This document shows, one piece after another, positions 1 to 64,000 of a DNA stretch of 64,000 bases. Numbering within the stretch: the stretch's first letter is position 1; every line of letters begins with the position of its first letter. Below the pieces are notes generated by a model. The model saw nothing but the letters and a program-made list of their open reading frames with translations. It searched no databases and was not told the DNA's origin. The stretch spans positions 26,470,736-26,534,735 of the forward strand of contig NC_056048.1 in NCBI RefSeq assembly GCF_004379255.2. The letters run 5' to 3'. The translations under genes were made by a program, and so were the position numbers. The stretch comes from Salvia splendens (Eukaryota > Streptophyta > Magnoliopsida > Lamiales > Lamiaceae).

Positions 1-1392
1 TTGTTGTTAAAAATCTTGTGCCACCTGTCCATCCGGGTGTGGTTAAAAATTTCTTACCAGCTGGCTGTTGTTAAAAATCCCTTAGCGGTAAACCAAAGTT
101 TGAAATTGGAGGTTGTTTTGACAGTGTTCTTAATCAAATTTTTACTTCTTGCATGTACCTCAATATGTTGTCCTTTCTTAGTATATAACAAGTATTTGAT
201 TGTATACATCAAACGCGTCTCCTTCTCTTAAAATTTCTTTTCCCCCTAGTTTTTTAATATGGCAAATCAGGTGAATTTCATCGTGCATTATACTTTTCGT
301 CAATTTTAACCTTCTCTCTACCTTATGCTTGCATTGATTTAACTTTTCCATAGATTGATTCATAGTTGTTGATTCATCGTTTTTTTGTTTTCCATAGATT
401 GACTTATAGAGGTTTCGTTATTACTATTAAGATCCAAGTAGGGTAACACATCTTGACAATATAAGTGGTTGTATCTGCGTATTCAGGTATAGAATTTCTT
501 TTTTAGGCATCTTGTTGTTTATTGAATCATATTTGAATATTCAGTTTACAACAGTGAAAAGTAGTTAACATGTTGATTTAGATACACTATTAAAAAAAAT
601 ATCTAGTTGATTTCTAGGGCATTTTGTGCTATTACTAGTTGATTTCAGATCCTATTTCAATATCGTGTTTTTTATTGTATTCTAGAAGAGTACCCGGAAT
701 ATATACTGTTAGCAATTAGGGAAAATGGTTCTCTCATATTCAAGAATTCATTTCGGGGTTCTCTAGTTTAGGCTGGGGCATTTCTCTATTCATCTAGTAA
801 ATTTATTTTTTTGATTTAGGCTATTATGAGATTAAAAGTGTGTCCCAGGGCTGTGGATCTCGTAATGGACATTGTAGCTGGGAATATTATGCTGTCTAGG
901 TAGATTTATATTTTTGTATTGTGTTTCTTTCAATTCACTTGTAATATTATATATTGTAATCTCTAAATTGATTGCCCTAAAGAATGTTACCAATAACCGG
1001 GAAAGTCCGTCTAGGTTGCTGGATTATAATGTTCTGTGGGTGAGTTCGAAGCTTAGTATATATTCTGTCCAGTTCCTTGTAACTAAACTTTTGTTACTAA
1101 CATTGAATTTGTTTAACTTATCCATATTTATAGGCATTCTTTAAAATACATTACTCCTTTCTTTTATATTATATAAAAATCTAAATACTTTTATTAGATA
1201 ATATTTATATCTAGATAATTCTATTAAAAGTATTTAGATAGTCATACTAAAAGTATGTAATATACTTTAATACGTATTTCTAGTGAATTCTATTATGTAG
1301 TAGTATCGAAATTTAGATTATATTTAGATAGGGTAGGGATAAAATGAATATTAATTTTATATCAAAACTAAAGCCAAATATGAATTCTTATG
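1..1392. other. AT-rich intergenic sequence
   Basis: No gene is supported here. The short open frames lack protein-like composition and any family motif. The first 100 bases contain a loosely repeated GTTGTTAAAAATC phrase. The stretch from 1150 to 1390 is simple AT-rich sequence with repeated TAGATAATA-like words. It could be an intron or flank of a gene beyond the left edge, but nothing shows that. Confidence 0.5.
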
Positions 1393-1592
1393 CTCCTTCC
1401 ATCCTTGAAAATTTGTCACTTAATTTTAATTTTTGTACATTTCACTTTTTTTATTTGTTATAGTGGACCCCACGTTTCACTAACGCATTCTCTCTCACAT
1501 TTTATTATAAAACTAATATATAAAAATAGGACCCACATGTCATTAACTTTTTAACCTCTTCTTATTACATTTCTTAAAATCTGTTCTGAATT
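1393..1592. mobile_element. Stowaway-type MITE, left part only
   Basis: The sequence starts with a CTCCTTCCATCC terminus followed by TTGAAAATTTGTCACTTA, the usual inner motif of plant 'ctccctccgtcc' MITEs of the Tc1/mariner class. The body matches, in reverse orientation, the partial copy at 6955-7148 (shared GGACCCACATGTCA and ATAATAAAATGTGA phrases). The right terminus is missing: the element breaks off where the putative solo LTR begins at 1593. Confidence 0.6.
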
Positions 1593-3588
1593 GTCACGAC
1601 CGCATATTCTAAGGATAGAAAACACGGTTGATCGCGACTAGGGGAGGATTTAAAGAAGCGGGGAAGAAAGGGAAAAAGCAACACAACTCGACCATAGTTC
1701 CAAATAAATGGGAAAAGCTCGAAATAAAATCAGAGTTTTGAACAAAATAGACTTGAGTCTTTTAAGATGCACAACGGAAGCAAATGAACGCGGTTCCATG
1801 TATGAAGACATGAACCTCCGAGAGTCAAAATCTGACTGAATTAAATGTCTTGTCTTAATAGCACTTCCTGCACCACTTCGCTGCTCAACCTGCACATTTG
1901 GAAATATATGCAGGGCTGAGTACAAAAGTACTCAGTGAACACATTGCCGAAAATTACACATATACATTTGAAAATATTGTCAAGCCATCATCACAGTAAC
2001 ACTCGGGGGTGTTATTGAAAAGGCCCCGAGCTTACTAAAAATATTCACATTGGACTGTAGTCCCTTTTTCCTGTACTTAGCCATATCTGATCACATTGTG
2101 CCGTCGAGATGCTGTTCTCGCACGGTCACCTTCTCTGCCCATCATGTCAGAGGTATTCTTGTGCCGGGAAGGTGGCCACCTTCCACGGTCACCTGCTCTG
2201 CCCAGCATGTCAGAGGTAGCTTGTGTACACTAGTCCGAGCGGGGACACCACCCTCACTGGGACCCGAATTCGACTTATATCATCATTCATAATTCACTTG
2301 GCCGTAGCCAACAGATAGGCATCATACACAAAACATTTATGGCATAACAACATCATTAAAATCACGAACATGTGTTCTTGTTTTCATAAAATACGATTTG
2401 TATTTTTAGTATAAGAAAGCTCACCTTGTTCGTCTAATTTCCTTAACTTGAAATTCTCTCTCCAACTTTAACATGCAAAGATAACCTTTTGGAAAAAAAG
2501 TATAATATAATATATTAATTAGACTTCAAGAAATTCTTAAACTTTAATAGGAATGCATGCCTCCTAATTAATGTCTTTTATTTTTTACTTATCCTTAAAA
2601 TTTCTAAAAAGCATATATTATCATTTAGTTTTCTCATTTGAAAGTATGGCCGCGCAGCTTAGTTTTCTCTCTCCTCGTACCATATCTGAACCTCATGTGT
2701 GAAACGAGAACGTGGCGACATTCTCGATCACCGGACCGGCCAACTCGAAAGATAGCGCACGATTCCCTCTGTGTACACTAGCTTGAATAGAGATTCACTC
2801 CCTAGACGAACCCGAATTCGATTAAACTCATAGTATGGACTCACTCCCCACTAATCGATCAGATAGGCACATCCTCTAAAAGGGAATACGGCATGACACA
2901 ATATATTTTGAATTTAAGCACATAACTCATACTTGAAAGATATTGCGTAAATTTAAACTTTAGCCCACAAATAATGTAGGATAGAAAAGCCTACCTCGTT
3001 CGTTTAATTTTCTGAATTTGAATTTCTTACTTCCACTTCAATTTTATCCGCAGAGAAATCCCTTCCTTGAGTCCATGCTTCTCGTCTCTTTCATTTATTT
3101 TCTAGGCCGCCCGAGCTTCCTATCTCCATCGGCCCAACACTCCCAAAACTATATTCTCATTCTTGATTATCAAAAGCTCAAACATTAACTACTCCAATCC
3201 AAATCCTTCATTAAAACTTTCTGCCAAGACAAGCAATTTCCCATTGGATTTAACTCACTGGCCCAACCCTTACTTTAATTCAAAGTGGCCAAGACTAGTG
3301 AATTTATCATGGGTATCGGGGCCCCTCTTTTCTCCCATAATTCAAAATCCCAAAACCATCACTAAACAACTAACTAAATAACTAACCCAAAAGTCGGCGC
3401 ATTCCCCAAATTTTCTAATCGCTCTCTCTCTTCGATTTTGATTCCAAAATCACACACAGTGAGCTTCAGCTTCTTCTTCTTCTTCTTCTTCTTCTTCTTC
3501 ACAAAGATTTCATGAAATAAACTTCGGCTTGAAAATCAACATCCTTTCGAGAACAACGGAAGGATTGAAAAAGTCGGTGTGTTACATT
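1593..3588. mobile_element. Probable solo LTR (about 2 kb)
   Basis: The block begins TGTCACGACC and ends GGTGTGTTACA, so it has TG...CA ends with an imperfect short inverted repeat, as in a plant LTR. It has no coding capacity. Inside it are a local duplication of a GGTCACCT-CTCTGCCCA-CATGTCAGAGGTA phrase (about 2119-2218) and a diverged larger duplication (about 2220-2470 against 2765-3035, sharing TGTACACTAG, CCGAATTCGA, CAGATAGGCA and CTTGTTCGT-like words). No matching second LTR and no 5-bp TSD were found. The left flank is MITE sequence and the right flank is F-box upstream sequence, so it may be the product of ectopic recombination. The assignment rests on ends and structure only. Confidence 0.4.
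3466..3499. repeat. (TTC)n microsatellite
   Basis: About eleven consecutive TTC units lie near the right end of the putative solo LTR. On this strand they are pyrimidine-rich. Trinucleotide runs like this are length-polymorphic in plants. Confidence 0.9.
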
Positions 3589-3650
3589 CATAGAATTACA
3601 ATTTTGAGACACACAGCTATGAATAGCGATGTGGTGTTACATGGCCATGC
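3589..3650 (+). pseudogene. F-box gene relic A (5' end only)
   Basis: The phrase TTCATAGAATTACAATTTTGAGACACACAGCT followed by ATGAATAGCGATGTGGTG matches the leader and first codons of the intact F-box gene (start codon at 7461) and of the broken copy at 9311. Similarity fades after roughly fifteen codons. It directly abuts the putative solo LTR on its left. It is read as the truncated start of a once complete tandem copy. Confidence 0.6.
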
Positions 3651-3944
3651 ATATCTTATCTCCAACCTCTTAAACTAAGGTATCTTAGGTGAAACAAATC
3701 CCCTACATAGTACTAGTAACCTTTCAAGGTCTAAATTGTTTGAGCTGAAGATTTTTCTACGAGGAAAACACATGAACCTAACACTTGCTTCATCTGAACC
3801 ATGCACCATTGCACAAGTTAGTTATCCTTGGATACATTTTTCCCACTTCCATGATAGAAATGGTACAACTTCATTGCAAACTAATGGAAGCCCAACTTGA
3901 GTACATGTGTCCAAACAGGCATAGGGTAATACCCGATCCGATAC

Positions 3945-4121
3945 TGTTAGGATCGTCGACTGCAACATTAGTTTGATATTGTCCGCTTTGGGTCAAGCCC
4001 GCACGGATTTGTTTTTGGGTCACTCCCAAAAGGCCTCAAACTAATTGGGGTTGGACAGGAATTATATACACCTTCCAACTTCCCTCACTCATCCGATGTG
4101 GGACGGGTTTGTAACTTAACA
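3945..4121 (-). repeat. TRIM 3' LTR (left copy)
   Basis: This 177-bp LTR carries on its minus strand GTCCCACATCG (4094-4104), followed 25 bp downstream by TATATAA (4062-4068). That order and strand suit a promoter driving the element. The 11-mer equals the plant snRNA USE consensus RTCCCACATCG. Confidence 0.85.
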
Positions 4122-4296
4122 AACCTCCCCTCAAACCGAGACCACATCGGGAACGCAGTCGACACGAACATGGGTTGTTCCAGCCCTGGCCCCTGGGTCA
4201 TCCTGGGCCAGACTCTAACTTTGAGTCCTTCAGGGCCCGACCCTAACCGGGGCTCATCCAGGCACGACCCATAGCCACCTGGGCTCTGATACCACT

Positions 4297-4473
4297 TGTT
4301 AGGATCGTCGACTGCAACATTAGTTTGATATTGTCCGCTTTGGGTCAAGCCCGCACGGATTTGTTTTTGGGTCACTCCCAAAAGGCCTCAAACTAATTGG
4401 GGTTGGACAGGAATTATATACACCTTCCAACTTCCCTCACTCATCCGATGTGGGACGGGTTTGTAACTTAACA
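4297..4473 (-). repeat. TRIM 5' LTR (right copy)
   Basis: This copy is identical to the left LTR. Its USE-like 11-mer is at 4446-4456 on the minus strand. As the upstream LTR it would hold the functional promoter, and the Met-tRNA primer-binding site follows just inside it. Confidence 0.85.
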
Positions 4474-5785
4474 AATACATGACAAGTTGCGAGTATTTGG
4501 GCCGGATACTGTAGCTAGCAGAATGTCCGGTATCGGGTAAATATGAAATTGTTAATAAATTAATGGATTTTTATTAGAAATAACTCAAACAAACAAAAAT
4601 ATTACAAACAACTGATGCACTCCAAGCAATATTAAAGATTTTCTTTAATGTAAATTAAGTAATAGTTTGCTTTAAACGAGATAAAAATTTGAATGAATAG
4701 AGTACTAGTACTAATTAAAAGGCCATGAAGAAGGAACAAGTGAGATAAATTATGAATAAAAGTATTATAACAATAAAAATGTTCAATGTGGCTAATATAT
4801 AGCCCAAAAAGTCAACCTAACCCAATCGTGAGACTCGGGACTTGGAAATATAAATCTAATGTAAAAGAAATCAAATCGACTCTTAATTACCGAAATATAA
4901 TACTCCATGATAAAATGCAAACTTTAAATTCTAAGAATTTCATAGAATTATATAATATTGAGACACATCATAAAACATTATATAAAGATTTTTTTTTTCT
5001 TTCTCTTTTGAAGATAGAAAGATAAGTATTTGTTGACGTTTGAAAAGAGGGAAGGGGAGGAATACGCAGACACAATGACGGACCCAGAAAGTATACCTCG
5101 TGGGGTCGGACCAAATTTTTTTTACTAAGTATATAATACTACCATTTAAATAATAATTATATAATATATACTATTAAATAATTATTTTTATCATTTTTAT
5201 TATCATTATTATGTTTTTGTTACAATTGAATAACAAAATTAAAACTTGAATTAAATCAATTAACTATGCTAATTAACAATTTTTAATATTTAACATATTT
5301 ATAGGATCTACTAAAGCTATATGTTACATAAAATAAACAATCACATATTAAATATATTAATTACACTAGCTAAAACTAAAAAATATTGAAATAAAAATCA
5401 TAATAAAAATATATTCCTAGATTTACAAAATCGCCGCCCCTCTCTTGCACTGGATTATGCAACAGTTTTCTTCAAATTCAAAATTCACGCTTCCTTCTTC
5501 ACTAAATTTTTAAAGTATCTTTAAATTCATTCTTCTTCTCTAAATTCCCTTCCTACTTAATTTTTATAATCCACAACAATGTTTCTCTTACTCTCCTCGA
5601 TCTCATTTATTCTCTAGTTTGTAGAGGCGAAGTTGTCGTACATGGGGTCGAGTGGGTCGGCCGCCGTTTATGGAGCTTCCCGAACAGTACTCATGAACCA
5701 ACGGTGGGGTCGATGTCGTCGACCGGGTTAACAATTAATAGAATAAAAGCCCAAACAATATTACAAAGATTTATATTAATCTTTT
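4474..5785. other. Flank of a decayed F-box copy, interrupted by a TE fragment
   Basis: From about 4720 to 5000 the sequence resembles the upstream region of the other F-box copies (compare 7300-7460 and 9028-9300: shared GCCCAAAAAGTCAACC, GACTTGGAAATATAAAT, AAATCAAATCGACTCT and ATATTGAGACACA). From about 5073, a terminus CAATGACGGACCCAG begins an AT-rich segment resembling a non-autonomous hAT-type end; the same end occurs in reverse near 44859. No gene is supported between 5000 and 5780. Confidence 0.5.
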
Positions 5786-5925
5786 ACATTAGATCGAGTG
5801 AAGTGATTTTGTATGATTACCATGCTAGGAAATTCATCGGACGTTTCGTGATAACTGGGAGCTCGGCCATGGAATGTGATACCATTGGATATATTAGTAA
5901 TCATCTTCTTCTTATTTTGCAATAG
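5786..5925 (+). pseudogene. F-box gene relic B (3' end)
   Basis: The reading frame from AGATCGAGTGAAGTG encodes a C-terminus very like that of the intact F-box protein (shared LYDY.ARKFI.RF and GSSA). The following 200 bp resemble its 3' flank at 8760-9010 (shared AAAAAGTGATCCA, TAGAAGTGCAAACCT and ACAAAATTGCAATT). The body of the gene is missing or replaced. With the related upstream sequence at 4720-5000 this marks a third tandem copy that lost its central part. Confidence 0.7.
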
Positions 5926-6129
5926 TATTTGGCATTTCGGGTGTTTGTTTTAGAACACAGTAAATCTTATTTTTTTTAATTCAATATATGATTATTTTGT
6001 TTCTATCTGGAAACCAAAAAGTGATCCAGGTAGTATGATATAGAAGTGCAAACCTATTGATTCCAAAAGCCTAAATTGTTTGATCAACAAAACAAAATTG
6101 CAATTGTAACTATTCATAGTGAATCACCT

Positions 6130-6954
6130 TTTTCTTAATATCATGTTTTATACTTAATGCATGTTTTTAACATTATTAGTGATAAAATAGATAGTAATAA
6201 GTTAAAATCTTTTCATAGTTAAACTTGATCTAATTTTGGGATGACCCAAAATGGTAAAACTAGTTTAGTTTTTTTAGGACAGAGGAAATATGTGAGAAAT
6301 ATGGGGGAGGATTAGTTTAGTTTAACTCTCCGAAATTTTCATATTTTTATATCACCAAAAAGACAATAAATTTGAGTAAAGAGATGCTGAAAATTTTCAT
6401 GTGTTTTTTTTTATCATGAATAATCTACGTCCTAAATTGTTCATGGAATAGATTTGACTACACTAGAAAATATCAAATTCTTGTTTTATTTTTTTTTTGG
6501 TATTTTCATGTATACGTGATAAAATAAGTTCAATGGCTCAACATTTGGAATATTTTATTTGTTTTAGTTTTAAAATGACAAGATCTACGTGAAAATAAGG
6601 GGTACAGTTGTACCTCTAAAATTTTGTTCCTTGATGCTAAATTTGGACTTATACGAATTTTCTCTACTCGATTATTGTCATCTCCTTTCCATCGTTGGTT
6701 AAACAACAAAAGATTGTTATAATAATAATTTAGTCAAACAAATTGACAAAAGAGAATATTTCCAGACTTGTCACGTATCAGCAAAAGACCGCATTAAAAT
6801 ATTGAGATTATTCATATGAACAACAAATTGTCACGACTTCAATGAAAGATGTTTCAACAATATATGTCGATCGGCATTATTGAGGATTCTGTCACCCAAT
6901 GTAACTAAATCTAATAGTGTAAGTTGAAATCCTCAAGGTTAATAAAATTTGGCA
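6130..6954. other. AT-rich spacer within the F-box cluster
   Basis: No coding potential was recognised. There are poly-T runs and TTTTAGTTT-like words typical of plant spacers. Nothing more can be supported. Confidence 0.5.
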
Positions 6955-7148
6955 ATAGAAAGTGGGTTGAAGAATGTAGTGACATGTGGGTCCTACTTTT
7001 ATATATTATTTTTATAATAAAATGTGAGTGGGGGATGAGTTAGTGGAAAGCAAGGTCCACTACCAAAAATGGTAAAAGCGAAAGATGACAAATTTTTAAG
7101 GATGGGCGGAAAAGAAAATAAGTGACAAATTTTTATGGACGGAGGGAG
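6955..7148. mobile_element. Stowaway-type MITE, right part only
   Basis: It ends GACGGAGGGAG followed by TA, with the inner motif TGACAAATTTTT. The body matches the partial MITE at 1393-1592 in reverse orientation. The left terminus was not found, so the copy is truncated or heavily eroded. Confidence 0.6.
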
Positions 7149-7460
7149 TATATATCAGGCCAATTCCATATGGTAATTTGCACAATTAATACTATAATAA
7201 TTTCCATAAAATCATTAAATGGATGTTTCCATTTTGTGTTGTTAATTTGTTAAGTTTGTGTTTCATAGATGTGCCATAATAGTTAACCCTAATCTCCGCT
7301 CGGACTTGGAAATACTATAAATCTATTCTAAAAGGAAATCAAATCGACTCTCAATCTTCAACATAAATATATATGTACATTATATATAATATAGACTCTC
7401 TTCCTAAACGCATAATAACAATTTCACCTAGTAGTAAAATATTGAGACACATATAGAGCT

Positions 7461-8549
7461 ATGAACAACGATGTGTTGTTTGAGATACTATTTTATCTTC
7501 CCATACGATCCCTCTTGAGATTCATAGGTGTCCACATATCGTGGTCATATATCATTAATTCTCCACACTTTAAAAAATTGCACACCTTGCGCCGTAACAA
7601 CTACAAAGATGAGGAGGTATATCTATGCTTTACTCCTTATTTCATTACTGGTCGTACACAAGCATCACTAAATCTCCTAGATAATGGGAAGTTATTGATG
7701 TGGTATTACTTTCAGCATAACGACCAACGGTTAAAATATGCATCTGTATTTGTGTCTGGGGCGGTTAAGGGTCTAGTCTGCATAAGTTCTCCTTATGCGT
7801 TAGCCATTACAATATGCAATCCTTTTCTTGGTCAATTCAAGGTTCTACCACTTTCTCCTTATGCTTCTACTCACTCCCGTAAACAACGTTTTTATGCTCA
7901 TCATGTGAGACTAGGTTTCGACGAAGATTATAAAGTGGTATGGTTGTTGTGCTTGGAGCACAGTTGTGTACACACCAATCTATATTTGGCAAGGACGAAT
8001 TCTTGGAGAGAATTGGATATTGATCGAGATTTGTCCATCAATAAACCCATAAAGTCCGTGTGCAAAAATGGATCTTTTGCACACTGGGAAGGGCGAAACA
8101 CTAGTGGTGAGAAGATTATATTAAGCTTTGATATGAAGAATGTGGTGTTTCAAACAATTACAATATCACGTGGCCAAGTACTTGATAAGTACTTTAGGTC
8201 ATGTAAGGTTTTTGCGATTCTTGCAAAGGGTGAGTACTCTTTTGTTATCCTTGTTGTGGACAAATGTAAGTTGAAGGTTTATGAGTCAATCGGTGAAGGA
8301 ACTGAGCTTATTTGGAATAATGTGAATAATGTGGACCTATATTTTTTTTTGAAGTGCAATTTTTTGTGGAGTTATGATATTCCTTTTTGGAGGAACGATA
8401 ATTGTGTGGTTCTCAAAGTTCATAGATCAAGAGAAGTGGTTTTGTATGATTACCGTGCTCGGAAATTCATCCGACGTTTCAAGATGCACGGGAGCTCGGC
8501 CTCGGATATAGATATCATTGAGTATGAAGGAAGCTTGATTTCACCTTAG
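7461..8549 (+). CDS. F-box protein with F-box-associated (FBA) domain
   Basis: A single-exon frame of 362 codons. Residues 1-41 form an F-box (MNNDVLFEILFYLPIRSLLRF..., then SW.YIINSPHFKKLH), which in this family binds SKP1 in an SCF ubiquitin ligase. Residues about 95-300 fit an FBA region: KGLVCI, an ITICNPFLGQFKVLP segment, and LGFDEDYKVV. These are hallmarks of the large plant F-box/FBA family, whose FBA part recruits substrates. The substrate cannot be told. The F-box has VHISW where the family, and copy D at 9311, has VCKxW, so SKP1 binding might be altered. ATG 7461 is chosen because it starts the F-box and is conserved in copies A and D. Decayed relatives flank it on both sides. The frame is intact, but expression cannot be judged. 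Confidence 0.85.
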   Translation: MNNDVLFEILFYLPIRSLLRFIGVHISWSYIINSPHFKKLHTLRRNNYKDEEVYLCFTPYFITGRTQASLNLLDNGKLLMWYYFQHNDQRLKYASVFVSGAVKGLVCISSPYALAITICNPFLGQFKVLPLSPYASTHSRKQRFYAHHVRLGFDEDYKVVWLLCLEHSCVHTNLYLARTNSWRELDIDRDLSINKPIKSVCKNGSFAHWEGRNTSGEKIILSFDMKNVVFQTITISRGQVLDKYFRSCKVFAILAKGEYSFVILVVDKCKLKVYESIGEGTELIWNNVNNVDLYFFLKCNFLWSYDIPFWRNDNCVVLKVHRSREVVLYDYRARKFIRRFKMHGSSASDIDIIEYEGSLISP

Positions 8550-8576
8550 AAGAAGTATTAGTGACTTCTCCTTATA

Positions 8577-8755
8577 CTCCCTCCGTCCCGCACTACTCGC
8601 ACTTATTTCCTTTTTGGGCGTCCCAAGTTACTTGCACTCTTTCCATTTTTAGTAAAAAATTTCACCTACAACCGTCATTTTTTACTTTCCTATACATTCA
8701 TTCCTTAATCTCCGAGCCGAAAAGGAAATGAGCGAGTAGCCCGGGACGGAGGGAG
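8577..8755. mobile_element. Stowaway-type MITE, complete
   Basis: A 179-bp element with terminal inverted repeats CTCCCTCCGTCCC and GGGACGGAGGGAG, flanked by TA on both sides, as expected for Tc1/mariner MITEs. Inner repeats (CACTACTCGCAC and GAGCGAGTAG) extend the hairpin. It lies just downstream of the intact F-box gene and could contribute to its 3' UTR. Confidence 0.9.
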
Positions 8756-9310
8756 TATTATTTTGTAATAGTTTTTGGAATTTCAGTTATTTTTTAGAAC
8801 ACTAATCCTATTCTTTTCTTTCTAATATGAGAATTTTTGTTTCATTCTACCAAAAAGTGATCCAATTAGTGTTTATAAAGATTAATTTGTGCTTATCGAA
8901 ATAGAAGTGCAAACCTGTTGAATAGGTTGATCATGGTTTTTGGGTTTTGATAATTTGTTACTCCAAAAGCCTTAGCTGGCCTGTTTGATCGACTAAACAA
9001 AATTGCAATTCTAAAAAACATTTTCAAGGGCCATGAATGAATAAACTTATTATGAAAATAAAATAATTAACATGACTAAAATATAGCCCAAAAAGTTAAC
9101 CCTAATTAATTTACCGGCGCCGTTACATATATGTTGATGTTCACACTAGGAAATAAAAATCAATCATCTAATCCAAAAAGGATATCAAATCGATTCTTAA
9201 CAGAAGTACAATAACAGAATCATACACTATAATAAACTATTTCCCAAACGTGTACATCATATTATATTCTCACAATTTCATAGAATTATACAATATTGAG
9301 AAACAAAAAT

Positions 9311-10015
9311 ATGAACAACGATGTGTTGTTGGAGATACTCTTGCATCTTCCTGTACAATCCCTCTTCAGAGTTAGAGCTGTCTGCAAATTATGGTGTTAC
9401 ATCATTGATTCTCCACACTTTATTCTGCCTAAGTTCTCCTCTAGGTACGGTAGACATTGCAATATGCAATCCGGACTGGGTTTCGACGAAGATTACAAAG
9501 TGGTGCAGCTGTTGCAGTGCTCCAAGCACTGTAGTTTGCACGCCAATATGTATTCGGCAAGGACCAATTCTTGGAGGGAATTGAATATTGATCAAGATTT
9601 GTTCATCGTCAAACCCATAAAATTGTTGTCCAAGAATGGTTCACAAGGAGACGCGATAAGGAGATTATACTGAGCTTTGACATGAAGAATGAAGTGTTTC
9701 GAACAATTACAATATCACTAACCGGTGATGAAGTAGTTGATAACCGGTGAAGGAAGTGAGCTTATTTGGAATAATGTCAATAATGTGAAACTACATTTCT
9801 TTTTGGAGGCTCAATATTGAGAGGAGTGATGATATTCCAATTTGGGGGAATGATGATTGTGTGGTTCTCAGAGGTCGTAAAAGGGGTGAAGTGATTTTGT
9901 ATGATTACCGTGCTCGGAAGTTCATCAGACGTTTCAAAATGGGTTGTATCTCGGCCTCTGATGAAGATATCATTGAGTATGTAGGAAGTTTACTTTCACC
10001 TTTGAAGCAGTTTTA
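9311..10015 (+). pseudogene. F-box/FBA pseudogene (copy D)
   Basis: The start (MNNDVLLEILLHLPVQSLFRVRAVCKLW) is a good F-box and closely follows the intact gene at 7461. Alignment by eye shows two internal deletions that keep frame: after the SPHF segment (about 210 bp lost) and after CAATATGCAATCC (about 85 bp lost). Around 9645 the frame shifts and stops at 9671-9673. Further downstream, homologous pieces continue out of frame (TGACATGAAGAATG, GAGCTTATTTGGAATAATGT and the LYDYRARKFIRRF coding segment near 9895-9935). A short F-box-only protein of about 120 residues could still be made, but the FBA domain is destroyed. Confidence 0.85.
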
Positions 10016-10390
10016 GTGATTGAGGGATATCAATCTTGCAATTATCTTCTTGTATATTTTGTAGTAATAGTATTTGGAATTTAGATCACTAATCCTATTC
10101 TTCTCTATCTAATATGTTTATTTTGGTTTCCATCTACCAATATGTGATATTCTTAGCATGAGGATCTTTCCACATAACATGACATAGTGTCGCTTCTACC
10201 TGTAAAGTCGTCACTCACCAAGTTGTTTGAATCTATGAAAATTTGATCCTTTCAACCCTGCACTATTTCACGAATTGTAAGAAAACAAAATAAAAGAATT
10301 AAATTAACATTGGCGGAAAGGGAATAAATTTGATTTCTAAAATGAGTTGGGAAGTTCAGAAAAAATCTCTGTTGCTACATAATACTTTTA
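10016..10390. other. Intergenic, between F-box copy D and ARP5
   Basis: The first 130 bp resemble the 3' flanks of the other F-box copies (AGTATTTGGAATTT, CACTAATCCTATTCTT). The remainder would hold the 3' UTR and poly(A) region of the minus-strand ARP5 gene. No other gene is seen. Confidence 0.5.
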
Positions 10391-13300
10391 TCAAATAGTG
10401 TATCTAGGTCGATAACTTCGCAGCCAATCTTCACCCTTTTCATCGTAATCCATCTTAGTAAACGTTTGCTGTGGAAATTGCATAGCACTAGCATAAGCCG
10501 AAGCTCCACGCCAAGCATCAAGAATCGGATCCGATGATCTCGCAATCTTTATAGGCGTACCACTAGGCCGGATCATCCGAATTCCGCCCTCCAACCGCTC
10601 TCTCATCCCTGGGAACAGACAGCTTCCGCCCATCAGTAAAATCGACTCCGTCATTCTATCTTCCACATCTCTGCCTTTTGATGGCAACCTCCTTAGAGAG
10701 ACTCCCACCATCTCATCCATCCCGGCCTGATCAATGCCGATCAAATTTGGATTGAAGAGAATTTCTGGGCACCGGAATCTTTCTACTCCGAGTATGATCT
10801 GGAAGTCTTCTTTGGTTAAAGGGCGAAAGCGAGGAGCCTCTGCAGACGAGGACCCGGGCTCAGGTTTGAAAAAGGTCGGGTCGATTTCCTGCACATGAAG
10901 TCATATCTAAATGTGTGTACTAGGCTCGGAGGGGACTAGGTGGGGGGACGACTCACCTGTAGCCTAGAAGAGAGGCGAGTTAACTCTGCTTCATCTGGAT
11001 CTGGCTTATCATCGTCATCATCATCGTTGTCCCGACTCATCAGCTTGTAGAGCTGCCAATCTTCATCTTTTGCACCAAAAGTATCCTCTCCCTTGCCTCG
11101 GTCAAAGGCTGCTGTGGTTAAGAGGCGCATTCTTTCTCTCTGAGACGAATTTAGCCTCTCCCCGCGGCCAACGCCTCCTGACCCATTCTCATTCCCATTG
11201 TTCTGTCCACCATTTGTCTTAAACCTTTTTCTCTGCTCCACTTTCTCAGAAAGATCTTGGTGCTTTGCTCGCAACTCTTCCAAATATAGCTCTGGATTTT
11301 CTCTATATTAAACAGAGGAAGAGTTCAGGAAAAGATCAACCAGAAAATCAGAATCATGTTGGAGCACTCAAAAACATACAATCGTCTTTCTTCCTCTTGT
11401 TTCTTTTGTCTCTCTCTTTCCATTTCCTCCTCGAGCTGTTTCTGTTTCTTCTGTTGCCTTGCATCGGACGTAGATTTGATAAACACTTGTTTTCTCTTTT
11501 GCTTGATCTGTCAACAGACAGGCATTTCAAAGGTGAGACAGAGAAACCAAAAGAACATACAGAAATGGTTCTGCTAATATGCAATTCAAAATTCTTCACC
11601 ACAATAGGAGAGAGAGGGAGAGAGAATTGATGCAACGATAAAAACAGAACACATTTAGTAACAACAGAAACAAAGAACCTGCTCTGGTGTAAGCATCTCA
11701 TCGGGTATACTAATGAGATTGTATCTATCGACAGAGGAAGGATCCGATTTCTCCGCGCTTTCAACAGGTTCTCCCTTTGCTTTCCGTAAAGATTGTGTAG
11801 CCTTCGACAGGGCAGATTCAACCTCCTGTTGTGAAGTATGCACAGTCTTTGCAAGGATTGAAGGAATATCATGCTCTGATGCATTCCTGAGTCTCTGTAG
11901 CAGAATTTCCAAGTCTCTTATTTCATTTTCAAGATCGTTTATCCTATTAAACCTCTTAGCTTCAGCCATCTCCCTTAATCTTTGACCTTGCTTCTCTTTC
12001 AAAGCTGCCTTTCTAGCAACTTCTTCCTCAGACGGAGCCTCTTCTACTGGTGCGGGAGTCCAAGGAAGCTGCCAACACCTGGTCTTTTCTTCCGCTTCCT
12101 TGTCCCCTTTCTAAAATCAAAGTAAATGATTATTTCCATGTGTTTCGCTGAATGTTCATGAATGTGATAAAAAGCATTGCATGGCATCACTGCTGAAAGT
12201 AGTTACCTGAAACAAGTGAACTTCAGACGCGTAGTCCTTCGCAATATAACAATGTTCCATCTTCAGGTCTTCAGCCTTCTCCCATGTAAGATGAGACCTA
12301 GTTTACGATTTCGACGAAAACAAGCCTCATTAGACTTTATATTTTGTCTTTTCATGGCAATAGAGTTAACGCAGCTTACATATGATGAGGATATTTGAGG
12401 GAAAGAAGTTGCTTTAGGTAATCGGTGATGTGATATCCGCCAACATTAGTTCGGCAGCATGCTTCATAAACAGGTTCTCCATTCAAAAACTAAAATTGGA
12501 TAACAATTCAACAAATTAGTAGTCAATTGCTGGCTTTCCAGAGACTTCAAAGGCTGGATCACAACAACATACAGGCTACTCGATATTGTAACATACCGGG
12601 ATAACATGACTTGTATTAAATCCAGAGCAGATAGCTAGTCCATCGCCACTACAAATGCCAAGCTGTTGATTGTACTTATAGATGAATGCTGCATCGATAC
12701 CAAATGCTGCAATCATGTAAAAACTTTTACAGGGTGATCCAGTGTGATTCACAAGAACATAAGTTCAGGGGAAAAAAACAATTTTTTAAGAAACTCGAGC
12801 AATATACCCAGTTGGAGGATTTCTATTGTTATTTTGACTATTAAAAGTAAAACCACCAATACAGATAGGCATTTTCTCACAAGGAACAACTTTACCTACA
12901 GACGGCACTCCATAAGTCTCAAAAAGAAGTTCTGCCATTTTACTCCGGGATTGTACTGGATTGCACAAGCATTCTGTTATCAAGACTGGATGGTTGATCT
13001 GTTCATCCAGGATATTGAAAGAAATACCAAAGCAACGATAAATAAGATGAAAATTGGACTTTTGAAAGACGTGAAAATCTAATTGGCAGCATAACATGAC
13101 AAAGTAAGGTGGCCAACAAAAGGTCATTGTCAATGAAAATAACACAAAGCAATATGTTTCTAATCCATTAATGTGGATATGGTGTATATTAGTCCCCAGA
13201 AAAGCGGCACCCAGCATGTCAGCTCAGCAGTTACGTTAGCACATTAAGTTTGTTATGTTGTTAAGGTTTCTTTTCAATGATATTATTAGGTGGATATTTA

Positions 13301-15589
13301 TAGCTCTCAATTCAATAGTCAATTAGATATAGCTAACACCCAAATTTCTTTGGTACATTTGATGTGGTGAAAATTAAATTGAAACACTATCAGAATCTCA
13401 TCTATACAGCATGTGAAATACAAAATGAAAAATTCATCAAGAGGAAGTGCTGGGTTAATTATAACCAACACATTAAATGGTGTCATGGCTATGAGCAAAG
13501 TGAAAAAACACAGTATAAGTTTATTCCCCAAAAACTTCTAAAACGAAAGATAAGGTTCAACCATTCAATTAGCAGAGTTCATAGCTTAGGTCCACCAAAA
13601 AAAACTAAGGAAAGACGGAAACTTCTAAGCATAATTGTGAGTGACCAATCTGGTGGCAATGGGCCATCTATGAGGGTTTTTACAAAATATAGTCTCGGGC
13701 CTAGGGAGATTTAACAAAACATTATGTGAAAGGCCAGAGATATAAGTGGGTGTATGTACCTGTGATTCATCTGCCCCCAACCGATCAAAGCCGAAGTCGA
13801 GAATCTAAATCAGCATAAAAAAAATATGAGAACTATATGTCATAAAACCATATTGGACTACAAAGGAGACTCATAAGCAATGTTACTTATAGGAGCGGTG
13901 CAATTATAAATATAGGTGAAAATGTGGGAGTGCCACAGTAAAGAAATTTCCAGTTAATGATACACAAAAATAAATGCAATATCCTAGCATCACACTGGAT
14001 GAATGAAACTCAATGATCTGTTTCCAACAACAAAGTCTGACTTTGTTTCTCCTAATGTTAGCTACATAAGCTAGGAGTGGTTCAAATTGATTACATCTTG
14101 AGGAAAAATTCTTTAACAAAATTACTCATATTATTACTAATTGGAATCAGGCCCTACTAAAATGTTGCATATCTCCAGTTAAATGCTGACAGTTTTACCT
14201 CTAAAAGATTTAAAAAATCATAATTATAAGAAGATGCATTTAGTATGCAGCTTCAACATGGCAATGAAACTAAGCAAAGATAGGCATGGCTGACTGTAGA
14301 TGATAAACTTCGCGAATCTGTCTGCTGTGATTATGTCAAGTGTTTTGCAAAAAGCTTGACATAACTGAATTTAATTTAAGCTATATAACGTATATGCTTC
14401 AACTGATAGAGGGAATCAAATGACATGTTTTTTAACAAAAGAAGAAGCAATAAATAGTTAAATGAGTACATATTTTGGTGGGTGCATTTGAGATTCCTAT
14501 ACATTAAAAAATGAGCAACTCCAAAATTAAAGCATTTCAGGTGTATCTTTTGTACATCAACTATCATGGAAAATAACCAACACAAATTCACAAATACACG
14601 AGGCACCATGCCGAAATGGTAAAGAAAAATAAATATCCAAATCGTTTCCCTTTTTTCCTCGTTATGGGGAGGAGATAACATATAACCACAAATTATTCGC
14701 AAAGATACAAGGGCAGCAAGTGACTGGTTAATCAAAAATAAGTGAAACAGCCTTACATATTCCATTATCTCAAATTGATAAACAACGTTGCTGTCAAAAG
14801 CCGAGCGAGGTCCTGACCTTGTGCAATCAAAATATTTCAGTAAAGCGGGATCATGGTCCCCTACAACTGTTATAGTTTCGCCTGCACCCAAAAAAAAAAT
14901 AAGAACTCATCTCCCAACCCTTTACTGTTGAGCAACAAGACACAAGTAAACAGTAGCAAAACTATACTAATCGGATAGGTCTTTCGAGTTTTTCCTGAAT
15001 CACAAATACATTAGCTTCACATTCTTTTCTTTTTTACGTAATCAATGAGTGCATTCTAGTCCTATCAACTCGTAGGAAACATTTTAGAACTAAAAACTCA
15101 AACAGATAATGTGGCTATTTCAGGTGTTAATTTCAGAATCAGAAGCTCAGAAAATTATAACGAAAAAGAGGCCAAGTTTCCACCAATTTCAAATTGCAGA
15201 GCAGAAAATTAATTATCTCAACCCCTATTAAAATCAAACAATGGAGCAAAAACAAGCAGAAATTAACAAAAAAAAAAAGCAGAAACACTATAAGCAACGC
15301 TCTCTGAATTTACCAGTAATCTTATGGCGCGGTCTCTGAATAATGTTTCGGAAAATAACGCGAGGCTCGCTCTCTCCAGCCCATCTGCAGCAGGAGCCAC
15401 AGTTGTTAGACCTGAATTTTGCATACACAAACAAACAGCCCATTTTTCACTACATAAGAGCAGAAATAGGGTTTAATTTGGGGGTTACCCAATGCGGAAA
15501 TAGGAGCCGCCATTGTCGATGACGATTGGATGGTTTGGAGGGAAGCTCCTGTAGTCCGACTGCCGCTGTATCTTCGATATGAATGGCAT
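10391..15589 (-). CDS. ARP5: Actin-related protein 5 (INO80 chromatin-remodelling complex)
   Basis: Twelve exons join in frame into 719 codons: 15589-15489, 15384-15314, 14881-14757, 13804-13760, 12998-12896, 12706-12597, 12489-12380, 12297-12207, 12110-11679, 11507-11380, 11302-10957, 10888-10391. All introns are GT-AG. The N-terminus has the actin nucleotide-binding P-loop (IVIDNGGSYFRIGWAGE). Further on come HPVLITE, the SRSKMAELLFETYGVP segment, then the long charged helical insertion typical of ARP5 (exons 9-11: LENEIRDLEILLQRL, KQKRKQV, an Asp-rich run DNDDDDDD), and a C-terminal actin lobe with SILLMGGSCLFPGM and DAWRGASAYAS. ARP5 is known as an INO80 subunit that couples ATPase activity to nucleosome sliding and DNA repair in the nucleus. 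The length is close to plant ARP5. Start codon 15589 is the only one giving the full P-loop exon. No lesion is seen. Confidence 0.96.
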
Positions 15590-15750
15590 TTTCGTTACTT
15601 CCTTCTCTGTCTAATGAGAGGAGAGAGAAATCCTTCTAGTCGTCTTCTATTTTCATCTGCAAATTTCTGGAGCTGCAAGGAGTGAGCGAACCGGCGGTTC
15701 GATTTCAGCCGGTCTGGTTTTCATTTTATTTTGGCATTTTCTGTATTTTA
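15590..15750. promoter_or_regulatory. ARP5 5' flank, short
   Basis: Only about 160 bp separate the ARP5 start codon from the left end of a Harbinger element (TIR at 15751). The 5' UTR and core promoter must lie here or be partly supplied by the transposon. The region contains a CT-rich stretch (TCCTTCTAGTCGTCTTC) but no clear TATA box on the minus strand. The placement is inferred. Confidence 0.35.
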
Positions 15751-15797
15751 GGGCACCTGCATCGGTGCTCTATGCATCGAGCAGGCGCCGTACAGAT

Positions 15798-16522
15798 AGG
15801 GCTGGCAAATCGTGCGGATTGGGTCGTTATCGGGTCAACCCAATATCGACCCAACTTTATCGGGTACCAACCCAACCCAACCCGAAATCATCGTGTTCTT
15901 ATCGGGTACAACCCAACAGATTCGTGTCGGATTCGTGCGGATTTCGTGTCATCCAAAAAATATCGGTCATCTTTTAATGATAGTAAGTTACTACACAATA
16001 TAGTTTAACGCTATACGATAACGACCGACATATGATATTATATAATTAAAATTTGATATTACACGATAAAATAAGATATTACAAAATTAAAATAATTAAT
16101 TTAAATAATTTTTAAATCCAAATAATAAAATTAGAGTATATTAAAAGTTAATCTAAACAATAAAGTTAAAATAATTATTTTTTATAAAATTTAAGTATGC
16201 GATAGTATTTTTTTATCATAAAAAATAATTAATAATAGTATTAATCATATTTTTATTAATAAAATTAAAATATAATATTTTTTAATTAATAAAAATAATT
16301 AAAATTAAAATTTAATATATTAATTTAAATAATAAAAATAATTATTTTTTTTCCTTAACGGATAACCCAACCCGACCCAAATCCGACCCAACCCAAAATT
16401 TTCGGGTTCTTATTGGGTCGGCCCTATAAGGACCCAAATCCTAAACGTGCGTGTTCGTGTCGGGTTAACTTCGTGCGGATTCGTGTCGGATTATCGTGTC
16501 GGATCAAAAATTGCCAGCCCCG
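15798..16522. mobile_element. Non-autonomous hAT-like element nested in Harbinger
   Basis: Terminal inverted repeats AGGGCTGGCAA (left) and TTGCCAGCCCC (right) enclose about 725 bp. The 8 bases outside are GTACAGAT and ATACAGAT, a near-perfect 8-bp TSD as expected for hAT. Subterminal regions are rich in CGGGT/ACCCA words (GGGTTGGGTT-like on one strand), and the core is very AT-rich. No transposase is present, so it is a passive element. The small open frames at both ends are low-complexity by-products. Confidence 0.8.
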
Positions 16523-16877
16523 ATACAGATAGCGCGGCGAGGCCTTGCACGCCGTTGTGCTCTTGCCGACGACATGGCCTGCTCGATGCATCGAGCACCG
16601 TCGTGCCGATGAGCAGGGTGACGTGGCGGCTTCTGATTGGCCAATGACAATTCCGTTGGATATTTTCTTTTCTTTTTTAAAAAAATCAAAAAATAATACC
16701 AAAAATTAAGAAAAATACTTTCGGATTCTCAAAAATACAGTCGTTTTATTACTGTTATTTTTTTTAAATACACACATTCATCATCCATTTTTTACATCAA
16801 ATTATCTCTCACTCATATTTTTTCATACAACTCACCTACATTTTCATCTCTCACTCAAACACTCTCTAAATTCAAAA

Positions 16878-18165
16878 ATGGATACAAACGCTATCATTGT
16901 GGAAGCGGAGCGCGAAGAACATGAATACTATCAACAATATCGTGCCGCCTATGAAGCTTATGTCGCCGCCGCTGCCGCCGCCCCTCCTCCTCGACCAATG
17001 AGATCAAATCGCCACTACATCCCTCGTGACCGGGAGAGAATCCACGAAAGGCTCGTTTCCGACTATTTTTCCGACGAGTCACGGTTTTCGGCAGATTACT
17101 TACGGCGTCGTTTCCGCATGTCAAAACGGTTGTTTATGCGTATTGTCAATACATTGTCTGCCCGTGTTGAATACTTCCAATCACGTAGAGACGCATCCGG
17201 TTGGCAAAGTCTCTCGGCGTTGCAGAAGTGTACTTGTGCCCTCCGACAACTTGCTACCGGGCAAACGGCTGACCTCTTTGACGAGTATATGCATGTGGGT
17301 GACTCAACTGGAATCCAATGCCTCAAAATTTTTTGTGTCGGCGTACGTTCTGCTTTCCGTGAGGAATTCCTTCGGGCACCCACCACCGAAGATTGTCAAC
17401 GGTTGCTTCATCTTAACGAAACAGTCCACGGATTTCCCGGTATGCTTGGCAGCATTGACTGCATACAATGAAAGTGGAAGAATTGCCCGATTGCTTAGAG
17501 GGGGCAACACTTAGGCAGCCACAAAGGCGGCGGCCCAACGCTTATCCTTGAAGCGGTCGCCGACTACTGCCTATGGATTTGGCATGCATATTTCGGTGTT
17601 GCCGGATCCAACAACGACTTGAACGTGCTCTATTCTTCACCACTATTTAATGATGTTTTGAATGGTGTGGCACTGGTGATTGACTTCACCGTCAACGGAA
17701 ATCCATACCACATGGGGTACTATCTCGTCGATGGTATCTAACCAAGGTGGCCGACTTTCGTGAAGACGCTCAACAATCCGCAAGACCCAAAACGGGTTCT
17801 TTATGCGCAGCGTCAAGAGGCTGCTCTGAAAGACGTCAAAAGAGCTTTTGGGGTCCTTCAAGCCCGATTCAACATTGTGAAGACCCCGGGCTCGGCTGTG
17901 GTACACAAAGAATATTTCCGACATCATGTACAAGTGTATTATCTTGCACAACATGATTATAGCTGACGAAGGACCGAGGGCGGCTAACTTTTACGACGAG
18001 GATGAAGCCGGAAGCTCAACCGCAAGGTCTCCCCCACGCCGAGGTGTGCATACGACGGTGCGCGAGAATATCGAAACAAGACACACAATGCGCGATACCA
18101 AAACCCAAATTGAGCTACAAGAAGACCTAATCCAACACATTTGGGAGAAATTCGGCCACGAGTAG
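16878..18165 (+). pseudogene. Harbinger transposase pseudogene (DDE_Tnp_4 type)
   Basis: The frame starts with MDTNAIIVEAEREEHEYYQQ and continues through a helix-turn-helix-like region (RRRFRMSKRLFMRIV) to the first catalytic Asp in GSIDC, then hits TGA at 17469. The same frame continues with TAG at 17496 and TAA at 17739. The first two stops fall where the family has Trp, and the third where Tyr is expected. A one-base insertion near 17890 shifts frame, after which the conserved IILHNMI segment and C-terminus follow in another frame to the stop at 18163. The second catalytic Asp (SNNDLNV) remains, but the catalytic Glu before RAFGVLQARF is Lys. It is therefore inactive as protein. The usual second Myb-like ORF of Harbinger was not found. 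Confidence 0.92.
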
Positions 18166-18469
18166 TGGGTTTTTTTAATTTTTATGATTTTAATTATGTA
18201 ATTTTTAATTTTTAGGATTTTAATTATGTAACTTTTATTTTTTTAGTAATTTGTAATAGTATTTCGGGTATTTTTAATGCATTTTAATATTGAGGGAATG
18301 TTTTTATTTAAATTGAATAATAAAATGGTGAGACCCTTGCATGCTCTGGCGGAAGAGCATGGATGTGAGTGTTGTGCTCTTGCGGAAGAGCAGAGCAGGG
18401 AGTAAAAGTGGGTCTGGGCCAACTTCCATGCTCTTCTTGGTTGTCAGCAAGACTGATGAGGGTGCGGCG

Positions 18470-18912
18470 TGAAGCTTCTAAAAGGTGAAGAGGCTCTTCT
18501 CCTTTTCCGTTATCCCACGGAAGCTGTGTGATCCTTTTGTAACCACCGAAAACAATAGGCTCTCTTCCTTCATTGTTTCCCCGTGGAATATGTGGCGTTC
18601 TGCTGTTATCCCCAAAAACAATGAGGTTCATGTAGTCGCACAGCAATGATAAGGGATGAGGGTGTATTAACGAGATGAGCCAAAACGGAAACTGATTCTC
18701 CAGCATTCGCACATCTCCGTACTTGAACAGACATCGGCAAATTAGGGTGTAACAGTCACCTCCAATCAGGTAGCCGATGAGGAAGCAGGCGTCGCGAAGC
18801 ATCATTTCAGCCAATTCCTTGCCGGTGTAGCCATCTGCTCCGCGGTAGAAATGGCGGATTTCGTCTATCCGCTCATGGATGTTGCTCAGGAGGGAGCTTT
18901 TGTGGTGCAAAC
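18470..18912 (-). pseudogene. DUF247 (UPF0481) pseudogene, middle part
   Basis: The minus-strand frame reads IHERIDEIRHFYRG, then GKELAEMMLRDACFLIGYLI, then VRMLENQFPFWLI. These are the signature blocks of plant DUF247 proteins (EM.L.D.CF and LLENQ.P). The function of DUF247 proteins is largely unknown; some grass members act in self-incompatibility. The LTR retrotransposon cuts the gene here at 18912/18913 and its N-terminal part resumes at 30041. The C-terminal end is lost at about 18465, where the Harbinger element begins. The family normally has about 400-450 residues. Confidence 0.85.
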
Positions 18913-19725
18913 TGATGGTTGGGCGAATTTTTGATGATAGTAAATGCAGGTAATGAATATAGATCACGACACAAGGAATTACGTGGTTCGATTTACTGAG
19001 GTAAATCTACGTCCACGGGAAGAAAGGAGGGCAAGATTGTATTGCTTGATCTGGTTTTCCAGCTTACAAATACAGACTTGCTAAATGATATTTGATCTCT
19101 AGAGAGCCCTTTCTCTATCTGATCTAAGTTCTATTTATACATTGAACTAAGATCGTGGCTTGCATCACCACTAACTAGGTCGTGGCTTACATCACCACTA
19201 ACTAGGTCGTGGCTTACATCACCACTAACTAGGTCGTGGCTTACATCACCACTAAGTAGGTCGTGGCTTACATCATCAGTAATTATGTCGTGGATGTCGT
19301 GGAGGTCATGAGATCCTGCATGGGTCCACTATCTCTTTGTTTGGTCCGCTATCCTGCATGAGATCCTGCATGAATTGACACCACTATCTCCCAGTTCGGT
19401 CGAATAATGAGACCGAACTGCTGAACTATTGCCGAGCAGCTTTTGCCAATCTGAGAGTAGAGCTTGATTGGTCGGCTTTTACCGAGCTGTAGGCTGGGGC
19501 CGAACTCTTTGGTAATGCCGAACTGATACTCTTCCTTGGGGACCGAACTGCTGAGCTATTGCCGAGCAGCTTTTGCCAATCTGAGAGTAGAGCTTGATTG
19601 GTCGGCTTTTACCGAGCTGTAGGCTGGGGCCGAACTCTTTGGTAATGCCGAACTGATACTCTTCCTTGGGCTTTGGGCTGATGGGCCGTCACTGCTATTG
19701 GGCTTGTTTAGTACGTACCCCATCA
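18913..19725 (-). repeat. 3' LTR of the Tat element
   Basis: An 813-bp LTR with TG...CA ends (read on either strand). It contains five copies of a 27-bp unit (TCGTGGCTTACATCACCACT core, about 19152-19285) and two 130-bp tandem copies (19411-19540, 19541-19670) rich in CCGAACT/AGTTCGG words. It has the same length as the 5' LTR. The differences noted are GAATTG here against GAGTTG (near 29687), and TGCCG against TGTCG (near 29833). Confidence 0.95.
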
Positions 19726-20064
19726 CTACCCCCCCCCGAAAAGCGAAGTGAATCACTTCGGCGAAGCGAGTCACTTCGGCATTCTGGATAAAGGTACGGG
19801 GAAGGCTGACGTCAGGGGACGTGCCTTGCGCGTGACTGCATTAAATGCGACAGTAAAATCCGGCCGTTGAATCCTGAAAAGGTGGGATTCGAAACGGTGC
19901 GATAATTTTGAAATCTTCTCCGAATCTGATAAATACGTCCTTTCTTCATCATTTGAACACTTTTGCTATTGCTTCTTCTGCATTCTCTCTCTTTCGCGTA
20001 AAAATTTCCTTCCGCTTTCAAGAATTTCTTCAGAATTTCTTCAGACTTTCAAAGAGTAAGAACT

Positions 20065-21647
20065 ATGTCTTCTTCTTCTTCTTCTGAGTCAGGTAGCGGT
20101 AGGAAAGGGGATAAGGGGTCTTCTAGCCGGAAAGAATCCGGGGAGAAGACCGTAGAGTATTTTCACAGCATCTTGAGTAAGGATACTGTGATATCCCTAC
20201 ACGAAAAATATTTTTTTCCTGGGGGGAAGGTTGCGATTCCCGACGACCTTCATAGGGCTGACTCGCCGCCGGAGGGTTACGCCACCGTTTATGAAGCCGG
20301 CTTGGAATGCGGGCTTCGTTTCCCTCTTCCCCCTGCCTTTGTAGAGCTGCTTGATTTTTTTCAACTCCCTTTAGGTCAGGTGACTCCGAACTCTTGGAGG
20401 CACTTATCGGCCTTTGCTGCCGAACTGCGTAGGTTAGATAAGGATCTGTCTCTGAGGGCAATCCTTAATTTCTTCCAGTTTAAGAGAAAAGGATCTTGGT
20501 TTTACTTGATCCCTTTACAGCCTTTTAGGGCCTTCTGCAAAACCAAGTGGCCAAAGTGGCAACATCGCTTCTTTTTTTATAATAGGACAGCGGCTCCGGG
20601 CTTTCCCTGGAGAGGGCCGAAGTCCGTGATTCCTCATCCTCGGTTAGAACCGTTGGACGAGCTCGAGGGCGAGCTCAATAAGATTCCTATGATTAGGAAG
20701 CAGTACCTGGAGTCTGAGCTCGTCAAGGGCGACTTCGTGTTCGACTCCTCGTCTTCGGACGAAGAGGCTGAGGGTGAGGATTTCTTTTTTATGCATTACT
20801 GCCTTGACGACGAAAACTAACCTTGTTTTCTTGCTTTTTGGCAGTGAACTTGCTAAACAAGCTCGGTCGCAAATCCTCCGAATCTAAGGAACCGGAGAGG
20901 CCGAAAACCAGCAGCTCGGCGTCTGATGCCGAGAAGAATCCGAAGAGGCAAAAGACCTCTTCGGATCCAAAGAAGCCGGAGTCGACTTCGGCAAATAGGA
21001 AGGGGAAGACCCAGAAGCCCCCAAGAGCGCCGGAGAAAGACGTGGTCTTGGCGCCTCCTTCGGAACATATCTGTGAGCCCTTTTTATGGCCCACGGACTT
21101 CGCCGAGGTGAATTCTCTTCTTGATTTTCTGGCCTTGCTTTTTTCCTGTATTTTTTGTGGCCCCTCGGTTGACTTTTTCCTTTTCTATTTTCAGAGGAAC
21201 GATATGCTCTCCAAGCTCGTCGCCGTTGAACTCTCCAAAGCGTCCAACGATTATGCTGAGATGCAGAGGAAGTTGGCGGCTGCTCGTCACCAGGCCGAAC
21301 AGGCTAAGGCAGACTTTGAGAAGGCCAGAGCTGCTAGGATCTCGGCCCAGGATGAAGCCCAGTTTGCCAAAAACCAGCTCGTCATCCAGCGAGAGCAGAC
21401 GAAACGGAGGGATGCTGCCGCCGTGGTTGCCCAAGGGGAGGTTCTCCGTGCTTTCGCGGAGAAACTCTTTCTGAGCAATCAATTTTCGGCCTTTGTCGGT
21501 GATCTGCTGAAACTGATGACCGATAATGCCGAGCAGGGGCCCGAAGTCGTCCTGCCGCTGTACGGCCGAGAGATAGCAGCTCGTCTCCAGAGTCTGCCGC
21601 TCCTTGAGGAGCTTGCTTCGTCCTCGGTCCTGCTTTCTGCTGACTGA
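20065..21647 (+). CDS. Antisense spliced gene of the Tat element, part 1
   Basis: It lies on the strand opposite gag-pol. Three exons (20065-20773, 20845-21107, 21195-21647) joined at GT-AG introns give 474 codons. Intron 1 removes an in-frame stop, and intron 2 is a frame-neutral 87 bp ending CTATTTTCAG. The N-terminal 230 residues (LECGLRFPLPPAFVELLDFF, then QVTPNSWRHLSAF) resemble the 'putative gypsy-type transposon' domain (Transposase_28 type). A charged nuclear-type linker follows, then a long coiled coil (about residues 330-430, Ala/Glu/Lys-rich) and SLPLLEEL. Antisense ORFs of this kind are known in Tat elements such as Grande; their function is unknown. The promoter would lie in the left LTR and 19726-20064. 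Splicing is inferred from sequence only. Confidence 0.7.
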
Positions 21648-21680
21648 GTTCGTAGTTGCCGAGCTGACCGGGACGAGAAT

Positions 21681-22946
21681 ATGGAGGCTATCTTTGCCTC
21701 CTTAGGGCCAGTTTCACCCGCTCCAATTTTCCACGGAGAGGGTGAGACCGAGCAGCTTGATCAGCAGACCGGAGACAGGCAGGCCGAGCAAGAGGTGCTG
21801 CTGATCGGTGATGGGGGCACCGAGCAGGCTGGGGGGAGCAGGGAGGCCGAGGCTGAAGCTGAGGCAGACAAGGAGAAGGAAGCTGAACCTCACCGAGGAG
21901 CCGGAGACGAAGCTGGCGGAGTATGATTTCGTCTCCCTTCTCTTAGTTTAGTTTCTTCCTTCTTGTAAAATGGCCTTGAAGCCCTCCTTGTGTAAAAAAA
22001 AATTTTTTCTTATGAATGAAAAAATTCTTCTTTCTGCACTTGTGTCTTCGTATAGCTTTTCGTACTCTCTTTTACTCCTGTTGTGGTTTACTACCTGCTC
22101 AGTAAACTGAAATGCCGAACTGACATAGGCTGCTTTGTATTCTTAACTCTTAAGGAGCTGGAGGTACTTCACTGGAAGCGGCTGTACTCTTCCGCTTTAG
22201 ACGAAGCTGAGAAAAAAGCCATAGCTGACCAGATGAAGAATGACGAACTCTTGGCTTGTTTAGTGAAGCTGGAGGCCGACAATAAGGACTTAGAGTCCGA
22301 AAAGAAAGATCTGGAGGCCGAACTGAATACTGCCGTCGCTGAGAGGACTGCGTATGAGGATTTCATCTGCAGACGCGGGGGAATGACCATCTCTGAAGTT
22401 CAGGAACGAGTTGACGAACTGTGGGAGGAATATCATGTACTCCGGAGGAACAATGCGCTAGAGAGCTCGGCTTGCCAACAAGTCGTGAAATCATTGCGGC
22501 GCTGGGCTTCTCGGTACGACATCATTCTTTCCCGGCGTCCCTCAATCGAGAGATTCCTTAGGCATTTCCCGCCAACAGATGCTCGCACTCCAGCTCAAAC
22601 CTCTGATTCACTTGCTCAAAACCCTATTCCAAGTCAGCAACGAACTCAGGAGCAACCGGAAACGTCAAGACGAGAACGGACTCAGGAGCAACCGGAAACG
22701 TCAAGACGAGGACGGACTGAAGTTCGTAGAGGAGCTGTGATTATGAGTGAGCAAGATCAACAAATGATTCGTGAAGAGACTCTTCGCCGCCGAGGTGCTA
22801 GAGCTTCCCGGGCTCAGGGAAGAGGCGGTAGGTCGATTAGAGCATCTCGTCGACCTGCTTATTCTTCAGCTGCCCGGAATGACCGAACTCGGCTTCACGA
22901 GGATTTTGTGAATAGATGGCTCAACTTTAGCAACCAGGGACAGTAG
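21681..22946 (+). CDS. Antisense gene of the Tat element, part 2 (coiled coil, Arg-rich tail)
   Basis: Two exons, 21681-21920 and 22155-22946, join in frame at GGA|GTATGA and CTCTTAAG|GAG to give about 343 residues. The first part is Glu/Ala-rich and acidic. The second has a strong coiled coil (LEADNKDLESEKKDLEAELN), the motif ICRRGGMTISEV, and a basic Arg/Ser-rich tail containing a perfect 12-residue tandem repeat (QEQPETSRRERT, then QEQPETSRRGRT, about 22648-22719). It is in the same frame as part 1, from which it is separated by a TGA at 21645 and ten sense codons. It could thus be the C-terminal half of one large protein of about 830 residues that has acquired a stop or a pair of compensating small indels. 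Its function is unknown. Confidence 0.55.
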
Positions 22947-23083
22947 AATAGTCCTTTGTAATGGCGTAACGCCTTCTTGTAGGGCAGCAGAATTATATGC
23001 CGAACAAGATTTAATAAATGAAATTTTCATTTCGCTTCTATCACTGCGTATTTACAGCTCAGCGAAAAAATTTCATCGTGCTC

Positions 23084-23240
23084 GTCCTCGGTCTTATGAA
23101 GTAAACTTCTTTGACCGGACTTGGTCCTCGGTCTTATGAAATAAACTTCTTTGACCGGACTCGTCTTTGGTCTTATGAAGTAAACTTCTTTGACCGGACT
23201 CGTCTTTGGTCTTATGAAGTAAATTTCTTTGACCGGACTA
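23084..23240. repeat. Four tandem copies of a 40-bp unit
   Basis: The core GTCTTATGAAGTAAACTTCT followed by TTGACCGGACT recurs with starts at 23084, 23124, 23163 and 23202, giving a period of 39-40 bp. It lies in the untranslated part of the Tat element, a location known for tandem repeat growth in this lineage. Confidence 0.9.
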
Positions 23241-23242
23241 AG

Positions 23243-23412
23243 CTTGTGTCCTAATTTGGCGAGTTTTATCGCTCGGATCGGACTTTCCCTTGTCCTAATT
23301 TGGGGATCGGACTTTCCCTTGTCCTAATTCGGCGAGTTTTATCGCATGGATCGGACTTTCCCTTGTCCTAATTCGGCGAGTTTTATCGCGTGGATCGGAC
23401 TTTCCCTTTGTT
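23243..23412. repeat. Tandem copies of a 48-bp unit
   Basis: Three near-full copies of GTCCTAATT.GGCGAGTTTTATCGC.TGGATCGGACTTTCCCTT, plus one shortened copy of about 28 bp lacking the GCGAGTTTTATCGC part. The block directly follows the 40-bp one and has an unrelated sequence, so two repeat families arose side by side. Confidence 0.9.
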
Positions 23413-23729
23413 GCAGTTCGTTTCAGACGAACTGCTTATTTCTTAAGCTGAATTGTGGTCTTGTATCCTCCTTAGAAGCTTGGACTCACAATCGTTGGCT
23501 TATACATGTTCTAAAAAGGGGATCAGCCTTCGAAGAACAAGATACCTCAGTAACATTTGTAAGAGACGACACGCACATAGACAGACAAAACGCACATAGA
23601 CAAATAAAAAGGACGAACAAGATTTTAAACTTTTATAAAACAAGCACAAAGAACAAGTAAAAAAAAAACAAAGAAAGCACATACCTCTAGGACCGAACTA
23701 GACACAAGACTGACTGACCGGACTGTCTC

Positions 23730-26700
23730 TTACAAATGGAACTTCTTAAGGTTGGAAACGTGCCATGTTCGGGGTACTTGTTCTCCTGACACGTGAGTCA
23801 ATTTGTAAGACCCTTTGCCGAGGACTTCTGACACCCGATATGGACCTTCCCATGTGGGTTCGAGTTTGCCCAGCTTTTCTGCTCGGCTTACTTCGTTGTT
23901 TCTCAAGACGAGATCTCCCACTTGAAATTGCAGCTTTTTCACCCTTTGGTTATAATACCGGGCTACTTGCTCCTTGTACTTGGCTGCTTTTATGCAGGCC
24001 AATTCTCTTCTTTCTTCGGCCAGATCTAGTTCGGCTCTCAGTCCGTCGTCATTCATTTCTGAGGAGAAATTTAGAGTTCGGGGACTGGGTACGCCGATCT
24101 CAACCGGAATCACGGCTTCAGTGCCGTACACCAGACTGTACGGAGTTTCACCGTTGGAGGTTTTGGGTGTAGTTCGGTAGGACCATAAGACTTGAGGGAG
24201 ATTTTCTACCCATTGTCCTTTGGCTTGTTCTAACCGAGCTTTTAACCCTTTCACCAAGATACGGTTTGTTACCTCCGTTTGTCCGTTTGCTTGTGGGTGG
24301 GAGACCGAAGTGAACCGCTGTTGAATATTCAGCTCTTGGCACCAATTCTTGAATGTCTTGTCGGTGAACTGAGTCCCATTATCCGAAATGAGGATGTGGG
24401 GTATGCCAAATCGGCACACTATGTTCTTCCAGACGAAATCCAATGCCTTCGAGCTCGTTATCGTAGCTAATGGTTCAGCCTCCACCCACTTCGTGAAGTA
24501 ATCCACGGCAACGATAAGGAATTTCATTTGCCGAGGAGCTTGTGGTAGTGGTCCTACTATGTCTATGCCCCATTGCATAAAAGGCCAAGGGCTTTGCATA
24601 GCACATAGATCGGTCTGCGGCATCCTTGGGATATTTGCATGGATTTGGCACTTCGTACATGTCTTGACGAGCTGCACTGCTTCTTGTACCAAAGTTGGCC
24701 AATAATATCCCCATCTCAGAACTTTTTTAGCTAAAGCTCTAGCTCCGATGTGGCTACCGCAAGATCCTTCATGAACTTCTCTAAGGATGTAGTCCGTCTC
24801 TTCTGGTCCTACACATCGCAATAACGGTTGAAGGTAGGACTTTCTGTATAGGACTCCTTCATGAAGTTCATACCGAAGTGCTCGGCATGTGATTTTCCGA
24901 GCTTCTCTCTTATCCTCGGGCAGTTGTCCTTGATCTAGATACTGTAAGATCGGCGTCATCCAGTTCGGCGAGCTGGTTACTGAATGTACCTCAGCTTCAT
25001 CAATGCTTCGGTGTAGTAATTCCTCCACCTTTGAGCTCGGATATGAGGCCAACTTACTTAAAGTATCTGCTCGGCTGTTTTCCGCTCTGGGAATGCGGAT
25101 TATCCGAAAATAAGAGAAACTTCGGCTAATGCTTTGCGCTTTGTCCAAGTATTTTTTCATCCTCTCATCTCGGGCTTCACTTGTACCCAGCATGTGATTC
25201 ACTATGACTTGTGAATCACAATGGATTTTGAGAGATTTGACAAATAGACTTTGCGCTAAGTGAAGTCCGGCAAGGAGGGCTTCGTATTCGGCTTCGTTAT
25301 TAGTAGTTGGGAATAAGAACCGAAGTGAATAAGTTACCTCGTGTCCGTCGGGAGCGATAAGTAGAATGCCAGCTCCACTTCCCGTTTTATTCGAAGCTCC
25401 ATCTACGAATCCGCTCCAGCAATCCGGCGGCTCTACTTCGGATTCCAGGGGTTGTGCTAGTTCGGTATTGGCAGAATTTTTCTGTTCGGCAATGACAGGG
25501 ATTACTTGATCGAACTTTGCCTCTGTAAGAAAATCTGCCAAGGCTTGTCCCTTGATGGCTTTCTGAGGTAGGTATTCGATTGAGTGTTCTCCCAACTCTA
25601 TGGCCCATTTGGCGATTCTGCCTGATGCTTCTGGCTTGGTCAAAACTTGCCGAAGTGGCAGATCGGTTAAGACGCATACCTTGTGAGCATAGAAGTATGG
25701 CCGCAGTCTCCTTGCTGCATTCACTAATGCCAGAGCAATTTTTTCCAGAGGTTGATACCTTGTTTCTGGACCTCTTAATGCTCGGCTTGTAAAGTAGATG
25801 GGAAGCTGCTTTAGGCCTTCTTCTCGTACAAGCACCGCGCTAATGGTTTGATCTGATGCCGCTAAGTATAAGAATATCACTTCGGCATCGGTTGGGGCAG
25901 AGAGAATTGGAAGCTTGGCTAAATAACTTTTGAGCTCGTCAAAAGCCTTTTTCTGCTCGGCTCCCCACTCAAACTTTGGTGCCTTTTTCAACACTTTGAA
26001 GAACGGCAGTTGCTTTTCGGCTGCTTGGGAAAGGAATCTATTCAGTGCGGCTAGACATCCAGTTAGCCTTTGCACATCATGTATGGACTTCGGCATCGCC
26101 ATGTTCTGAACAACTTGAACTTTTGAGGGATTTGCCTTGAGTCCGTCCTTTGAAACCCAACAACCCAGAAACTTTCCCGAATCTACCAAAAAGGTACATT
26201 TTTGGGGATTGAGTTTGAGGTTGGCTTTTTTGAGCACGTCGAGGGTGGATTTGAGGTTGTCTTCGTACTCCGAAGTGCTTCTGCTTTTGACGACTATGTC
26301 GTCAACATACACTTCAACCTCTTTTCCTATCAAATGCCGAAAAAGCTTATCTACCATCCTTTGATATGTGGCTCCGGCATTCTTTAAACCGAATGGCATC
26401 TTTTTATAAGCAAAGATGCCGAAGTCAGTAATGAAAGCCGTTTTTGAAGCATCATTCTCATCCATTAAAACTTGGTGGTAGCCTTTGTATAAATCAAGAA
26501 AACAGAAAATTTCGAAGCCGATCAAAGCTTCTACTTTTTTATCTATGTTCGGAAGGGGATAGCAATCTTTAGGACAGTGCTTGTTTAGATCGGTAAAATC
26601 TATGCACATCCGCCATCCTCCTTCTTTTTTCTTGATCATCACAGGATTGGCCACCCAAGAAGGATATTTCACCTCGAATAATACATCCGCTTTCAATAAT

Positions 26701-26993
26701 TGGCGGACTTCGTCATGGATGACTTGATTTCTTTCTGCCGCAAAGAGTCTTTGCTTCTGTTTTATAGGCCGGACTGAAGGATCAATATTTAACCGATGAG
26801 TGATTACCTCAGGGGGCACTCCGGTCATGTCCAACGGAGACCAAGCAAAGACATCTTTGTACTCCTTGAGGAGCTGGATGGTCTTTTCCCGGAGTAGAAG
26901 CGTTCCCGCGAAACCGATCTTGACCGTTCTGGATGGATCATCTTCGTATAACTGAACGGTCATTGAGTTCGACTCTGGTGTGACTTCGGTCAT
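23730..26993 (-). CDS. pol: Pol polyprotein (RT, RNase H, aRNase H, integrase)
   Basis: An uninterrupted frame of 1087 codons. The reverse transcriptase (about 95-300) has CFLDLYKGYHQV and the catalytic YVDD at 229-232. The first RNase H-like domain spans about 340-480. A second, archaeal-type RNase H (about 525-650) has D531 (FVDGAS), E568, D593 and D643. The integrase has the HHCC zinc finger (H741, H748, C779, C782) and the DD35E triad D811, D871 and E907 (NGQTEV). The C-terminus has a GDLVLRN chromo-like barrel remnant and LGKLEPTWEGPY. All catalytic residues are present, so the enzyme may be functional. The frame is continuous with gag-pro through UAG at 27027-27029, so Met 26993 is only the first internal Met; real translation probably depends on readthrough or processing. 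Confidence 0.96.
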   Translation of the reverse strand: MTEVTPESNSMTVQLYEDDPSRTVKIGFAGTLLLREKTIQLLKEYKDVFAWSPLDMTGVPPEVITHRLNIDPSVRPIKQKQRLFAAERNQVIHDEVRQLLKADVLFEVKYPSWVANPVMIKKKEGGWRMCIDFTDLNKHCPKDCYPLPNIDKKVEALIGFEIFCFLDLYKGYHQVLMDENDASKTAFITDFGIFAYKKMPFGLKNAGATYQRMVDKLFRHLIGKEVEVYVDDIVVKSRSTSEYEDNLKSTLDVLKKANLKLNPQKCTFLVDSGKFLGCWVSKDGLKANPSKVQVVQNMAMPKSIHDVQRLTGCLAALNRFLSQAAEKQLPFFKVLKKAPKFEWGAEQKKAFDELKSYLAKLPILSAPTDAEVIFLYLAASDQTISAVLVREEGLKQLPIYFTSRALRGPETRYQPLEKIALALVNAARRLRPYFYAHKVCVLTDLPLRQVLTKPEASGRIAKWAIELGEHSIEYLPQKAIKGQALADFLTEAKFDQVIPVIAEQKNSANTELAQPLESEVEPPDCWSGFVDGASNKTGSGAGILLIAPDGHEVTYSLRFLFPTTNNEAEYEALLAGLHLAQSLFVKSLKIHCDSQVIVNHMLGTSEARDERMKKYLDKAQSISRSFSYFRIIRIPRAENSRADTLSKLASYPSSKVEELLHRSIDEAEVHSVTSSPNWMTPILQYLDQGQLPEDKREARKITCRALRYELHEGVLYRKSYLQPLLRCVGPEETDYILREVHEGSCGSHIGARALAKKVLRWGYYWPTLVQEAVQLVKTCTKCQIHANIPRMPQTDLCAMQSPWPFMQWGIDIVGPLPQAPRQMKFLIVAVDYFTKWVEAEPLATITSSKALDFVWKNIVCRFGIPHILISDNGTQFTDKTFKNWCQELNIQQRFTSVSHPQANGQTEVTNRILVKGLKARLEQAKGQWVENLPQVLWSYRTTPKTSNGETPYSLVYGTEAVIPVEIGVPSPRTLNFSSEMNDDGLRAELDLAEERRELACIKAAKYKEQVARYYNQRVKKLQFQVGDLVLRNNEVSRAEKLGKLEPTWEGPYRVSEVLGKGSYKLTHVSGEQVPRTWHVSNLKKFHL

Positions 26994-27020
26994 TTCGCTT
27001 GCCTCTGACTCCGGCTGCTG

Positions 27021-27029
27021 TGATTGCTA
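27021..27029 (-). promoter_or_regulatory. Gag/pol UAG with CARYYA-type readthrough context
   Basis: On the minus strand the gag-pro frame ends UAG CAA UCA and continues in the same frame for 33 bases to the first Met of pol. UAG followed by CARYYA is the known leaky context of tobamovirus-type readthrough. The match is exact at the consensus level. That it works as readthrough here is inference; an intron spanning the stop, as in Ogre elements, is the alternative. Confidence 0.6.
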
Positions 27030-29138
27030 TGCTTGATGATGCCGATCTGATTGCTCGGCACTTTTAAGCGCAATCTGCAGACACTCTTTTGCTCTCTTTT
27101 GATCACCTCGGATGACCGCTATCCCACCTTTAGTGGGAATCTTGATGGTGAGGTGATAAGTAGAGCAAACGGCCCGAACTGCGTTGAGCCAGTCTCTTCC
27201 CAAGATGATGTTGTACGGGGACCGAGCTTTTACCACAAAGAACTCGATCATCGTACTGGAGCTTGTAGGCGCTTTTCCCACCGTGATCGGAAGGCTGATA
27301 ATACCTTCAGGGCGGGTGTCCTCCTGGGCGAAACTTTTCAGAGGAAGTGGAGCCGGACTGAGCCGAGCTGGATCCACTTCTAGTTTATCGAAACATTCTT
27401 TAAAAAGAATGCTGACTGACGCTCCGGTATCCACAAACACTCTGTGGATCAGTTTGTTTGCCACTCCGGCTTGGATGACAATAGCGTCTTGATGAGGAGA
27501 GATGGCCGGGACGGGATCTGCATCTGAAAATGTAATCACTTCGTCCTGCTTCAGCCTTTTATGCGTTGGCTCCTCTCGATTGAAGCCTCTGCGCTCTGAC
27601 TTCAGGGACGATTTAGTCTTCCCGGCGGGGAGAGCATCAATAGTCAGGATTACTCCATCATATTGCAGCTCGTCATCGTCTTCGGGGTCCTGTTGCTTTT
27701 TCAGATCCTGAGGAGCGCAGTTTGCACCTCTCTGCTTTTTGTTCTTTTTCGGCTGCTTGCTTTGGTATTTTTTTAACGTTCCTGCTTTCACAAGAGCGTC
27801 AATACCTGCAGCCAAATGTCGGCACTCCTCGGTATCGTGACCGTGGTCTTGATGGAAGGAGCAATATTGATCCTGAGGTCGACGCGCGGCCGATTTCGTC
27901 ATCCGCTTTGGTTTTTCGAACATATCGGAATGCAGTTCGAAAATTTCCGCTCTCGACTTGTTCAATGGTACGAACTGGGCGGGCGGCTTCTCGGGATTGA
28001 GACGTGGCCCCAATCGGTCTTGCACCGGAGTCCTTTGAATCCTTTCAAAAGGAGTTCGGCGAGGATGTCCCTGATCGCCAAAAGGAGTTCGGCGAGGATG
28101 TCCCTGATCGCTATGATCGGGCTTCCTCCTGTCTCCTCGGGATGAGCTGTCTAAAGACCGTTTGCGACGGTCTGCCTCATCGGCACGGGAGAACTGGTCC
28201 GCAATGTCCCACATCTCTTGAGCTGTTTGCGGACTGCATTCCACGAGCTTTCTGTAGAGAGCTCCGGGCAGGATTCCATTTTGGAATGCCGAAATGACAA
28301 GTAGATCATTGAGATCATCTACTTGCAGGCATTCCTTGTGGAATCTCGTCATAAAGTCGCTGATCTTTTCGTCGCGACTTTGACGTATAGAAAGCAGCTG
28401 AGCCGAAGTGATTCGGGCTTCCGCTTTCTGAAAGAACCTCCTGTGGAAAGCATCCATTAGATCTCGGTAAGATCTAATGCTGCCTTGGGGGAGGCTATCG
28501 AACCACCTTCTTGCGTTCCCGATAAGCAGCTCGGGAAACAGCTTGCACATATGGACCTCATTGAGACCTTGGTTCGCCATGTTATACTGATAGCGTCCCA
28601 GGAAGTCATGAGGATTCACTAACCCGTCATAAGTCATCGACGGAGTTCGGTAGTTCTGTGGCAAGGGAGTTCGGGTGATATCGTCCGAGAACGGAGTCTT
28701 CAATGCTCCGTACATGGCGAACCCGACATCTCTTCGGTATGGAGGAGATGGAGTTCTCCTGTGATTCCGGTACCAAGGAGGAACAGGAACATGTCGGGGT
28801 TGAGGATTCTTCTTCCTGGAAGACACGGCACTACTGCGGTAGTGACTTTCATGTCTGGATGAGGAGGGAGAATCCACCGTTTTCGTCTCCGGCTTTTGGC
28901 CCTTTTGCAGGAAAATTAAGAACTCTTCCTGCTTCTCGGCCAAAAACAACTTGACAGCCTCGTTCAAATCGGGCTGCTGGGAAGACTCGGGGCGATGAGT
29001 CTTTGAGCGGCTTGTTCCTTCTCCGTGAGAACTGGAAGTAGATTTCTCCCGAGGCTGTTTTCCAGACCTGCGGGCTGGACTAGCTTCCTCAGGGTTATCA
29101 CGAACGGTATTATGGGTGTTATGTGATCTGGTATGCAT
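27027..29138 (-). CDS. gag: Gag-protease polyprotein
   Basis: The frame has 703 codons from ATG 29138, which lies just after a run of about 19 A on the coding strand. Residues about 160-330 form the Retrotrans_gag domain (ARRWFDSLPQGSI, FHRRFFQKAEARITSAQLLSIRQ). A Tat-type zinc knuckle follows (CSFHQDHGHDTEEC, 426-439), then the aspartic protease with DTG at 570-572 (VFVDTGASVSILF) and IILGRDWL. A duplicated 11-residue unit (GDQGHPRRTPF) occurs near 345-364. The open frame extends upstream into the LTR, but the ATG at 29138 is preferred because the upstream part lies in the primer-binding site and LTR. Translation ends at UAG 27027, followed in frame by pol. Confidence 0.94.
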   Translation of the reverse strand: MHTRSHNTHNTVRDNPEEASPARRSGKQPREKSTSSSHGEGTSRSKTHRPESSQQPDLNEAVKLFLAEKQEEFLIFLQKGQKPETKTVDSPSSSRHESHYRSSAVSSRKKNPQPRHVPVPPWYRNHRRTPSPPYRRDVGFAMYGALKTPFSDDITRTPLPQNYRTPSMTYDGLVNPHDFLGRYQYNMANQGLNEVHMCKLFPELLIGNARRWFDSLPQGSIRSYRDLMDAFHRRFFQKAEARITSAQLLSIRQSRDEKISDFMTRFHKECLQVDDLNDLLVISAFQNGILPGALYRKLVECSPQTAQEMWDIADQFSRADEADRRKRSLDSSSRGDRRKPDHSDQGHPRRTPFGDQGHPRRTPFERIQRTPVQDRLGPRLNPEKPPAQFVPLNKSRAEIFELHSDMFEKPKRMTKSAARRPQDQYCSFHQDHGHDTEECRHLAAGIDALVKAGTLKKYQSKQPKKNKKQRGANCAPQDLKKQQDPEDDDELQYDGVILTIDALPAGKTKSSLKSERRGFNREEPTHKRLKQDEVITFSDADPVPAISPHQDAIVIQAGVANKLIHRVFVDTGASVSILFKECFDKLEVDPARLSPAPLPLKSFAQEDTRPEGIISLPITVGKAPTSSSTMIEFFVVKARSPYNIILGRDWLNAVRAVCSTYHLTIKIPTKGGIAVIRGDQKRAKECLQIALKSAEQSDRHHQA

Positions 29139-29210
29139 TTTTTTTTTTTTTTTTTTTGGGGTGGAAAAAGGGTCAAAAATTCGCTTTATCACAAATTTGG
29201 TTCTCTGTTT

Positions 29211-29226
29211 CCCACAGACGGCGCCA
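29211..29226 (-). other. Primer-binding site of the Tat element
   Basis: TGGCGCCGTCTGTGGG lies one base inside the 5' LTR on the minus strand. It has the TGG start required to pair with a tRNA 3' CCA end. The tRNA was not identified with confidence. Confidence 0.8.
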
Positions 29227-29227
29227 G

Positions 29228-30040
29228 TGATGGTTGGGCGAATTTTTGATGATAGTAAATGCAGGTAATGAATATAGATCACGACACAAGGAATTACGTG
29301 GTTCGATTTACTGAGGTAAATCTACGTCCACGGGAAGAAAGGAGGGCAAGATTGTATTGCTTGATCTGGTTTTCCAGCTTACAAATACAGACTTGCTAAA
29401 TGATATTTGATCTCTAGAGAGCCCTTTCTCTATCTGATCTAAGTTCTATTTATACATTGAACTAAGATCGTGGCTTGCATCACCACTAACTAGGTCGTGG
29501 CTTACATCACCACTAACTAGGTCGTGGCTTACATCACCACTAACTAGGTCGTGGCTTACATCACCACTAAGTAGGTCGTGGCTTACATCATCAGTAATTA
29601 TGTCGTGGATGTCGTGGAGGTCATGAGATCCTGCATGGGTCCACTATCTCTTTGTTTGGTCCGCTATCCTGCATGAGATCCTGCATGAGTTGACACCACT
29701 ATCTCCCAGTTCGGTCGAATAATGAGACCGAACTGCTGAACTATTGCCGAGCAGCTTTTGCCAATCTGAGAGTAGAGCTTGATTGGTCGGCTTTTACCGA
29801 GCTGTAGGCTGGGGCCGAACTCTTTGGTAATGTCGAACTGATACTCTTCCTTGGGGACCGAACTGCTGAGCTATTGCCGAGCAGCTTTTGCCAATCTGAG
29901 AGTAGAGCTTGATTGGTCGGCTTTTACCGAGCTGTAGGCTGGGGCCGAACTCTTTGGTAATGCCGAACTGATACTCTTCCTTGGGCTTTGGGCTGATGGG
30001 CCGTCACTGCTATTGGGCTTGTTTAGTACGTACCCCATCA
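29228..30040 (-). repeat. 5' LTR of the Tat element (with TATA box)
   Basis: An 813-bp LTR, collinear with the 3' LTR at an offset of 10315. On the minus strand a good TATA box (GTATAAATAG, 29446-29455) would start transcription toward gag. The LTR also carries the 27-bp (five copies) and 130-bp (two copies) internal tandem repeats. Its outer edge is followed by the TSD CAAAC. Confidence 0.95.
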
Positions 30041-30345
30041 CAAACTAAATCACGTAGCTCGTTCTTGAGTGGGTCCACCAGTGGACTCCGGCGGTGGTGG
30101 TATGGGCCAAGGGGGGCGACTTGTGGCTCATAAATGTGATTCTTCCCATGTCGCACGTGCTCTGGCACAGCATGCGCCGCGGAGCTTGGATGCAAACACT
30201 TTGAGGCGTCTCTTCTTTTTTCAGACTGCGGTGAATCGTGTGTTCACTTTGCACACTCTCAGCGCCGGGAGTTTCCTTACCCATCTCTAAAATGCACTCA
30301 AAACCCATAAGTGTGTTATAAATACAACTTGGTACGCGGATCTCA
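30041..30345 (-). pseudogene. DUF247 pseudogene, N-terminal part
   Basis: The minus strand encodes VPEHVRHGKNHIYEPQVAPLGPYHHRRSPLV and LKNELRDLV, the N-terminal block of DUF247 proteins (IYEPQ...GPYHH). It ends at the retrotransposon insertion and continues at 18912. An upstream segment (ESVQSEHTIHRSLKKEETPQSVCIQAP) is in another frame, so at least one frameshift lies near 30180. A second frame change at or near the retrotransposon junction is needed to read on into 18912. The gene was therefore probably already defective, or decayed after insertion. Confidence 0.8.
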
Positions 30346-30379
30346 CGTACTTCACTCACAATTTATTCTAAAACTAATA

Positions 30380-30580
30380 CTTCCTGCGCCCCACAAAGTT
30401 TTTCCTATTTTTACCATTTTCGTCCGTCCCACTTGGAATCTTACCAAAAATAGACATTTATCAATCTCCTCAATATGAGACCATTATTTCACTACACTTC
30501 CATTTAACACAAAGTCAAACAATTTCTTAAAATCTGAGCCGAGACAAATTTAGACAAACTTTGTGGGACGGAGGAAATAG
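30380..30580. mobile_element. Stowaway-type MITE, complete
   Basis: The left end CTTCCTGCGCCCCACAAAG follows TA. The right end CTTTGTGGGACGGAGGAA is followed by ATAGTA. The termini are imperfect inverted repeats of about 20 bp around an AT-rich core of about 200 bp in total. Confidence 0.8.
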
Positions 30581-30582
30581 TA

Positions 30583-30803
30583 CTCTCTTCGTCTTAGCCT
30601 AATTGTGACGTTTCCATTTCTGCATAAGAAATTAGGCAGTGATGTTTGGTGAATTAAATTATACCAGTAATAAAATACGAGAGATAATTAAAAAAAATAG
30701 AATAAAGCAAGAGTAAAAATGAAGTATGAGAGATAAGAGGATAATTAGGATTATTGCCAAAAAAGAAACTTATCACTTAGATTGAGATAATCCAAAAAGG
30801 ATA
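30583..30803. mobile_element. MITE fragment
   Basis: It begins CTCTCTTCGTCTTAGCC directly after TA, as expected for a left MITE terminus, but no complementary right end was found before the next element at 30804. It contains MITE-like words (TAAAATACGAGAGATAA, AATAAAGCAAGAG). Probably truncated. Confidence 0.45.
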
Positions 30804-31020
30804 GTCCCTCCAATAACAAAAAATAGTCTCATTTGGGAACGCCACAAGTTTTAATAAAATATTGATAAAATAAGAGAAAAATGAGTAAAATATGAGAGAT
30901 AGGAGAAAAGGTGGGCAAAGCCAAAGTATGGGAAACACACTTTTCATTTGTAAAAATAAGATTATTTTTGTGGACATTCCAAAATAATAAAATAAGACTA
31001 TTTTTCATGAACGGATGGAG
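30804..31020. mobile_element. Stowaway-type MITE, complete
   Basis: The left end GTCCCTCCAATAACAAAAAATAG and right end CTATTTTTCATGAACGGATGGAG form imperfect inverted repeats flanked by TA on each side. The core has the usual ATAAGAGAAAAATGAG words of the family. Confidence 0.75.
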
Positions 31021-31185
31021 TATATCTCATTTACACCGGGACGGAAGGAATATTATAAACAGGATTTAATATCTAGCAATTTTTTTGTTTTGCTTTTGTT
31101 AAAAAATTCAAACAACTTCTTAAAAATAGTGTCGAATTAAAATAGTTGTTTTAATTGTGAACGAATGAAAAACACCAAGTAGTAC

Positions 31186-31380
31186 TCCCTACATCCAATT
31201 AAATATGCAACATTTGGGAATCAACACAAGTTTTTATTTAGGGTTGTTTTGTGAGTTAATGAAAATAGAGTAAAATAAGAGAGATGAAAGATAGACTTGT
31301 TTTCAATCTAGGAAACGTTTTATTTTTTTAACGAGACAATCCAAAAAGAAAAATATTTCATTTTTAATGGAACGAAGGAA
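31186..31380. mobile_element. Stowaway-type MITE, eroded
   Basis: The left end CTCCCTACATCCAATTAAATATG follows TA. The right end AATGGAACGAAGGAA is degenerate. The core phrase AGTAAAATAAGAGAGATGAAAG is shared with other MITEs of the window. Confidence 0.6.
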
Positions 31381-31620
31381 GCCGAAGAGGTGGTTATCGG
31401 GTTGCTTGGCCTGGGTTATCGGGCTTGCTGGGGACTGGGAAAGAAGATTCATCTTTGAAAAAGTAAATAATATTATAATATTAATATATTATAAAACGTT
31501 TGTAACAAGAATAATGATGTTGAAATGAAAGATACTTCCGTGTTCATATTTTTTAAAATTAGAAGTGCAATCAATTATTTAAAAGTTAAAACGTTTCTTT
31601 GAATGAAATGAGTTGCTTAA

Positions 31621-32166
31621 GGCCATCCACAATAGGAATAGCCCAGCAATAGCCCAGCTATAGCCCAGCCACTGTCACATCAGCAGCACTAAAAATCCTC
31701 CTGCCACATCATCAAAACAAGCAAATAGCCCAGCAATAGCTCATCCATAGCCTAGCCACTAATATCCACATCACTATTAACAAATATATACAAAATGAAA
31801 TAATTAACAATCACACAATATGCGAAATTTAATTTACGAGACATATACGGGAAAAGTTTAATAATACTATTAAAATTAAGATAGAGAGAATACTCGTTAA
31901 AACAAGTGGTGCGAATGAAAATGACGAACAAAGCGCGTATATATAGTGTTTCGAAAAAAAAAATTTATTTTTTCGCGCTAGGCGGTGCGCTGGGCGATCC
32001 GGGCGCTGCAATAGCGCCGAACGGACCGCCCAGCGCCACGCGACCGCCCAGCGCTGCGCGGTTTCTCTCTCCAATCGCCCGCTGGGCGGCTGCAATAGAT
32101 CGCCCAGCGAACCGCCCAGCGCCGGCGCTCGGCTGGGCGGTCGCTGGGCGCCTATTGTGGATGGCC
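31621..32166. mobile_element. Harbinger-type MITE (family H1)
   Basis: The termini GGCCATCCACAATAG and CTATTGTGGATGGCC are perfect 15-bp inverted repeats with TAA on both sides, the Harbinger 3-bp target. The left third has repeats of ATAGCCCAGC; the right third is GC-rich with repeats of CCGCCCAGCG. No transposase is present. It is 546 bp long, a short relative of the element at 49385-51129, with which it shares both ends over 150-250 bp. Confidence 0.92.
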
Positions 32167-33239
32167 TAAAAATTTGTAACATGCTAAATTTTAGTTTTTG
32201 CTTTAATTTTGATATAAGGAGTGCATACAAATTTCAAATTAGTTTTCTAAAAATAACTATAACTCAATCCTAAATTCATATAATGTTTTTAATTTATTTT
32301 CATTTTATTGTAATCATAATTTACAAAATCAGATTATGCCGTCGGAAGCAGGGGAGTTTTATCATACATCATCAGAAATTTGGCATCCCTAGAACCGAAT
32401 GGGAAGACACCGACCTCGTCGTCTTCTCATGCGTAGACAACATCAAAACAAACTTCAAAGCTGATTTCGTCGACCATCTGATGCACTTTTTGTTAGCACT
32501 ATAATTATTTATAAGTAAATAAAACATAAATAGATACTATAGGTAAGCACATGATATTGAAACACTAGTGGGCCTGTTATTTTATTATTCTTGGGCCCAA
32601 ATAGGGGATAGAGTGGGCTACCTACCATAGAGAGCCCAATGTAGCTTGAAATTAATCAAATAGAAGTCCAAATTAAATAAACGAATCAACCAACACAATA
32701 CTTATTTAAGTATAAATAAGATTGTTAGACTGCTTAACACAACTTTTGAATTTGTCTATTTATCTAAAAAAGTGTTCTTATTGCTAACTGATAATCGGCA
32801 ACCTTAGGAGATAAGTTATATGCTATGTGCAATAAAACAAAACTTACATCCGAACTGGTCAGCGTCTAAGAATATTTTGGTCATTGTTCGTATAACGCGA
32901 TATGTGTATGATGAAAAAACAAATTCCATCATGGATATATCTTTAATACACCCAAACTAATCATTTTGAGCGATGGCATTTTAGGAGATAACAAGATAAA
33001 TACATAGCTTCCATGGACAAACAAAGAAAAAGAGGACTCTTTACCTATCGAAGCTTTGCATCACACCTGCCTCAACCCCATTGAGTCACAAGAATATTCA
33101 AGTAACATTTGCAACTAATTATCACTAAATATATTCAACCGGGTTAACAAATAAAGCTCAAGAACCAAGTGACATGTGAAGAACACTCTATTTCAGTCAG
33201 CGACGAATATGATAGATAAAAGCAATCATTTAAGAAGTT
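32167..33239. other. Intergenic, no recognised gene
   Basis: Mostly AT-rich. The plus-strand segment 32385-32500 encodes TDLVVFSCVDNIKTNFKADFVDHL, which loosely recalls the start of a TIR domain, but the match is too weak to call. Nothing else was recognised. Confidence 0.4.
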
Positions 33240-33643
33240 GAAATTACTTAGATGGTCCCATCCTTAGCCTTCTACAATCAACTCCAACTTTCTTCCTTCT
33301 ATGTCCACAACAATAGTAATCTTATTGCTTTTTAAATATCACGTGAGAGGCATACAAACTTCAACCTGACGTCTTACTTTGCTTTCATGAAAACAATGAT
33401 AAGCAAATGTTGATAATGTAAAAGTGTTGTAGGAGAAAGGCAAATTGTACAAATATGTGGTAAGCTATGAAGAGGTGGCTGAATTGTTTAAAAGGATCGA
33501 TACTTTTAAGCAATTTAGCAACATCTTCATGATTGCAAAACAAGATGTACAATATGTCTTTTTCTTGAAACATATTTACATCACTAGCATTGTTGATCAG
33601 CATAATAATGAAATTTAAGTAAGACAAAGTCAGAATTATCTCA

Positions 33644-33757
33644 GATCACAAACAATGCTCACCACATTTTTCCAATATCTGGTACTGCAATCTTATGCAA
33701 TATGGAGCCTAGAACTGCCAGCATTTCATCAACAGGTGGTTTTTCATTACTGAAGTC
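33644..33757 (-). other. Exon-like segment of an unidentified gene
   Basis: On the minus strand the segment between a good acceptor (TTTCCTGCAG) and a GT donor reads FSNEKPPVDEMLAVLGSILHKIAVPDIGKM. Codon use is protein-like and the splice-site contexts are good. The protein is not recognised. Downstream on the same strand, about 33260-33310 reads KITIVVDIEGRKLELIVEG and then stops, which could be a terminal exon. Neighbouring exons were not found with confidence. It could be a gene remnant or part of a small gene on the minus strand downstream of ICMT. Confidence 0.35.
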
Positions 33758-34424
33758 TCTGCAGGAAATTTAAAAATATCACTTTCAAAATCACAAAAAC
33801 AAAATATTGCAAATTTAATCCAGTAATCCAATCAACCTGGTTTACATATTGAAATCTACTTCTATTAACTCACTACACAAGACATCATCGAAATTTCTAG
33901 GCATAAACTATCGGATTTGGAAAAAATTAATGATTTCTGACGAACTTAAAGTGGAGTAATTAAAAACTTAGAAATATGTATAATTCCAGGTTTAAATCTA
34001 CGATTATTTTGTAGATAAAAAACCGAAAGGTTAATATATAATTTTGCTATGCGTTTTCTTTTTATTTATGACCGATCAAGGGTTAATATACCAAAATAGT
34101 TTGGAATTTTTGTAGATCTAACAAAATGAATGATGGAAAACAAGTTTATTCGCATATGCATTTCAGATCTGGAAGTATTTTCTCAGTTTCGAGAATATTA
34201 GCTAACAAAATGCAACAACAATAAAAAAAAACGTAATTTAGAATTTAGATCTACGATTCATTCGTATATTCCAAAACCAAAAGGATAGAATAGAAGTTCT
34301 GATCCAAAATTTAGAGGATTTTTAGATGAAGAAATGCAGTGACATAGAAGAACCAGTGAGTGTGTGTAATGAAGAAAGCAGCGCAACTACAGGCAAGCGA
34401 TCAACTAGAGGATAAGTTCATTCA
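33758..34424. other. Spacer downstream of ICMT
   Basis: AT-rich, with no gene recognised. The part next to 34424 would contain the ICMT 3' UTR. No poly(A) site could be fixed. Confidence 0.4.
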
Positions 34425-35018
34425 TCACTTTACAAATAGGATCCCAGAAGTCGTCTGTCTAGCATATTCCACGTAACGAGAACCAAAAATCTGTCTCAAG
34501 AAATACTCCTCGTATTGTATCCTCTGCTGGAAAAAACGCCACACGACTGCTGCGAATCCAAGTGTACATACTGGATTACACAGCATTATTTGAGTACCAA
34601 CAGACCATATAAGGAAGCCACAATAACTTGGATGTCGGATGTACTTATAGACTCCATGAGTGATCAATACATGATCTTGCTCACGAGATCTCCGTATAAA
34701 ATGAGTGAAGGACCTTCCAGCAGTTATAATAGCCAACTTGCGCATTAGTTCACCAACAACTACCAAGGCAAGACCTGTGTTGCTTATAAACCGGTGTTCT
34801 TTCATCCCGGGGAAGAAATAAACTTCAACTAAGTACTCCACCAGGGAGCCAACCATGGCCACAACATAGTTTTTGCTGATTAAAAGAGACTCTAGAGTTA
34901 CACTGTTTTTCCCGTGAAAGAAGAGTGCTAGGAGATATTCAGAACCATGGAAAAGGAATATCGCAGAGAACAGTTGCGATAACTGCCTGAATGCCGTGAA
35001 GCTGAAGATCTCTGTCAT
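34425..35018 (-). CDS. ICMT: Protein-S-isoprenylcysteine O-methyltransferase
   Basis: A single exon of 197 codons, the same length as plant ICMTs. ICMT methylates the carboxyl group of the C-terminal prenylcysteine of CaaX proteins (small GTPases and others) at the endoplasmic reticulum, using S-adenosylmethionine; in Arabidopsis it affects abscisic-acid signalling. Several hydrophobic segments (about 10-30, 45-65, 80-95, 135-165) fit a multi-pass membrane enzyme. The diagnostic C-terminal SAM-binding block is intact: HGVYKYIRHPSYCGF (about 122-136), then RIQYEEYFLRQIFGSRYVEYA with the conserved Glu residues. Start 35018 gives the family N-terminus (TEIFSFTAFRQLSQ). No lesion is seen. A 5' UTR exon may lie upstream. 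Confidence 0.95.
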   Translation of the reverse strand: MTEIFSFTAFRQLSQLFSAIFLFHGSEYLLALFFHGKNSVTLESLLISKNYVVAMVGSLVEYLVEVYFFPGMKEHRFISNTGLALVVVGELMRKLAIITAGRSFTHFIRRSREQDHVLITHGVYKYIRHPSYCGFLIWSVGTQIMLCNPVCTLGFAAVVWRFFQQRIQYEEYFLRQIFGSRYVEYARQTTSGILFVK

Positions 35019-36250
35019 TTTTCAGAACACCAAAAAAAAGTCTTTCCTTAGGATAAAAACAAGTTTCGGGCACTGAATGGTCTCAAACAAGGAAACTTTA
35101 ATAAGTTGTGTTGGATTATTCCAGACCTGAAGTGATTGTAGAGAAGCAATATATTAGTGATGAAACGCGGGGCTCCACGTTATTCAATAAAGGCACTATA
35201 AATGACATCCCTGAACATAGCACAAGCATAAAGTCACACTGATTGTCAAGTGATTGAAAGCATTAGTCTGTATTGCACATAGAAAATAACTTCTTCAGCA
35301 AAGAGCTCCATTAAAGTAAAAGTGTTTCGGGATGAACTCCTTTTCTTTAGATAACCACCCGAAAGACTGCAGCTCCAATCAGCAGATCCCACCTTATTCT
35401 TAATTGAGATCTAGGGGGCAATTTTTTACGGAGGCACCAATCAACGAAGATGACAAAGCTCAATGTGCATAGAATCATAATGAATACAAAACAAAGATTA
35501 TGAATAGATCAACTTCCCCTTATTAAATGCTAGAGTTTATGCACAATCAATCTAGGCAAGATGCCTTCTTCGAATAGGAAGAATACAAGCTATGTTCTCC
35601 TATATAACAAGGCTTTGTGTAATGTTTATGAATCAACTAAGCCAATACAATATAGTATTCCTCAAGCTCTTCTTTGTTTTTTCATTTCAGTATTTACATT
35701 TTGACTATATTTTGCAACACTTATGTTGTATTGAGAGCTGAAAAAGGCTCCTAACTCTTTCTGCCTAGTAGCCAAAACATATGCATAGATTGTCTATCAA
35801 GGTTAGCTTTCCTGCTTAACACAATAATATGTCTAACACTGTTTCATAAGAAAAATGTGAAAAATTAATTTCATAGCGTAAACCCGTCGAGTTTAGTCAT
35901 AATTGTTTACAAATTAGTCCACTCGAAAACGTTAACTGCGTCTAGCATATAATTCTCGAATTCAAAAGTAATCGAAACCCCAATTAGATTCACAGAGATG
36001 GCACAAACACCGATACATATAGGATTTGCATATCGACCACATATCTCAAATCCTGCCATTTGCTTTAAGCTTAAAATCACCTGATTTCGGGGAAGCCATG
36101 GGCGCGGCGGCCGCGGGAGGGAGGCGAAGACGGTTGCTGCCGCAGCGGAACTTTGACTGGCCGATTTATCTCTAATGAAAGCAACTAAGCTCACAGATGA
36201 AGGCTGAATTTTAGTCATATAGAAAGACGGTATACGCGGGCCCACCCAGA
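35019..36250 (-). other. ICMT upstream region, possible 5' UTR exon
   Basis: The interval 35020-36060 has no coding feature. On the minus strand, 36245-36081 is GC-rich and ends CCATGGCTTCCCCGAAATCAG followed by GTGATTTTAAGC, a plausible donor. It could be the first, mostly untranslated exon of ICMT, or an unrelated small gene. A short upstream ATG frame (MASPKS...) would then be present. This is inference from splice-site context only. Confidence 0.3.
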
Positions 36251-36461
36251 CTGCCCCTATTTTGGGAATTTTGACCGATAAATTCTTAAAATAAAATAAA
36301 TTATGATGGATGAATTGAAATATAAAAACCAGAATATTTTTTTATGAATGAAGAAAGATTGGATAAACTAATATTCTTAGCTATGGAAACAGTGTATAAT
36401 TATTTTGGTAAATATTTGATTAAATGGGAAATACAAATTTGTTGAATTGATATGCTCTTAA

Positions 36462-36975
36462 TTAATCCACTTCATCAATAGTGGATTTTTTAGCTGGTGT
36501 AGAATAAAAAAGAGAACCAAACTCAAATAAAGGCCCTGCATACTTGCTCCTAATCCACTTCTTCAATACTGTTTGTCTGGAACTGTAATACCAATCAGAC
36601 TCCTTCTCCATCCCCCATTTGAAAGCATCAGCCTTCATCCTATACTCATTGTCCTCACACTTTACTTCTCCGCATCTTCTCAATACTGTTTCTCTGGAAC
36701 TGTAATATCCTTACCATGCTTCCTTTCAAACTCTTTTACAAAGTGATTCACCATCCTACTGTCAAAGTCCTGCCCCCAAGATGAGTATTTCCAGCAATAG
36801 CCTTCACTCCAATGATACCCGCCTCAATCCTAGCCACAGACACGTCGAACGTGCCACCACCAAGGTCGGAAATAAGCACATTCTTAGCCACACTACCCCC
36901 TCTATCAAGACCGCATGCGACGGCTGCAGCAGTAGGCTAATCGATGATCCTCAAGGCCGGCAATGGTTCCGGCAC

Positions 36976-37006
<31 letters not shown>

Positions 37007-37875
37007 ATAAGCTGGAACGGTGACGACAGCATTCTTGACAGATGATCCAAGATAAGCCTCGGCGATATCCTTCATCTTGGATAGCACCATTGAAGAGATC
37101 TCCTCAGCTGAATACTGTTTCTCCTCTCCTTTGTAGGTCACTGCTATCATAGGCTTGCTATCGCCAGTGGGGTGAGGAATGACCTTAAATGGCCACAGTT
37201 TCATGTCACTCTCAACCATTCGGCATTGGCGGAGCCACATTGGAACAAAGGGGTACAGCTGTACCCCCAAATATTATCGTTATATTGTATGTATATATGC
37301 ACAAAGTCACAATATCATTCTTGGTCCAGTGGTTGTGTCTCTAAATTTCATCCAGAAGACCAGGGTTCCAAGCTTATTAGTTGGCGCCTTCTCATCTTTT
37401 ATGTTTTTCACTTCTTTCCACTTTAATTTAAGCAAATAGTAGTACTATTACATTTCTCATATTTATACTTTTCTCTCTTTTTTAAATATTCAAAAATGCA
37501 TTCGAATATAGAAACTTATTTAGGTCACCTATCTTTATTTTTCTATCTGTATTTTTCTGTTTTTCGAACTTATGTATTTTATACATATATTTTTTTCTTT
37601 ATAATTTTTTCTATTGCATTTAAAACCAATCATTTCCTATATCTAAAAAATAATTAAGCCATTTTCTCATATCTTTATCATTATGTATATTTTTTAAATA
37701 TTCAAAAGGATTTTAATTCTCTTTGTTTTTATCTTTTCGATTTTCTTCTGATGCACATCTTCACGTTTTTAATAATTAAAAAATCATAATCGTTTGTTGC
37801 ACCTCCAATCGAAAATTCCTGGATCCGCCACTGTCATTCGGTCATTGAATTTGCGGCCAATCAGCCTTTTTACAT
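36462..37875 (-). pseudogene. HSP70 pseudogene, interrupted by a hAT-like element
   Basis: The minus strand starts with an acceptor (TTTGCAG) and VKRLIGRKFNDRM at 37875, the exact position of the conserved plant HSP70 intron that splits the Asp of DAKRLIGR. A 610-bp transposon intervenes, then [60 protein letters not shown] and, after small frame shifts, the ATPase-domain segment [21 protein letters not shown]. The substrate-binding domain is largely deleted. A degenerate C-terminal piece (VKCEDNEYRMKADAFKWGMEK) ends IDEVD and a stop, recalling the cytosolic EEVD tail. A phrase ACTGT.TCTCTGGAACTGTAATA occurs twice (about 36570 and 36686), so the junction has a local duplication. Exon 1 is absent. 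It cannot make a chaperone. Confidence 0.9.
37224..37833. mobile_element. Non-autonomous hAT-like element in the HSP70 pseudogene
   Basis: The ends CATTGGCGGAGCC and GGATCCGCCACTG are 13-bp inverted repeats with two mismatches. The flanking 8 bp CCATTCGG and TCATTCGG form a near-perfect hAT-type TSD. The insertion splits the coding sequence within the ATPase domain. The interior is AT-rich and non-coding. Confidence 0.85.
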
Positions 37876-38510
37876 CTGCAAAGCAAAGTAATAAACCCTA
37901 AATTCTAAACCTTAAACTCAAACCCTCAATACTTAAAACACACTGAACTTGAATGAGGACATAATATTATTTATAATCAGTATGGCAGCATCAATTTCCG
38001 TGATTTTTCAAAATCTAATTTAATATTATTTTATAATTACATTAGTTTGATGGAGTATATAATAAATGTGCACAACAAGAATTTCTGTAGAAAAAAATAA
38101 GATTTAATAAATTAAAATAATTAAACACGCATAAATTAATTGTAACTCAAGTGGATATCGTAACAGTAAAACAATAGATCGTTTCGGAAAAAATATTTTA
38201 TAGGCAATGGTAGTTATATATAGAATAAAAAAATATCATTAATATTGTTACATGAGTAAAAAAATTTATCATACAAATGATTAAAATTATGTATACGCGT
38301 AACAACAATTTAAGTACTGGAGTATATTATAATAAATTTGATCTACAAAATACCAATAAAATGATTTAAAAAATACCTTTAAAGTATAAATTATAGATGT
38401 ATTTGTTGCAATCTGCAAAAATAAAGTAACTATTTCCATTTCAGTTTGTCCTTTAAAATTGAAAGCTGTCCATTTCAGATAAAAAATTTCTCTCTATTCA
38501 GTGAGACTTA
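37876..38510. other. Intergenic AT-rich sequence
   Basis: No HSP70 exon 1 and no other gene was found. There is a short run of CCCTAAATTCTAAACC-like words near 37905. Nothing else is supported. Confidence 0.45.
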
Positions 38511-39412
38511 GAGCATCCACAACCGTGCTCTTGCCAGCGGCACGGTTGTGGGCCCGGGCGGTACTATTTATGCCTGCTCTCTTGCAAGAGCACAACGCCC
38601 ACAACTGTGCTCTTCCGCAAGGACGAGCACAATTAATTTAAAATTCAATTAAACAATAACATTTCCATAATATTAAAATTCATTTAAAAACCACAATAAA
38701 TATTACAAATGACAAATAAAATTAAATATTACATAATTAAAATCCTAAAAATGAAAAATTACATAATTAAAATCCTAAAAATTAAAAATTACATAATTAA
38801 AAATTAAAACCGCGGAAGGTCGGCAAAGCAGTCGGCAACGAGCCTTTCGTGGGCTCCCTCCCGGTCACGATGGATGTAGCGGCGATTTGATCTAGTGCGT
38901 TGAGGAGGATGAGCGGGGGTATTCGCCGCGACATATGCTTCGTAAGCGGCACGATGTTGTTCGTAGTATTCTTGTTATTCGCGCTCCGCTTCCGCCATGA
39001 GATGAGTGAAATCCATTTGATGTTTTGAGTGAAGGTTGAATGTGTTGATAGTTTGTATAAGAATTATGAATGAGAGATGAATGAGAGATGAATTGATGTG
39101 ATAAATGAGTGATGAATGTGTGTATTTATAGATGATTTTAGGAAAAAAAAAAAAAATCAAAAAAATTCAGAAAAAACGGGAAAAAAACGGCCATATTTTT
39201 GGGATTTGGAAAATATTTTTTTTTATTTTTTAGCATTATTTATAATTAAATACCGATTTTAAAAAAAAAGTTTGAATGCAACGGCTACGCCGTTGCCCAA
39301 TCCCGTGCCGCCACGTGTGCGTCCGCTGGCACGGACGTGCTCGATACATCGAGCAGCGCCGTGCCAGCGGCGCGGACGGCGGTGGCGACGGACGCCACCG
39401 CTGCGCATGCTC
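38511..39412 (-). mobile_element. Non-autonomous Harbinger element with transposase 5' remnant
   Basis: Ends GAGCATCCAC and GCGCATGCTC, flanked by TTA on both sides. On the minus strand, 39016-38808 encodes the first 70 residues of a Harbinger transposase (EYYEQHRAAYEAYVAA, RSNRRYIHRDREGAHERLVAD) closely matching the transposase at 16878. There is an in-frame TAA at codon 14 (after AEAERE). The rest of the transposase is deleted and the 3' UTR-like AT-rich part follows directly. The 902-bp element is thus an internal-deletion derivative of the family seen at 15751. Confidence 0.9.
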
Positions 39413-40069
39413 TTAGTCTGCACTAATAATGCTCCAGTCACTTTTTAAATGATAAGATGTGGTACAATTATTTTTTTTCACATACAAATTTTTAAAAAAT
39501 GATTACCAAATACTATAATAAAGTATATGAGAAAGATAAAAAGAGTAAAGTAAGAGTGAAAATAAAATAGAAAAATATATATTGTAAAATTGAAAAATAT
39601 TTTATAGACAGCGGTATTGATATGTAGAATCAAAAAAAATTATCAATATCATTACATATATGAGCAATAATTTTATTCTACAAAATATTACATTTATAGA
39701 AGTACATAACAACAGTTTAATTATATCATAATAAATTTGATTTATGAAATACTGTTCATTGTCTTGCCTAATTATCATTATAATATTATGTATTATGTAT
39801 AATTAGACATTACTTAACAAGTTACTAGTTAGATCAGTTGGTTGCATTTTGGTCATGTAACCAACTGGGTCGTGTGTGCGACTCCCCAATCGTTTCATCA
39901 TGTCTCATTCTGGTTCTTTAGCGGATATCTTTCTATTTTTTGCATCATATCTAATTTTGGTCCTTTAGTGAATTTCTTTCTTATTTTTTAATTGTGAGCA
40001 ATTTTTTCACACATATAACAAAACAAAGCAAAAAATATATGCTAGAATAAAAGAAGTAAAAGCATAATA
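39413..40069. other. Intergenic AT-rich sequence
   Basis: No gene. The segment 39605-39740 resembles 38190-38350 (shared TTTTATAGAC/GGCA.TGGTA, ATATGTAGAAT and ATTATAATAAATTTGAT words). This suggests an old duplicated repeat flanking the Harbinger insertion. Confidence 0.45.
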
Positions 40070-40269
40070 CTCCATCCGTTCCACAATAAGAGTCACACTT
40101 TGTCATTTTGGTCTATCTCATATTCCACCAACTTCACTCATATTTTATTATAAAATCAATATAAAAAAGTGGGTCTCATATTTCACTAACTTTTCCAACC
40201 CACTATTCTTTACATTTCTTAAAACTCGTGCCTTCAATAAAAGTGACTCATATTGTGGGACGGAGGGAG
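40070..40269. mobile_element. Stowaway-type MITE, complete
   Basis: It begins CTCCATCCGTTCCACAATAAGAGTCAC and ends with the complementary GTGACTCATATTGTGGGACGGAGGGAG. Both sides have TA. It is 200 bp long, and the hairpin arms are about 27 bp with few mismatches. Confidence 0.92.
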
Positions 40270-40444
40270 TAGAAATTAAACAAAATATAAAATATATTGG
40301 AAAAGAGAAAATGTAATGGATAAATACGAAACAACACATAAGTGGAGAAAAATGCATCTCAAACTATTTATCTCTCTCGCAGCTTCGTAATGTCTCGGGT
40401 TGTTTCTAGAATCGTCGACACTAAAAATATGCAATTATCGTTAA

Positions 40445-40488
40445 TGTAATTTGGACCCCCCAGTTTAAAAATCCTGCGTCCGCCACTG
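40445..40488. mobile_element. hAT-like terminal fragment
   Basis: The segment GGACCCCCCAGTTTAAAAATC followed by CTGCGTCCGCCACTG is a common plant transposon terminus (CAGTGGCGGA on the other strand), related to the end at 37833. The other end was not found nearby, so only this terminus is called. Confidence 0.55.
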
Positions 40489-41357
40489 TAATTATCTATT
40501 TAGGATTAAGTGTGAAAATTGTTTTAGTTGGAGGGGATGATTGATGACTAGTTATCACATTATTATCTTAGTGCAATTTACTTGAGATGGAATCTCTTAG
40601 TACAATATAAACAAAACTTTAAAATAACACCATGTATCATTGGACTTTTGGGGAGCGGATCCTCTACGGTAGAGTAACACAGCACGCGGTGTTTTCTTCA
40701 AAAAACCAATTTTTTAATCTTTCACAATTCTTTTTCTTCTTTATCATTTCTTGTTTTTGTTTTAGACTTGGGAGTATTAAATAAACGATGCCACATGCAT
40801 ATGTTAGTATCAATTCGTAGTTTTATTTTACAATGCACACACTAATCCAAATGAAACTTCTATTATTATAAGTTTATAAGGTTTAGAATTTACCCGTTTG
40901 GTGTTATTATATATAATCGATCCTAATACTCCTATTATATACTGATAGTTTCAAAATTATATTTACAAATTTTACTCTTTTTTGCTAACCAAAACTAAAT
41001 TATTTTAATCAATTGAAAAATATATACCAATTTCAAAATTTGACCGTTTTAACTAACCATTACTTTAGGATTGATTATATACTAATGTATAAATATTGTA
41101 CACTAAATTTAGTAACTATGAAAGAGATTGACTAAAAAATAATAGAAATATAATTACTTTCATTTATAATTCAGTATAAACCCAAATGACAATTAATCAA
41201 ATATATTAAACTTGATTAACTTATGTAAATATAAAAATAAAGTATAGGAGTAACATTAAACTTTAGTTATGAAAAGCCTAACAATAATAACTATGTTACT
41301 TATTTGAGTTGTGAGAAAATTAAAAATAAAGAAGAAAAAAATAAATTATAGTTATGT
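40489..41357. other. Intergenic AT-rich sequence
   Basis: No gene, tRNA or repeat with clear borders was recognised. Confidence 0.5.
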
Positions 41358-41610
41358 CCTCCCTCCGTCCCACTTTAAGAGTACCGGTTTATCATTTTTA
41401 GATGTCCCACTTTAAGAGTCTCAATTGGAATATTCCATAAATGGTAATAGACTCACATTCCACTAACATTTTTCAACTCACATTTTATTATAAAACTAAT
41501 TAATATACGTATAAAAGTAGATTCCACACTCCGCTATCTTTTTTCACCAATATTCCTTTACATTTCTTAGAATTCGCGCCGAATTCAAATAGGACTCCTA
41601 AACTCTTTTT
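41358..41610. mobile_element. MITE, eroded
   Basis: The left terminus CCTCCCTCCGTCCCACTTTAAGAG is clear. The right side retains the family phrase TTTACATTTCTTAGAATTCGCGCC, but the final inverted repeat is weak (AGGACTCCTAAACTC). It lies 25 bp before another MITE. Confidence 0.6.
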
Positions 41611-41633
41611 TTACCTATACTTTTTATATAGTA

Positions 41634-41834
41634 CTCCCTCCGTTCCATTGTAGTGGGGGCATTTCTTTTCGGCACGGAGATTAAGAAAGTAGGGAGATGA
41701 AGAGAGAATAAAGTAAGAGAGAGTAAAGTAAGTGAGAAGAAATGTGTTAACTTTTACTAAAAAGGGAAATGACTCCACTACTATGGAACGTACCAAAATG
41801 GCAAAATGACTCCACTACTATGGAACGGAGGGAG
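41634..41834. mobile_element. Stowaway-type MITE, with duplicated right terminus
   Basis: Left CTCCCTCCGTTCCATTGTAG and right CTACTATGGAACGGAGGGAG are flanked by TA. The inner phrase AATGACTCCACTACTATGGAACG occurs twice in tandem at the right end (about 41767 and 41804), so the terminus was duplicated once. Confidence 0.9.
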
Positions 41835-42021
41835 TAATATTTAGTGGATACTATTAATAATTAACTAATATTATACATATGCTATGCACAGACTAAAATA
41901 ATTTTAAAATATTGATTTAAATTATAAATTAATTAAATCAAATTAGAAATAATATCATTATATTAAAATTATAAACAAAAATGTATGTAATAAATATGAA
42001 ATAATTAATCACCAATAATAA

Positions 42022-42290
42022 TGGTAAGTGGGTTAGATTTATATTTCGATTCACTCTTTTCCTTTGGTGATGAAGGTCGTACTCCTCCCGCCCAAATCGA
42101 CGTCCTCGATTGGTGGGGAGCACACGAGAAAGATTTTCTCATACTTGCATCAATGGCCAAGGAGATTTTTTCGGTTCCGGCTTCCACTGTCATCGTCGAG
42201 TCCGCTTTCAGTGTTGGATCACGTATGTTGGATGAATCAAGAAGTAAGCTCTCCACGAAAAATATGGAAGGCGTGATGTTACTTGATGAT
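42022..42290 (+). pseudogene. hAT transposase remnant (dimerisation domain)
   Basis: The frame reads VLDWWGAHEKDFLILASMAKEIFSVPASTVIVESAFSVGSRMLDESRSKLSTKNMEGVMLLDD. This is the C-terminal hAT dimerisation domain (W...FP.L...A...L..P.S....E..FS..G). The upstream catalytic domain is absent; upstream sequence is AT-rich MITE and spacer. The stop falls soon after the domain, as in complete hAT transposases. It is the 3' end of an element whose 3' terminal region probably runs to about 43155. Confidence 0.9.
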
Positions 42291-43155
42291 TGAGCCAAAG
42301 CTGACGTCAGAGAACAAGAAAATGATTGGGATGATCGTCAGGAGGAATCATAAGAAGAATTCACCGGGGATGAATCGTAGGCCAACCGTCAACCGCCGGC
42401 CAAGCAAGCCAAATAGGTAAGTAAGATAAGAAAACTACGTGGGCTTTGATTCCCTAATGCAAATGAGCATTGAGGATACGTATGCACCTCAAAATTTAAG
42501 TTGAGCTCAAGTCTTTTTTTCCTTTATTTCTTTTTTTTTCATTTGTTTCTACTTTAAAATATGCAAATACAATTAAATAATTGTATTTGTATATACGCTA
42601 GTCGGTTAAGTAGATTTCTCTATAAGGCTAAATCCGGGAAACTTTTGACAATTCTACTATAATTATTGATTGTTAGACCAAACTCAACATTTAAGGTTGA
42701 ATTGCTAAAGGTGTCATCAATTTAGTTATGTAGAAACATCTCCTTCACCGACTAAGAGTATATATACTTATAAATTTATTGTTCAGAACTTCAAGTCTTT
42801 TTTGTAATTTGTAATTAGCTTCATTGTAGACTAGTAGTGTCGTTTTATTTAAATATTTTATTTAAGACTTCAAGTTTTTTGTGATTTATAATTGTTGTAA
42901 CTTGTAATCTCAATAAAATTACAATTTTCATCGTGATTTTTTGAATTTTATTTACGCACATTTCATAGATAAATAAATAAGAAAATACAAAAAAAAAATT
43001 ACGAACCACCGAACTGGCCCGGAACCGGTGGTTTCGGTAAAAAACCGGTGGTTTTTTGAACCGGAACCCTTGGCGGGCCGATTCTGGTTCATGAAAATGT
43101 TGAACCGTGAACCGCCGGTTCCGAACCGGAACCGGCGGTATTTGAACCGTGTGCA
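42291..43155 (+). mobile_element. 3' region of the hAT element, CGGTTC-rich end
   Basis: Downstream of the transposase tail comes AT-rich sequence and then, at 43005-43145, dense ACCGG/CCGGT motifs (AACCGGTGGTTTCGG, GAACCGCCGGTTCCG), the subterminal repeats typical of some plant hAT elements. It ends near TTTGAACCGTGTGCATGCCTA. The region 42760-43150 is repeated in inverted orientation at 43705-44130. The exact terminus and TSD are not certain. Confidence 0.6.
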
Positions 43156-43704
43156 TGCCTACACACGAGTGTAGGCAGTAATGGAAGTTAAGGTCATCCA
43201 TTCTTCCATGTGACAGCCATCAGTGTTGGCAAAGTAAGCAGCCCTTCTACGCTCCTCTAGTCTACCTAGGCTAAACTGGATTAGTTCAGAACCACTTACA
43301 CTGTTTAAAAACAGATGTTGTGACCGGTGTCTTTGACCGAATAGGAGAAAGTGATCCAATTGGTCGAAAGGGTATTATCCAAAAAATTAATACAATTATT
43401 TTACTAAGTCCCAATTTCCAAAAAACATAGAATAACTTGACTCATGAAATAAATGACTAACCTGAGGTAACGACAGACGTACGCAGTGGTGAGTGGCAAC
43501 GGAGACGACTCTCGAAATCTTGAAGAAGGGTGAGTGAACAAAGTTTTAAAATGCCGAGAGATTTGGAAACGAGAAAGTATAAATAAATCAATAGCTGCAT
43601 TATTTTGGAGTGTTGCAAACATGCAGTAAAGGAAAGAAAACAAAACAATATTCCTTCACCAAAATAGCCAAGCTTGGGCTGCACAATATGAAAGAGAAAC
43701 ACGG
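43156..43704 (-). other. Single-copy-like spacer between inverted hAT ends
   Basis: On the minus strand, 43340-43160 reads SGSELIQFSLGRLEERRRAAYFANTDGCHMEEWMTLTSITAYTR, which has protein-like composition but is not recognised. Farther upstream, at about 43465, a GT donor follows an open stretch. This may be an exon of a gene broken by the transposons, or chance. No gene is called. Confidence 0.3.
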
Positions 43705-44130
43705 ACATGCACATGGTTCAAAAACAGCCGGTTCCGAAACATTTTCATGAACCGGAACCGGCCCGCCAAGGGTTTCGGCGGTTCCGGTTCCAGTTCAAAA
43801 AACCGCCGGTTCATGGGGCTGTTCAAAACTGCCGGTTTTTGGTCGAAACCACCGGTTCGGCGGTTCGTATTTTTTTTTACATTTTCTTATTTATTTATCT
43901 ATGAAATGTGCGTAAATAAAATTAAAAAAATCACGATGAAAATTACAATTTTATTGAGATTACAAGTTAAAACAATTACAAATCACAAACATCTTGAAGT
44001 ATTAAACAAAAAATTTAAATACAACGACACTAGTAGTCTATAACAAAGCTAATTACAAATTACAAAAAAGGCTTGAAGTTCTAAACAATAAATTTATAAG
44101 TTCTAAACAAAAAAGGCTTAAATTTACCTA
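43705..44130 (-). mobile_element. Inverted hAT 3' end (second copy)
   Basis: This is the reverse complement of 42760-43150 over its length: ACATGCACATGGTTCAAA, CCGGTTCCG repeats, CATTTTCATGAACCGG, TTATTTATCTATGAAATGTG and TTACAATTTTATTGAGATTACAAGTT. It carries no transposase. It is either a solo 3' end of a second insertion or one arm of a larger foldback structure. Confidence 0.7.
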
Positions 44131-45431
44131 TATGTCATTGTGTTCTATAAAGAGTTTTAATCTTTATGAAATCCCAAATAATGAATTGGGTTTGTCGTGC
44201 CCGTGTATATCTTATAATATCCAGTTGATTTATAATGTGAATATAATCTTCATGTTTCCTTTGGTGATGTGGTGCTCTCTTTTATTTACATGTGAAATAG
44301 AACAATGTTACAACTCTATCCACAAATATCTCAACTCCATTAAAAACCATAAGAAATGGAGTATTTAGTTTTAAACCACTTATCTATCACATTGTCATAT
44401 TTGGTCCTTCGCTTTCGGTCAATTCTGGAATTGAATCTGCAAACCAGTTTACATTTTCGAGTTATATGCATGCATATTTGCACAATTCTAATCGAAAATT
44501 TAGACATGCAAATCGTAATAATTATAATGAATGTTGTTTCTACTGAAGCAGTTGAAATAAGAAACATTAGACAATTTAGTAACTGTAATCGATGAACTTT
44601 AAATTTGATGTTTACCTTGGACTGAAAATCGTTTGATTTTTCCCCATCTTCTGTTCGTCTTTTATCATCGGTCACCAGACTTGGCACTGGGTAGTTGGAT
44701 TTTGAGGTTGTGTTTGTTGATCGGGAAATTTTGAATACCGATTTGTGATTTTTGATGGCGATCTTGTGGGTCGGAGCAGAAGTCGAGCTTTATCCAAAAA
44801 GGACATACTACTATTCATTATATTCGACCCCACGAAATTCATATCCTGGTCCGTCATTGTTTCCAAGAATGATGGAGTGTTATTTTTCTCCCTATTCAAA
44901 ACCACGAATTTTGAGATTAAAGTATCAAGGGATACGAATATTTATAAGGTTTGTCCTAATTCTCTTTCCTGTTTCTCATCTTATTTATATAGCTATTAGT
45001 ATATTTTTTGAAAAACTTATAATTTTTTAAATAATTAATTTTATTTTGTAGAACACTTTTTATTCATTCATTAAATTATACAGGAATGTCATTAATTCAA
45101 AGAATGATCTTCAATTGAATCAAAGTTTTATCCTTATTCAATATGGACATTTGAAAAATATTTATTTTTATTTTATGTATGAGTGTCAAATGCGAAAGGA
45201 AAAATTAATTTATTAAAAGATTGCTAGTGGAAATTGGGATCTAACTTATTAAAAATATAAATTTATCATAAATAGTTATAGACTAGTTTTGATTAACAAT
45301 TAAAGGGCGTGTATACTTTCCATGTTCCCATTTTCAATTAGACATAAATACAAAGAAAATAGATATTTCCCTTGTTTATGTTGTGTGAAGTTAAAAAAAA
45401 GGGTCGTATCTCGTGTCTTCGATTTTCCTGC
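44131..45431. other. Intergenic, TE debris
   Basis: No gene is supported. The right edge of one repeat is visible at about 44859, where CTGGTCCGTCATTG is the reverse complement of the element end at 5073. The following kilobase is AT-rich with no recognised feature. Confidence 0.4.
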
Positions 45432-46191
45432 GACTAAAGGCCCATTTTGGTCCTTAACATATTGCGATTTTTTTATTTTGGTAAAAAACATTATCTTTTG
45501 AATTATTCGGTCCATCGCAAATAAAAACGAGCCACATTTGGTCCATTTTAGAACGTTTCGTCAAAAATTTGACGGAAACCCTAAGGTGGAAACTAAATTC
45601 TCGCAATATGTTGACGTGGTAGACGCCGATGTAGGTGGAATCGACGAGATTCCCCAAATAAACAGCTAGGGTTTGGTTTGTGGAGAGCAGAGAAGAGTAC
45701 CTCGTGACGTCCTTCTTCACCGTCCAGATAATGCCGGCGGCGGATGGCTCGACGGTGCAGCTGCGGAGGCCTTCGGCGCCGCCGAAGATGCGATCGAATT
45801 GTCTACCCTTGCACGTCGCCGTCCACTCGAGGACGATTTTGGCGGAGCTTGGGGAGGGGCAGTGCGGCGGCGGGGTGTAGGCAGCGAGGACCGGCGACTG
45901 GTCGTAGGTGAAGGAGAAATCGTGCTGAAGAAGGAGGTAGGAGCATGGTGCGGTGGCAGGGAGCTGGATTGGTTTGGTGAGGGAGGAGGAGGACCGAAGG
46001 TGATGGTACGGCGGAGCTTGGCGGCGGAGATGCTGGAGGGGGGAATTTCCGTCAAATTTTTTACGGAACCGTCCAGAATGAACCAAATGTGACCCGTTTT
46101 TATTTGTGAGGGACCGAATAATTCAAAAGATAATGTTTTGGACCAAAATAAAAAATCGTAATATGTTAAGTATCAAAATGAGCCTTTACTC
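45432..46191. mobile_element. Pack-MULE (Mutator-like element carrying a gene fragment)
   Basis: Long terminal inverted repeats of about 130-140 bp start GACTAAAGGCCCATTTTGGT and end ATGAGCCTTTACTC (inner matches: TTAACATATT.CGATTTTTTATTTTGGT, TTTTGAATTATTCGGTCC, AATAAAAACG and AAATTTGACGGAAA). Both sides carry the identical 9-bp TSD TTTTCCTGC (45423-45431, 46192-46200), the hallmark of MULEs. The roughly 470-bp interior is GC-rich and derives from a host gene. No mudrA transposase is present. Confidence 0.95.
45585..46030 (-). pseudogene. Captured fragment of a peptide-N-glycanase A (PNGase A) gene
   Basis: The minus-strand frame contains CSYLLLQHDFSFTYDQSPVLAAYTPP, KIVLEWTATCKGRQFDRIFG, LRSCTVEPSAAGIIWTVKKDVTRY and TLAVYLGNLVDSTYIGVYHVN. 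These are consecutive conserved blocks of the N-terminal half of plant PNGase A (a secreted amidase that releases N-glycans). About five residues are missing after RIFG. Start codon, signal peptide and C-terminal half are absent. It is an exon fragment without introns, carried inside a MULE. An open frame spans the whole capture, so a chimeric transcript is conceivable, but no promoter is evident. Confidence 0.9.
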
Positions 46192-46200
46192 TTTTCCTGC

Positions 46201-46700
46201 TTATTTAATTGCTGCTAACATATTCATATATGTCAATAATGTGCTAAAATTAGAAAAAAGGCAACGAAAAGCAGAAAATAAGGGAAAATAGAAAATGGAT
46301 CAAATTAGCATCAATATAAACCAAATAAAAAAGATAGAGCAACATCAAAAGTGTGACATTACCTCCGATGTCATAACATAAGATGTTGTATGATTATATA
46401 CAAATCAAGCTCCACTTTTTTTTTCAAATAAGAAATTAATGCACATCTTCGCATACACAAGTTGCAACATTTATTCACCACAATTCTTGAAATGTAAAAG
46501 GCAAAAGTGACATGACACAGCTCGACACTTGTTCCTCTCAAGAACTCATTTTCAAAATCACATTTGAGAGCTCTCATAGTCTCATATACATTCTTCCGTT
46601 ACAGTAATTTCACAGGATTATTCAATCAATTCAGAGAAGCCATCCTTGAGCACAACCTCAAACAACTGCTTCTACATCAAGAATCACCAATCTTCCCTAA
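46201..46700. other. Spacer downstream of the RING gene
   Basis: No gene. The part near 46700-46848 would be 3' UTR of the minus-strand RING gene. The rest is AT-rich with no recognised repeat. Confidence 0.45.
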
Positions 46701-46734
46701 CTCTTCTCATTCACTTCAAACTCAAAGCTCTACC

Positions 46735-47045
46735 TCATCTACCTGTGGAGTTAAAACCCGATGACAACGAACCACTCCTCCGACTAATCCTACGTGTAGA
46801 CGTGGAAAATCCACTTCTCCCAAAACATGAAGCCTGTTAACAACCTCCTCAATGCTCCCCTACTCGTTGAAACGCCTCATCTGCAGCTCTTGCTCGTCGT
46901 ATATGTGGAGAGCTAAAAACAGATGACAACGACCCACTCCACCGACTAATCCTAGGTGTAGAAGTGGAAGATCCACTTCTCCCAAAACAAGACATGAAGC
47001 CAGTTAACAGCCTCCTCAATCCTCCCCTGTTCCTCGAAACGCTAC
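46735..47045. repeat. Tandem duplication at the 3' end of the RING gene
   Basis: Two diverged copies of about 150-155 bp (about 46735-46878 and 46905-47045) share GATGACAACGA, CGACTAATCCTA, GTGTAGA.GTGGAA, ATCCACTTCTCCCAAAACA, GTTAACA.CCTCCTCAAT and CTCCCCT. The stop codon of the RING frame (46849) lies in the left copy, so the C-terminus of the protein is encoded by duplicated DNA. Confidence 0.85.
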
Positions 47046-47991
47046 CTCTAGAACTCCAAGAAACCCTCCTCGGCATCCCATTGTTATTGAACCCGCCATC
47101 CATCTCCGTGTAAACAACAGGAAGCTCGCCTCTCCCCCCTCCGGAAAACCGCCCCACTGCAAAACCACCCCCGGGCAATCTCCATATCGTCATCCCCACC
47201 GTCTCATCCTCACCTCCCACCTCGTTCCCTCCTCCTCTATTCGCGTCCGCACCACCATTCCCGTTCTCATTATCCTCAGCTGTCAGCTCGTGCCTACACA
47301 CGGGGCACGAATTCCTCAACGACAGCCACGGTAGAATGCAGTCCTGATGGTACAGATGACTGCAGGGCATCTCGCGGGCATTGCTCCCCAGCTCAAACGC
47401 CTCCTTGCAGACCGCGCAGTGCGATTCAATCGCAATGTGGCGATCGATTATAGACACGGTTGGCATAGACTCGATGGCGGCCTTCGATGCGGGAGGATTG
47501 CTGTCGATTCTCCCCGTCCCGTTCGCCTCAATTTGCGATAGCTGATCCAGGAGCCTGTCGAAACCCGAACCGAGCAAAAACTCCGACATAGTCGCCGGTA
47601 GCGGCCGCAACCCCGACCCCGCTCTGTCGTCGTAATACAGCTCAAACCCTCCCCCACCGCCTCCAGCTCCAGCTCCGCCATCGCTGGCGCCACCACGGAG
47701 AAGGATGACAGGATTAAACGGCGATCGATCGCCTCCATTTCTGCGGCTCCTTCGCAGCCTAGGGCTCGATACGGACGCCGGCCCTGGAATAGGGCATGGC
47801 TCAGGCGCCTGCATCATGTACATAGCCGCGGCGGGGAAGCGGCGTTGCCTGGAGTCGGAAATTGAAGACGGCGGGGGCGGAGCTTCGACCTCTTCGACGA
47901 ATCCGGAGCTGCAATCGGGGCAATCGATGGATTCCGGATTCCAAGCCCTAAGGAAGCGGTTGCATCTGTGACACCAGTATGTGGAAGACAT
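46849..47991 (-). CDS. RING-H2 E3 ubiquitin ligase with DUF1117 (RDUF-like)
   Basis: An intronless frame of 380 codons. Residues 5-30 form an N-terminal zinc ribbon (WCHRCNRFLRAW, then CPDC; Cys 7, 10, 24, 27). A Gly/Ser-rich low-complexity stretch follows. The RING-H2 finger spans 191-231 (C-X2-C-X14-C-X-H-X2-H-X2-C-X10-C-X2-C), with all eight ligands and the conserved Trp for E2 binding. Residues about 258-345 match DUF1117 (MTIWRLPGGGFAVGRF, LPVVYTEMDGGFN). This architecture is that of Arabidopsis RDUF1/RDUF2, cytosolic and nuclear ligases in abscisic-acid and drought responses. The start Met fits the family N-terminus. Because the 3' end is duplicated, the last 40 or so residues may differ from orthologues. 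Its target is unknown. Confidence 0.93.
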   Translation of the reverse strand: MSSTYWCHRCNRFLRAWNPESIDCPDCSSGFVEEVEAPPPPSSISDSRQRRFPAAAMYMMQAPEPCPIPGPASVSSPRLRRSRRNGGDRSPFNPVILLRGGASDGGAGAGGGGGGFELYYDDRAGSGLRPLPATMSEFLLGSGFDRLLDQLSQIEANGTGRIDSNPPASKAAIESMPTVSIIDRHIAIESHCAVCKEAFELGSNAREMPCSHLYHQDCILPWLSLRNSCPVCRHELTAEDNENGNGGADANRGGGNEVGGEDETVGMTIWRLPGGGFAVGRFSGGGRGELPVVYTEMDGGFNNNGMPRRVSWSSRGSVSRNRGGLRRLLTGFMSCFGRSGSSTSTPRISRWSGSLSSVFSSPHIRRARAADEAFQRVGEH

Positions 47992-49384
47992 GGAAATTAA
48001 TTCGATCTTCTTCTTGAATTACAGAGAAAACAAGAAATGTATGAATCCGATTTTGGATCAGAGCAGATTTTGAATAATTGGGGAAAATCGATGAGTGCGT
48101 GTGTGTGTGAATTGGGGATCAAGAAAATTAGGCATTATATTGGTGAGGGTTATGAGTGGGAATAACTCCGAGGGCGAAGGGTAAAATTGGAAAAGCGTGT
48201 GGAGTTGATTGAGATGCAGCGTGAATTCAACGCTGGGAATTAAACTGTTGACCTGACGGCGTTGAATGAGACGTTAGTGGGAATTAACTGTGCCATTTAA
48301 ACTAGGGTAAATTGCGGAAAAATCAAATTTTGATTTGCAGCTTTAAAATTAATTGAAAACTACTATAAATTTGGATTTATGTACAATCATCTAATGTAAA
48401 TGGTTTTAATTAAATTGTACCGATATGACAACCGCCAAAATAAAGTTGATGTGTTGAATGATAGTAGTAGTATTTTATTCATAGAAACAATAGTATTTCA
48501 TCGGTCCAATGTTACTTTTTTTTTTTAAATTGCAATTCATTACTAATACTCCATTATAATGTAATTAAATTAATATTTAAATGTAATAAAAGATCACTTA
48601 AAAATCTATATAATTTAACTCTAGTATATTAATTAAATATTAAAATTCTTACTTAAAATATAACTAGTGTGAATAATATGAGATCGATGTTTTTTTTAAA
48701 ACAGTATTTCAAACATTATACTAAGATAAACTAAAATTTGATCACATTTAACGGGCTTTTGATAATTTGTTCTTAAATTAGTACTTTGAGTTTTCCTTTT
48801 CATTTAAATTCAATTTAGCTACATTTATATATTGAAATTACATAATTTAATTTTGATGGTTCATACTTCATTGTCGGCACGGTTGCAATTATACAAATTT
48901 AAGTTTATATCTAGTGTTATTGTTCTAGAAGTAGAGTTGATACTACGTTCTTTAACATGAACGGATTAGGAAAACCGAAAATTTTCCGATTATATTTAAG
49001 TTCTTAAGCATTTTTATAATTTCTAGTCAGTTTTAAAATTTATAATTGTAAGTCACACATAGAGGTGTCAATTCAATACGAACCTCATGGAAGACCCGAT
49101 TAACCTGCTAAAATTGGAGGATTAGGCCTGAAAAATTGCAACCCAATTAGAAATCAGGCTAATCGGGCCTACTTATTTTTCATAAAAAAATTTAAAACAA
49201 TGGTTTGGTGTTTATTTAAAATAAAATTAACAAAATTATATACCCTTAATACCGTACAATATCTTTTTCATGAATATATATCAGATTTTCTATAAAAACA
49301 TTCTCTGTGCCTCAGAAAATACAGGTTAGGTAATTATTTTTCAGAAACTCAAACTTTTTTAATTACGAAAACTTGAAATTATTA
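47992..49384. other. RING gene 5' flank and AT-rich intergenic DNA
   Basis: The first roughly 200 bp upstream of the RING start hold the 5' UTR and promoter; GGCATTATATTGG at 48131 is AT-rich but not a clear TATA box. From 48300 to 49380 there is only AT-rich spacer with no recognised gene. Confidence 0.45.
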
Positions 49385-51129
49385 GGCCATCCACAATAGA
49401 AATAGCCCAGCCATAGCCTAGCCACTGCCACATCATCTGCACTAAAAATCCTTCTGCCACATCATCAAAACAAGCAAATAGCCCAGCAATAGCCCAGCCA
49501 TAGCCTAGCCACATACTATCCACATCACTATTAACAAATATATACAAAATGCAATAATTAACAATAACGCAATATACGAAATTTAATTTACGAGACATAT
49601 ACGGGAAAATTCACTAATATTAATAAAATTTAAAAAGTACATAATTAAAAAAAATTACATTAATTAAATTTACAAATGAAAATTTAAAATAACATTACAA
49701 CTTAAAGTTAAAAAATAAAAAAAAGACATAATTAAAATCTTAAAAAAATAAAAATGACATAATTTAAAATACAATTTTATAGAAAATCCTTGAATGAGTT
49801 TGTCCCACATCGAAAGTGGAACATAAAACATTCAAGGATATCTCTCTATAAAAGAGAAACATCCTTGAATGAGATTGTCCCACATCGAAAGTTGAACATA
49901 AAACATTCAAGGATTTCTCTCTATAAAAGAGAAACATCCTTGAATGAGTTTGTCCCACATCGAAAGTGGAACATAAAACATTCAAGGATATCTCTCTATA
50001 AAAGAGAAACATCCTTGAATGAGATTGTCCCACATCGAAAGTGGAACATAAAACATTCAAGGATTTCTCTCTATAAAAGAGAAACATCCTTGAATGAGAT
50101 TGTCCCACATCGAAAGTGGAACATAAAACATTTAAGGATATCTCTCTATAAAATAGAGGCAACTAAGAATGAGTTTGTCCCACATCGAAAGTGGAACATA
50201 AAACATTCAAGGATATCTCTCTATAAAAGAGAAACATCCTTGAATGAGATTGTCCCACATTGAAAGTGGAACATAAAACATTCAAGGATATCTCTCTATA
50301 AAAGAGAAACATCCTTGAATGAGATTGTCCCACATCGAAAGTGGAACATAAAACATTCAAGGATTTCTCTCTATAAAAGAGAAACATCCTTGAATGAGAT
50401 TGTCCCACATCGAAAGTGGAACATGAAACATTCAAGGATATCTCTCTATAAAAGAGAAACATCCTTGAATGAGATTGTCCCACATCGAAAGTGGAACATA
50501 AAACATTCAAGGATATCTCTCTATAAAAGAGAAACATCCTTGAATGAGTTTGTCCCACATCGAAAGTGGAACATAAAACATTCATGGATATCTCTCTATA
50601 AAAGAGAAACATCCTTGAATGAGTTTGTCCCACATTGAAAGTGGAACATAAAACATTCAAGGATGTCTCTATAAAATAGAGGCAACCAAGAATGAGTTTG
50701 TCCCACATCGAAAGTGGAACATAAAACATTCAAGGATGTCTCTATAAAAGAGAGACAACCAAGAATGAGTTTCATAAATTCGCAAGCCCATTAAATATAT
50801 ATGGGCTATTACGAATTTCTAGTATAAATTTATTTATAAAAATTGATTTTTATATATAGAAAACAATTTTTATAAATAAATAATATTTTTTTATATTTGA
50901 TTTTTTTTTAAAAAATTCGAATTTCAAAAATTCGAATTAAAAAAAAAATCGCGCTGGGCGATCCGGGCGCTGCAATAGCGCTGAGCGGATCGCCCAGCGC
51001 ACCGCCCAGCGCCACGAAACCGCCCAGCGCTGCGCGGTTTCTCTCTCCAATCGTCCGCTGGGCGGCTGCAATAGACCGCCCAGCGCCGGCGGTCGCTGGG
51101 CGGTCGCTGGGCGCCTATTGTGGATGGTC
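49385..51129. mobile_element. Harbinger-type element (family H1) with internal tandem array
   Basis: The left end GGCCATCCACAATAG and right end CTATTGTGGATGGTC are inverted repeats with one mismatch; TTA lies on both sides. The left 235 bp (ATAGCCCAGC repeats) and the right 190 bp (CCGCCCAGCG-rich) match the MITE at 31621-32166. Between 49620 and 49780 there is AT-rich sequence with ACATAATTAAAATC words like the 3' UTR of the Harbinger transposases at 18180 and 38755. Instead of a transposase, the middle holds a 986-bp tandem array. The total of 1745 bp is three times the length of the MITE. Confidence 0.9.
49785..50770 (+). repeat. 13-unit tandem array with snRNA-type USE and TATA motifs
   Basis: The USE 11-mer GTCCCACATCG (twice GTCCCACATTG) starts at 49802, 49877, 49952, 50027, 50102, 50177, 50252, 50327, 50402, 50477, 50552, 50627 and 50700. 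Eleven successive spacings are exactly 75 bp and the last is 73. In unit 1, TATAAAAG begins at 49847, 34 bp after the USE; this spacing recurs in the 75-bp units. The plant snRNA USE consensus is RTCCCACATCG, and about 33-34 bp to the TATA box is the spacing of RNA polymerase II snRNA promoters. Each unit also has ATCCTTGAATG before and CATTCAAGGAT after the USE. Units differ by few bases. No snRNA sequence follows any unit. The open frames seen on both strands reflect the period of 75 (25 codons) and are not genes. Confidence 0.9.
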
Positions 51130-52430
51130 TTAGTTAATAGCATTTCAACCACAAAAAAATAATGTTGAAAACTCAAAAAATAGTTTCAATACACTGTCTT
51201 TCTTCCTAGGAATATAGAGTCAAATGGACGCGCTGATTAAAATCTAATCATCAGTCTTTCCTTTTTATTGGTATGGCATGTACATTAATTTTTCATCAAT
51301 ATAGAAAATTATCGATTTATTTTCATCATTTTGAAAATGAAAGGTTTTGGAGATGACCCTAATTCTCTTCTTTACTGTAAATATATATTCATTATTCTTC
51401 AATGAATTTTCTGTTACTCTATCTCGATGTTAGGTCTTCTAAAGTCACTTTTTGAATGATATATATATATTTTTTTCATTTTTGTCTATTAATAACGTTA
51501 GTTTTGCGCTATTCAACTGTTTAAGAATATAATAATACAACACCAATATTAAGAAACGTTTAATTTTACCATAAGACGGGTGGTAATTAGAAAATTCGTG
51601 AATCAGTTTTAACTTTAACTAATTTTGATTAAATTTTTTTTTTGGTGAATATAAAATTGATATTATACCAAATTTAAAAGTTGATATTGGAAATGGAAAC
51701 AAAAAATTGAAAGTGAGCAAGCACACACAAACCCACGTTAATTATTGTATTTCCATCGCATTTCATTCTTATTGTCCGGAAAGGATCTCCTACTCCAACA
51801 CTCCTACTCCATTCCTAATCCAACACTTACAACATAATAAAATAATATTATAAATGTATAACATTATTTTATTGTTTTGTAGTAGGAATGAAGTAGGAGT
51901 ATTGGAGTATGAAATCCGCTTCATTGTCAGTTTTCTTAAATTTTTAAGGATTTATACTATACTAAGTATATTTTAAAGTTATTTTAATTAAATAGTTTCA
52001 GCCACAGTAAGTTTATCAAAAAAATTCTCATGGTTTATATTACAACTATAATGAATATTCTTACCCAATCAAATTTTGATGATTGTTTTTTTTTTCAATT
52101 TTATGTTTTTATTGAATAATAATTTGATACTAGTAATATTTTTCAGTGAAATATCGTGCATGGCTACTAGTAGCTGATATAATATTTAAGTTTGTTAATA
52201 ATGCTTAATTTATCAATTAAGTCAGCTTTGATTTTAAAATAGAACTATTTTATTCCTATTTATAATATTTAAAAGTAAAAAATTACTAAAACCAAACGAA
52301 TTTACTCTCTACTAAAATTCAAGGAAGAAATTTATCTCGACAAATGTATTTAATCTAAAAATTATTAAAACAAAAAAAAAGCAGCTTACAAAATCTGCAG
52401 GCTTTCATCTCAGTTGAGGGGAAGCTGAAA
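51130..52430. other. Upstream region of the valyl-tRNA synthetase gene
   Basis: AT-rich, with no other gene. It contains one foldback element (51783-51917). The promoter and 5' UTR of the synthetase gene should lie in the last few hundred bases. No unambiguous TATA box was identified. Confidence 0.45.
51783..51917. mobile_element. Small foldback element
   Basis: Arms of about 39 bp (starting GGATCTCCTACTCCAACACT and ending AGTATTGGAGTATGAAATCC) are inverted repeats with a few mismatches around an AT-rich core of about 55 bp. Probably a very small MITE. Its class is not clear and no certain TSD was seen. Confidence 0.6.
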
Positions 52431-63432
<11,002 letters not shown>

Positions 63433-64000
63433 AGTCCGATAATTCCAACCTGTACTCGTCTTATTCTATCACGCTTCTGGTAAAGATGACACACGATGCA
63501 TCACATGGATGGAATTTTCATGTACAAGATCAACCTTATCATCGTCCTTGTGCAGTTTGCCCGGATCTATCGAATACAGCCAAAGTTAGTGATCTTCTAC
63601 TATGAAATATGAATTGATGTATAGCTATTTTGGTTCCATTTCTTTAGCATATTCTGTTCTATAAGGTTTGATTCTTTCAATAAATAGAGAATTTGGAGAT
63701 GCAAATTACTAATTGTTACAGAACAACTGAACATGATATGGGTTAAATGTTTTAATGATGCACCAAATGACAATTTTTGTATGATAGAATGTGCCAAATT
63801 TTTGGGTATTCAGACAAGAGTCGAGATGAATAAAATCCTTGTGCTCAAGCTTGGTTCGTTTATACCAAGCTCGATCCCAAACTTAGTTATTCGAACCAAA
63901 ATAAACTTTCTAGATTTAGATATATTTCTCAATATACTAATTATATTGTTTAAAATAGATTAATATTCATTGATTACTTGCGATAAACAAAAGTAGTTAG
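63433..64000. other. 3' flank of the valyl-tRNA synthetase gene
   Basis: This holds the 3' UTR of the synthetase gene; AATAAATAGAGAATTTGG at about 63679 contains a usable poly(A) signal. No further gene is recognised before the window ends. Confidence 0.5.

Follow-up and report, generated by a model that had tools for sequence, protein, structure and literature searches.

Plant snRNA genes transcribed by Pol II carry a USE and a TATA box four helical turns apart, and in the Pol III genes the two motifs lie one turn closer (PMC9845283). The plant 3' box is given as CA(N)3-10AGTNNAA in PMC5079582. Promoters of small-RNA genes have also been described in mobile elements. The non-autonomous TRIMp3 elements Cassandra, Helenus and Ajax bear such promoters in their LTRs (PMC10886601), and the Pr77 promoter of trypanosomatid non-LTR retrotransposons is bound by TBP and, weakly, by SNAP50 (PMC8190864). 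Among the best-matching titles and abstract beginnings listed from the open-licence PMC literature, we found no report of snRNA-type promoters in plant DNA transposons. Here we analyzed a window of 64,000 nucleotides from Salvia splendens, in which an array of USE-TATA modules lies inside a transposon of the PIF/Harbinger type and ends directly at a predicted start site and a hairpin. The window belongs to contig C17 of the 806-Mb assembly that was searched.

Results

The array repeats a USE-TATA module on one strand. TRF placed a tandem array at 49781-50769, with 13.3 copies of a 75-bp unit, 94% matches and a score of 1705, and together with the motif listing this confirmed the 13 units on one strand described by the first-pass annotation. 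The finer regularities claimed there held for most of the array. The 75-bp period applied to 11 of 12 unit-to-unit steps, the last step being 73 bp; the USE, starting at 49802 in the first unit, was exact in 11 of the 13 units and deviated at 50252 and 50627, where it reads GTCCCACATTG; and the 34-bp gap between the end of the USE and the TATA box was found in 11 units, the last two having 32 bp. TATAAAA was present in all 13 units, 11 of which had TATAAAAG. With up to two mismatches allowed, the USE 11-mer matched the window 24 times, and 100 dinucleotide shuffles gave a mean of 7.77 and a maximum of 14 matches. Since 75 nucleotides equal 25 codons, both strands of the array are open. A coding repeat was considered and dropped, as the Pfam matches of both array frames (the best being Snurportin1 and DUF285) contained no stretch that passed alone. 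A RING-type ORF with DUF1117 is located on the minus strand at 46849-48018, with the array element about 1.4 kb upstream of it. The features of the array and its carrier are listed in Table 1.

Table 1 Positions of the array, its carrier element and neighbouring features in the window
Feature	Position	Strand	Basis or remark
Non-autonomous PIF/Harbinger-type TIR element carrying the array, 1,745 bp	49385..51129	+	TIRs GGCCATCCACAATAG / CTATTGTGGATGGTC, TTA on both sides
Left target-site duplication (TSD), TTA	49382..49384	.	Flank of the array element
Right TSD, TTA	51130..51132	.	Flank of the array element
Relative without array, 546 bp	31621..32166	+	TIRs shared with the array element; TSD TAA
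USE-TATA array, 13 units	49802..50772	+	Each unit starts with the first base of its USE
Last (13th) unit: USE 50700-50710, TATAAAA 50743-50749, gap 32 bp	50700..50772	+	Motif spacing compared with host U1/U2
Predicted transcription start, C/ATA at TATA+31	50774..50774	+	Position inferred from U1/U2
Hairpin behind the array, 14 pairs	50776..50818	+	Folding energy -14.5 kcal/mol (z -3.28), reached by 1 of 200 shuffles
AGTATAA, half of a plant 3' box, weak	50821..50827	+	CA missing at the required spacing; not conserved at L033 or L074
AT-rich inverted repeat behind the hairpin	50828..50881	.	Self-match of query 64-117, other strand

The spacing of the motifs was compared with that of the host U1 and U2 genes, for which 42 and 46 matches, respectively, were scored in the genome and 12 each were fetched. 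A USE-like motif (at most two mismatches) was found in 10 of the 12 U1 genes. A TATA box was recognized in six of these 10, with a USE-TATA gap of 32-35 bp and a distance from TATA to start of 31 (29 in one gene), and the other four had no TATA box under the pattern used. Of the U2 genes, 11 of 12 had a USE-like motif and a TATA box, with gaps of 32-36 bp and TATA-to-start distances of 32-34. Among 410 units from 41 array elements (see below), the gap was 34 bp in 316, 32 bp in 76 and of another length in 6, TATAAAA was absent in 12, and the USE was exact in 361. The prevailing gaps of 34 or 32 bp lie within the 32-36 bp of the host genes and correspond to Pol II spacing. Motif order and spacing agree with the host U1 and U2 genes, and the snRNA-promoter architecture that had been proposed for the units is upheld.

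Beyond the motifs, the similarity of array units to U1 and U2 promoters was weak. A U1 donor was rejected, since 48 comparisons (eight promoters with three unit types) yielded a lowest shuffle fraction of 0.013, which was not convincing. Comparison with U2 promoters showed a weak likeness to those at L071 and L073; the four unit types compared had best-of-24 shuffle fractions of 0.31, 0.02, 0.13 and 0.05. The genome also has 48 matches to U6. Same-strand clusters of U1 and U2 genes are located at C21:22302173-22314749 and C11:11472037-11500079, with U1 copies about 1.24 kb apart. One U2 copy, L064 (C7:544610-544985), has no USE, a short A-run behind it and ACGCCAACTTGAAGTCA on both sides, and looks like a retroposed U2 pseudogene, judging from these marks.

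Genome-wide, the G-type USE GTCCCACATCG was followed by TATAAAA 30-36 bp behind at 5,613 places, compared with 13 at 45-51 bp. The corresponding numbers for the A-type USE ATCCCACATCG were 564 and 3, and the reversed-pattern controls of both types gave 0 places. Many of the first 100 USE-TATA places were 73-75 bp from a neighbour, so much of this abundance probably reflects the descendants of one cassette and not independent origins. So many exact USE-TATA places against 42 U1 and 46 U2 matches would fit a decoy or enhancer function, in which thousands of USE sites sequester factors of the SNAPc type or influence genes nearby and need no RNA of their own; the position of the window copy upstream of the RING-type ORF points the same way. 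We consider this improbable, given that transposon copies may be in closed chromatin and that a single upstream insertion is ordinary for MITEs. As for the arrangement of these places, opposite-strand neighbours less than 3 kb apart among the first 100 were divergent and outward-pointing in 8 of 8 cases (e.g., the array or unit pairs at C1:4904777-4906738 and C1:5145372-5147134).

The array is carried by a family of TIR elements. The statement of the first-pass annotation that the array lies inside a transposon proved correct, the transposon being the 1,745-bp TIR element of Table 1. A genome search using a single unit as query yielded 406 first-look candidates, of which 40 were scored, and at least 396 matches; 40 array loci were taken from the matches listed and, together with the window copy, form a set of 41 elements with 410 units. 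The number of units per element ranged from 5 to 23 (median 9). Both TIRs were found at three or fewer substitutions in 38 of the 41 elements, and all 38 had identical 3-bp TSDs (18 TTA, 16 TAA, 2 TCA and 2 TGA). In the three exceptions, the TIR match was at an odd distance (L021 and L044) or there was no right TIR match (L024). Mean pairwise differences were 1.4% in the left flanks and 2.3% in the right flanks (40 sequences each), and the 40 fetched elements lean to young copies because they were chosen as best matches.

An element adjoining the L021 copy has a TAA TSD and a left end 78-92% identical to that of the array element, and the right ends of the two match only in short stretches. 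It contains two ORF pieces with a stop codon between them, both of which match Plant_tran and the second of which also matches DDE_Tnp_4. At the level of sequence, this transposase-bearing relative supports the assignment of the array carrier to the PIF/Harbinger type. The units of the array face the right TIR, whereas the transposase of the relative runs in the other direction, so the array is apparently in no position to drive a gene of this sort. Elsewhere in the window, a remnant of a Plant_tran transposase gene is present at 16875-17471 (E 8.7e-06), and the sequence following this remnant is similar, in opposite orientation, to the AT-rich left flank of the array element. Tandem repeats of 27 bp and 130 bp are found at 19145-19670 and again at 29460-29985, and the long minus-strand ORFs between the two places look like a gag-pol retroelement.

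The first-pass annotation had allowed that the unit might prove to be the LTR core of a known retroelement. We found no LTR ends around the array; in 38 of the 41 copies the carrier has TIRs and 3-bp TSDs in place of the LTR ends, primer-binding site and longer TSDs of an LTR retroelement. A captured LTR promoter would find a parallel in a TRIM-like element of the window (about 3945-4473, minus strand), which has two direct repeats with an exact USE (4094-4104 and 4446-4456, starts 352 bp apart) and a TATA-like box, TATATAA, 25 bp behind in each, near the Pol III snRNA spacing. The sequence TGGTATCAGAGC after its first repeat is presumably a Met-tRNA-like primer site. Several A-type USE-TATA matches also lie in same-strand pairs about 4.7 kb apart (C1:8219558/8224284, C1:17307399/17312102 and C1:31318107/31322811), an arrangement that LTRs would show if a retrotransposon family carried USE and TATA at snRNA spacing. 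No hairpin-bearing LTR was seen in this genome, however, and with TIRs in place of LTR ends we regard the origin of the unit from a retroelement promoter as very improbable. A 36-base piece of the unit was absent from viral contigs.

The unit looks derived and the arrays seem to change in length. Unit variants followed a partly shared order across elements, and the ends of the arrays were fixed, the first unit often being GTCTCACATCG and the last usually the variant with the 32-bp gap. A second element in the L018 locus had three units, all of the 73-bp kind. The order of the variants and this 73-bp-only element suggest that the palindromic 75-bp unit is a derived form and that unequal exchange alters the length of the arrays. 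Among 281 interior units, the USE and TATA motifs were not visibly better kept than neighbouring positions. The main rival to a promoter with a hairpin is passive hitchhiking: a minisatellite in a MITE, with motifs inherited from the founder, growth by slippage or unequal exchange, and silent copies. The absence of visible extra constraint on USE and TATA, the shared order of unit variants and the spread from 5 to 23 units between young copies are all consistent with it, and MITEs with tandem repeats are known elsewhere. It is a quite plausible account, one to which we assign well under half of the probability; what speaks against it is the right end of the array, described next.

The last unit abuts a predicted start site and a hairpin. 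The sequence C/ATA (the slash marks the start) was found at the start of 12 of 12 U1 and 11 of 12 U2 genes fetched. In all 41 array elements the last unit has it at TATA+31, which shows fixation in the family and not independent hits, as these elements share descent. Between TATA+29 and +34 of the internal units with TATAAAA it was found in 0 of 357. A50774 is the point where repeat homology stops, and the hairpin begins two bases on. The fixed right end sets C/ATA exactly at the snRNA start distance, which argues against a merely passive array. The first-pass annotation had seen no snRNA gene at this array; this holds in so far as no Rfam family reached its gathering score in the window, and it needs amending for the last unit, which abuts the predicted start and the hairpin. 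By eye, there was no Sm-site-like AU4-6G in 50774-50870.

In the six U1 genes for which USE and TATA were both recognized, the distance from USE to start was 74-76, nearly equal to the array period of 75 bp, and the predicted start of an internal unit therefore falls on the USE of the next unit, so that array units could hinder each other. Within the units, 374 of 410 fit the 3' box consensus; because such a box would share bases with the USE and the resulting RNA would be only about 15 nt long, we took the fit as coincidence.

Palindromic units or the hairpin might also be transcribed from outside and diced into small RNAs. With DNA parameters, the unit folded better than 200 of 200 shuffles (z -4.39), adjacent units make up inverted repeats of 43 nt with 84% complementarity, and low-scoring miRNA models fit by stem shape, the best being MIR4378 with 42 bits against a cut-off of 90. 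With no Rfam match at gathering score and no evident compensating changes in the unit arms, a role as such a small-RNA source has, in our estimate, a small chance of being correct. Two related candidates were rejected: structural constraint on the unit arms, where 94.4% of pair cells were paired and compensation was not evident, and an identity as a miRNA, the model fits being stem-driven and below the cut-off.

The last unit and the hairpin recur in other contexts. The last unit together with the start of the hairpin was found at 493 exact places genome-wide, and the reversed control gave 0. Two further contexts, at L033 and L074, contain it between flanks unrelated to those of the array element, and the keeping of last unit and hairpin together there speaks against a passive array. 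The second element at L033 has the left end GAGCATCCACTGCGC and GGGACGG-type repeats, and no right TIR matching this left end was found by the pattern used. It contains four direct units 73 bp apart and one inverted partial unit at the left, with the same hairpin and AT-rich left flank as the array element. L074 provides a third context, in which GAACCGGCGGTT-type repeats come after the last unit and hairpin. Over the three contexts, 97.6% of the pair cells of the hairpin were kept; there were two G-U changes and one broken pair, and two-sided (compensating) changes were absent. Judged by its sequence, the cassette looks like a promoter with a hairpin.

Discussion

The explanation we favour, tentatively and at a little less than an even chance, is that a USE-TATA module has been repeated in a PIF/Harbinger-type element and that its last unit is an snRNA-type Pol II promoter that starts a hairpin RNA. 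A SNAPc-like complex and TBP would bind the USE and TATA box, Pol II would start at A50774, and the last unit would drive the short hairpin RNA encoded right behind it. The upstream units may add binding sites, their number would shift by unequal exchange, and a related transposase may move the array element in trans.

A broader proposal is that the cassette constitutes a mobile snRNA-type gene, in which promoter and hairpin, present in at least three transposon contexts, in arrays and in thousands of promoter copies, some of them in divergent outward pairs, would give rise to small nuclear hairpin RNAs of a new, transposon-borne class and drain or retarget the host snRNA machinery. This we hold to be rather unlikely.

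Should the arrays prove active, the snRNA transcription route would have been captured by plant DNA transposons and thousands of promoters would compete for host SNAPc, which would make the limits and the silencing of this machinery testable. If they are silent, the genome is a natural library of near-identical snRNA-type promoters with graded copy number, useful for asking what the start of plant snRNA transcription needs beyond USE and TATA.

Among known systems, the plant U1 and U2 genes share with the array the USE, the TATA box, their spacing and the C/ATA start context; unlike them, the array has no snRNA body, complete 3' box or Sm site, and its promoter is tandem and transposon-borne. 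The carrier resembles PIF/Harbinger MITEs in its TIRs, its 3-bp TSDs, mostly TTA or TAA, and the sequence it has in common with a transposase-bearing relative, and differs from them in holding a long promoter-like array and a hairpin. MITEs with internal tandem repeats, such as those reported in the clam Donax trunculus, likewise contain a variable tandem array, whereas the unit described here has snRNA promoter architecture. TRIMp3 elements are also non-autonomous and also carry the promoter of a small-RNA gene, but these are Pol III tRNA or 5S promoters in LTRs (PMC10886601), and here a Pol II-type USE and TATA lie in a DNA transposon. Pr77 is likewise a mobile-element promoter tied to snRNA factors (PMC8190864); it is present as one copy at the 5' end of retrotransposons and characterized by binding assays, whereas the promoter-like units of Salvia splendens form arrays.
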